Shown here: positions 1 to 42,547 of the stretch, piece after piece
How the letters are laid out: every line of letters starts with the position of its first letter
Numbering within the stretch: the stretch's first letter is position 1
Assembly: GCA_937899835.1 (NCBI GenBank)
Contig: CALCCE010000209.1
Coordinates: 1-42,547, forward strand
Length of the DNA: 42,547 bases
Direction: 5' to 3'
Origin: an uncultured Flavobacteriales bacterium
Lineage (GTDB): Bacteria > Bacteroidota > Bacteroidia > Flavobacteriales_G > Salibacteraceae
Translations under genes and position numbers: made by a program
Notes under the pieces: model-generated
Seen by the model: only the letters and a program-made list of their open reading frames with translations
Database searches by the model: none
What the model was told of the DNA's origin: nothing

Positions 1-2476
1 GAGGCAAAAGGCAATGGCGGTCAACCGCAGGGTGGCAATCGATTTGAAAAGAAAAAGATTGTCGGTACCGCACTTGCTCCAATTGCAGGTAGTTCGACAA
101 AAAGTCCATTTCTTTTTGAATGGAGATGCCACGTTGCCTCGAAAAACTCAAGCTTTCGCGGATCAGCTTAGCGAAATTTCCCAAAAAGCGGTGCGCCTCT
201 GCCGATTTGCCCTTTGTAATATAACTCTGCACTGCATTTAAGGAATTGAAGATGAAGTGAGGGTTCATTTGGGTTTTCAAAATGGCGAGTTCGGCCTTTT
301 GAAGCAAAACGCCTTGCGTGGCCAACCGCCGGATGTGTCGAATCCTCCAATAGCTGAGCCCAATAAGCAACAAGGCGGTTATACCAACCATGGCAACTTT
401 AAAGAGCGTTGTTTGGCTGTAGTGGGGTTGAATGCTAAAACGGACCGTTTTTACTGGACACCAAACCCCAAAAAAGTTTTGGCATTGCAGTTCAAATCGA
501 TATCCTCCAGGTTTGAGGTTGGTCCACTGCACCAAACGTTCGTTGGTGAAAGACCATGCCTTGTAGGCTGCTTCACCCTCCGCCAACCGAAAACGGTAGC
601 TGTGTTGGCCCTTCGGAGGCTTATGGTGGGTAATGCCCGTGTAGTGGATGCGCAAATCATTTTGGTAATGCGGCAGTTCAAAATAGTTGTCAGCTGTAGG
701 GTGTAAGGTGTCTTTACCCACTACCACATGGTGGAGCATAAGGCGAGGAGCCGGTGCCTGCATTCTTTGTTGCTGGGGACGAAAACGAACCACACCCTTG
801 TTGGTTGCTACCCATAAATAGTCCTTCCAAAAACACAGATCCAGAATGTAAGAATCAGGAAAACCATTCTCAATGGAGAAGATGGCAACAGAATCGATAC
901 GCAAGGGGGCTGTATCTTGCAGGCCAATACGGTAAAGCCCTTCGCTGCTGGCCACCCAAAGAGTAGTGTCATTTTCTAAGAACAATCGGTTTACAAATCG
1001 TCCCTTGAGTTTAGGGTGCTGTAAGCGCAAAAAAGCCGCTTCCGATTGGTAGTAAATGCCTTGGGTAAGTGTTCCAACAAATAATCTTCCACGGGAGCTT
1101 TGGCACAAATCGCTGATGTAGGGGCGTTGGCCCAGCAAAGTTTGTTTCACCACTTTCAATTTGTTGGTGCCCTCTTCGGTTTGGCAGTGCAACAAGCCTT
1201 TTCGGGTGCCCACCCACAAAGCAGTACTATCCGGTAGAAGCGCCCTCGGATTGATTTTAATAGAGGTATCCGACTGGTTAAACAAGGAATCGGTAAATAT
1301 TTTTAGGCTACGTGAGCCTATCGAAAGCCCCTTTCCTTGCCAGGTCCAATGGAACCGTTTGGGTAAACGGGAAGCGCTTAATGCTTGTTGAATGCGGTTG
1401 GCTTGAATCGCCTGTAGGGCATTTTGTGATGGAAGGTCAGTCAGCGATAGGGAAAACAAGGAATCGACGTGGTGCAGTGCCAACAACTCTTGGGGCTGTG
1501 CCACAAAAAGCAGTTGATGCTCCTGTGGTTCTAACTGTTGAATAGCATATTTCTCTAAACGGACGATTCCCTCCAGGTGTGCCGACCGAATAAGCCTTAC
1601 GCCTCTACCAATGGTGGTGAGCCAGGTGTTGCCTTCCCGGTCATGAAGGATAGACGATATCCCGGTGCCATGAAATACCCACTTAGCCCTTGAGGTGTCC
1701 GCAAGTGGTTGCATGCAAAGCCCCTGGTCGGTACCTATCCATATCCGCGATTCGTTGTCCATGCTGAGGTCCAAAAGCCGTTTGGGAGAATGACTGTGAG
1801 CATTCAAGACCTTTTTGAGCCAACTTTTGGAGGAGGGGGCCAGCGAGTCGCTTCCTTGCAAAAGCAAGTTTAATACCCGCTCATCAGATGTGGACTGAGG
1901 CGTATAATAGAAGGTAAAACCAGTGCCATTTTTATTTTGATTCCGCAAATACGGAATGCGTTGGAGGTTGGGAAAATTGTGGGGCAATGGACGAATGCTT
2001 CCATTTTTTTTGTGCACCGCAAAGAAGCGTTGGGTTTGAACAACAGTCAGATAAAGCCATGCGGTATCGGCTTGGAGCACTTCAATCCAATTGCCGGGAG
2101 AAAGTTGCGTTTGGATAGTAGAATTAAAGGCAAATGGCCGAAAGGCCCTGCCGTCGTAAAAACTCAAACTTCCATCAAAACCATTGACCCAAAAGGTGTT
2201 GCTGTCCTCCTTGAAAAATTGAAAATTGGTATTGAAGGCCAGCCCATTTTCTGTGGAAAAGAGTTGAAAAGTGTAGCTGTCAAAACAAGCAATCCCCCGA
2301 TCGGTGGTAAACCACAAACGGCCTTCTTCGTCTTCCATGGCATCATACACCTCATTGCTGGGCAAGCCTTCGGTAGTAGTGAAAGCTTGAAACAGCGGGT
2401 ATTGCCCCCAGCCGGTAAGTTGGGTACCAATCAATAGTAGCACAAGAAGTTTCCCCTTAGGCAAAAGGTAGTACAT
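1..2476 (-). CDS. LytS-type sensor histidine kinase with beta-propeller sensor (3' end off window)
   Basis: One reading frame stays open from an ATG at 2476 to the left edge (about 825 residues); an in-frame TAA three codons upstream fixes the start. Residues 1-25 form a signal peptide. Several two-component-regulator propeller blades follow (for example RLWFTTDRGIACFD, RIWIGTDQGL, ALWVGTRKGL, YLWVATNKGV). Next come a Y_Y_Y-like domain (about 590-690), one membrane segment (KVAMVGITALLLIGLSYW) and the His_kinase core with its phospho-acceptor motif QMNPHFIFNSLN. The window ends before the ATPase domain. In this family the propeller senses outside the inner membrane and signals to a LytTR response regulator, often the next gene, which would lie left of the window. 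The ligand cannot be told. No terminator or promoter of consensus type is clear upstream. Confidence 0.9.
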   Translation of the reverse strand, partial: MYYLLPKGKLLVLLLIGTQLTGWGQYPLFQAFTTTEGLPSNEVYDAMEDEEGRLWFTTDRGIACFDSYTFQLFSTENGLAFNTNFQFFKEDSNTFWVNGFDGSLSFYDGRAFRPFAFNSTIQTQLSPGNWIEVLQADTAWLYLTVVQTQRFFAVHKKNGSIRPLPHNFPNLQRIPYLRNQNKNGTGFTFYYTPQSTSDERVLNLLLQGSDSLAPSSKSWLKKVLNAHSHSPKRLLDLSMDNESRIWIGTDQGLCMQPLADTSRAKWVFHGTGISSILHDREGNTWLTTIGRGVRLIRSAHLEGIVRLEKYAIQQLEPQEHQLLFVAQPQELLALHHVDSLFSLSLTDLPSQNALQAIQANRIQQALSASRLPKRFHWTWQGKGLSIGSRSLKIFTDSLFNQSDTSIKINPRALLPDSTALWVGTRKGLLHCQTEEGTNKLKVVKQTLLGQRPYISDLCQSSRGRLFVGTLTQGIYYQSEAAFLRLQHPKLKGRFVNRLFLENDTTLWVASSEGLYRIGLQDTAPLRIDSVAIFSIENGFPDSYILDLCFWKDYLWVATNKGVVRFRPQQQRMQAPAPRLMLHHVVVGKDTLHPTADNYFELPHYQNDLRIHYTGITHHKPPKGQHSYRFRLAEGEAAYKAWSFTNERLVQWTNLKPGGYRFELQCQNFFGVWCPVKTVRFSIQPHYSQTTLFKVAMVGITALLLIGLSYWRIRHIRRLATQGVLLQKAELAILKTQMNPHFIFNSLNAVQSYITKGKSAEAHRFLGNFAKLIRESLSFSRQRGISIQKEMDFLSNYLQLEQVRYRQSFSFQIDCHPAVDRHCLLP

Positions 2477-2513
2477 GGTTGGTTAGCCGATCTGCATATT
2501 TTTCAAGGTGTTC

Positions 2514-2569
2514 CAATCCAAATAGTGGGCTTGGATTGAAACCGGGAGATATCGGCCGGGAAATCTCCC
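2514..2569. repeat. Two adjacent inverted repeats upstream of the sensor kinase
   Basis: CAATCCAA (2514-2521) pairs with TTGGATTG (2531-2538) across 9 bases. Directly beside it GGGAGAT (2544-2550) pairs with ATCTCCC (2563-2569) across 12 bases. Both lie 38-93 bases before the kinase ATG, in the region expected to hold its promoter or leader. They could be operators or leader hairpins; the sequence alone does not decide. Confidence 0.4.
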
Positions 2570-2651
2570 TACTAAGAAAACGCTCAGCTGCTTCTTGAGG
2601 TTAGGGAGTGGAGGTGGTCAGTCTGTCCATCCGCTTATAAATTGGAAGCAG

Positions 2652-3190
2652 CAAAGTGCTGTTGCATAAAAAATTCCACGCCACATTCTTGGTGTCATAA
2701 TGAAGATGCACCATATTGGTTACACATTTTTTTGACTCCATACCTATTCACCAGAAGGTGCACCACAGATCAGGGCCGCAAAAAGTGTTGCGTGAAAAAA
2801 ATCCGCGCAACACTTCCGATTGCATCGCAGATGTGCACCACTTTTAGGTCCTTGATTTTAGTTCACAGCCCTTTTCAGCCGCTAACGCACCACAGGGTTC
2901 TGTTTCAAAAAGTGTTGCGTGAAAAAAATCCGCGCAACACTTCCGATTGCATCGCAGATGTGCACCACTTTTAGGTCCTTGATTTTAGTTCACAGCCCTT
3001 TCAGCCGCTAACGCACCACCATGTTCTGTTTCAAAAAGTGTTGCGTGAAAAAAATCCACGCAACACACCCGGTTGCATCGCGGATGTGCACCACTTTTTG
3101 GTCCTTCTTTTTAGTGTCAGCCCTTTTCAATCGCTAATGCACCGCCGGTTTCGGCTACACAAAGTGTTGCATGAATATTATTCCGCGCAG
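2652..3190. repeat. Tandem array of 126-127 bp repeats with internal hairpins
   Basis: Units begin at about 2653, 2780, 2907, 3033 and 3159 (periods 127, 127, 126, 126). The second and third are nearly identical, the fourth is moderately diverged, the first is strongly diverged and the fifth breaks off after about 30 bases. Units 2-4 start with AAAAAGTGTTGCG and carry a stem GTGTTGCG/CGCAACAC, followed by a conserved GATGTGCACCACTTTT block and a CACAGCCCTTT block. In unit 4 the stem extends perfectly to GTGTTGCGTG/CACGCAACAC, while units 2 and 3 have a T.G pair at the ninth step. The array lies between the terminator of the CDP-sugar operon and the next minus-strand gene. No protein family is seen in any frame. 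Confidence 0.85.
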
Positions 3191-3212
3191 CTGATGGAAA
3201 TGAGATTTCTTA

Positions 3213-3246
3213 AAACAAAAAAGGCCATCTCTTCCGAGACGGCCTT
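3213..3246 (-). terminator. Rho-independent terminator of the CDP-sugar operon
   Basis: On the minus strand AAGGCCGTCTC and GAGATGGCCTT form an 11-bp stem with a GGAA loop (one G.T pair), followed by a T-rich tract. It starts 27 bases after the stop codon of the last operon gene. Confidence 0.85.
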
Positions 3247-3272
3247 TCCAAAAAAATGTATGCGATCGGTTG

Positions 3273-4487
3273 TTAAAACTGCTTAAGGAAATCCTCGGTA
3301 CAGTTTTTCACGTGGTTGATCATTTCATCATTAAGCCCATGGTGACAGGCCAACAATATTCCTCCCCGCATTACCCGATCAGACTCGGGATAACCGTTGG
3401 ACGATTCTTTGCGCGCTACTTTGGCAAAACCAGGTTGGCGTAAAATGTTTCCGGTGAAAACCGTCCGGGTTTGAATGCCTCGTTTTTCGAGGAAAATTTG
3501 CATTTCAGTCCGCTTGAAGGGCGCTTCATCGCGAATGGTGAGGGCAGTGGCCAACCAACCGGTGCGGTAACCTTCAATTTGCTTGGGCAAAATGAACCAA
3601 TCTTCGTATTTCTTGAAGAAGTCCGACATCGTAGCGAGGTTTTTCTCCCGTTCGGTGATGTTCTGTTGCAATTTGTTCAATTGCACCAAACCGAAAGCAG
3701 CGCCCATTTCAGAAGGCTCTACATTGTAGCCCAGGTCTTCGAAAACAAACTTGGCATCGTAAGGCACTCCGTCCACTTCCACGTTGAAGCGGTTCTCAAT
3801 TTTTTCAGACTCTACAAACAGGGAAGAGCTCCGACCCCAGCTGCGCAACAACTTGGCCCGGCGGGCCATTTCATCATCACGAACGCAGATCATACCGCCA
3901 TTTCCTCCGGCGTTGATCACGTGCGAGCCATAAAAACTGGTGGTGCTGATTTCCGAAAAACGACCAGCACTTTCTCCGTCAATGGTAGCGCCCAGCGTGT
4001 CGGCTGAATCTTCTACCACAATGAGGTTGTACTTGTCGGCAATGGCACGCAACTTTTTCCAATCGGGCAAGTTGCCGATCAGGTTGGGTACAAAAATGGC
4101 CTTGGTCTTGTCGGTGATCATTTCTTCCACCAAATCCGCATCAATGTTGTAAGTACCTGCTTCGCAGTCTACAAATGATGGAATCAAACCTTGGCGGGCC
4201 ATAGGGGCCACTGTGGTAGAAAAGGTGAGGGCAGGAGTGATGATCTCATCTCCCGGACTCAGGCCCAAAAGCTCTGTAGCCAGGTAGTTGGCCGAGCTTC
4301 CGGAATTCACCATGATGCCGTGCTTCTTGTCGTAAAGTGTCGACACCCGTTCTTCCATTTCCCGAACGTGTTTTCCCATTTGGGTCGTCGTGCGAAGCAC
4401 ATTCAAAACGGCTTCGATCTCTTCTTCTCCGTGTACGCTTTTTCCATAAGGAACCGAAAGGTACTGTTGTGCGGTTTCCATGCTCAT
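3273..4487 (-). CDS. PLP-dependent sugar 3-dehydratase, E1/RfbH-ColD type (DegT/DnrJ fold)
   Basis: This 404-residue protein has the DegT/DnrJ/EryC1/StrS fold, but the PLP-anchoring lysine is replaced. The usual FYPGK motif reads FYGSH, placing His189 at the lysine position. That substitution marks the 3-dehydratases (CDP-4-keto-6-deoxyglucose 3-dehydratase E1/RfbH and GDP-sugar ColD) rather than aminotransferases. Other family blocks are visible: NSGSSANYLA, VVEDSADTLGA, GGNGGM, and TRTVFTGNILRQPGF. The E1 cysteines that hold a [2Fe-2S] cluster are absent: the stretch after SWGR reads SSSLFVESEKIENRF. It is the last gene of the rfbF-rfbG operon, 10 bases after the reductase, so the substrate is probably a CDP-4-keto-6-deoxyhexose. 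Start could be codon 1 or the Met at codon 3. An RfbH name would imply the Fe-S enzyme, so no symbol is given. Confidence 0.85.
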   Translation of the reverse strand: MSMETAQQYLSVPYGKSVHGEEEIEAVLNVLRTTTQMGKHVREMEERVSTLYDKKHGIMVNSGSSANYLATELLGLSPGDEIITPALTFSTTVAPMARQGLIPSFVDCEAGTYNIDADLVEEMITDKTKAIFVPNLIGNLPDWKKLRAIADKYNLIVVEDSADTLGATIDGESAGRFSEISTTSFYGSHVINAGGNGGMICVRDDEMARRAKLLRSWGRSSSLFVESEKIENRFNVEVDGVPYDAKFVFEDLGYNVEPSEMGAAFGLVQLNKLQQNITEREKNLATMSDFFKKYEDWFILPKQIEGYRTGWLATALTIRDEAPFKRTEMQIFLEKRGIQTRTVFTGNILRQPGFAKVARKESSNGYPESDRVMRGGILLACHHGLNDEMINHVKNCTEDFLKQF

Positions 4488-4497
4488 CTATCTTGTC

Positions 4498-5376
4498 TTA
4501 CTGTGGGAATTCTTGGTTGAGGTAATCGTTGATGCTTGTGAAGGCAAATTCTGGATATTCAGTGGCAAACTTCAAGCCTACAAACCCTCCAATAAGTGGC
4601 CTGGTGGCCGCTTGATTCAGCGAGGGCGTGTCAATTGGCGTCAAAGTTACATTATTCGCTCCGAAGTGGCGCACCACTTTGTGTGCCAGATGATAGCGAT
4701 TCAAAAAGTCGGTAGAAGCCACACCGTAGATGCCAGATTTTTTATCCGCCAACAGGCGATAAGCCATTCGTGCAATGTCGTAGGCATTGACCGGAGTAGC
4801 ATATTGGTCGTAGGGTAGTTGCAATTCAAAGGCCACGCCTGCTTGCAATTGCTTCACCAAACGGGCCACAAAATTCTTTCCGCGAATCTCGTTGCCATAA
4901 ACGTTGGTAATGCGCAACACCAGAGAGCCGGGTACTTCTTGCAGCACCAGTTGTTCAGCCTCCAGCTTATGGCGACCATATACGTTCAGAGGATTTACCA
5001 CATCTTCTTCCCGGTAAGGCCCCTGAGTACCATCGAAAACATAGTCAGTGGAAGTATACACCAGCCGGGCTCCGTATTTCTTACAAAGCCGAATGGCCTC
5101 TTTGGCCGATTGCACCGTCTTCAGGTAGCTTTCCTCTGGGTTTTCTTCACAGTAGTCAACCCAGGTGAGGGCACCGCAGTGCACAATCACATCTGGCTGG
5201 AAGGCATCTAAATCGTAATTGTCGGGGTGTTCGAGTTCGAGGGTATTGAAATAAACCGTGCGGTCGGTGGGATAACCCATGTGCGTACCTACGGCAGTAA
5301 CCTTATCCAAAGTTTCAAAATGGTCCAGACAGTTGCCGCCAACCAAACCCGAACCTCCGATGACAAATATTTTCAA
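4498..5376 (-). CDS. NAD(P)-dependent sugar-nucleotide 4-ketoreductase (RmlD-like SDR)
   Basis: This 292-residue protein is an extended short-chain dehydrogenase of the dTDP-4-dehydrorhamnose reductase family. It has the Rossmann motif GGSGLVGG at residues 7-14, the STDYVFDG block at about 109-116 and the catalytic pair Tyr133-x3-Lys137 (YGRHK). It lies in a CDP-sugar operon next to a 3,5-epimerase. The simplest reading is that it reduces the 4-keto group of the epimerised CDP-deoxyhexose, as AscF does in the ascarylose pathway; a TDP substrate cannot be excluded. An 88-base gap separates it from the epimerase gene upstream, the largest in the operon, with no terminator visible there. Confidence 0.85.
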   Translation of the reverse strand: MKIFVIGGSGLVGGNCLDHFETLDKVTAVGTHMGYPTDRTVYFNTLELEHPDNYDLDAFQPDVIVHCGALTWVDYCEENPEESYLKTVQSAKEAIRLCKKYGARLVYTSTDYVFDGTQGPYREEDVVNPLNVYGRHKLEAEQLVLQEVPGSLVLRITNVYGNEIRGKNFVARLVKQLQAGVAFELQLPYDQYATPVNAYDIARMAYRLLADKKSGIYGVASTDFLNRYHLAHKVVRHFGANNVTLTPIDTPSLNQAATRPLIGGFVGLKFATEYPEFAFTSINDYLNQEFPQ

Positions 5377-5464
5377 AATCGATTGTATTGCTTGGCTCTT
5401 CCCAAATCGTCTACCGTAGGTCGATAGCAGTACAAATCAAACCGGGAAAAGTTCATAAACAGGA

Positions 5465-6001
5465 TCAAAAAGGACTTTTAAACTCCGAAAGACCGAGAAA
5501 GCTTTGGTCGCGTGCTGAAACAATTGGGTTTTCCGCCGGCCAATCATAGGCAAAGCTGTCCCAGCGAATGCCGGTGTCGCTATCGGGGTGATACATGGTG
5601 GCGGTGAGGTACACCATACACGTGTTGTCCTCCAACACCACAAAACCGTGTGCAATGCCTTGGGGAATATACACCGCCCGGTAATTGTCTCCACTCAGCT
5701 CCACGGTAGTCGTTTGGCCATAGGTAGGAGAGTCCTTGCGAATGTCGAGCAACACATCGTGCAACTTACCCGAAGTGCAATACACAATCTTTTCGTGCTC
5801 GTGGGGAGGCAATTGAAAATGCATGCCCCGAATCACGCCGGCATGGTTGGTGGAATAGTAACTTTCGTCGAAACGGCCTTGCAGGCCGCGTTGGGTAAAG
5901 GTATCGCGGTGAAAGGTCTTTACAAAAGTGCCCCGGTCGTCACTGGCGTGAAACAGGTCAACCGCAAAAACACCTTCAAGAGCGGTAGAATGAAATTTCA
6001 T
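5465..6001 (-). CDS. Sugar-nucleotide 3,5-epimerase (RmlC-like cupin)
   Basis: The protein (178 residues) matches the dTDP-4-dehydrorhamnose 3,5-epimerase family along its length. It has the block GVIRGMHFQ with the catalytic base His61, Lys71, Tyr137 in the YHPDSDTGIRW block, and the supporting Asp165 in SARDQ. These sit at nearly the same numbers as His63, Lys73, Tyr139 and Asp170 of the Salmonella enzyme. The gene overlaps rfbG by 4 bases, so the two are translationally coupled. In a CDP-glucose-based pathway the enzyme would epimerise at C5 (and possibly C3) of a 4-keto-deoxyhexose, as AscE does. No other TDP-rhamnose genes (rmlA, rmlB) are present in the window. Confidence 0.88.
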   Translation of the reverse strand: MKFHSTALEGVFAVDLFHASDDRGTFVKTFHRDTFTQRGLQGRFDESYYSTNHAGVIRGMHFQLPPHEHEKIVYCTSGKLHDVLLDIRKDSPTYGQTTTVELSGDNYRAVYIPQGIAHGFVVLEDNTCMVYLTATMYHPDSDTGIRWDSFAYDWPAENPIVSARDQSFLGLSEFKSPF

Positions 6002-7071
6002 GAAAAGCCGAAATAATCGCGGATCTGTTTCCGGGTGGTGGCAATCGGGTCTGCTTCAAATTCTTTGTACCATTCGATGGTGGTACGAATGGCCTCGCGG
6101 CTGCGAAATTTGGGTTGCCATTGCAGCATTTTATCCGCTTTGGTGATGTCCAGCATCAACAATCCGGCTTCGTGCGGTTGGTTTTTTAGCGCAGGCGTTT
6201 CAAACGAACCCGAGCCCCAGGCTTCCAGGGCAATCTTCACCAAATCGCCCACCGTAAGGGCATCTTCTTCCACCGGACCAAAATTGAAGGCATCGGCGTA
6301 GGCTTTGCCTTCGGTTGCCATGTAGTGACCGAGTAGCAGGTAGCCTCCAATGGGTTCTAATACATGTTGCCAGGGCCGTACCGCGTTTGGATTGCGCACT
6401 TGCAAGGGCTCACCCGCACGTAGGGCGCGGGCCAAATCGGGCACAATGCGGTTGGCCGACCAATCGCCACCGCCAATCACGTTGCCACTACGCACCGTTG
6501 CCACCCATTTTTGGTGGTCGGTATATTGATCGGGGTGGAAGAAGGACAACCGGTAAGACCGGGTAGCCAGTTCCGCGCAAGCTTTGCTATTACTGTAAGG
6601 ATCGTAGCCCCCCAACTCATCGCTTTCGAGGTAGGGGCGCATCACTTCCTTGTTTTCGTATACTTTGTCGGTAGTGATTACTACCACATTGCAGGGCTTT
6701 TCCAAATGGCGCACTGCATCCAGCAGGTTTACCGTGCCCAGTACATTGGTTTCGTAGGTTTCCACCGGTTCGCGGTACGAATCGATCACCAGGGCCTGAG
6801 CCGCCATGTGAAACACAAAATCGGGTTGAAAGTCGACCAACTCTTTTTTCAGTCGCTCCCGATCCCGGATATCGGCAATCACCGATTCGCAGAGCGCTTC
6901 CCCCTGAATCAAATCAAATAAAGACGGATCTTGGTCGGGCGCCAAGGAGTATCCTTTTACAACCGCTCCCAATTCCTTCAGCATTTGAAGCATCCAGGAA
7001 CCTTTGAAACCGGTGTGGCCGGTGAGAAAAATCCGTTTGCCCTGGTAGCTGGCCTGCAAGTTTTCGATCAT
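5998..7071 (-). CDS. rfbG: CDP-glucose 4,6-dehydratase
   Basis: RfbG converts CDP-glucose to CDP-4-keto-6-deoxyglucose, the branch point to 3,6-dideoxyhexoses. The protein has the RfbG nucleotide-binding motif TGHTGFKGSW at residues 17-26, TTDKVY at about 133-138, and the Tyr-x3-Lys pair YSNSK at about 159-163. The NVIGGGDW and RPWQHVLEP blocks further on are also typical. I chose the ATG at 7071, which overlaps the rfbF stop codon as ATGA and gives 357 residues. An ATG at 7086 in the same frame would add five residues inside rfbF. It is the second gene of the operon. Confidence 0.93.
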   Translation of the reverse strand: MIENLQASYQGKRIFLTGHTGFKGSWMLQMLKELGAVVKGYSLAPDQDPSLFDLIQGEALCESVIADIRDRERLKKELVDFQPDFVFHMAAQALVIDSYREPVETYETNVLGTVNLLDAVRHLEKPCNVVVITTDKVYENKEVMRPYLESDELGGYDPYSNSKACAELATRSYRLSFFHPDQYTDHQKWVATVRSGNVIGGGDWSANRIVPDLARALRAGEPLQVRNPNAVRPWQHVLEPIGGYLLLGHYMATEGKAYADAFNFGPVEEDALTVGDLVKIALEAWGSGSFETPALKNQPHEAGLLMLDITKADKMLQWQPKFRSREAIRTTIEWYKEFEADPIATTRKQIRDYFGFS

Positions 7072-7844
7072 ACCCAGTTTTTCCATTTAGGCGAATCTTC
7101 CCACATTTCATTCAGTTGAACGTTGTCCCGTAGGGTGTCCATGCACTTCCAAAATTCGTGGTGCTTGTAGGCCATCAATTGGCCGTCGGCGGTTAGGTCC
7201 TCCAGCGGTTGGCGCTCAAACATAATATCGTCGGCATCGTCGTGCAGGTAGTTGAAAATGTCGGGCTGGCAAATGAAAAAGCCGCCGTTGATCCAGGCGC
7301 CATCCTCCTTGGGCTTTTCGGCAAACTGGGTCACCTTGTTGGTTGCGTCCAGGCGAATCATGCCAAAACGGCTGCCCGGATTCACGATGGTCATCGTCAC
7401 GTTTTTGCCGTGCGACTGGTGAAAAGCCAGTTGTTCCTTCATATCAATGTTGGAAAGCCCATCACCGTAGGTCAACATAAATGTTTCATTCCCCACGTAG
7501 CGTTGCACACGCTTCAAACGCCCGGCAGTCATGGTTTCTAAACCCGTTTCTACCAAGGTAACTTTGAGCGACTCGGCTTCAGAGTTGTGCACTTCTACCT
7601 GGTTGGTGTCCAGGCTCACCGTAACATCGGCGTTGTGGATGAAATAATTGAGGAAATACTCCTTGATTACATAGCCTTTGTAACCTAGGCAAATGATAAA
7701 CTCGGTGTGGCCAAAAGCAGCGTAGTACTTCATAATGTGCCATAAAATGGGCTTGCCACCGATCTCAACCATAGGCTTTGGACGCAGGTGAGACTCCTCA
7801 GAAATCCGGGTACCTTTTCCCCCGGCGAAAATCACGACTTTCAT
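7068..7844 (-). CDS. rfbF: Glucose-1-phosphate cytidylyltransferase
   Basis: RfbF makes CDP-glucose from CTP and glucose-1-phosphate and so commits sugar to the CDP-dideoxyhexose route. The 258-residue protein starts MKVVIFAGGKGTR, with the nucleotide-binding GGKGTR at residues 8-13. It also has RPKPMVEIGGKPILWHIMK, the YGDGLSN metal-site block, and the WINGGFF and FWKCMDTLRD blocks typical of RfbF. The frame is open 10 codons further upstream (ATG at 7874), but the family starts exactly at the chosen Met, and a promoter box lies inside that extension. First gene of the operon; its stop overlaps the rfbG start. Confidence 0.94.
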   Translation of the reverse strand: MKVVIFAGGKGTRISEESHLRPKPMVEIGGKPILWHIMKYYAAFGHTEFIICLGYKGYVIKEYFLNYFIHNADVTVSLDTNQVEVHNSEAESLKVTLVETGLETMTAGRLKRVQRYVGNETFMLTYGDGLSNIDMKEQLAFHQSHGKNVTMTIVNPGSRFGMIRLDATNKVTQFAEKPKEDGAWINGGFFICQPDIFNYLHDDADDIMFERQPLEDLTADGQLMAYKHHEFWKCMDTLRDNVQLNEMWEDSPKWKNWV

Positions 7845-7871
7845 GCTGAAAATCCCGTTTTTTGGGACGGG

Positions 7872-7879
7872 CAAATATA
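7872..7879 (-). promoter_or_regulatory. -7 promoter box of the CDP-sugar operon
   Basis: TATATTTG on the minus strand matches the Bacteroidota consensus TAnnTTTG and lies 28 bases before the rfbF ATG. No good TTTG is seen at the expected -33 position. The palindrome at 7894-7914 covers that place instead. Confidence 0.6.
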
Positions 7880-7893
7880 GTAAAATCTACCCC

Positions 7894-7914
7894 TGTCATC
7901 AGCCGGTGATGACA
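7894..7914. promoter_or_regulatory. Perfect palindrome, candidate operator between divergent promoters
   Basis: TGTCATCA (7894-7901) and TGATGACA (7907-7914) form a perfect 8-bp inverted repeat around GCCGG. It begins 15 bases upstream of the rfbF -7 box, so it covers the -33 region. That is a natural place for a repressor or activator to bind. The regulator is not identifiable from the window. Confidence 0.5.
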
Positions 7915-7981
7915 TTAAAGCACCAACAAGATAACGTTAGTTAAACTCCTCTGATTTTAGAGGTAAAATCCTGGTGTAGAC

Positions 7982-7989
7982 TACCTTTG
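7982..7989 (+). promoter_or_regulatory. -7 promoter box of the class III aminotransferase
   Basis: TACCTTTG matches TAnnTTTG and ends 5 bases before the chosen ATG at 7995, so the transcript would have almost no leader. A TTTTAG lies about where a -33 element would be. A small inverted repeat CCTCT/AGAGG (7948-7963) overlaps that position. Confidence 0.55.
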
Positions 7990-7994
7990 TGCCC

Positions 7995-9182
7995 ATGAAA
8001 TCACTCCACGACCAGTTTTGGCAACATCAGGCGCAAACTACTTCTTCGCCCATTGGCCTGGAAGTAGAGCGGGCCGAAGGACTGTATATCTATGGCACCA
8101 ATGGTAAACAGTACATGGATATGATTTCGGGGGTTGCAGTTTCCAACATTGGCCACCGGCACCCCAAGGTGTTGGAAGCCATCCGCAAGCAACTCGATAG
8201 CCATTTGCACGTGATGGTTTACGGAGAGTACCTGCAAACCACCCAAGCCCAACTGGCCGAAAAATTAACCTGCAATTTACCCGATCCGCTGGATTGTGTC
8301 TACTTTGTTAACTCGGGAGCAGAAGCCATTGAAGGTGCGATGAAATTGGTACGCCGGGTGACGGGACGGAGCAAAATTTTGGCTGCCCACCGCTCGTACC
8401 ACGGCAACACCATGGGTGCTTTGAGCATTTCGGGCAACGAAACCAAAAAGAGTGCTTTTCGGCCCTTGATCCCCGATGTAGGGTTTATTCATTTTAACCA
8501 TCTCGAAGACCTCCAAAAAATCGATGCCACTACGGCAGGTGTGGTGTTAGAAACCGTTCAAGGCGATGCCGGGGTGCGGTTGCCTTCGGCAGAATACCTC
8601 AAAGCGGTGAAAGCACAATGCGAAAGGGTAGGAGCCCTGCTGGTGTTGGATGAAATTCAAACCGGATTTGGTAGAACGGGCAGTTTGTTTGCCTTTCAGC
8701 AATTTGGTGTGGTGCCCGATGTAGTGGCCATGGCCAAAGGAATGGGCGGAGGAATGCCAATTGGCGCTTTTGCTGCCGCCAAACCCCACATGGAGCAATT
8801 GACACACCAACCTATGTTGGGACACATCACCACTTTTGGAGGACATCCGGTAAATTGCGCTGCTGGCCTGGCCAACCTGGAAGTGCTGCTCAAAGAAGAT
8901 TGGATTGCCCAAGCTTCCGAAAAAGGGAACCGGATTGCGGCCCATCTGAACCAACACCCGAAGGTGAAGGAAGTGCGCCACCTCGGGCTTATGTTTGCCG
9001 TAGAGCTGGAAAATTTCGATGAGGTATACCGCTTATTTCAGTATTGTTTGGAGCACGGAGTCATTGGTTTCTGGTTCCTTTCCAGCAACAATAGCTTCCG
9101 TTTGGCCCCACCGCTGTGCATTACCACCGAAGAGATTGATGCTGCTTGTGCCGTGATACAAGCGGGATTAGATACACTTTAG
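7995..9182 (+). CDS. Class III PLP-dependent aminotransferase (acetylornithine/ornithine type)
   Basis: This 395-residue enzyme is a class III aminotransferase. It has the phosphate-binding block NSGAEAIEGAMK, SYHGNTMGALS, the DEIQTGFGRTG motif at about residue 219 and the PLP lysine near 248 (AMAKGMGGGMPIGA), followed by TTFGGHPV. Family members transfer the omega-amino group of acetylornithine, ornithine, 4-aminobutyrate or similar amines to 2-oxoglutarate. The substrate cannot be fixed from sequence, and no arginine-pathway genes are adjacent. The GTG at 7989 is in frame but lies inside the promoter box, so the ATG at 7995 is preferred. Its stop codon overlaps that of the convergent CoA-binding gene. 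Confidence 0.88.
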   Translation: MKSLHDQFWQHQAQTTSSPIGLEVERAEGLYIYGTNGKQYMDMISGVAVSNIGHRHPKVLEAIRKQLDSHLHVMVYGEYLQTTQAQLAEKLTCNLPDPLDCVYFVNSGAEAIEGAMKLVRRVTGRSKILAAHRSYHGNTMGALSISGNETKKSAFRPLIPDVGFIHFNHLEDLQKIDATTAGVVLETVQGDAGVRLPSAEYLKAVKAQCERVGALLVLDEIQTGFGRTGSLFAFQQFGVVPDVVAMAKGMGGGMPIGAFAAAKPHMEQLTHQPMLGHITTFGGHPVNCAAGLANLEVLLKEDWIAQASEKGNRIAAHLNQHPKVKEVRHLGLMFAVELENFDEVYRLFQYCLEHGVIGFWFLSSNNSFRLAPPLCITTEEIDAACAVIQAGLDTL

Positions 9183-9547
9183 TATTGGCCGGTGGCCAAC
9201 ATTACCAAGGTACAGGCTTCCAGGGTTTCGATTCCTGCGGCCTTCATTTGGTGTTCTAATTCAGGATTTTCGGTTCCTGGGTTGAAAATGACCCGCTTGG
9301 GTTTCAGACTCAGGATATAATCGAGGTGAGGCGCTTGTCGTGACGGACCTAAATACAGCGTTACCGTATCCACCTCTTTGATTTCAGGCCATTCGGTTAG
9401 AATGGAGGCAGTTCCGATCTCTCCTTTGCGAATTCCCAAGGGAATGGCAGGGTGGCCGTGTTGCTGAAGGGCCATAACGGCCCGGTGGGCATAGCGGCTT
9501 GGGTTGGGTGAGGCACCGATCACTACGGTCTTGCTTTTTTTTGGCAT
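9179..9547 (-). CDS. CoA-binding domain protein (YccU/CoA_binding_2 family)
   Basis: The whole of this 122-residue protein is a single CoA_binding_2 Rossmann-like domain. The nucleotide-binding start reads VVIGASPNPSRYAHRA; later blocks are GHPAIPLGIRKGEI, VDTVTLYLGP and the C-terminal RVIFNPGTENPELEHQM. The family is widespread and binds CoA in structures, but its cellular role is unknown. The gene stands alone and converges on the aminotransferase, with overlapping stop codons. Confidence 0.88.
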   Translation of the reverse strand: MPKKSKTVVIGASPNPSRYAHRAVMALQQHGHPAIPLGIRKGEIGTASILTEWPEIKEVDTVTLYLGPSRQAPHLDYILSLKPKRVIFNPGTENPELEHQMKAAGIETLEACTLVMLATGQY

Positions 9548-10020
9548 ATATTCGGATTCTGGGTTTTCAACTAAACCCTACAGAAAAAAAGAGGTTCATT
9601 TTTTGAAAAAATTTCCGTTACCAAAGGCTACAATCGCAGGCCGTTTATCCGAAAGATCGACCGTTTAAAAATCCAAACCTACCTTTCATTGGTCTGGTGC
9701 CAAAAACCACCTGTTTTGAGATTCAAAGATGCGCTTGGGATTCCTGGTGGTATGTGGACTAATCCTCATTGATTTTGCGTTAAATTCCTATCTTTAACTT
9801 ATTCAGGAGGGATTCGTCCCATTTTTGAACCCGTTCACTTTTGAGTTTACCAAGCCATTTTTATCTTCCAATTGTCCCATTTGGATTTCAAGTTTCCCAC
9901 CGGGATAATCTTGTTTATAATGCTGACCGTATTTTTGTCGGAAGCGGGGAGAACCCCGATCCGATTGCTATGAAAGCTGCAACTACAACAGTGGTTTGTG
10001 ATTCACCACAACCACCGACC
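9548..10020. other. Gene-free region upstream of the CoA-binding gene
   Basis: About 470 bases between the start of the CoA-binding gene and the terminator of the tRNA gene. A short inverted repeat GGGTTT/AAAACCC lies about 20 bases from the CoA-binding ATG on the minus strand. Apart from that I see no gene, repeat or convincing promoter. Confidence 0.5.
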
Positions 10021-10053
10021 AAAAAAAAATCCCTCGTTGGAAAACGAGGGATT
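10021..10053 (-). terminator. Rho-independent terminator of tRNA-Ser
   Basis: On the minus strand AATCCCTCGTT and AACGAGGGATT form a perfect 11-bp stem with a TTCC loop, followed by an uninterrupted T tract. It starts 10 bases after the tRNA 3' end. Confidence 0.92.
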
Positions 10054-10062
10054 TCATCGAAG

Positions 10063-10147
10063 CGGAGATTGAGGGATTCGAACCCCCGGTACCTCTCGGT
10101 ACGCCGGTTTTCAAGACCGGTGCATTCGACCACTCTGCCAAATCTCC
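10063..10147 (-). tRNA. tRNA-Ser (anticodon UGA)
   Basis: An 85-base tRNA with acceptor arms GGAGATT/AATCTCC and the discriminator G expected for serine. The anticodon stem is CCGGT/ACCGG around CTTGAAA (anticodon TGA). A long serine-type variable arm (GTACC/GGTAC) and a GGTTCGAATCC T-arm follow. CCA is not encoded. It reads UCA and, by wobble, other UCN codons. It has its own promoter and terminator. Confidence 0.95.
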
Positions 10148-10151
10148 GCGG

Positions 10152-10183
10152 CAAAAATAGGTCTTTTTCTGACTTAGCCACAA
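10152..10183 (-). promoter_or_regulatory. Promoter of tRNA-Ser
   Basis: On the minus strand TTG (10181-10183), 21 bases, then TATTTTTG (10152-10159) fits the Bacteroidota promoter. The box ends 4 bases before the mature tRNA 5' end, so transcription starts within a few bases of it. Confidence 0.75.
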
Positions 10184-10235
10184 CTTTACCGACCTTGGTA
10201 ACATCAATCTGCAACCCAAACCGTATAATCGACTA

Positions 10236-11729
10236 ATGATCAGCATTGTGAAGAATAGTATTCGGTATATGGCTGCGCTGATCGGCGTACTGCTTTTATT
10301 AGGAACGACTACCGTTTCGGCCAAAAGCCTGGAGGCTTTTTTCTCCTATTGTACCTTTAATTCACCTCAAACAGGACCTTACATTGAGACTTACCTCAAC
10401 ATGAAAGGCAGCAGTTTGAACTACACCCAACTCGAAAACGGAGCGTGGCAGGGTAGTGTGGAGGTTACTTACATCTTTAAACAAGGAGAAGAAATCAAAA
10501 ACTTCAAAAAATTCAATCTCCTTAGTCCGGAAGTTGCGGATACCTTAGAAGGCTTCATCAACTTTATGGACCAGCAACGCATTCAGTTGCCCAATGGCAA
10601 ATACACCTTTGAGATTTCATTAACCGATCAAAACAACCTGAAATCGCACTTTGTTACCGCCCAAGATATTGCCATCAATTACCCTACAGATGACATGAGC
10701 ATTTCTGAGGTGCAATTGGTAGAATCTTATGAAAAAACTGAAGCGCCCAATATCCTCACCAAAAGTGGTTACGATTTGGTGCCCTACGTCACCGATTTTT
10801 ATCCCGCCAGTAAAGAACGGCTCATTTTCTATGCAGAGGTTTACAACACCGACAAAGCCATGGGGGCCGATGAAATGTACCTCATCAACTATTACTTAGA
10901 GTCTACCAACAACGAAGGAAAAGCCCTGGACGGGTTTCGCGGTTTCGCCCGACAGTCGGCAAGAGCGGTGAATGTGTTGTTGCAAGAATTCAACATGGCC
11001 AACTTAGCTTCGGGCAATTACAATTTAGTGATTGAGGTCCGTAACCGTCAAAATGAACTGTTGCGCATCCAGAAGATATTCATTCAGCGCAGCAACCCAA
11101 CGGTGCCGCTTACTCGAGAGGAATTGACCAACCTTGATGTTGCCGCTACGTTTGTTACCAAAATCACCGATCGGGATACGATTGTGGATTACATTAAATC
11201 CTTGCGGCCCATTTCTTCCGAGTTGGAAGTGGCGTTTGCCGACAACAACCTGAAGGAGGCGGAAATTGAATTGCTGCAACAATTTTTCCTCGGCTTTTGG
11301 ACCAACCGCAATGTGGTAGACCCAGAAGCGGAGTGGAACCGCTACCACGAGCAAGTTCGAAAGGTAAATCGAGAATTCAGCACCAGCATCACCAAAGGAT
11401 ATGCTACCGATCGGGGTAGGATCTATTTGAAATACGGCCAGCCCAATACCATTGCTGCCCGCAGAAACGAGCCAAGTACCTATCCTTATGAGATATGGCA
11501 TTACTATCGGCTCCCCATACGGTCCGATGCGAAATTCATTTTCTATTCTCCCGATCTGGTAACGAACGAATATCAGTTGTTGCACAGCAACGTTCGGGGA
11601 GAAGTCAACGATTTCCGTTGGCAACTGCGCTTGCGCTACCGCATCGAACAGCTCAACAACATCGACGAAACGCAGGGCATCGAGTCCTTCGGTAGTGAAG
11701 CCGATGATTTATGGCGGAATCCCCGTTAA
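10236..11729 (+). CDS. Exported GWxTD-domain protein
   Basis: This 497-residue protein has an N-terminal signal sequence (hydrophobic stretch MAALIGVLLLLGTTTVSA). Its C-terminal part carries the GWxTD domain seen in Bacteroidota: TKGYATDRGRIYLKYGQP near residue 385, then YPYEIWHYYRL and KFIFYSPD. The motif itself is GYATD, with Trp replaced by Tyr. The middle contains beta-rich sequence of no recognised family. The function of the GWxTD family is not established. The gene starts 89 bases beyond the tRNA, divergent from it, and may share its transcription direction with the glycosyltransferase 95 bases downstream. Confidence 0.85.
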   Translation: MISIVKNSIRYMAALIGVLLLLGTTTVSAKSLEAFFSYCTFNSPQTGPYIETYLNMKGSSLNYTQLENGAWQGSVEVTYIFKQGEEIKNFKKFNLLSPEVADTLEGFINFMDQQRIQLPNGKYTFEISLTDQNNLKSHFVTAQDIAINYPTDDMSISEVQLVESYEKTEAPNILTKSGYDLVPYVTDFYPASKERLIFYAEVYNTDKAMGADEMYLINYYLESTNNEGKALDGFRGFARQSARAVNVLLQEFNMANLASGNYNLVIEVRNRQNELLRIQKIFIQRSNPTVPLTREELTNLDVAATFVTKITDRDTIVDYIKSLRPISSELEVAFADNNLKEAEIELLQQFFLGFWTNRNVVDPEAEWNRYHEQVRKVNREFSTSITKGYATDRGRIYLKYGQPNTIAARRNEPSTYPYEIWHYYRLPIRSDAKFIFYSPDLVTNEYQLLHSNVRGEVNDFRWQLRLRYRIEQLNNIDETQGIESFGSEADDLWRNPR

Positions 11730-11824
11730 CAGAATTCCTCTCCACTTAGCACAAAAGGATAGTTGATTCTTCTTAAACTTGCAGGCGGCAAAGCAAGCGC
11801 AAATGCTCCCTGCCGGTTTCTCGC

Positions 11825-12907
11825 GTGACAACTGCCTCAATAGCCCAAACGGATGCTGCTACCATTGACTGTGGTAAGGTGGCAGTGGTGCTTCTTTCCT
11901 ACAACAGCAAGCACTTGTTGGAGCAATTGCTCCCTGGTATTGTGGCTTCTGTGCCCGAAAGTGAAGATTATCGCCTGGTTGTGGTGGACAATGGTTCTAC
12001 CGACGGTACTCCCGAATTTCTGCAAAATCAATTCCCGGACGTAACTTCCATTCGTATTGAAGTAAACCGAGGCTTCACCAACGGTTATGCCGAATCGTTG
12101 CCGCGGTTGAAAGCAGATTATTACGTTCTGCTTAGTTCGGATGTAGAGGTGAGCCCGGGCTGGCTCGAGCCTTCCATTGCTATCTTGGAGGCCGATCCGA
12201 AAGTGGCCATTGTGCAACCTAAGATTCGGTCGTATCACCAACGGGAAGAATTCGAATATGCGGGTGCTGCCGGCGGTTTCATCGATACCTTGGGCTATCC
12301 CTTTTGCCGAGGGCGCATGTTCTACACCATGGAGGCCGACGAAGGACAATACGATGATACCTTAGAAGTATTCTGGGCATCAGGAGCTTGCTTTTTCATT
12401 CGTGCCGATGCCTACCACCAAAGTGGGGGATTGGATGACGATTTTTTTGCGCACCAGGAAGAGATTGATTTGTGTTGGCGCCTGAAGAACCAAGGCTACA
12501 AAGTAATGGCCTGTTCCCAATCGGAAGTGTTTCATATGGGAGGTGCCATCATCACCTATGGCAGTCCCGCGAAAACCTACCGCAACTACCGCAACAACCT
12601 TATTATGCTGGTGAAGAACCTACCAGCGGGCGAACTGGTTTGGAAATTGCCTTTGCGCCTGGGCTTGGATGCATTAGCCTTTTGGAAAATGGTAGCGGAT
12701 GGCCAAGGAAAAGCTGCTCTGTCCATTATCAGTGCCCACTGGAGTTTCTTTTGGCACTTGCCACGGTGGTTTCGCAAGCGGAAGGAAATCCGTAAAAGCG
12801 TTCAAAACCCCAATTCAACCGGCATTTATCCCCGAAGCGTGGTGTGGGATTACTTTGCGAAACGCAAGCAAACCTTTAGCAGCCTGAACTGGCGGCCTGG
12901 AAAGTAG
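11825..12907 (+). CDS. Family 2 glycosyltransferase
   Basis: The 360-residue protein has a GT-A domain from about residue 18. Visible blocks are VAVVLLSYNS, VVVDNGSTDGT, NRGFTNGYAE, the metal-binding SSDVE motif (DxD equivalent), the conserved WASGACFFIR and the FAHQEEIDLCWR catalytic block. The C-terminal third is basic and could associate with the membrane. Enzymes of this group add sugars such as rhamnose to cell-surface polysaccharide; donor and acceptor are unknown. The start is a GTG at 11825, since no ATG precedes the domain. A TAAACTTG resembling a -7 box lies at 11774-11781. It converges on the Spy-like gene. Confidence 0.87.
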   Translation: MTTASIAQTDAATIDCGKVAVVLLSYNSKHLLEQLLPGIVASVPESEDYRLVVVDNGSTDGTPEFLQNQFPDVTSIRIEVNRGFTNGYAESLPRLKADYYVLLSSDVEVSPGWLEPSIAILEADPKVAIVQPKIRSYHQREEFEYAGAAGGFIDTLGYPFCRGRMFYTMEADEGQYDDTLEVFWASGACFFIRADAYHQSGGLDDDFFAHQEEIDLCWRLKNQGYKVMACSQSEVFHMGGAIITYGSPAKTYRNYRNNLIMLVKNLPAGELVWKLPLRLGLDALAFWKMVADGQGKAALSIISAHWSFFWHLPRWFRKRKEIRKSVQNPNSTGIYPRSVVWDYFAKRKQTFSSLNWRPGK

Positions 12908-12915
12908 GTTCTCAT

Positions 12916-13374
12916 TTAACGCCTTTGGCCTTGGCCACCACCGGCTTGCCGCTGGCGCAAGCGTTCCAACAATTGCTTTTTGTATTGCAATTCAGCCAGG
13001 TAGAGCTTGGCCACTTTTCGAGCCGAAAGCACGCTCAAAAACTTATCGTTGTATTCGTTGAACAGGTCCAATTCGCGTTGTTTTCGGTCTTGGTATTCTT
13101 TGATCAAGGCTTCAACTTCCTCGTCCGAAAGGTTGTCCAGGTTCATCCACTTTTGCCGGGTTTCCCGGCGTGTTTCCCCATTAATGGCGTCCAGCTTATC
13201 CTGGTATTCGTTGTATATCGGCCAGAATTTCTGCGCTTCAGACGGCGAAAGTTGCAGCTGCTCGGTGAGGTAGGCAACTTTATAGGCGGCAAGGCGATCT
13301 TGACGTTGTCCTTGTGCCAACACAGCTATTGGGAAGAGCAAGACAACAATCAGGGTGCTTATGAAGTGATTCAT
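12916..13374 (-). CDS. Spy/CpxP-like periplasmic helical protein
   Basis: This 152-residue protein begins with a signal peptide (cleavage near VLAQGQ). The rest is almost wholly helical, with a motif of the LTxxQ kind (LTEQLQLSPSEAQKFWPIYNEY) and many charged residues, ending in an Arg/Gln/Gly tail. It resembles the Spy/CpxP and periplasmic metal-sensor group, which bind unfolded proteins or metals in the periplasm. As the last gene after a sigma factor and a membrane protein it may be an output or sensor of that envelope-stress unit. That role is inferred from position only. Confidence 0.7.
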   Translation of the reverse strand: MNHFISTLIVVLLFPIAVLAQGQRQDRLAAYKVAYLTEQLQLSPSEAQKFWPIYNEYQDKLDAINGETRRETRQKWMNLDNLSDEEVEALIKEYQDRKQRELDLFNEYNDKFLSVLSARKVAKLYLAELQYKKQLLERLRQRQAGGGQGQRR

Positions 13375-13385
13375 GGTCGTTAAAA

Positions 13386-13838
13386 TTAAAATTCCAGGGC
13401 CGGTTCGGCAACATCCGACAAGTTGATTTGGTCCTCCAGAAACAGGTCTTCCAGGTCCTCTGCACCAACATTGGGGTCGGCAATCAATTCAGTGATTTCT
13501 TCATCGGTCAATACTTCTGCGACCACCCAGTCCAGATCATCCACCGCTTCCTGTTCTAAATATTCCTGAATCTCTTCCGCCGTAAGCGGACTGTCCAAGG
13601 GATCGGAAACTGGGAAACTGAGGAACACCATCGCCAGTAAAATACTGGCCAAAGCGCCTACAGGTACCCAAATTTTCCAGGCAAAAGCAGGTTTGCGCGG
13701 GGTGGTGTAGCGCTCCTGAACTTTGGTTGGAAAAGATTCGAAGTAGTCTTTGGGAACTTCAAAGGGCGTGCGGTTGCCTATCTGCGAACGCAAAGCGGCC
13801 TCTTGCTCTTCCTCCGAAAGGTGTGAATGATCCGACAT
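13386..13838 (-). CDS. Single-pass membrane protein, presumed anti-sigma factor
   Basis: This 150-residue protein has a cytoplasmic N-terminal segment (about 1-55, with VPKDYFESFPTKV), one membrane helix (WVPVGALASILLAMVFLSF, about 57-75) and a very acidic periplasmic tail rich in Asp, Glu and Leu. No zinc-binding anti-sigma motif (HxxxCxxC) is present. The assignment rests on its place 32 bases after an ECF sigma gene and on its topology. I do not recognise a named family for the acidic tail. Confidence 0.6.
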   Translation of the reverse strand: MSDHSHLSEEEQEAALRSQIGNRTPFEVPKDYFESFPTKVQERYTTPRKPAFAWKIWVPVGALASILLAMVFLSFPVSDPLDSPLTAEEIQEYLEQEAVDDLDWVVAEVLTDEEITELIADPNVGAEDLEDLFLEDQINLSDVAEPALEF

Positions 13839-13870
13839 TATAAGTATAGACGTTTTAGAAAAGCCATGGT

Positions 13871-14482
13871 TTAAGTGCTTTTCAGGTTTTGTTCGATTTT
13901 TTTAACGGCATGGTGATAAGAAGCTTTCAAAGCTCCTACACTGGTGCCGAGAATGGTGGAGATTTCATCGTATTTCAAGTCGTCGAAATACTTCATGTTG
14001 AACACCAACCGCTGCTTTTCAGGTAGGGTGAGAATTGCCTGTTGTAACCGGCGTTCGATTTCGTCACCGCTAAAGCCCGGATCGTTATCAATCCTTTGAC
14101 TGAGTTCATTTTCTACATCCACAATCGGCAGGAAAAAACGTTGCCGCTTTTTCTTTAAGAAGGTGAGCGATTCGTTGGTAGCAATGCGGTAGAGCCAGGT
14201 GAACAAAGCCGCATCTCCCCGAAACTTGTCAAGGTTGCGCCAGGCTTTCACAAAAGTGTTTTGCATCACATCGTTTGCATCTTCATGGTCGATAACCATT
14301 CTACGAATGTGCCAATAGACCCGCTCTTGGAATTGGCGTACCAGCAGGTTGAAGGCATAGTTGCGCTGCTCCGGGTCGCGAAGACGCGGCAACAATTCCT
14401 CATCAGAAAGGATATTCTTTCCCGGTTCTGGCACCAATTTGTCGTTTGGTTGGTGTGGTGCAAACCCGGAATGTGTAGCCAA
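13871..14482 (-). CDS. ECF-family RNA polymerase sigma factor
   Basis: The 203-residue protein has sigma region 2 (FNLLVRQFQERVYWHIRRM, DANDVMQNTFVKAWRNL, FTWLYRIATNESL) and region 4 (LTLPEKQRLVFNMKYFDDLKY, then the helix-turn-helix EISTILGTSVGALKASY). Such factors direct RNA polymerase to a small regulon, usually under a membrane anti-sigma factor. The frame begins with a TTG at 14482, immediately after the tktC stop codon, and contains no ATG until inside region 2. The real start could instead be the TTG or GTG at codons 16 and 17 (14437 or 14434). Either way it is transcribed behind the transketolase genes. Confidence 0.9.
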   Translation of the reverse strand: MATHSGFAPHQPNDKLVPEPGKNILSDEELLPRLRDPEQRNYAFNLLVRQFQERVYWHIRRMVIDHEDANDVMQNTFVKAWRNLDKFRGDAALFTWLYRIATNESLTFLKKKRQRFFLPIVDVENELSQRIDNDPGFSGDEIERRLQQAILTLPEKQRLVFNMKYFDDLKYDEISTILGTSVGALKASYHHAVKKIEQNLKST

Positions 14483-15448
14483 TTACTTGCGGCCGATCGC
14501 CCGCTCGGCGGCTTGCACCACGTCTGGCGTGTCGAGGCCATATTTGGCCAGCAACTGGTCGGGAGTACCGCTTTCACCGAATTGATCGTCCACGGCTACC
14601 ATTTCAATGGGGGCAGGGAAGTGGCGGCCCAAAACCTGGGCAATGCTGTCTCCCAATCCTCCGTTGCGCTGGTGTTCTTCCGCGGTAACTACACACTTGG
14701 TTTTGCTTACAGAAGCTATGACTGCCTCCGTATCCAAAGGTTTAATGGTATGAATATTTATCACCTCTGCACGAATGCCTTTTTCGGCTAATATTTCGCT
14801 GGCTTTCAAGGCTTTCCACACCAAGTGGCCGGTAGCAAAAATGGAAACATCAGTGCCCTCTACCAGGTGCAAAGCTTTACCAATTTCAAACTTTTGATCT
14901 GCTGGCGTAAAGTTGGGCACTTTGGGGCGACCAAAGCGCAGGTAAACGGGGCCGTGGTGGTTGGCGATGGCCAAGGTGGCCGCCTTGGTTTGGTTGAAAT
15001 CACACGGGTTGATCACCGTCATGTTGGGCAGCATTTTCATCAGCCCCAGGTCTTCCAGTATTTGGTGGGTGGCGCCATCTTCGCCGAGGGTGAGTCCGGC
15101 GTGAGAAGCACAAATTTTTACGTTTTTTTCGGAGTAGGCCACCGATTGACGGATCTGGTCGTAGACACGTCCGGTACTGAAGTTGGCAAACGTTCCGGTG
15201 AAGGGAATTTTGCCGCCAATGGTCATGCCCGCTGCGAGGCCGATCATGTTGGCCTCGGCCACGCCTACCTGAAAGAAGCGCTCTGGAAATTCGTCGGCAA
15301 AGGCGTTCATTTTCAGCGATCCGGTAAGATCGGCACACAAGCCGACAACGTCAGTATTTTGACGTCCCAGTTCGAGTAATCCGGCTCCAAACCCAGAGCG
15401 GGTATCCTTTTGTTCGGTGGCGGTGTAAGTGGTCATAGGTTGTGGCAA
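14483..15448 (-). CDS. Transketolase, C-terminal subunit
   Basis: This 321-residue protein is the pyrimidine-binding and C-terminal half of transketolase. It has the catalytic glutamate block FFQVGVAEANMIGLAAGM, the region THQILEDLGLMKMLPNMTVINPCD and the C-terminal domain (DVSIFATGHLVWKALKASEIL). With the N-half encoded at 16843-17700 it makes one TPP enzyme of the pentose phosphate pathway. Split transketolases are common, but the halves are normally adjacent. Here a vWA gene lies between them. It starts 4 bases after the vWA stop codon. Confidence 0.92.
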   Translation of the reverse strand: MPQPMTTYTATEQKDTRSGFGAGLLELGRQNTDVVGLCADLTGSLKMNAFADEFPERFFQVGVAEANMIGLAAGMTIGGKIPFTGTFANFSTGRVYDQIRQSVAYSEKNVKICASHAGLTLGEDGATHQILEDLGLMKMLPNMTVINPCDFNQTKAATLAIANHHGPVYLRFGRPKVPNFTPADQKFEIGKALHLVEGTDVSIFATGHLVWKALKASEILAEKGIRAEVINIHTIKPLDTEAVIASVSKTKCVVTAEEHQRNGGLGDSIAQVLGRHFPAPIEMVAVDDQFGESGTPDQLLAKYGLDTPDVVQAAERAIGRK

Positions 15449-15452
15449 GTAT

Positions 15453-16856
15453 TTACAATTTGATGGCTACCGATGAGCCAGAGCTAATTCTAAAGTTCTT
15501 TTCTACAGTAAAGATTGATTCCCGGGCCCCTTTCGGGCGAAAAATGATTTTGTATTTTCCCGGTTGTAGTGTGAGGGTTTCTCGTTTTGATTCTTCGCTC
15601 AGGTTGCAGAGCCAAACCAGTTGGTTGTTCTTCTCGACATACAAGCTGCCATATCCGTCTGCGTCCCGGCTCACGCTACAAATTCCGGGCTGCGGAATTT
15701 CGAGGGTGGTGGTGTGGCTTTGGCGAATGTCTACCCCCTCCACGTAAATCCTGGGCATGGTGAGGATTTCAAGGTCGTATTTCCCTACCAAATAGCGTTC
15801 TTGGGTGTTGAGGTCTTGCAGGTGCAAGGTTTCCATGGAGCCTTGTTCGCGAACGATGGCTTTTAGTTTGTTGTAGTTGCCCAAACCGGCCAGTTTTAAA
15901 AGCAAACTCCCTTGAGCGGCATCTACTCCAATAATGTTGTGTGTGCCGGCAGTAAGCTCAATGCTGTCTTTCACCACTTGGGGAATGGTGTGCACCACCA
16001 GTTTGTAATTGATCACCGGATCGATTTTCAGCGTATCCGGATTGCCATAGCCATTCATGGTGTGCACGAAGTTGTAGGCCATGCGCCCTGAAAACTGGTC
16101 GTAAAACGTCATGTTGACGTTGGTTTCGGTTGGATTACCGGCAATGTCGAGCAAGTTGACCTGAGCAGAAGTGCTGTTGAGTGCCTGCGAAATCACAATC
16201 CCCAACACATCTTGAAAAGTGCTCTCGTTAGAGGCATCATAGAAATTGCCAATGCACTCGAAGGTCTTTTTGAATTCAATGTCGAGGCCCACACCAATCA
16301 CAAACGGTTTGAGGATGATACCTTTCCGCTGCAACGCCATCGAAACCGCACAGGGGTCACCACCGCACTCTTCAATGCCATCGGTAATGAGAATGATGAT
16401 GTTGCGGCAATCTTTACAAGGCGGAAAATCGTTGGCGGCTTGCTCCAAAGAATAAGCAATGAGGGTGGTGCCTTTGGGGCGCAATTCGCCCAGCCTGGTT
16501 TTTATTTTGTCGTGGTTGCGGGCCGAAAAGGGTACCACCAATTCGGTGTCTTCGCAATCCCGATCTTGCTTGTAAAATTTGGTGTGGCCATACACCCGAA
16601 GGGCCACTTGCACATTGGGTTGGCCTTTTAAGCTGTCCAGCGCCTGGCCGAGCAAACGCTTCGCCACTTTGTTTTTATCGCCCGATTGCCATTGCCCCAT
16701 CATGCTGTTGGAGGCATCGTAAATGAAGAGAATCCGGCTGAGGGGCTCTTTGAACTGCTGACCGCTTGCCGTAGACAGAAGGCTGCCCGCTAGAAGCAGG
16801 GTGCCAATAAGCACGAGCGGGAGCCGCCTGCAGTTTAAAAATTCAATAATCGCCAA
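15453..16856 (-). CDS. Exported von Willebrand factor A domain protein
   Basis: The 467-residue protein has a signal peptide (about 1-32) and a vWA domain at about 40-225 with a complete MIDAS: DASNS at 47-51, the threonine in GTTLIAYS and the aspartate in ITDGIEEC. Two closely spaced cysteine pairs (CEDTE and PPCKDC; EECGGDPC) suggest disulphides. The C-terminal half (about 235-467) is beta-rich, with no domain I can name. Metal-dependent vWA domains bind protein ligands, usually outside the cytoplasm. It overlaps tktN by 14 bases and precedes tktC by 4, so it is firmly within the transketolase operon. Confidence 0.85.
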   Translation of the reverse strand: MAIIEFLNCRRLPLVLIGTLLLAGSLLSTASGQQFKEPLSRILFIYDASNSMMGQWQSGDKNKVAKRLLGQALDSLKGQPNVQVALRVYGHTKFYKQDRDCEDTELVVPFSARNHDKIKTRLGELRPKGTTLIAYSLEQAANDFPPCKDCRNIIILITDGIEECGGDPCAVSMALQRKGIILKPFVIGVGLDIEFKKTFECIGNFYDASNESTFQDVLGIVISQALNSTSAQVNLLDIAGNPTETNVNMTFYDQFSGRMAYNFVHTMNGYGNPDTLKIDPVINYKLVVHTIPQVVKDSIELTAGTHNIIGVDAAQGSLLLKLAGLGNYNKLKAIVREQGSMETLHLQDLNTQERYLVGKYDLEILTMPRIYVEGVDIRQSHTTTLEIPQPGICSVSRDADGYGSLYVEKNNQLVWLCNLSEESKRETLTLQPGKYKIIFRPKGARESIFTVEKNFRISSGSSVAIKL

Positions 16857-17700
16857 GGGTTTCTTCGAGTTGCGAAAGGGCGTTCTCGAGTTGTTCGTTA
16901 TTCGGGGCTACACCATGCCATTTGTGGGTGCCCATCATAAAATCAACTCCTTGGCCCATTTCAGTGCGCATCAGAATAACGATGGGTTTGCCTTTTCCGG
17001 TATGTGAACGTGCTTCGGTGAGGGTGTTGTAAACCGCTTCTACCTTGTTGCCATCCATTTCCATGGTATGCCAACCGAAGGCATCAAACTTGGCCCTTAA
17101 GTTGCCCAAGGACATAACGTCTTCCACATCACCGTCAATTTGGCGACCGTTGTAATCAATGGTTGCGATCAAGTTGTCCACCTTATGGTGAGGCGCGCTC
17201 ATGGCCGCTTCCCAAATTTGGCCTTCCTGCAACTCACCATCACCGTGGAGGCTGTATACCAGGCGATCGTCACCGTTCAGGCGCTTGGTAAGTGCAGCAC
17301 CCACCGCTACTGACAGGCCTTGCCCCAAACTACCGGAGGCCATACGCACCCCGGGGAGTCCCTCCTCGGTAGCGGGATGACCTTGCAAACGCGAATCGAG
17401 CTTGCGAAAAGTGGCCAATTCACTGCGGTCAAAATAACCTTCGTGCGAAAGCACACTGTACCAAACTGGTGAAATGTGCCCGTTGGACAGGAAAAAAACA
17501 TCTTCGCCGATGCCGTCCATGGAAAAATTTTGGGGATCGTGCTTCATGATTTCCCCGTAGAGGGTAACCAAAAAATCGGTGCAGCCCAATGAACCTCCGG
17601 GATGACCGGAAGAGACAGCATGTACCATACGAACGATGTCGCGTCTGACTTGCGAACAGAGCTTTTCTAAGCGGTCGATATCGGGCATTACATCCAACAT
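16843..17700 (-). CDS. Transketolase, N-terminal (TPP-binding) subunit
   Basis: This 285-residue protein is the thiamine-diphosphate-binding half of transketolase. It has SSGHPGGSLG near residue 30, the HISPVWYSVL block, GSLGQGLSVAVGAAL and the TPP/Mg motif GDGELQEG with its NGRQIDG end. It works with the C-half encoded two genes downstream. The start is ATG at 17700, with another in-frame Met four codons later. A TAnnTTTG box lies 29 bases upstream, which makes this the first gene of the six-gene minus-strand operon. Confidence 0.92.
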   Translation of the reverse strand: MLDVMPDIDRLEKLCSQVRRDIVRMVHAVSSGHPGGSLGCTDFLVTLYGEIMKHDPQNFSMDGIGEDVFFLSNGHISPVWYSVLSHEGYFDRSELATFRKLDSRLQGHPATEEGLPGVRMASGSLGQGLSVAVGAALTKRLNGDDRLVYSLHGDGELQEGQIWEAAMSAPHHKVDNLIATIDYNGRQIDGDVEDVMSLGNLRAKFDAFGWHTMEMDGNKVEAVYNTLTEARSHTGKGKPIVILMRTEMGQGVDFMMGTHKWHGVAPNNEQLENALSQLEETLGDY

Positions 17701-17728
17701 TTTTATTGGTTCTAAGGTAGTTTAGGGG

Positions 17729-17736
17729 CAAAAGTA
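17729..17736 (-). promoter_or_regulatory. -7 promoter box of the transketolase operon
   Basis: TACTTTTG on the minus strand matches TAnnTTTG. A TTTCG lies about 20 bases further upstream as a weak -33 candidate. Confidence 0.6.
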
Positions 17737-17972
17737 AATGAATTTGATAGACGACCCCGAAACGTGTTGATAACTTTGAAAACTCGGTAAGTGTTTTATT
17801 ATGAGTTGGTTAAGTGTGGTTTCTTGCAGTGGGAACACCGGTGTTTAAAGGGGGAGTTCAAGAACCAGGCCAAAGGAGCTTTCCGAAACGGTGTAAGAAA
17901 AACACAGGTGAGCGATAATTCAAAGCAACTTTTAAATTTTCTTACCGTCTTGCTTATATTGCTGATCCCAAT

Positions 17973-20900
17973 ATGAAAAGTACCTCACCATCTCTTTTCC
18001 TCGCCTTGCTTTTGGTACTCTTTACCTATGTACCGGGGCAGGGGCAAGACCACCTGCACGAAGCGCCTTCTCACGATCATGAACACCACCTCAGCGGTGG
18101 CCCGAAGCCCGATCACATTCCTTTTATCGCCAACCAGGGCCAATGGAATGCCAAGGTGCACTACCAGGCTATCCTAAACGCAGGAGCCATCTTTTTGGAA
18201 AATGATCGCATCACTTATTCCATCATTAGTCGCTCAGATTTGAATGCAGCCCACGATGCCCAGCGTTTGCCGGATTATCACCAAAACCTCGAACAGTTGA
18301 TGGTGCGTGGGCATGCCTATGCCATGACCTTCGAAGGCGCTCAATCCAACATTGGCTTAGCGGCCGAAGGAAAGCATTCGGATTATTACAACTTTTTCAA
18401 AGGCCAGGATCAAAGTCGATGGGCCACCCAGGTACCCGCATTTTCCGAAGTGCAGTACCATGGCATTTACCCAGGAATCGATTTGCACGCTCATTGTGCG
18501 GAAAATCATTTTAAGTATGACTTTGTGGTGGCACCAGGTGCAAACGTGGCTGCTATCAGATTGAAATATACCGGAGGAGTAACCCTCTCCTTACAAGAAG
18601 ATAATCTGGTGATTGCCACCACCGTTGGGGACATGATCGAGCAACGGCCAGTAGCCTATCAGGTGATTGATGGCCGACAGGTAGAAGTTCCCGTTGCATT
18701 TCAATTGCTGGACGAACATACCGTAGGTTTCTTGCTTCCAAAAGGGTATGATGCTTCGCGGGAATTGATCATCGATCCGGTGTTGATCACCGCTACTTAC
18801 TCCGGTTCAGTTGGAGCCGATACTTATGGCCATACGGCCACTTTCGATGATCAGGGCAACATTTATGGGGCAGGAACTTCTTTTGGCATTGGCTATCCCA
18901 TCACAACAGGAGCCTTTCAAACCACCTTTGCCGGCAATACTGATTTTGGCATCTCCAAACTGAACCCCGATGGATCGGCCAGGCTTTATTCGACCTTGAT
19001 TGGAGGCACCAACGACGACCGGCCGCACAGTATGATTGTCAATTCGATGGATCAACTCTGTGTTTTGGGCAGTTCGAATTCGAGTGATTTTCCGGTAGCT
19101 ACCAACGGCTACGATCCCACCTGGAACAGCAATTATGACATTACCGTCACGGTTTTCAATCCAAATGGAACTGCCTTGGTAGGTGGATCCTTCTTGGGTG
19201 GAACGGGTGACGATGGCAAAAATGTGGTGACCCAGTTTTATGGCGATGCTTATCGCGGAGAGATCAATGTAGACTTTCAGGATCGCATCTACATTGCTTC
19301 CTTCACCGAATCAGCTGACTTTCCGGTGGGCACTTCTGCTTATCAAAATCAATTGGTAGGCAACCAAGACGGTATCATTGCCCGGTTTTCTCCGGACCTA
19401 AGTCAATTGGATTGGGCTACCTACTTTGGTGACACGTTAGACGATGCCGTTTTCAATGTGAAAATTGCCCTTGACCAAACCCTATACGTTTGCGGAGCTG
19501 CAACTGCGGGCATGCCCGCAACTACCGGAGCTTATCAAACGACCAACCAAGGTGGTATAGATGGTTATGTAGCGCACCTTTCGGCCGATGGTCAAAACTT
19601 GTTGGAACTCTCTTACTTTGGCACGCCTGGCACCGATGTGGCCTTCTTTTTGGAGTTGGACAAATTTGGCGATGTGTATTTGTTTGGGCGGTCCAACGAT
19701 ACGCTGAATCCTACCACGGGGGCCTATGTGGGTCCCTCCAACGGTTCGTTCATCACCAAGATGACGCCCGATCTCTCTTCGGTTACCTTGCTCAGCACTT
19801 TTGGTCTGGTGGTTCCTACCGCGTTTTTGGTGGACAATTGCAACAACATTTACATTGCCGGACACGGGGCTAATGGCAATTCCTTCAATTTAGAGGTAAC
19901 CCAGGGCGCTTTCCAAAGCAATACCGGTGGCTTTTATGTCATGGTACTGGAACCCAACGCCACCAATATTCAATATGGCTCTTTCTATTCGAACAATGGA
20001 GCCCATGTAGATGGAGGTACTTCACGTTTTGATAAACGTGGAGTGATCTATGAAGCCGTATGTGCCAGCAATGGCGCACCAACTACTAGCAATGCAGTAG
20101 GGCAGGTCAGTCAATCCACCTGGGATCTTTATCTTTTTAAAATAGACCTGGAGTTCTCTGGAACCATCGCCAATGCTTTTGCTGCTCCGTCTATTTCGGG
20201 TTGTGTGCCGTTCAACGTACAGTTTTCGAGCCAGGGCAGTGTAGGAGTGAGCCGCCTTTGGGATTTTGACGACAATGGCACCACCGACACCAGCGCCAAT
20301 CCTACGCACGTTTTCAACGATACCGGTTGGTATCAAGTGCAATTGGTCACCATCGATTCGTTGAGCTGCAACTTTTCTGATACGGCGGTCGTGTCGGTAT
20401 ACGTGGGAGATACTTTGGAACTCAATTTACCGCCAGATACCACCGTGTGTGATTCGATGTTTGTTTTCGATCCGGGAGCACTGCCGGCGACCAATTATAG
20501 CTGGTCGAGCAACGGCAACCAATCGCAGTTGGTGACCAACAATGGAGGTACCTTTATTCTTACCCTCGACCGCGGCAATTGTAGTATTTCGGACACGATG
20601 AACGTTTCCCTGGTGCCCAGTCTCTCTACGGACTTAGGTCCCGATACCTTTACGTGTGACACCAGCTTTTTGCTCTCCGCCAACCTAACCGGAGTGAGTT
20701 ATTTATGGTCGGACAGTTCTTCGGCACCCGACCTTACCGTTACCACCACCGGCACCTATTGGTTGCAATCTGATGCGGGGGTGTGCCAAAGTCGCGACAG
20801 CGTTTTCGTTGATTTCGCGGCAGTGGTCCCGGCCTTAGGAGGGGACACTACGGTATGCGAAGACACCTTGCTTTTGGATGCAGGTGCTGGTCAAACGTTT

Positions 20901-21926
20901 CTTTGGAACGGGGGCGATACCACACAAACCTTGTTGGTCGACTCCAGCGGTATATACACTGTACAGGTTTCGAATGGCTTGTGTGCCGGCCAGGATTCAA
21001 TACAGGTGACCATACAAGACGAAATTGTGATCAACCTGGCCGCCGACACCTCGGTGTGTGAAGACAGCCTGGTGCTGAATGCGGGGAATCCAGGCAGTCA
21101 ATTTGTATGGTCCAACAGTGCTTTAACGCAACAAACCACCATTAACAATTCTGGAATTTATGCGGTCACCGTGACCAGTGGTGCTTGCCAATCGGCCGAT
21201 ACCATACAGGTGAGTTTCGATGCCCCACAGTTGGGCATTGCAGATCAGGTGATTTGTGACGAATTGCAAACCGTGTTGGATGCTGGCAACCCGGGAGCCA
21301 CCTATTTGTGGTCTACCGGAGCCACTACGCGCACCTTACAAGTAAGCCAGCCCGGCGAATATTCGGTGTTGATTACCCAACAACAGTGCAGCGGCACCGA
21401 TACTGCCATAGTGGCTTTTGGCGAAACCCCCGAAATTGATTTAGGGCCGGATCAATATTTGTGTTTTGGTGCTTTTCTGGAATTGGAGGCACCTGGAAAC
21501 GCCAATCTGAGCTATGTTTGGTCGGGTGGTAACACGACCCAAACGACCCGTATCACCGCGGGTGGTCGCTACTGGGTAGAGGCAAACAATGGCTTGTGTA
21601 CCAATACCGACACCATTCAAGTCACCGAGGTGAAAGATGAATTGATATTGCTGGCTCCTAATGTATTTACGCCCAACGGCGATGGCTTGAACGATTGTTT
21701 TCAATTGGAGATTGCCGGGGAGGTGAGTACTTATGAGTTGGTGATTTTCAACCGGTGGGGCAACCGCGTTTTCGGCAATAATTTCAGTGGCGTATGCTGG
21801 GACGGCCGCACCAATCAAGGGCAAGCTGTTTCCGAAGGAGTGTACTTCTGGATTGCTACCGTGGAGTCGGAATGTAACCCCGGCCAAAAAGAAAAGGTGA
21901 CGGGCAGTCTTACCCTGATGCGGTAG
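17973..21926 (+). CDS. Large secreted repeat protein with type B T9SS sorting domain
   Basis: This 1317-residue protein starts with a signal peptide, then a His-rich segment (HLHEAPSHDHEHH). An N-terminal domain (about 45-265) resembles the DUF7948/SBBP-associated region. Next come SBBP-type beta-propeller repeats (GNIYGAGTS, DQLCVLGSSNSSDFPVA, RIYIASFTESADFPVG) and a PKD-like domain (WDFDDNGTTDTSANPTHVF, near 770). Six Ig-like repeats of about 68 residues follow from about 816. Each has a C..L-DAG-W-S/G core and a C.(x)DT/DS end. The last 90 residues are the CHU/gliding-motility C-terminal domain (PNVFTPNGDGLNDCF, FNRWGNRVF, GVYFW), the type B signal for type IX secretion. It is a likely surface or matrix protein; ligand unknown. 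Confidence 0.9.
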   Translation: MKSTSPSLFLALLLVLFTYVPGQGQDHLHEAPSHDHEHHLSGGPKPDHIPFIANQGQWNAKVHYQAILNAGAIFLENDRITYSIISRSDLNAAHDAQRLPDYHQNLEQLMVRGHAYAMTFEGAQSNIGLAAEGKHSDYYNFFKGQDQSRWATQVPAFSEVQYHGIYPGIDLHAHCAENHFKYDFVVAPGANVAAIRLKYTGGVTLSLQEDNLVIATTVGDMIEQRPVAYQVIDGRQVEVPVAFQLLDEHTVGFLLPKGYDASRELIIDPVLITATYSGSVGADTYGHTATFDDQGNIYGAGTSFGIGYPITTGAFQTTFAGNTDFGISKLNPDGSARLYSTLIGGTNDDRPHSMIVNSMDQLCVLGSSNSSDFPVATNGYDPTWNSNYDITVTVFNPNGTALVGGSFLGGTGDDGKNVVTQFYGDAYRGEINVDFQDRIYIASFTESADFPVGTSAYQNQLVGNQDGIIARFSPDLSQLDWATYFGDTLDDAVFNVKIALDQTLYVCGAATAGMPATTGAYQTTNQGGIDGYVAHLSADGQNLLELSYFGTPGTDVAFFLELDKFGDVYLFGRSNDTLNPTTGAYVGPSNGSFITKMTPDLSSVTLLSTFGLVVPTAFLVDNCNNIYIAGHGANGNSFNLEVTQGAFQSNTGGFYVMVLEPNATNIQYGSFYSNNGAHVDGGTSRFDKRGVIYEAVCASNGAPTTSNAVGQVSQSTWDLYLFKIDLEFSGTIANAFAAPSISGCVPFNVQFSSQGSVGVSRLWDFDDNGTTDTSANPTHVFNDTGWYQVQLVTIDSLSCNFSDTAVVSVYVGDTLELNLPPDTTVCDSMFVFDPGALPATNYSWSSNGNQSQLVTNNGGTFILTLDRGNCSISDTMNVSLVPSLSTDLGPDTFTCDTSFLLSANLTGVSYLWSDSSSAPDLTVTTTGTYWLQSDAGVCQSRDSVFVDFAAVVPALGGDTTVCEDTLLLDAGAGQTFLWNGGDTTQTLLVDSSGIYTVQVSNGLCAGQDSIQVTIQDEIVINLAADTSVCEDSLVLNAGNPGSQFVWSNSALTQQTTINNSGIYAVTVTSGACQSADTIQVSFDAPQLGIADQVICDELQTVLDAGNPGATYLWSTGATTRTLQVSQPGEYSVLITQQQCSGTDTAIVAFGETPEIDLGPDQYLCFGAFLELEAPGNANLSYVWSGGNTTQTTRITAGGRYWVEANNGLCTNTDTIQVTEVKDELILLAPNVFTPNGDGLNDCFQLEIAGEVSTYELVIFNRWGNRVFGNNFSGVCWDGRTNQGQAVSEGVYFWIATVESECNPGQKEKVTGSLTLMR

Positions 21927-21935
21927 AGAAAGGCC

Positions 21936-21966
21936 TTTGGATGGGAGACGAATTGGTTTATATTTG
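21936..21966 (+). promoter_or_regulatory. Promoter of the DUF4870 gene
   Basis: TTTG (21936-21939), exactly 19 bases, then TATATTTG (21959-21966). This is the best match in the window to the Bacteroidota promoter consensus, and predicts a leader of about 30 bases. Confidence 0.8.
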
Positions 21967-21999
21967 GTAGGCTATTTCCCCCAACTAAAACCAGTTAAT

Positions 22000-22380
22000 A
22001 TGTCGCCTTCTCCCTTAGATCAACCCGATTCTACCGATACACTTTCCAGCGATTCTAAAACTTTTGGCATGTTGGCTCACCTCGCAGGACTTGCCGGACT
22101 TGTTTTCCCACTGGGCAATATAATTGGTCCACTCGTGATTTGGGTTATGAAAAAAGAAACCGATCCTTATGTGGATTGGCATGGGAAACAGGCGTTAAAC
22201 TTTCAGTTGTCCTGCTTGATCTATGCAGTAGTAGCTTTTGTTTTGGCTTTCTTTCTAATCGGCTTTGCCTTGATTTTTGCCATTTTCGTGACCAACATTG
22301 TGTTGACCATCATCGCAGGTGTGCGTGCCAATGAAGGGGGCTTCTACGAGTATCCCTTAAGCATTCGGTTTTTCAATTGA
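22000..22380 (+). CDS. DUF4870 membrane protein
   Basis: The 126-residue protein belongs to the DUF4870 (Tic20-like) family. After a polar Ser/Thr/Asp-rich start it reads KTFGMLAHLAGLAGLVFP and GPLVIWVMKKETDPYVDWHGKQALNFQ. Two further hydrophobic helices and RANEGGFYEYPLSIRF end the protein. The family has about four membrane segments and no known biochemical function. The frame is open upstream to a TTG at 21937, but the promoter runs through that segment, so the ATG at 22000 is the start. It converges on the OmpA-family gene with a 3-base gap. Confidence 0.88.
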   Translation: MSPSPLDQPDSTDTLSSDSKTFGMLAHLAGLAGLVFPLGNIIGPLVIWVMKKETDPYVDWHGKQALNFQLSCLIYAVVAFVLAFFLIGFALIFAIFVTNIVLTIIAGVRANEGGFYEYPLSIRFFN

Positions 22381-22383
22381 ACC

Positions 22384-23070
22384 TTATTGCTGAATTATCC
22401 GGACTTCGGTCCGGCGGTTCTTGGCCCGGTTCTTCTCCGAATCGTTGGGCGCCACCGGCACGGTTTCACCATATCCTTTAGCCATTACCCGTTCGCGGTC
22501 TATGCCATTGCGAAACAGGTAGGATTGAACGGACTCTGCCCGTTTTTGGGAGAGTCGAAGGTTGTCGCTATCGTTGCCAACGTCATCGGTGTGTCCGGCA
22601 ATTTCTACCACCATGGCAGGTTTCCGCTTCATGGCCTCAACCAGCGAGCGCAGGGCGCGAAAACTGCTGGTTTTCATCGTGGCCTGACCAAAATCGAAGT
22701 GTACGTTGCGCAACACAATGGTTTTGGTTTTAATCTCAAACTGAACGTTGAGTCGGATCGGTCTTCCCGGGCCTTCGGTTTTTGGTATTTCTACTTCGGA
22801 GTAGCTGATGTTGACCCCCACGTAGTCTACCAAGATGCGGTAGGCAGCACCTTCTGGCAACAAAATGTTGAAGTTGCCACTCTCGTTGCTAATGGCCGAG
22901 TAAGTTTTACCGGTGGCTTTGCTAAAGAATATGATTTTTTCCCGCGCCTTGGGATTTTCGGAATAGTCGGAAACCAACACCTTCAACAGGGTTTGGTCGT
23001 CAGTAGAAGATTGCGAGGCCGGAGCAAAGGCCAAACAACTCAACACACAAATTACAAGCAGAAACCGCAT
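22384..23070 (-). CDS. OmpA-family outer membrane protein
   Basis: This 228-residue protein has an N-terminal signal peptide (ending near FAPAS). A beta-rich segment resembling a carboxypeptidase-like regulatory domain follows (about 28-105, GKTYSAISNESGNFNILLPEG). Then comes an OmpA C-terminal domain (about 120-225) with IAGHTDDVGNDSDNLRLSQKRA and NRRTEVRI, the residues that bind peptidoglycan. It probably tethers the outer membrane to the cell wall. It is not certain whether it is a lipoprotein: a VLSC sequence occurs at residues 9-12 but leaves a very short hydrophobic stretch. No recognisable promoter precedes it. Confidence 0.88.
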   Translation of the reverse strand: MRFLLVICVLSCLAFAPASQSSTDDQTLLKVLVSDYSENPKAREKIIFFSKATGKTYSAISNESGNFNILLPEGAAYRILVDYVGVNISYSEVEIPKTEGPGRPIRLNVQFEIKTKTIVLRNVHFDFGQATMKTSSFRALRSLVEAMKRKPAMVVEIAGHTDDVGNDSDNLRLSQKRAESVQSYLFRNGIDRERVMAKGYGETVPVAPNDSEKNRAKNRRTEVRIIQQ

Positions 23071-23189
23071 AATTATTTGATTCGGTTACTATGACTTTTA
23101 CGCAAAAATTGAAAAAAGTTGCGAGACTTGGGTCGCAAGTTTCCTAAAACGGTGATTTCTATTAGATCGGCTATCCGTATAAATTCTGC

Positions 23190-23197
23190 TATTTTTG
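23190..23197 (+). promoter_or_regulatory. -7 promoter box of ychF
   Basis: TATTTTTG matches TAnnTTTG and lies 26 bases before the ychF ATG. No clear -33 element is visible. Confidence 0.5.
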
Positions 23198-23223
23198 CAG
23201 CCGAATTTCAAAAAGATCTGGTC

Positions 23224-24321
23224 ATGGCGCTCAAATGTGGAATTGTTGGTTTGCCCAACGTTGGAAAGTCTACCCTGTTCAATTGCTTGTCGAATGCCGA
23301 GGCGCAAGCGGCTAATTTTCCGTTTTGTACCATCGAACCCAACGTGGGTACCATCAATGTGCCCGACGAGCGCCTGGAAAAACTGGCCGAATTGGTGAAC
23401 CCGCAACGGGTGATGCCCACCACGGTAGAAATTGTAGACATTGCGGGGTTGGTGAAAGGCGCCAGTAAGGGCGAGGGCCTGGGCAACCAGTTTTTGGCCA
23501 ACATTCGCGAGACGGACGCTATTTTGCACGTGTTGCGTTGCTTCGACGACGACAACGTGGTGCACGTAGACGGCAGTGTAGACCCGATTCGCGACAAGGA
23601 GGTGATCGAGTACGAACTCATTATGAAAGACCTGGAGGTGCTGGAAAAAAAGGTGCAAAAGGTGCAGAAGATGAGCAAGACTGGTGACAAAGAAGCCCGC
23701 AAGCTGTTGGAAGTGCTGGAGGTTTATTTCAAGCACATGGAAGCTGGTAACCCTGCCCGATCGGCACCGGTGGAAGAAAAACACCAGGAGGCGATTGCCG
23801 ATCTGTTTTTGTTGACCGACAAGCCGGTGATGTATGTGTGCAATGTAGACGAAGGCTCGGTGGTGTCGGGCAATGCCCACATTGATAAAGTGCGCGCAGC
23901 CGTGCAAGGGGAAAACGCAGAGGTAATCGTTATTGGAGCGGCCATTGAGGCCGACATTGCACAATTAGATACTTACGAAGACCGTCAGCTCTTTTTGGAG
24001 GAATTGGGCCTGGAAGAACCTGGTGTTAATATTTTGATTCGCGGTGCCTACCAATTGCTGGACCTCAGCACTTATTTTACGGCAGGTGAGAAGGAGGTAC
24101 GCGCCTGGACCATCACCACCGGCACCAAGGCGCCACAGGCTGCCGGAGTGATCCACACCGATTTTGAAAAGGGCTTTATTCGGGCAGAGGTCATTCACTA
24201 CAACGATTTCGTGACCCTGGGCTCTAATCAGGCGGTGAAAGAAGCTGGTAAGTTGCTCGTAGAAGGAAAAGAATACGTGGTGCAAGATGGCGATGTAATG
24301 CATTTCCGGTTCAACGTGTAG
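23224..24321 (+). CDS. ychF: Redox-regulated Obg-family ATPase YchF/OLA1
   Basis: The 365-residue protein is the standard length for YchF. It has the P-loop GLPNVGKST at residues 8-16, the switch motif DIAGLVKGAS, the NVDE motif (YVCNVDE) in place of NKxD, which makes the family prefer ATP to GTP, and a C-terminal TGS domain ending YVVQDGDVMHFRFNV. It associates with ribosomes and is implicated in stress responses. The frame extends upstream to 23119, but MALKCGIVGLPN is the family start and the promoter box falls inside the extension. Confidence 0.96.
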   Translation: MALKCGIVGLPNVGKSTLFNCLSNAEAQAANFPFCTIEPNVGTINVPDERLEKLAELVNPQRVMPTTVEIVDIAGLVKGASKGEGLGNQFLANIRETDAILHVLRCFDDDNVVHVDGSVDPIRDKEVIEYELIMKDLEVLEKKVQKVQKMSKTGDKEARKLLEVLEVYFKHMEAGNPARSAPVEEKHQEAIADLFLLTDKPVMYVCNVDEGSVVSGNAHIDKVRAAVQGENAEVIVIGAAIEADIAQLDTYEDRQLFLEELGLEEPGVNILIRGAYQLLDLSTYFTAGEKEVRAWTITTGTKAPQAAGVIHTDFEKGFIRAEVIHYNDFVTLGSNQAVKEAGKLLVEGKEYVVQDGDVMHFRFNV

Positions 24322-24501
24322 GGCGGTTCCCGACCGGTTCATTTTGTTCGCTTCTTGGCTGTTTTTCATCGCTTTCCGGTGGAAAACTCTGTTGAAAACC
24401 CAGGCCTGAACCTGGCCGTTTTCGGAGTGCTTTTAAGTATATTTACTGCTTCCGGAAAAACCGGCTTTTTCAACCCGTATTCTTTATTTGCCACGGTTTT
24501 T

Positions 24502-26346
24502 ATGGCTGAAAATTATACCGAAGACAACATACGGTCACTCGACTGGAAAGAACACATCCGTTTGCGTCCCGGGATGTACATCGGGAAATTGGGTGATGGT
24601 TCTTCTCCCGACGATGGCATTTACATTTTGCTCAAAGAGATCATCGACAACTCGATCGACGAGTTTGTGATGGGCAATGGGCGCACAATCGACATCAGCA
24701 TTCGCGACAATACCGTGAAGGTGCGCGATTACGGCCGGGGCATTCCCCTCGGGAAAGTGATCGATTGTGTTTCGCGCATCAACACCGGCGGGAAGTACGA
24801 CTCCAAAGCGTTTAAGAAATCTGTGGGACTCAACGGGGTAGGTACCAAAGCGGTGAATGCCCTTTCGTCTTATTTCAAGATCGAGTCGGTTCGGGAAGGC
24901 CAAATCAAAACCGCTGAGTTTTCGCAGGGAAACCTCGAACAAGACCATGACATTGTGGAGTCTTCCGTGCGCAAGGGCACTAAAACGACTTTTGTTCCCG
25001 ATCAAGAGGTGTTTCCCAATTTTGGGTTTCGCACGGCTCACATCGAGCGCATGTTGTGGAACTACGCCTACCTCAACCGGGGGCTCACCATCAACTTCAA
25101 CGGCACCAAATTTCATTCCGACAATGGGCTGCTCGACCTTTTGGATCAAAACCTGAGCAACGAACCCATCTATCCCATTATACACCTCGAAGGCGAAGAC
25201 ATTGAAGTAGCCATAACGCACACCAATGCATACGGAGAGGATTATTACAGTTTTGTGAACGGGCAGCACACCACACAAGGTGGAACCCATCAGGGGGCTT
25301 TTCGTGAGGCCTACGTGCGCACCATCCGGCAACACCTGGGCAAAGACTACGAGGCGGTGGACATCCGCGGTGGGGTAGTGGCTGCGGTGAGTGTGAAAGT
25401 GATGGAGCCAGTGTTTGAGTCGCAGACCAAAACCAAGCTCGGGTCGCAAGAAGTGGCTCCAGGGGGCCAATCGATGCGGGCCTTTGTCAACGATTTTCTC
25501 ACCACTGCGCTGGACAACTACTTGCACAAGAACACCGATGTATCGGAAGGGCTGCAACGCAAAATTCTACAGGCAGAGCGCGAGCGCAAAGACATGGCAG
25601 GCATTCGCAAGCTGGCCAAAGAGCGCGCCAAGAAGGTGAGCCTGCACAACAAAAAACTGCGCGATTGCCGCACCCATTTAGGCGACAACAAAGAAGATAG
25701 CATTTCTACCACCTTGTTCATTACCGAGGGAGATTCAGCCTCCGGTTCGATTACCAAGGCGCGCAACGTAAACACCCAAGCGGTGTTTAGCCTGAAAGGA
25801 AAACCGTTGAACTCGTATGGCCTGACCAAAAAGATCGTTTACGAAAACGAGGAGTTCAACCTGTTGCAAGCGGCTCTTAACATTGAAGAAGGGCTGGACA
25901 ACCTGCGCTACAACAACATTGTGTTGGCCACCGATGCCGATGTAGACGGCATGCACATTCGCCTGTTGCTCATCACTTTCTTTCTTCAATTTTTTCCTGA
26001 ACTGGTGAAGCAAGGGCATTTGTATGTGCTGGAAACCCCGCTCTTTCGGGTGCGCAACAAAAAAGAAACCATCTATTGCTACTCCGATGGCGAGAAGCAA
26101 AACGCCATCGACAAGCTGCGGGGCAAACCAGAGATCACCCGATTCAAAGGTTTGGGAGAAATCAGCCCCGACGAGTTTAAGCACTTCATTGGCAAAGACA
26201 TGCGCCTGGAACCGGTGGTGATTGGCAAAGACACTCCGATTCAGAATTTGTTGTCGTTTTACATGGGTAAAAACACGCCTGACCGACAAAAATTCATCAT
26301 CAATAACCTGAAAGTGGAAAAAGACCTGGTAGCGGAAACGGCCTGA
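24502..26346 (+). CDS. parE: DNA topoisomerase IV subunit B (ParE)
   Basis: ParE is the ATPase subunit of topoisomerase IV, which decatenates daughter chromosomes. The 614-residue protein has the GHKL ATP site ([34 protein letters not shown]), the transducer lysine region (QTKTKLGS) and the Toprim domain ([14 protein letters not shown], then [17 protein letters not shown]). It ends with the C-terminal [17 protein letters not shown] block. The short DNA-binding region without a GyrB insertion and the adjacent parC support ParE over GyrB. The frame starts upstream at 24355, but [19 protein letters not shown] is the family start. A TTTATTTG lies at 24483-24490 as a weak -7 box. parC follows after 39 bases. 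Confidence 0.93.
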
Positions 26347-26385
26347 GCCTAAATCTGATGCTACCCAATTGGCAAGGAATAATCC

Positions 26386-29097
26386 ATGGCAGAAAACGAA
26401 GAAGAAAGCCTCGAGCGGGACGAGGAATTTGAATCCCAGGAAGAAACCGATAACGACCCTGCGGTTGTTGTTCGAGTGTCGGGCATGTATGAGGAGTGGT
26501 TCCTCGACTATGCTTCTTACGTCATCTTGGAACGGGCGGTGCCCCACCTCAACGATGGCCTGAAGCCGGTGCAACGCCGGATTCTCCACTCGCTCAAAGA
26601 ATTGGACGACGGCCGCTACAACAAGGTGGCCAATGTGGTGGGCAACACCATGAAATACCACCCGCACGGCGATGCCGCCATTAGCGATGCCATGGTGCAG
26701 CTGGGGCAGAAAGACCTGCTGATCGATACCCAGGGAAACTGGGGCAACCTGTTTACCGGCGACCGTGCGGCTGCTTCTCGTTACATCGAAGCCCGCCTTT
26801 CGAAGTTTGCGCACGAAGTGGTGTTCAACCCGAAAACCACCGAATGGCAGTCCAGTTACGATGGACGTAACAAAGAGCCGGTTACCTTCCCGATGAAATT
26901 TCCGCTCCTGCTGGCGCAGGGCGTAGAGGGCATTGCGGTAGGCCTCGCCTGTAAGTTGTTGCCACACAACTTCAACGAACTCATCGACGGGTCCATTAAC
27001 ATCTTGAAAGGCAAGAAAGCCCGACCATTGCCCGATTTCCATACGGGTGGTATGGCCGATTTTTCCGACTACAACGATGGTTTGCGCGGGGGTAAAGTGA
27101 AAGTGCGTGCCCGGATCAATGCCGAAGAAAAGAAAACCCTCACCATTACCGAGATCCCTTTTGGTACCACCACCGGTAGCCTCATCGATTCCATTATCAA
27201 AGCCAACGAAAAGGGCAAGATTAAGGTGAAGAAGATTGAGGACAACACCGCTGAGGATGTCGAGATTCAAATTCACCTGGCCACCGGGGTGTCGCCCGAC
27301 AAAACCATCGATGCGCTCTATGCTTTCACCGACTGTGAGGTAAGCATATCGCCCAACTCGTGTGTGATTGAAAACGACAAACCGCGGTTTGCCGGGGTAA
27401 GCGAAATTCTGGAAATCTCCACCTTGCAAACCAAAGACCTGTTGCGGCAGGAGTTGGAAATCCGCAAGCGGGAGCTCGAAGAGCAATGGCATTTTGCTTC
27501 ACTGGAAAAGATATTTATCGAAAACCGTATCTACCGCGACATTGAAGAGGCAGAGACTTGGGAAGAAATTTTGGAGCGCATTCACAAAGGGTTGAAACCG
27601 CACACCAAGCATTTGTTGCGTGCAGTGACCGACGAAGACGTGACCCGCCTCACCGAAATTCGCATCAAGCGCATTTCGAAGTTCGACAGCTTCAAAGCCG
27701 ATGAACACATTGTGCGCCTGGAAGAGGAAATAGCCCAGCTGAAATACCACCTGGAGCACCTCACCGATTATGCCATCGACTATTTCAAGCGCTTGAAAGA
27801 GAAGTTTGGCAAAGGCCGCGAACGGAAAACCGAGATCAAGACTTTTGATACCATTGACCGCACCAAGGTAGCGGCTGCCAACGTGAAACTCTACGCCAAT
27901 CTGGAAGAAGGTTTTGTGGGCCATAGCCTCAAACGCAGCGAATCGGAATTGGTGACCAATTGTAGCGACATCGACGATTTGATTGTGCTGCGCAGTGATG
28001 GTAAAATGCTGGTTACCCGTATTTCGGGTAAGGCATTTGTGGGCAAAGATATTTTGCACGTTGGCATTTGGAAAAAAGGCGACAAGCGCACCGTATATAA
28101 TATGGTGTATCAAGACGGGCCGCGGGGCCGTGTGATGGGCAAGCGCTTTACGGTTACTTCCATCACCCGCGACAAAGAATACGATTTAACCAAGGGGACG
28201 GCCGGTTCGAAGGTGCTCTACCTCACCGCCAATCCCAACGGAGAATCCGAAATTCTCACCATTATCCTACGGGCGAAAGCCACCTTGCGCAAACTGCGCT
28301 TCGACTACGACTTTTCGGAGTTGGCCATCAAAGGCAGGGGAGCAGGTGGCAAGATCCTCACCAAGCACGCAGTGAACAAAGTGGTGCTGAAAGAGCGGGG
28401 AGTATCCACCCTCTCGGCACGAAAAATTTGGTTTGACGATACGGTGCAACGCCTCAACGCCGAAGAGCGGGGCGAGTTTTTGGGCGAGTTCAACCCCAAA
28501 GATCGTATTCTCACCATTACCCAATCAGGGCACTACCGCCTCACGGGTTTCGACCTCACTAACCACTTTGATGATGATTTGATTGTGATTGAAAAGTGGA
28601 ATCCTGAAAAGCCACTGGCCGCCATTTATTTTGATGGAGAGAAGCAACAGTATTTCGTGAAACGCTTTTTGGTAGAATCGAGCGACAAAAAAGTGCTGTT
28701 CATTTCCGAGGATGAGGATTCGTACCTGGAGGTGATTTCCACTGACTGGAAACCAAGAGTGGTGCTGCAGTTTGACAAACGCAGCAACGACCGGGAGGAC
28801 GAGGAAATCAATTTAGAGGAATTCATTTCGGTGAAAGGCATGAAGGCCAAGGGCAACCGCCTTACTGGCTACAAGGTGAAAAACATCGATGTGTTGGAGC
28901 CCATTCCTTACGACCCGCCGGAGCCCGAAGTAGCAGAAGGCGTAACCGAAGAGGGCGAAGCAACGCTGATCGACTTGCCCGAACCATTGCCCGATGTGCC
29001 CAAGGCACAAGCGGGAGACGATACGGTTGCCTCGGCTGCAAAACCGCGTAAAACCGACGATTCCGACTCGGAAGAACAAATAGCATTGGAACTTTAA
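26386..29097 (+). CDS. parC: DNA topoisomerase IV subunit A (ParC)
   Basis: ParC cuts and rejoins DNA in topoisomerase IV. The 903-residue protein has an acidic N-terminal tail (about 1-25) and the winged-helix breakage domain with the catalytic tyrosine at about 133 (AASRYIEARL). A coiled-coil region follows (VRLEEEIAQLKYHLEHL) and a C-terminal beta-pinwheel. An acidic, Pro-rich tail ends it. The quinolone-pocket motif reads YHPHGDAAISD, so the serine equivalent to GyrA Ser83/ParC Ser80 is alanine (Ala97) and the acidic partner is Asp101. The length and repeats fit the Bacteroidota ParC type. It forms an operon with parE. Confidence 0.93.
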   Translation: MAENEEESLERDEEFESQEETDNDPAVVVRVSGMYEEWFLDYASYVILERAVPHLNDGLKPVQRRILHSLKELDDGRYNKVANVVGNTMKYHPHGDAAISDAMVQLGQKDLLIDTQGNWGNLFTGDRAAASRYIEARLSKFAHEVVFNPKTTEWQSSYDGRNKEPVTFPMKFPLLLAQGVEGIAVGLACKLLPHNFNELIDGSINILKGKKARPLPDFHTGGMADFSDYNDGLRGGKVKVRARINAEEKKTLTITEIPFGTTTGSLIDSIIKANEKGKIKVKKIEDNTAEDVEIQIHLATGVSPDKTIDALYAFTDCEVSISPNSCVIENDKPRFAGVSEILEISTLQTKDLLRQELEIRKRELEEQWHFASLEKIFIENRIYRDIEEAETWEEILERIHKGLKPHTKHLLRAVTDEDVTRLTEIRIKRISKFDSFKADEHIVRLEEEIAQLKYHLEHLTDYAIDYFKRLKEKFGKGRERKTEIKTFDTIDRTKVAAANVKLYANLEEGFVGHSLKRSESELVTNCSDIDDLIVLRSDGKMLVTRISGKAFVGKDILHVGIWKKGDKRTVYNMVYQDGPRGRVMGKRFTVTSITRDKEYDLTKGTAGSKVLYLTANPNGESEILTIILRAKATLRKLRFDYDFSELAIKGRGAGGKILTKHAVNKVVLKERGVSTLSARKIWFDDTVQRLNAEERGEFLGEFNPKDRILTITQSGHYRLTGFDLTNHFDDDLIVIEKWNPEKPLAAIYFDGEKQQYFVKRFLVESSDKKVLFISEDEDSYLEVISTDWKPRVVLQFDKRSNDREDEEINLEEFISVKGMKAKGNRLTGYKVKNIDVLEPIPYDPPEPEVAEGVTEEGEATLIDLPEPLPDVPKAQAGDDTVASAAKPRKTDDSDSEEQIALEL

Positions 29098-29104
29098 TTG
29101 CAAT

Positions 29105-29127
29105 TAGGGTTGCCTCAGCCAACCCTT
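29105..29127 (+). terminator. Hairpin after parC, possible weak terminator
   Basis: AGGGTTG and CAACCCT form a 7-bp stem around CCTCAGC just after the parC stop. The next T run (GATTTTTG) lies 7 bases later rather than directly after the stem, so termination may be partial. Confidence 0.4.
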
Positions 29128-29147
29128 AGCCCGATTTTTGAGTTTAT

Positions 29148-30734
29148 ATGGGTATGAAGAATTGGATTTTGCTCCTGGGGTGCTTCTTAGGGGCAGCCAC
29201 CGCGGCCACCACTTTTGGCCAACTCCCCAACAAGAACCTCAACCTTATCGGTTCGCTCAGCTACACTCAAAACCTGAGTGATGTATGGGGTTATGTGGAC
29301 GAAACCGGAATTGAATACGCTCTGGTAGGCACTACCAACGGCTTTTCTGTGGTGAGTCTCGAAGATCCCACCAATCCGGTTGAAGTATTTTACACTGGTG
29401 GTTTTCCCACCGTTTGGCGCGACATCAAAGTGTGGAACGACCGCGCCTACGTGACCAACGAAGGTGGTGGAGGGCTCACCATTGTAGATTTGCGCCCTTT
29501 GCCCTTGGGCAATAACCTGCCGGTTTACAATTATGTGGGCCAAAACGTTCCGTTCAATACGGCACACAACCTCTATATCGACAATGGAGTGGCCTATTTG
29601 TTTGGCGTGGACGGCACTCCGCACGGTGCGCTCTACCTCGATCTGAGCGATCCCGACAACCCAACCGAAATGGGGTCTTTTGACCAGTTTTATGGCCATG
29701 ATGGCTACGTGCGCGACAACACCATGTACATCGCCCACATCGACGATGGTTTTTTCGGCATTTACGACATTTCCAATATGCCCACGACCAATTCTTTGCA
29801 AACACGGGGCACGCCAAGTTCTACTTCGCACAACATTTGGCCGTCGGACGACAACCAATATGTATTCACCACCGATGAGGTGGCAGCCGGTTACATTGCG
29901 GCTTACGACATTTCCGACCTTTCCAACATTGAGGAAGTAGACCGCTACCAAAGCCGTCCCGGCTCGGGCGTGTATCCGCACAACGTGCATTATTACAACG
30001 GCTATTTGGTCATTTCCTATTATGCAGATGGCTTGATCATTCTCGATGTTACCCGCCCTTCCAACATGGTAGAGGTAGGTCGCTACGACACTTCCCCCAA
30101 TTTTTCGGGCGATCAAACCGATGGCTGCTGGGGAGCGTATCCTTATTTTCCCTCGGGGCGCATCATTACTACCGACATACAAGAAGGGTTGCAGGTGTTT
30201 GAGCCCGACTACAAACGAGCTTGCTACATTGAGGGAACGGTACGCGATGTACATACCAACCTGCCCATTACCGGGGTAACCATCTCCGAGCCCTTTGGCA
30301 ACAACCCGATCCTCACCGACATTCAAGGCCGGTATAAAATTGGGCTGTCCGATCCGGGCACTTACACTTACAATGTGACCAAAGTAGGGAGCGGCTATTT
30401 CGGACAAAGTTTTAGTGAAACGCTTTCGCGCGGTGATTTGGTGATTCGCGACATCTACCTGGACAACTGGCCTTTAGGTGTGGACGAACCCTTGGAGGAA
30501 GTAAGCTGGAGTTTGTTTCCCAACCCATCGGCAGAAGGTTTTCGGTTGCAATCTACTGACGTGTCCAATACCGCTCAGGTGGTGATGCGCAATGCCCAGG
30601 GACAGGTGGTTTCGGAGGCCACCGCTCATCTGGAAACGCTCTACGGTACCGAATTGCCAGTGGGCTGGTATTCTGTAGAAGTGATCGATCGCCAGGGACG
30701 GGTGAACCGCCTCTCCTGGATCAAGATTCGTTAA
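29148..30734 (+). CDS. Secreted LVIVD-repeat protein (choice-of-anchor B family) with type A T9SS domain
   Basis: The 528-residue protein has a signal peptide (cleavage near TTFGQ). LVIVD-like beta-propeller repeats follow (VSLEDPTNPVEVFYTGGF, LYLDLSDPDNPTEMGSF, LIILDVTRPSNMVEVGRY). Next is a short carboxypeptidase-like regulatory domain (about 363-445) and then a type A (Por) C-terminal sorting domain (SLFPNPSAEGFRL ... LPVGWYSVEVIDRQGRVNRLSWIKI). It is therefore a predicted substrate of the type IX secretion system, displayed on or released from the cell. The target is unknown. ATG codons at 29148 and 29154 are both possible starts. Its stop codon overlaps that of the convergent VOC gene. 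Confidence 0.88.
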   Translation: MGMKNWILLLGCFLGAATAATTFGQLPNKNLNLIGSLSYTQNLSDVWGYVDETGIEYALVGTTNGFSVVSLEDPTNPVEVFYTGGFPTVWRDIKVWNDRAYVTNEGGGGLTIVDLRPLPLGNNLPVYNYVGQNVPFNTAHNLYIDNGVAYLFGVDGTPHGALYLDLSDPDNPTEMGSFDQFYGHDGYVRDNTMYIAHIDDGFFGIYDISNMPTTNSLQTRGTPSSTSHNIWPSDDNQYVFTTDEVAAGYIAAYDISDLSNIEEVDRYQSRPGSGVYPHNVHYYNGYLVISYYADGLIILDVTRPSNMVEVGRYDTSPNFSGDQTDGCWGAYPYFPSGRIITTDIQEGLQVFEPDYKRACYIEGTVRDVHTNLPITGVTISEPFGNNPILTDIQGRYKIGLSDPGTYTYNVTKVGSGYFGQSFSETLSRGDLVIRDIYLDNWPLGVDEPLEEVSWSLFPNPSAEGFRLQSTDVSNTAQVVMRNAQGQVVSEATAHLETLYGTELPVGWYSVEVIDRQGRVNRLSWIKIR

Positions 30735-31495
30735 ATACTAAAGAGAAACAGGTGTTGCTTTTCGGGCGTCTTCAGCACGGCATTGCGTGCTTTGGAACCT
30801 TCTTCTGATCGGAAAGCGAAAATCTCGCTCAACTCTTCTTTTCTTATCCAATCAATACGCCGGGCCATGTCGGGCGCAAAATAGGTGATGGCAGGAAAAT
30901 CAAAGTCTTTGGACTGGTGCAGCCCCAAAAGGTTGATGCCGTCTGAAATAATCGCCCAGGGATAGGGCTCTTCGTTGATGCTCAGAGGTTTGAAACCCAT
31001 TTGCGACCAGAAGTCAATGCTGCGCAACAGGGTTTTCACCGGATGGGAAAATTCTCCGAAAGCGCCCAGGCGTGTGTTCGGGTAAGCCTCCGGCTTTTTC
31101 AATTGCTCCACCGGAATGTCGCGCAGGGTAGGTTGGTTGGGCTTGAACATTTTACTGGGGTCCAGGTTCATCATGTTCACCGCCAGGTTGTCGGGAGAAA
31201 CGAAAATGCCTTGAAACAGTTTTTTCTCAGGCCCGGATGTGTAGTGGAAGCGAATTCCTTCTTTTTGTAGTCGTTGGGCCCGCTCACGGGCATCTTTGCT
31301 AAAGTAGGTGAGGCTGATGTAGCTGCTCTTGTCTCTGTTGAGCAATAAAACCACCCGCCCATCGGTAATTTGTGCCCAGGGATTGGGACGCTGACTTTTT
31401 TCCAACACCCGGAAGCCGAGTTGCTGGTAAAATTGAAGGGATGCGTTTAGGTCGTTGACCCCGATTGTAATAAGGCTTGCCTCGCCTAAATGCAT
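30731..31495 (-). CDS. Two-domain glyoxalase/bleomycin-resistance (VOC) protein
   Basis: The 254-residue protein consists of two VOC domains. The first (about 1-120) begins ASLITIGVNDLNASLQFYQQLGF and the second (about 140-254) contains KTLLRSIDFWSQMGFKPL and PYPWAIISDGINLLGLH. VOC proteins bind a divalent metal and act as lyases, dioxygenases or resistance proteins. The substrate here cannot be told and the metal ligands are not all obvious. The frame runs 36 codons further upstream, but the domain starts at the Met at 31495. No partner gene is evident. Confidence 0.8.
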   Translation of the reverse strand: MHLGEASLITIGVNDLNASLQFYQQLGFRVLEKSQRPNPWAQITDGRVVLLLNRDKSSYISLTYFSKDARERAQRLQKEGIRFHYTSGPEKKLFQGIFVSPDNLAVNMMNLDPSKMFKPNQPTLRDIPVEQLKKPEAYPNTRLGAFGEFSHPVKTLLRSIDFWSQMGFKPLSINEEPYPWAIISDGINLLGLHQSKDFDFPAITYFAPDMARRIDWIRKEELSEIFAFRSEEGSKARNAVLKTPEKQHLFLFSI

Positions 31496-31610
31496 GAAAA
31501 TGTTTTCCTGTAAGTAGTTGTGGGTGAAATAAAAGTAGGTAAAATTGAGGCGGATACAAAATAGGTGAAGGGGGGAGGCCCTACGTAGATCGGAAAGTAG
31601 CAATCCATTT

Positions 31611-32024
31611 TCATTCCCTTTTGTGTGGAATCAATAGCCAGTATTTCCTGGAAAAAGGAACCCGTTTGTCCGAGTACGTTTTTCTGTATTTTGCCAAAGA
31701 ATTGTCTCTCTTTTGCCGGTGAAGGGCATAGCGTTGATAAGGCAAAGCGCCTCTGCGTTGGGGCATTGCGCTTTGAAACGTAACCGTATCCTGAAGCAGT
31801 TGATAGCTCCCTGAATCGAGCAAAGTGGTAGGTCCAAGACCCGACCAATGCCAATAGGTGTACGACTGGTCTTTTCGGAGTTGCAGGTACCACAAGTTGT
31901 CAATACTTGCTTTGAGGGTAAAACGGGCCTCGATGCTCTTTTGCGAACGAGCACCGAGACTAAGGCAAGCCACAATGACCAAAAAGAAAAGCCACCTAAA
32001 CTCGGAGTGCCGCAACCAAATCAT
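31611..32024 (-). CDS. Small exported protein of unknown function
   Basis: I do not recognise this 137-residue protein. It begins with a signal or membrane anchor (FRWLFFLVIVACLSLGARSQ). The rest is a small beta-rich domain with many Trp, Tyr, Arg and Lys (IDNLWYLQLRKDQSYTYWHWSGLG), ending in a basic tail. It resembles lipocalin-like or META-like small beta folds only loosely. The ATG at 32024 overlaps the stop codon of the upstream gene (TGATG), so the two are coupled and probably act together. The frame is also open 26 codons upstream of that ATG, inside the neighbour. Confidence 0.7.
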   Translation of the reverse strand: MIWLRHSEFRWLFFLVIVACLSLGARSQKSIEARFTLKASIDNLWYLQLRKDQSYTYWHWSGLGPTTLLDSGSYQLLQDTVTFQSAMPQRRGALPYQRYALHRQKRDNSLAKYRKTYSDKRVPFSRKYWLLIPHKRE

Positions 32025-33445
32025 CACCAGCGAAAGGTAAACAACTTCTTTCTGCGGAGGGCTTTCCGGCTTTTTCTCCGTTTTTTCTTGCCTTTCAGCC
32101 ATTGTAAACGCTTGGTTTTAGTCACCCTGGAGCGGTCGCACGGAAAAACCAGGGGCAAGGTGAGGCTGTCGTTTTCATATTGAATGGCAGCACTATCGGC
32201 ACTGAGCACAAAAGCCGTTTGGGGATTGAGCCATTGCCGAAACTCCAACAAAAATACTTGGCCATCCGTTTGTCGTGCCAATTGAATATACTGCGCATTG
32301 ATGCCGTTTTCGGTACCGCACAAAACGATATTTACCGGTACCTTGAGTCGATTGGTTAAGGTTATATCGCGAATGCACGAACGGTTATCTGCAATTAGTA
32401 CTATACCTGTGGTAGCAGGAAACTCGTTTTGAGTGGCCAGCACCGCTTCTACATCGTTTTCGGGAGAGTCGCCACCGCGGCCGCGCGCGATTACCCGGTT
32501 GAACAGCTGCACCACACCGTTGAGTGACGTGGTGTTGCGGTGATAAATGCCACCAGTTTTTCCCACCGCTTTCTGGTTCCGTTTTTTGCGGTTGCCATCA
32601 TTAAAAAATGAGAATTGCTCAATGGCACTGTGCTCTGGGTTGAGCAAATGCCACAACACCGCGTTGGCACTGTAGCCATACATGCTGCCCGTCCAATCGC
32701 ACACTACCGAGAGGGTGCCTTCCGAAGTCAGCTGATCGAGCGCCCGCAATACCACCGAATCTGGTTGGCCGCCGTGTTCTTGAATGAATTCCAATACCTG
32801 AGCTAAGGTGGAGGTAGAATCTAAGGGCAGGGCAGAAGTATCTCCTGCGATCGTATCGGGTTGGGACAATTCTCCTACCTCATTTGGTGGTATCTCCTCA
32901 CTTTTCAGCCTCAGTAACGAATCGGCCGCTGCAGATGCGTTCCATTCGTCCAACCAATAATCAATCACAAAGCCGTGAAATAAGCGTTTGGCCCTGGCTT
33001 CATCCTCACATCCGGTTTGTAGCACTACCCGGTAGGTAATGTTAGGGTCGTAGAACTGACTATCTAAAGCAAACAGTGCCTGCCACCGCCGGGTGAGCAA
33101 ACCATCGTAAGCAGTAATCCAGGCTTCCGGCGATTTCGGGTAGGCCGTGAAGTACAGGGTTATTCGAGTGATGGTACTATTTTCAGGATGGGCACCAGGA
33201 GCCAGCGGGTCTAAGGTGGAACTGGCGTAGCCGTTGGGCAGGATAAGCTGAAAAACGGTTTGCTTCGGATAGTGAAACGCAGTTTGCTCATACACGGCAG
33301 GTACGGGCGTTACTCCGCTGTTCCGTACCCATTGCGGATCGGAAAGCTTCTCGTTCTGTCCCCTGGCAACCGTGGCGCTGATGAGAAAGAAAAGAAGGTA
33401 AGAAATGGAATAATGGATGCTCCTTCGGGTCATAAAGGGATGCAA
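32024..33445 (-). CDS. Exported protein with MIDAS-like (vWA-like) motif and basic C-terminus
   Basis: This 473-residue protein has a signal peptide (about 1-30, or from the Met at codon 5). A beta-rich N-terminal domain holds to about 170, then a low-complexity linker rich in Ser, Thr, Asp and Leu (about 180-215). The central region resembles a von Willebrand A domain: SVVCDWTGSM gives a DxTxS motif at residues 250-254, and IVLIADNRSC forms a later strand with an aspartate. Residues 443-473 are extremely basic (KGKKKRRKSRKALRRKK). The family is not one I can name. It is coupled to the small exported protein at 31611-32024. The upstream neighbour region is the hairpin array, with no clear promoter. 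Confidence 0.7.
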   Translation of the reverse strand: MHPFMTRRSIHYSISYLLFFLISATVARGQNEKLSDPQWVRNSGVTPVPAVYEQTAFHYPKQTVFQLILPNGYASSTLDPLAPGAHPENSTITRITLYFTAYPKSPEAWITAYDGLLTRRWQALFALDSQFYDPNITYRVVLQTGCEDEARAKRLFHGFVIDYWLDEWNASAAADSLLRLKSEEIPPNEVGELSQPDTIAGDTSALPLDSTSTLAQVLEFIQEHGGQPDSVVLRALDQLTSEGTLSVVCDWTGSMYGYSANAVLWHLLNPEHSAIEQFSFFNDGNRKKRNQKAVGKTGGIYHRNTTSLNGVVQLFNRVIARGRGGDSPENDVEAVLATQNEFPATTGIVLIADNRSCIRDITLTNRLKVPVNIVLCGTENGINAQYIQLARQTDGQVFLLEFRQWLNPQTAFVLSADSAAIQYENDSLTLPLVFPCDRSRVTKTKRLQWLKGKKKRRKSRKALRRKKLFTFRW

Positions 33446-33566
33446 TGCCTTGAAAGCAGGCTTAGAGACTTGTGCTTACATAAACGGTTTTTGAACAAGA
33501 AATTGCTCGGACCTTCAATTTGTCACTTGGGTGTTGGCAATTGGTGGCTCAAAGATACTGGCCCAA

Positions 33567-33752
33567 AACGGTCTTCTGTAGCCCTCAGAGACAAAAAATG
33601 CGATCCAGTTGCTCTTGTCTCCCAACCGAGGAGCAGGGAGACAAAATCAGGGTTTCAATTTCTTGTCTCCCAAAAGTGCCTTTGGGAGACAAGCAGGCAT
33701 CAAAAAGTCTGCCTCCCAACCAATGTCTTGGGAGACAAGCAGAAAATCAACT
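33567..33752. repeat. Tandem hairpin array 1 (TTGTCTCCCAA/TTGGGAGACAA family)
   Basis: Three clear units begin near 33615, 33663 and 33709 (46-48 base steps), and a decayed one begins near 33567. Each has an inverted repeat with variable loop. Unit 1 is TTGTCTCCC/GGGAGACAA with a 12-base loop. Unit 2 is the perfect 12-bp TTGTCTCCCAAA/TTTGGGAGACAA with loop AGTGCC. Unit 3 is CTCCCAA/TTGGGAG with an 8-base loop. Spacers between hairpins share little. The array lies between the terminator of the serine palmitoyltransferase gene and the next minus-strand gene. No coding frame is supported here. Confidence 0.85.
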
Positions 33753-33773
33753 GTTTTTGAGCGCCTTTAAAAC

Positions 33774-33802
33774 AAAAAAGACCGCCTCTAAGAGACAGTC
33801 TT
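33774..33802 (-). terminator. Rho-independent terminator of the serine palmitoyltransferase gene
   Basis: On the minus strand AAGACTGTCTC and GAGGCGGTCTT form an 11-bp stem (two G.T pairs) around TTA, followed by TTTT. It starts 28 bases after the stop codon. Confidence 0.85.
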
Positions 33803-33829
33803 TTTCGGTTTAAGCTATTCGGACAGCGG

Positions 33830-35071
33830 TTAAGCTGGTACGATCTTGTCTTTGGCATATTTGCCGTCTGCCAGTTTTTGTTTCACCACCTTAAAGGTTT
33901 CAATGGTGTATTCCACATCTTCGATAGTGTGTGCACCGGTAGGAATGAGGCGCAGCATGATGGTGTCTTTGGGCACCACCGGGTAGATAACCATCGAGCA
34001 GAAGATTTTGTAATTCTCGCGCAGGTCGAGAATGATGTTGGCCGCTTCGTAAGGTCCACCTTCGAGGAACACCGGAGTAACCGGAGAATTGGTGCGACCA
34101 AGGTTGAAGCCATTGGCCCGTAAACCGCTTTGCAATGCATCAACCACTTTCCAGAGGTTGTTGCGGTGCTCGGGTTGGTCTCGAATCATTTCCAGCCGCT
34201 TAAGTGCGCCTACTACCAACGGCATGGGCAACGACTTGGCAAACACCTGCGAACGGGTGTTGTAGCGGAGGTATTCAATAACGTTTTCTTCGGAAGAAAT
34301 GAAGGCGCCAATGGTAGCAAAGGATTTGGCGAAAGTACCGAAGTACACATCAATGCCATCTTGCACCCCTTGGGCTTCGCCCGTACCAGCACCGGTAGCA
34401 CCCATGGTGCCAATGCCGTGAGCATCGTCTACAAACAAGCGAAAGTTGTATTGCTTTTTCAGCTCAACAATTTCTTTGATCAGGCCTTGGTCACCGGCCA
34501 TGCCAAATACACCTTCGGTAATCACCAAAATACCACCGTTGGTTTTTTCAACCATGCGGGTAGCCCGTTCGAGCTGCACTTTGAGCGAATCAATGTCGTT
34601 GTGCTTGAACACAAACCGTTTACCGTGGTGCATCCGTACGCCGTCGATGATGCAAGCGTGCGACTCAGAGTCGTACACCGCTACATCGTTGCGGTCGAGT
34701 AGGGCATCGATGGCAGAAGCACATCCCTGATATCCGTAATTGAGCAGAACAGTATCTTCTTTGCCAACAAAGGCTGACAGTTCGCTTTCAAGTTGTTCGT
34801 GGTAGCTGGAGTTACCCGACATAATGCGGGCGCCCATGGGCAGGGAAAGACCGTACTCAGCAGCAGCATTAGCATCCGTTTCACGTACCTCGGGATGGTT
34901 GGCTAAACCGAGGTAATTATTCACACTCCATACCAGCATATCTTTTCCCCGAAAAGTCATCCGGTTAGAGATCTCACCTTCTAACTTGGGAAAAAAGAAA
35001 TAGCCCTGACCCACCTGAGAATATTGCCCAAGCGGCCCACGGTTGTTTTGCAGGCGTTCAAATATATCCAC
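33830..35071 (-). CDS. Serine palmitoyltransferase-like alpha-oxoamine synthase
   Basis: This 413-residue PLP enzyme belongs to the family of AON synthase, 2-amino-3-ketobutyrate CoA ligase and serine palmitoyltransferase. Typical blocks are NNYLGLANHPEV, GARIMSGNSSYHEQLE, the SESHACIIDG histidine, VDDAHGIGTMG and the PLP lysine at about 249 (FGTFAKSFATIGAF). The start MDIFERLQNNRGPLGQY and the block KLEGEISNRMTFRGKD are those I know from Bacteroidota serine palmitoyltransferases, which start sphingolipid synthesis from serine and palmitoyl-CoA. Function is inferred from family resemblance; no other sphingolipid gene is adjacent. Its leader has a hairpin, and it has its own promoter and terminator. 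Confidence 0.87.
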   Translation of the reverse strand: MDIFERLQNNRGPLGQYSQVGQGYFFFPKLEGEISNRMTFRGKDMLVWSVNNYLGLANHPEVRETDANAAAEYGLSLPMGARIMSGNSSYHEQLESELSAFVGKEDTVLLNYGYQGCASAIDALLDRNDVAVYDSESHACIIDGVRMHHGKRFVFKHNDIDSLKVQLERATRMVEKTNGGILVITEGVFGMAGDQGLIKEIVELKKQYNFRLFVDDAHGIGTMGATGAGTGEAQGVQDGIDVYFGTFAKSFATIGAFISSEENVIEYLRYNTRSQVFAKSLPMPLVVGALKRLEMIRDQPEHRNNLWKVVDALQSGLRANGFNLGRTNSPVTPVFLEGGPYEAANIILDLRENYKIFCSMVIYPVVPKDTIMLRLIPTGAHTIEDVEYTIETFKVVKQKLADGKYAKDKIVPA

Positions 35072-35097
35072 CTTGTAGACGTTTAGTTATCAATCTG

Positions 35098-35113
35098 CCC
35101 CGAAAATGCGGGG
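35098..35113 (-). promoter_or_regulatory. Hairpin in the leader of the serine palmitoyltransferase gene
   Basis: CCCCG and CGGGG form a 5-bp stem with a 6-base loop, 26 bases before the ATG and downstream of the promoter box. It would be part of the mRNA leader and could affect translation or stability. Confidence 0.4.
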
Positions 35114-35123
35114 ATTTTGGTGA

Positions 35124-35153
35124 CAAAATTAGCACAAAATTTTTTAGGGCAAA
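35124..35153 (-). promoter_or_regulatory. Promoter of the serine palmitoyltransferase gene
   Basis: On the minus strand TTTG (35150-35153), 18 bases, then TAATTTTG (35124-35131). It fits the Bacteroidota promoter and gives a leader of about 45-50 bases. Confidence 0.7.
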
Positions 35154-35181
35154 CTATAGGTAACCCTACATATATAAAGAG

Positions 35182-35215
35182 TTTGTCAACAGTAACACTA
35201 AAAAAAGTATCTTTG
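35182..35215 (+). promoter_or_regulatory. Promoter of the bamD operon
   Basis: TTTG (35182-35185), 22 bases, then TATCTTTG (35208-35215). The box ends only 4 bases before the bamD ATG, so the message is probably leaderless or nearly so. Confidence 0.7.
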
Positions 35216-35219
35216 CGCG

Positions 35220-36038
35220 ATGTTTCGGAAGGGAGTACCGTTTCTTGTACTATTTATAGGTCTTTTGTTGGGATTCAGCGCTTGTAGCGAATACAACAAG
35301 GTAGTTAAAGGTACCGACCTTAAAAAAAAGTATGATACTGCTATTGCACTCTACAACGATGGCAAATACTTTAAAGCTTATCCACTTTTCGAAGAATTAG
35401 CAACTATTTACCGGGGAACCGGCCGGGCTGAAAAGGTGTATTACTACTATGCCTTTACCGAATTTGGTTTGGGGCAGATGGATGCCGCCAGCTACCGCTT
35501 CGAAACCTTTTATAAGTCATTCCCCAAAAGCGAATATGCTGAGGAATGTCAGTTTATGAGTGCTTACTGTTTCTACCTCAACAGTCCGAATTACTCATTG
35601 GATCAAACCAGCACCTACCAAGCCATTCAACAACTACAGTTGTTTATAGACCAATATCCCTTGAGCCAACGGGTAGACAGTTGCAACGTATTGGTAGACA
35701 AACTGCGCGGAAAATTGGAGCGTAAAGCTTATGAAACGGCCAAGCTCTACTACAAAACCCAATATTACCGCTCGGCCATTGTGGCTTATGAAAATATGTT
35801 GATTGAGTTTCCCGATTCTGATTACCGGGAAGAATCGACCTTTATGATCTTTAAGGCCAACTACCGTATGGCCATTGGCAGTGTAGAACGCTTAAAATTA
35901 GAGCGCCTGAATACTGCCATGAAAGCTTACGTCAAATTTGTGGATGCATATCCCGAAAGCAAATATATTCGCGAAGCGGAGCAGATGTATGATAATGCCC
36001 TGCGCGAAAAAGAAAAACTGAGTACTCCCAATTCATAA
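35220..36038 (+). CDS. bamD: Outer membrane assembly lipoprotein BamD
   Basis: BamD is the essential lipoprotein of the BAM complex that folds beta-barrel proteins into the outer membrane. The 272-residue protein has a lipoprotein signal with the lipobox FSAC and the modified Cys at 22. It continues with helical TPR-like repeats (YNDGKYFKAYPLFEELATIYRG, YYYAFTEFGLGQMDAASYRFETFYKSFPKSEYAEE is split over two repeats, and IVAYENMLIEFPDSDYREE). This is the YfiO fold and length. It is the first gene of an operon with rpoZ, coaBC and the DUF4835 gene. Confidence 0.92.
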   Translation: MFRKGVPFLVLFIGLLLGFSACSEYNKVVKGTDLKKKYDTAIALYNDGKYFKAYPLFEELATIYRGTGRAEKVYYYYAFTEFGLGQMDAASYRFETFYKSFPKSEYAEECQFMSAYCFYLNSPNYSLDQTSTYQAIQQLQLFIDQYPLSQRVDSCNVLVDKLRGKLERKAYETAKLYYKTQYYRSAIVAYENMLIEFPDSDYREESTFMIFKANYRMAIGSVERLKLERLNTAMKAYVKFVDAYPESKYIREAEQMYDNALREKEKLSTPNS

Positions 36039-36046
36039 TCAACTAT

Positions 36047-36391
36047 ATGGACTTCAAGAAATCTAACGCTCCGGCATCTACCGTAACCCGCAACCTGCGC
36101 AAAATCGATGGCCCCACCGGAAATATTTACGAATCCATCGCCATCATCAGCCGCCGTGCCAACCAAATCAGCAAAACGCTGAAAGAGGAGTTGAGCAACA
36201 AATTGGCTGAGTTTGCTTCTTCGACCGACAACCTGGAAGAAATTTTTGAAAACCGGGAGCAGATCGAGATTTCCAAATTTTACGAGCGCCTGCCCAAACC
36301 ACACTCTGTGGCTACTCAAGAATTTTTGGACGGCCGCATCTACCACCGCAATCCTGCCCGGGAGCAACAAGAGGGAGAAGACAACGCTTAA
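36047..36391 (+). CDS. rpoZ: RNA polymerase omega subunit, Bacteroidota type
   Basis: The 114-residue protein matches the Bacteroidota omega subunit. The core is GNIYESIAIISRRANQISKTLKEELSNKL split around residues 25-52, followed by the FYERLPKPHSVATQEFLDGRIYHR end seen in this phylum. Omega helps assemble and stabilise RNA polymerase. It lies 8 bases after bamD and 12 before coaBC, an order conserved in Bacteroidota. Confidence 0.85.
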   Translation: MDFKKSNAPASTVTRNLRKIDGPTGNIYESIAIISRRANQISKTLKEELSNKLAEFASSTDNLEEIFENREQIEISKFYERLPKPHSVATQEFLDGRIYHRNPAREQQEGEDNA

Positions 36392-36403
36392 TCGCCACTT
36401 GTG

Positions 36404-37609
36404 ATGTTGCGCGGCAAAAAAATCCTGTTGGGGGTAACCGGCAGTATTGCCGCCTACAAAGCAGCTCTGTTGGTGCGCCTGCTGGTAAAAGCCGGTGCTG
36501 AAGTGCAGGTGGTGATGACCCCTGCCGCCAAAGAATTTATAACACCACTGACTTTGGGAACTTTGTCCCGAAGGCCAGTGGTGTCTGCGTATACGGCCGA
36601 TCCCAACAGCGGAGTGTGGAACAATCACGTAGAACTTGGCTTGTGGGGAGACGTGCTTTTGATGGCTCCCGTAACTTCCAACACCCTGGCCAAAATGGCC
36701 AATGGCTTGTGCGACAACGTACTGATGGCCACCTACCAATCGGCACGCTGCCCGGTGTGGGTAGCTCCGGCGATGGACCTCGATATGTTTCAACATCCCG
36801 CTACTCAGGCCAACCTTTCACAATTGCGCCAGTATGGGCACCACATTGTGGAACCCGAAAGTGGGGAACTCGCCAGCGGCTTGGAAGGCAAAGGTCGCAT
36901 GGCGGAGCCCGAACATTTGGTAGCCGATTTGCAAGACTATTTTGCGGAAAATCGCCCTTTGGCCGGTAAAAAAGTGTTGATAACGGCCGGGCCAACCCAC
37001 GAGGCCATTGATCCCGTTCGCTTTATTGGCAACCGGTCGAGCGGCAAAATGGGCGTTGCGCTGGCCGATGAAGCGGCCCGCCGAGGCGCGGAAGTCACGC
37101 TGATTTTGGGGCCGAGCAAAGAACAACCTCAGGAAAACATGCAAGTGCTACGGATACAAAGTGCAGCGGAAATGCACACAGCATGTTTAGAAGCCTTTCC
37201 AAAAACCGATATTGGTATATTGTCGGCTGCGGTGGCCGATTTTCGGCCAGCCCAAGTAGCCCGTCAAAAAATAAAGAAAGCAGCTGGCGAAGTGCCCGAA
37301 ATACTTTTGGAACGCACGGTAGACATTGCCAAAGCCTTAGGGGAGACCAAGCAGCCGCACCAATTGCTGGTAGGCTTCGCCCTGGAAACCCACGATGAGG
37401 AAAGCAACGCCCGTAAAAAAATCATTTCAAAAAACCTCGATTTGATCGTGCTCAACAGCCTTAACGATGCTGGTGCAGGCTTTGGACACGAAACCAACCG
37501 CATCACCTTGATCGATCGGCAAAATAATTCGAAACGATTCGAGTTAAAGACCAAGCACGAGGTGGCGGCCGACATTCTCGATGCCCTTCAAACCCTGAAT
37601 CATGCTTAG
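36404..37609 (+). CDS. coaBC: Bifunctional phosphopantothenoylcysteine decarboxylase / phosphopantothenate-cysteine ligase
   Basis: CoaBC performs two steps of coenzyme A synthesis: joining cysteine to 4'-phosphopantothenate and decarboxylating the product. The 401-residue protein has the flavin-dependent CoaC domain (about 1-180) with GVTGSIAAYKA, the catalytic histidine in NNHVELGLWGD and APVTSNTLAKMANG. The motif usually written PxMNxxM here reads PAMDLDMF, as I recall for many Bacteroidota. The CoaB domain (about 185-401) has TAGPTHEAIDPVRFIGNRSSG split across its start and the AAVADFRP block. A GTG one codon upstream (36401) is possible, but ATG is preferred. It overlaps the next gene by 8 bases. 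Confidence 0.94.
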   Translation: MLRGKKILLGVTGSIAAYKAALLVRLLVKAGAEVQVVMTPAAKEFITPLTLGTLSRRPVVSAYTADPNSGVWNNHVELGLWGDVLLMAPVTSNTLAKMANGLCDNVLMATYQSARCPVWVAPAMDLDMFQHPATQANLSQLRQYGHHIVEPESGELASGLEGKGRMAEPEHLVADLQDYFAENRPLAGKKVLITAGPTHEAIDPVRFIGNRSSGKMGVALADEAARRGAEVTLILGPSKEQPQENMQVLRIQSAAEMHTACLEAFPKTDIGILSAAVADFRPAQVARQKIKKAAGEVPEILLERTVDIAKALGETKQPHQLLVGFALETHDEESNARKKIISKNLDLIVLNSLNDAGAGFGHETNRITLIDRQNNSKRFELKTKHEVAADILDALQTLNHA

Positions 37610-38492
37610 ATCGCTACTGCTTATCGGATGTTTTTTCTTCGCCCTTGCTGCCTCGGCACAGGAACTCAATTGCCAGGTAACGGTGAACTCAAGCCAAATT
37701 GAGGGAAGTGAAAAAACGGTTTTCAATGCCATGGAAACTTCCATTCGCGAGTTCATCAACAACCGCAAGTGGACCTCAGACATCTACCAAATCGACGAGC
37801 GCATTGAGTGCTCTTTCCTCATCAACCTCACCGAACGCTTATCGGCCGATCAATACAAGGCCACGTTGCAAATTCAGGCCCGCCGGCCGGTTTACGGCAC
37901 GGCTTATTATACCACCACTTTCAATCACATCGACAACGATTTTACGTTTCGCTACCTGCAATTCGATGTATTGGACTTTAGCGAAAGCCAATACCTTTCT
38001 AACCTCACTTCGGTTTTGGGTTTTTATGTCTACATGATTTTAGGGACCGACTACGATACCTTTTCTAAAAAGGGTGGTGAGCCCTTCTTTCAAAAAGCCA
38101 TTGATGTGGTGAACAATGCACAAACCGCCAACGATGCCGGTTGGAAAGCGTTTGAATCTACCGACAATCGCTACTGGTTGGTAACCAATTTGGTAGATCC
38201 TCGTTTTGAGTCGCTGCGCATTTGCAGTTATGATTATCACCGACAAGGTTTTGACTTACTGGCCAACAAGTTGGAAGAGGGAAGGGAAAACATTACGGTA
38301 GCTTTGGAGAGTTTGCGCAAACTGCACCGGGCGGTACCCAATTCCCTCAACATGAAGCTGTGGTTTCAAGCCAAAGGAGATGAGATTGTCGACCTGTATT
38401 CTGATGCCAATCCTGAGGAGAAAACCCGCATCATCAATTTGCTAGATCAAATCGATCCGGCCCGAACCAGCAAGTATTCCAAGATCCGCTGA
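37602..38492 (+). CDS. DUF4835 protein, PorD-like (type IX secretion)
   Basis: This 296-residue protein has a signal peptide (cleavage near AASAQE). Its family signature start is ELNCQVTVNSSQI, then RTFINNRKW-like VREFINNRKWTSDIYQIDERIECSF in two parts, and the YLQFDVLDFSESQYLSNLTSVLGFY block. It is the DUF4835 family, called PorD in some type IX secretion literature; I am fairly but not fully sure of that equation. The two sorting-domain proteins in this window would be clients of such a system. It overlaps coaBC by 8 bases, in the conserved order before recN. Confidence 0.82.
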   Translation: MLRSLLLIGCFFFALAASAQELNCQVTVNSSQIEGSEKTVFNAMETSIREFINNRKWTSDIYQIDERIECSFLINLTERLSADQYKATLQIQARRPVYGTAYYTTTFNHIDNDFTFRYLQFDVLDFSESQYLSNLTSVLGFYVYMILGTDYDTFSKKGGEPFFQKAIDVVNNAQTANDAGWKAFESTDNRYWLVTNLVDPRFESLRICSYDYHRQGFDLLANKLEEGRENITVALESLRKLHRAVPNSLNMKLWFQAKGDEIVDLYSDANPEEKTRIINLLDQIDPARTSKYSKIR

Positions 38493-38499
38493 TAGCCTG

Positions 38500-38665
38500 C
38501 GCGCGACCCCCAACCGGGTTTCTTGACTCTGCCGAAAGGCTGACACGTGCGCTCGGCGACCGGCATTGCGATGCTCGACGACCGGAAGGAGCAGTTCCTT
38601 CGACACGATTCCCAACCGGGCTTCTCGACTTCGCTCGAAGTCCGGAAGGGGCCACAATCACCATG
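38500..38665. repeat. GC-rich degenerate REP-like palindromic repeats
   Basis: Two related blocks read CCAACCGGG(T/C)TTCT(T/C)GACT near 38510 and 38614. The second contains a perfect hairpin GACTTCG-CT-CGAAGTC. A GCTCG(G/A)CGACCGG motif is repeated near 38555 and 38577. The segment is more GC-rich than its surroundings and is open in three minus-strand frames at once, which is a composition effect. Similar TCTCGACT...GCTCGA palindromes are scattered in other Bacteroidota genomes. It lies directly after the DUF4835 stop codon. Confidence 0.65.
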
Positions 38666-38890
38666 TCTGGTCCCCGAGCGGACTGCGTCAGCCCACTGGC
38701 TGAGTCGCGGGGCCTGGGATTTCAAACCACCATACTCTTTTGTTCTCCAAAAGATCAATACAAGGATGACCCTTCGATCTCGGTAAGGGATTGAAATTGC
38801 ATAGGCGCTTCCATGTGCGAGAATTTTGGATCATTAATTTTTAAGCGTACAGAGCGATTCATTTCCTGCCTCTGAGTTTCAACATCGAAC
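38666..38890. other. Gene-free region upstream of mazEF
   Basis: Composition changes from GC-rich to AT-rich along this stretch. I see no gene or repeat. The change of base composition marks the left edge of the toxin-antitoxin insert. Confidence 0.4.
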
Positions 38891-38932
38891 TTGTTAATGC
38901 AATTGAGATGTTATAACTTTGTAATAACATCT
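38891..38932 (+). promoter_or_regulatory. Promoter and palindromic operator of the mazEF pair
   Basis: TTG (38891-38893), 20 bases, then TAACTTTG (38914-38921) forms a promoter. A perfect 9-bp inverted repeat, AGATGTTAT (38906-38914) and ATAACATCT (38924-38932), surrounds the -7 box with a 9-base centre. A repressor bound there would block the polymerase, as expected for MazE/MazEF autoregulation. Confidence 0.8.
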
Positions 38933-38941
38933 TAAGATCTA

Positions 38942-39181
38942 ATGAAATCAAGAATTACAAAAATCGGAAACTCAAAAGGGATCATCATTCCTAGTATTCT
39001 GCTCAAGGAGTTTGGGGTAGAAGGAGAGGTAAACCTTGAGGTCAAAGACAGTCAACTGATCATTACCAAGGTTGATCATCCTCGTCAAAAATGGGCAGAG
39101 GCTATCCAAAAAGCGGAACCCTCGGATGAATTGATCGATGATTCAACGAATGATTTCGATGAGGAGGAATGGACTTGGTGA
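38942..39181 (+). CDS. mazE: MazE-type antitoxin (AbrB/SpoVT domain)
   Basis: The 79-residue protein has an AbrB-like swapped-hairpin DNA-binding domain at about 1-45 (ITKIGNSKGIIIPSILLKEF, EVNLEVKDSQLIITKV). An acidic C-terminal tail (about 58-79, ending DFDEEEWTW) would wrap the toxin. MazE neutralises MazF and represses its own operon, and an ideal operator lies on its promoter. The coding sequence is AT-richer than its neighbours. It overlaps the toxin gene by 13 bases. Confidence 0.88.
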   Translation: MKSRITKIGNSKGIIIPSILLKEFGVEGEVNLEVKDSQLIITKVDHPRQKWAEAIQKAEPSDELIDDSTNDFDEEEWTW

Positions 39182-39492
39182 ATCAATTTGAAGTTTTTCT
39201 CATTGGTCTTAACCCAACTAAAAGGTCTGAGATTAAAAAAACAAGACCTTGTGTTGTCATTTCTCCTAATGAATTGAATCATCATTTGAAAACGGTCATC
39301 ATTGTTCCAATGACGACGACTCGAAAAAACTATCCTTTCAGAGTGAAATGTGCTTTTAAGGGAAAGCATGCCGATATTGCATTGGATCAGTTGAGGGCGG
39401 TGGATAAGAGTCGATTGATAAAGAAAATCGGCAAAATAAAACCCACAGAAGCCGAAACGTGTCTGCAAATGCTGCAAGAAATGTTTGCATAG
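39169..39492 (+). CDS. mazF: MazF/PemK-type endoribonuclease toxin
   Basis: MazF cuts mRNA at short sequence motifs and stops growth when the antitoxin is lost. The 107-residue protein has the family blocks LNPTKRSEIKKTRPCVVISP, the TVIIVPMTTT strand with the conserved Thr/Ser, RVKCAFKGKHADIALDQLRAVDK and the ending KIGKIKPTEAETCLQMLQEMF. The usual RGDIW start is QFEVF, a common variant. The ATG at 39169 overlaps the end of mazE, the usual coupling. Being AT-rich and set between conserved neighbours, the pair looks acquired. Confidence 0.9.
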   Translation: MDLVNQFEVFLIGLNPTKRSEIKKTRPCVVISPNELNHHLKTVIIVPMTTTRKNYPFRVKCAFKGKHADIALDQLRAVDKSRLIKKIGKIKPTEAETCLQMLQEMFA

Positions 39493-39582
39493 TTCTCTTT
39501 CCAGGTTTCATCTCCATAAGTTTTCCACACCCGCTCCACAAAGCCGCAGAACTGACTACTTTTAGCCTGCTAAACTGCTGCG

Positions 39583-41238
39583 ATGCTCAAACACCTATTG
39601 GTTCGTCATTTTGCTCTGATCGATCACCTGGAAGTTGATTTTTCGGATGGGCTTACCATCATCACCGGGGAAACCGGTGCAGGAAAGTCGATCTTATTGG
39701 GGGCCTTGGGCCATATCCTTGGCCAGCGGGCCGATAGCAAAAGCGTGCAGGAGGGAGCTAAAAAATGCATTATAGAAGGTGCCTTTGCCATTGAACGCTA
39801 CGCCTTGGAAGGTTTCTTTCGCGAACACGACCTCGATTATGAAGCCGTAACCACGCTTCGGCGAGAGATCACTCCCGCTGGAAAATCGCGGGCCTTCATC
39901 AACGATACGCCGGTGTCGCTGGCGCAAATGAAAGCCTTGGGCAGTCAATTGGTAGACGTACACAGCCAACATCAGAGCCTGCGCCTCAACCGGGCCGAGT
40001 TTCAATTGTCGGTGCTGGACGCTGTGGGAGGCCACCACGGTGTGTTGGCCAACTACAAAGACACTTACCGCCTGTGGCGCAAAGCCAGCCAGGAATTGGA
40101 AGCGTTGGAGGAGGCGCGTAAAACGGCCAAACGCGACCAAGACTATTTGCAATTTCAGCTGGATGAATTGAGCCAGGCGAATTTAGAAGCTAACGACCAG
40201 GACGATTTAGAGGCTGAGCTGATGCAGTTGGAAAACACTGAAGCCATTAAAGGCAACGTGTTTGGCGCGTTGCAAGGTTTGCAACATGCCGATGCCAATG
40301 CCTTGGACATGCTGAACCAATGCCGCCAACTGTTGGAGCAGGTCACGCGTTTTCACCCTACACTCCCGGAATTGGCCCAGCGTTTGCAAAGTGCCGTCAT
40401 TGAACTGGAAGACTTGGGGCAGGAGTTGGAACGCCTGGAAGGAGACCTGGCCCACGACCCGGAACGCATTGCCCTGGTGACCGAGCGCCTCGACTTGCTG
40501 CAGCGCCTGGAAAAGAAACACCTGGTGAGTACCATGGAAGAGTTGCTGCAGCTGCAACAGGAATTGGAGGGTCAACTCTCCGATATCAGCCATTTAGACG
40601 ATCGTCTGGAAGCCTTACAGCAGAAGGTGACCCAACACGAGTTGGCGCTTCAGCGTAAGGCCGACCAATTGCACCAAAAGCGTCAACAAACCATTCCTCA
40701 ATTGGAAGCCGATATCCAACAGCTTCTGGCCTTGCTGGGAATGCCGCATGCCACCCTTCAGGTTCGTCTGGAAGCCTTAGATACCTTCTCGATAAGCGGT
40801 TTCGACAAAATTTCGTTTCATTTCAGTGCCAACCCGGGTGAGCCAGCACGACCTTTGACCGAAGTGGCTTCAGGCGGGGAGCTTTCCCGGCTCATGTTGG
40901 CCATTAAAGCCATAGTAGCTCGTAAAACGGCATTGCCCACCATTATTTTCGACGAGATCGATACTGGTGTTTCCGGTGGTGTAGCCGCCAAAGTGGGCGA
41001 TATTCTAAAAGAAATGGGGCAGAGCATGCAGGTGATGAGCATTACGCACTTGCCACAAATTGCCGGAAAGGGTGCCCAACACCTGAAAGTGAAAAAGGTG
41101 GTGGAGAGCGGAACTACCCGCTCCGATATCGACGTGTTGACCGAGGAAGAACGGGTAGAAGAGATTGCCCGGATGCTCAGCGGCCAGCAAATGACCGATG
41201 CCGCCCTGCGCAACGCCCGAGAGCTTTTGCAAGCCTAA
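39583..41238 (+). CDS. recN: DNA repair ATPase RecN
   Basis: RecN is an SMC-like ATPase for double-strand break repair. The 551-residue protein has an N-terminal ABC head with Walker A GETGAGKS at residues 29-36, the HSQHQSLRL block, and two coiled-coil arms (about 170-385, rich in Leu, Glu, Gln). The C-terminal head carries the signature ASGGELSRLMLAIK, Walker B PTIIFDEIDTGVSGG and the D-loop/His block VMSITHLPQIA. It starts 90 bases after mazF. A TACTTTTA about 25-30 bases upstream may be its -7 box. Confidence 0.95.
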   Translation: MLKHLLVRHFALIDHLEVDFSDGLTIITGETGAGKSILLGALGHILGQRADSKSVQEGAKKCIIEGAFAIERYALEGFFREHDLDYEAVTTLRREITPAGKSRAFINDTPVSLAQMKALGSQLVDVHSQHQSLRLNRAEFQLSVLDAVGGHHGVLANYKDTYRLWRKASQELEALEEARKTAKRDQDYLQFQLDELSQANLEANDQDDLEAELMQLENTEAIKGNVFGALQGLQHADANALDMLNQCRQLLEQVTRFHPTLPELAQRLQSAVIELEDLGQELERLEGDLAHDPERIALVTERLDLLQRLEKKHLVSTMEELLQLQQELEGQLSDISHLDDRLEALQQKVTQHELALQRKADQLHQKRQQTIPQLEADIQQLLALLGMPHATLQVRLEALDTFSISGFDKISFHFSANPGEPARPLTEVASGGELSRLMLAIKAIVARKTALPTIIFDEIDTGVSGGVAAKVGDILKEMGQSMQVMSITHLPQIAGKGAQHLKVKKVVESGTTRSDIDVLTEEERVEEIARMLSGQQMTDAALRNARELLQA

Positions 41239-41257
41239 GGTCGTGTGCCTAAATTGC

Positions 41258-41265
41258 TATATTTG
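41258..41265 (+). promoter_or_regulatory. -7 promoter box of fabI
   Basis: TATATTTG matches TAnnTTTG and lies 26 bases before the fabI ATG. No TTTG is seen at the right distance upstream. Confidence 0.55.
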
Positions 41266-41291
41266 CCCTCCTCAAACCTAAAGAAGCAAAC

Positions 41292-42119
41292 ATGGCCAAC
41301 GATTTGTTGAAAGGAAAAAAAGGAATCATTTTCGGAGCCCTCGATGAGCGTTCCATCGCCTGGAAAGTTGCCGAACGCGCCCACGAAGAAGGGGCACAAT
41401 TCGTGCTCACCAATGCACCCATCGCTTTGCGGATGGGCAAAATCAAAGAATTGGGCGAAAAGTGTGGAGCGGAGATCATTCCGGCAGATGCTACCAACAA
41501 CGAAGACCTGACCCAACTCTTCGAAAAGTCGATGGAGATTTTGGGAGGCAAAGTCGATTTTGTTTTGCATTCCATTGGTATGTCGCCCAACGTGCGCAAG
41601 AAGAAGCATTACACCGATCCCAATTACGATTTTTATCACAAGACCATGGACATTTCGGCCATGTCGCTCCACCGGGTGTTGAGCACTGCCATGAAAGCCG
41701 ATGCCATCAACGAATGGGGATCTGTTGTAGCGCTTACGTATATCGCAGCGCAGCGGGTATTCCCCGATTATAACGATATGGCCGATGCCAAGGCCCTGCT
41801 CGAAAGCATCACGCGTAGTTTTGGTTATCATTACGGTGTGGCCAAAAAAGTGCGGATCAATACCATTAGCCAATCGCCCACCCCAACCACGGCTGGTTCG
41901 GGCGTGAAAGGCTTTGGAGATTTTCTGGCCTATGCCGAGGCTATGTCGCCTTTGGGCAATGCCGATGGCGGTGCGTGTGCCGATTATGTGCTCTCACTTT
42001 TCTCTGACTTGACGCGTTACGTCACCATGCAAAACCTTTTTCACGATGGTGGGTTCTCCTTCACCGGAGTATCGCAAAAAACCATGGAAATGGTAGGCCT
42101 GGGCCAGGACGAAGGGTAA
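41292..42119 (+). CDS. fabI: Enoyl-[acyl-carrier-protein] reductase FabI
   Basis: FabI performs the last reduction in each round of fatty-acid elongation, using NAD(P)H. The 275-residue protein has the FabI nucleotide-binding start KGIIFGALDERSIAWKVA, the LHSIGMSPN strand, and the catalytic motif Tyr160-x6-Lys167 (YNDMADAKALLE) with Tyr150 in front of it. The substrate loop region reads SQSPTPTTAGSGVKGFGDF. Such enzymes are usually the target of triclosan-type inhibitors. The gene stands alone with its own promoter box and terminator. Confidence 0.95.
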   Translation: MANDLLKGKKGIIFGALDERSIAWKVAERAHEEGAQFVLTNAPIALRMGKIKELGEKCGAEIIPADATNNEDLTQLFEKSMEILGGKVDFVLHSIGMSPNVRKKKHYTDPNYDFYHKTMDISAMSLHRVLSTAMKADAINEWGSVVALTYIAAQRVFPDYNDMADAKALLESITRSFGYHYGVAKKVRINTISQSPTPTTAGSGVKGFGDFLAYAEAMSPLGNADGGACADYVLSLFSDLTRYVTMQNLFHDGGFSFTGVSQKTMEMVGLGQDEG

Positions 42120-42146
42120 TACCAGTTACCTAAAAAGCATTGATTG

Positions 42147-42180
42147 AAGAGTGTTTCCGCTTGGGAGACACTCTTTTTTT
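42147..42180 (+). terminator. Rho-independent terminator of fabI
   Basis: AAGAGTGT and ACACTCTT form the base of a stem, extended inward by TTCC/GGGA past one unpaired G, with a GCTT loop. The stem is followed directly by a T tract. It starts 27 bases after the stop codon. The right arm reads TTGGGAGACA, the same core as the hairpin arrays. Confidence 0.88.
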
Positions 42181-42447
42181 GTTTCCCTGCTTCAGGTTTC
42201 GAAGGATTTAGAGATCGACACATCGGAAAAGATGTTCGGTTTTACCACCAAGTAATTTTGGTTATGGGAAGCTGGGGTGGCTCCTTTGTGCAAGGTGTGG
42301 CCACCTGATTCAGTGGCATCGTAAGATCAGGCAACAGAAAGAGAACAGTGTTGAGCCTGCCTCACCGCTAAGTTTTGTACCCCTATTTCAGGATTTACTG
42401 TCTAAAATGGTGAACCAGGAGCAGGACGATAAACCTTATCGTAAGCG
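42181..42447. other. Gene-free region between the fabI terminator and hairpin array 2
   Basis: No gene is seen. GGTGGC and GCCACC near 42277-42306 could form a stem enclosing CCTT/AAGG, a possible nested hairpin. Nothing else is recognisable. Confidence 0.35.
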
Positions 42448-42547
42448 CTGTCTCCCTACGGTTGTTGGGGGAGACAAGCGTTTACCGGTTGTGTTGTCTC
42501 CCAAGTCCCTTTTGGGGAGACAGGATGTCCCATCAATTTTTGTCTCC
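42448..42547. repeat. Tandem hairpin array 2 (same family, runs off the window)
   Basis: Units begin at 42448, 42494 and 42540, exactly 46 bases apart. Unit 1 pairs TGTCTCCC with GGGAGACA across 11 bases. Unit 2 pairs TGTCTCCCAA with TTGGGGAGACA, leaving one G bulged. Unit 3 is cut by the window edge after TTGTCTCC. Units share the asymmetric tail GACAAGC with array 1. Confidence 0.82.

Follow-up and report, generated by a model that had tools for sequence, protein, structure and literature searches.

Hairpin rows in the window

The window (the whole stretch of DNA analysed, 42 547 nucleotides, contig C209 of the source genome) contains a row of three palindromes, the core arms of which lie at 33617-33642, 33665-33690 and 33711-33736. 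The start-to-start steps are 48 and 46 bases, in agreement with the period of 46-48 bases given in the first-pass annotation; the loops are 12 bases long, the gaps are 22 and 20 bases, and T/A pairs lengthen the core arms of the row to 33615-33738. The common arms are GTCTCCC/GGGAGAC, but they are not identical throughout, the right arm of hairpin 1 being CAGGGAGACAA and the left arm of hairpin 3 being CTGCCTCCCAA. Palindromic unit 1 (33615..33644; no strand was assigned to any of the palindromes) is an exact GTCTCCC-N12-GGGAGAC and scored 34.4 bits with model R1. Unit 2 (33663..33692; 39.1 bits) is the most perfect, with 13-bp perfect arms within 33662-33693, and unit 3 (33709..33738; 34.3 bits) has the left arm GCCTCCC and is also terminator-like on the - strand, with ACTTTTTGAT following. 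A putative fourth palindrome, possibly decayed, was located at 33571..33592 (GTCTTCT..CAGAGAC), starting 46 bp before hairpin 1. It has 4/14 arm mismatches, a loop of 8 bases versus 12-14 elsewhere and a fold energy of -6.5 kcal/mol versus -14.0, -20.3 and -11.0 kcal/mol for hairpins 1, 2 and 3; its place in the row is doubtful, and three of the three to four hairpins originally annotated were retained. Folding of 33560-33760 gave z-scores of -5.08 (+ strand) and -3.85 (- strand).

Between the row and an aminotransferase gene lies an imperfect 47-bp palindrome (33767-33813; TTAAAACAAAAAAGACCGCCTCTAAGAGACAGTCTTTTTCGGTTTAA), which is 81% self-complementary and is possibly a two-way terminator.

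A second hairpin row, absent from the first-pass annotation, was found at 42448-42547, where it is interrupted by the contig end. Its units 1 (42448..42477; 35.5 bits with R1) and 2 (42494..42523; 39.5 bits) both have the exact core and are followed by the start of a third unit (TTGTCTCC, 42540..42547), at which the contig sequence ends. Unit 2 is 91% identical over 35 bp to the first unit of a row on contig C258. Beside the second row, on the + strand, lies a flanking module (CCTATTTCAGGATTTACT...AGGACGA, 42382..42429). Exact GTCTCCC-N8-16-GGGAGAC occurs four times in the window (two per row), compared with 0.00 expected from 100 dinucleotide shuffles.

Distribution and layout in the genome

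The genome that was searched comprises 6.9 Mb in 307 contigs and is 98% complete. The exact core with 4-24 bases between the arms was found 20 times and the same pattern read backwards 0 times, which bears out the earlier suggestion that the palindrome has spread through the genome. One exact occurrence, C258:2581, was left out of the family count (single, 15-base loop, 14.9 bits with R1) and five hairpins with one arm change each were added (C209a unit 3, C146b units 1 and 2, C224 unit 1 and C86), giving 24 hairpins at 11 loci: one each at C2, C86 and C132, two each at C78, C146a, C146b and C209b (the last followed by the contig end), three each at C209a, C224 and C258, and four at C45. A fragmentary locus stands at the end of C46 and another at the start of C45, where the contigs break off, which brings the total to 13. 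Model R1 was used to score 150 of 3025 first-look candidates, so that weak copies may be missing; among those scored, up to E 10, it gave no weak member beyond the known ones except C258:2581.

The element consists of 1 to 4 palindromic units, or more at contig ends, at steps of 45-49 bp, each unit having the layout TTGTCTCCC-N12-14-GGGAGACAA plus a gap of 19-22 bp. The loop between the cores is 12 bases long in 17/24 hairpins, 13 in 4/24 and 14 in 3/24. Gaps between adjacent hairpins are 19, 20 or 22 bases, except for one C224 pair lying 64 apart with a half-decayed unit between; decayed or half units are present at C224 (its second unit), C132 and C2. Outside the 11 loci there are seven lone half-sites, of which the one at C46 is a row interrupted by the contig end. 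Inspection of five of the remaining six showed no row.

Several copies are recognizably related. In an all-against-all comparison of the loci, C86 matched C258 unit 1 (91% over 54 bp), C132 matched C224 unit 4 in reverse (91% over 34 bp), and C146a, an element of two units, matched the likewise two-unit C146b, which lies 2.1 kb away (79% over 85 bp); this last match starts 4 bp ahead of the first unit and extends 1 bp beyond the second. The module and array of C45 align together with those of the second window row (64% over 180 bp, E 1.5e-11), and spacer variants of CCGCCAAATTTTATTT stand before or between units of C45, C46, C132 and C146b. At least part of the spacers have therefore drifted from common ancestors, since some are homologous between loci, which qualifies the earlier description of the spacers as not conserved.

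At 7/13 loci the row is bordered by a module of about 50 bp (CCYATTTYAGGAYT...GTCAACTTTTTCTAGGACGA), preserved to varying degrees: the second window row (C209b) and, related to it, C45, the start of C45, C78, C132, C258 and, in part, C2. It was not seen at the remaining 6/13 loci, among which C86 and C46 are interrupted by contig ends. On the opposite side, where several loci end at contig ends, no common module was found by eye or among the all-against-all matches listed. All four exact matches to the pattern of the first part of the module adjoin rows, as do 7 of the 13 places that deviate by at most two mismatches. When up to three were allowed, the first part gave 43 genome matches versus 52 when read backwards, and the second part 29 versus 64. 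The module is thus tied to the rows only in its best matches. Among the 6/13 module-like sites with up to two mismatches away from rows, C115, C96 and C158 were inspected and had no row, nor had the weaker sites C50 and C282 (three mismatches). The modules at C132 and at the start of C45 are not independent and count as one event, because both belong to a stretch of 234 bp (89%) shared by the 5' parts of paralogous genes, of which the gene at the start of C45 encodes a TPR protein.

Other direct repeats were observed near two rows. Beside the C258 row a repeat with GCCCTTCGRCTWCGCTCAGGG occurs twice in direct orientation (L213:589-609 and 743-763; 85% over 94 bp). The C45 row is flanked on both sides by an 82-bp segment in direct orientation (L209:3665-3746 and 4222-4303; 89%), the left copy being inside the gene that ends before the row.

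Gene neighbourhood and contig ends

Gene neighbours were called by simple ORF choice, ignoring small overlapping ORFs. Both neighbours could be resolved at seven loci, all of them intergenic: the flanking genes run in the same direction at six of these and converge at the seventh, C45. Of 18 neighbouring proteins scanned, 12 gave a Pfam match and six gave none. The neighbours include an aminotransferase, a FabI-like reductase, MiaE, HxlR, cyclic-nucleotide-binding, esterase, TPR, DNase II, cyclase and DUF6503 families, which are unrelated and therefore argue against one regulon. Among plasmid records, the closest relatives of the FabI-like protein of the window are from Phocaeicola and Bacteroides (63.9 and 62.8%), which would place the genome in the Bacteroidota.

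The family seems tied to assembly breaks, with 7/13 loci lying less than 500 bp from a contig end (p 5e-7 under random placement), or 5/11 if the two fragments known solely as contig ends are left out. This would mean either that the assembly has shortened the rows or that the hairpins interfere with sequencing. Breaks inside or beside rows were observed at the ends of C209, C46 and C86 and at the start of C45.

Conservation of arms and loops

Over the 24 hairpins the mean pairwise identity is 0.96 and 0.98 for the two arms, 0.44 and 0.40 for the inner loop edges (five positions on each side) and 0.37 and 0.35 for the 18-base flanks, so the conserved arms and variable loops of the first-pass annotation extend to the whole family. 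Both core arms are intact in 19/24 units, with the loop edges near saturation. The five arm deviations affect one arm each; four break the pair and one gives G-U. The motif recurs elsewhere in the genome and its arms are more conserved than its loops, so that neither of these two refuting conditions of the first-pass annotation applies.

Because 12/13 loci were found via the arms (the start of C45 was found via the module), these arm values are biased upwards, and this ascertainment is the chief weakness of the analysis. In five homologous hairpin pairs taken from the matches between loci, two of which use C258 unit 1, arm differences amount to 3/70 and loop differences to 18/63 (Fisher p=0.0002); the contrast stems from the four pairs other than C258/C86, the closest pair, in which 1/14 arm and 1/12 loop positions are changed. 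Covariation of the paired positions was no better than in shuffles (alignment A2, 23 hairpins, without C86), so these statistics neither demonstrate nor exclude selection on pairing, and what the arms demonstrate is a conserved sequence in an inverted arrangement. Copies with drifted loops mostly keep their arms, and since simple decay would lose both equally, something probably reads the arms. The rows are a real dispersed repeat family with an unusual contrast between arms and loops.

Occurrence in other genomes

Among 395 genomes of the class, drawn evenly from a larger group, the tandem pattern was present in one, the source genome itself. Exact single hairpins were found in 3/59 other relatives, one in each and none of them tandem; these relatives include no genome of the same genus. 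A search of 45 other genomes with R1 gave one match in one genome (E 6.5e-4), an isolated imperfect palindrome; the 280 bases read there held no tandem copy. As an array, the motif was thus not found in the related genomes of this set, which lacks the genus of the source, and nothing beyond the source lineage is shown.

Named genomes contained at least 116 stretches with an exact single hairpin, and a script scan of those listed found no rows with conserved arms. The nearest cases were weak pairs with 3-4 mismatches at L107 and, 44 bases apart, at L112, together with a weak hairpin next to one with the exact core at L110. Viral contigs gave 0 matches, and none were found in plasmids or phages. 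No published description of the hairpin-row family was found in the open-licence literature, among the matches listed.

Comparison with known elements

Small interspersed palindromes are already known in bacteria, with a transposase partner (RAYT) or without one (CGTC repeats; PMC3733652). The statement in the first-pass annotation that no named element has this form was too strong: the BOX elements of Streptococcus pneumoniae (boxA-boxB(n)-boxC) are likewise composite interspersed repeats with a variable number of tandem internal units, which form stem-loops if transcribed and are thought to be mobilized by the transposase of another element (PMC3049150). The present family resembles BOX in being composite and in its variable number of tandem units (1 to 4, at steps of 45-49 bp). 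It differs in that one flanking module is recognized instead of two, the units have drifted save for the stem, there are 13 loci and the phylum is another one; the likeness drawn here is one of form. MITEs are small, non-coding and base-paired (PMC3049150), and the family shares these properties. No terminal inverted repeats or target duplications were seen by eye at the rows, and the set offered no same-genus genome for an empty-site comparison.

REPs are described as short extragenic palindromes that are partly clustered and spaced (PMC3733652; PMC2817692, PMC8266576), and a GTAG/CGTC tag has been described for them (PMC3733652). The family is like REP/BIME in consisting of extragenic palindromes in several partly clustered copies and unlike REP/BIME with RAYT in its few copies, its drifted loops and the lack of an evident GTAG. 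The flanks of the 24 hairpins, inspected by eye, have a constant T before and A after the core but no constant GTAG or CGTC at the hairpin ends. The Y1 transposase domain (PF01797) had 0 matches at E<=0.001 in the genome (98% complete) and was found in 5/14 control genomes. REP-associated Y1 transposases can be lost. With neither a Y1 transposase match nor a GTAG/CGTC tag, membership of REP/RAYT was rejected, and the REP-like character proposed earlier stands for form alone. The CGTC-tagged repeats, which are described as short palindromes without a dedicated transposase in Bacteroidetes among other phyla (PMC3733652), are similarly short but are set apart, by description, by the constant CGTC that the family lacks.

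TIGR arrays consist of tandem stem-loops at variable intervals, with palindromes that vary (PMC12045711). The family shares the tandem stem-loops and variable intervals; its stem, unlike that of TIGR arrays, is fixed and its rows are short and scattered. The Nop domain (PF01798) had 0 matches in the genome, a search that could miss a distant Nop and whose control was positive in 4/14 genomes, all archaea; on this empty search a TIGR array was rejected. A known Rfam RNA was rejected as well, there being nothing at gathering score at the 33617-33736 row and only a tRNA elsewhere in the window; sub-threshold matches (E<=1) were obtained at the window row and at the C45 row. Intrinsic terminators were discarded as a general explanation because in 33400-33900 only unit 3 scores, on the - strand, and shuffles average 0.7.

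Interpretation of the rows

The rows are best read, at a probability of about 0.5, as a small composite interspersed repeat family of BOX/REP-like kind, the stems of which would be recognized by sequence by a putative protein. The element would be a run of palindromic units, often bordered on one side by the module of about 50 bp, that probably reached its intergenic positions as a non-autonomous repeat and whose units were probably gained or lost by recombination. Unrelated intergenic sites, related copies, the recurrent module and the variable unit number fit a composite non-autonomous repeat such as BOX. The loci yielded neither an empty site nor a target duplication nor a second terminal module, so transposition is something that we infer, and any effect on genes is likewise putative. 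The stems would be kept through recognition by the protein, most likely in the form of an extruded or single-stranded hairpin (DNA or RNA), because loop and gap lengths vary and the stem sequence hardly does. A related and unlikely reading is that the host maintains the rows as functional recognition arrays, in which an undescribed protein reads the 14-base split stem as a hairpin and tolerates any loop; this would leave the stems fixed and the loops free, in an element dispersed to about a dozen places within one lineage. With no detected Y1 transposase, nearly fixed stems and drifted loops, the family would be a clean case for weighing mobility against upkeep by a host protein.

The conserved arm sequence could alternatively be bound as double-stranded DNA, with a dimeric or oligomeric regulator or a nucleoid protein sitting cooperatively on GTCTCCC half-sites in rows. 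Regular unit steps would suit this, as would the fact that the arm sequence itself and not pairing alone is conserved, the deviations being one-armed and four of five breaking the pair. A half-site spacing that varies by 2 bp (loops of 12-14) and steps that vary by 4 bp would be awkward for a rigid dimer, which the two-base variation in loop length makes less natural than a reader of hairpins; moreover, the neighbours form no evident regulon and C45, one of the seven resolved loci, lies between convergent genes, so that such an array seems improbable. Transcribed RNA hairpins in untranslated regions, acting as mRNA stabilizer, processing site or decoy, are distinctly improbable: the folds are strong, 6/7 resolved loci lie between co-directional genes and unit 3 resembles a terminator on the strand that carries both adjacent genes, but the flanks of the 24 hairpins show no general U-tail, compensatory change does not exceed that in shuffles, and Rfam matches are confined to sub-threshold ones at E<=1.

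If the family were instead a functionless, decaying satellite-like repeat, the arm conservation would be largely an artefact of the search. Copies were indeed found via the arms, decayed units exist and C258/C86 changed alike in arms and loops (1/14 and 1/12). Against such a repeat, which we consider very unlikely, stand the 19/24 units with both arms intact beside loop edges near saturation, the arm/loop difference in homologous pairs (p=0.0002) and the R1 search up to E 10 (150 of 3025 candidates scored), which added only C258:2581. The alternation of conserved arms with two variable stretches per unit also recalls a TIGR or CRISPR-like guide-RNA array with loops and gaps as guides. The short, scattered rows, the lack of a recognized effector gene among the neighbours scanned and of a Nop-domain match, and the fixed stem here versus the varying palindromes of TIGR (PMC12045711) make this the most remote of the explanations.

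A further repeat in the window

At 2779-3175 the window has 3.1 tandem copies of a 126-bp unit, every one carrying a 33-base palindrome (AAGTGTTGCGTG..CGCGCAACACTT). This is a tandem hairpin family different from the GTCTCCC rows; among 236 loci compared, the only one to contain its core is the locus that spans this very position.
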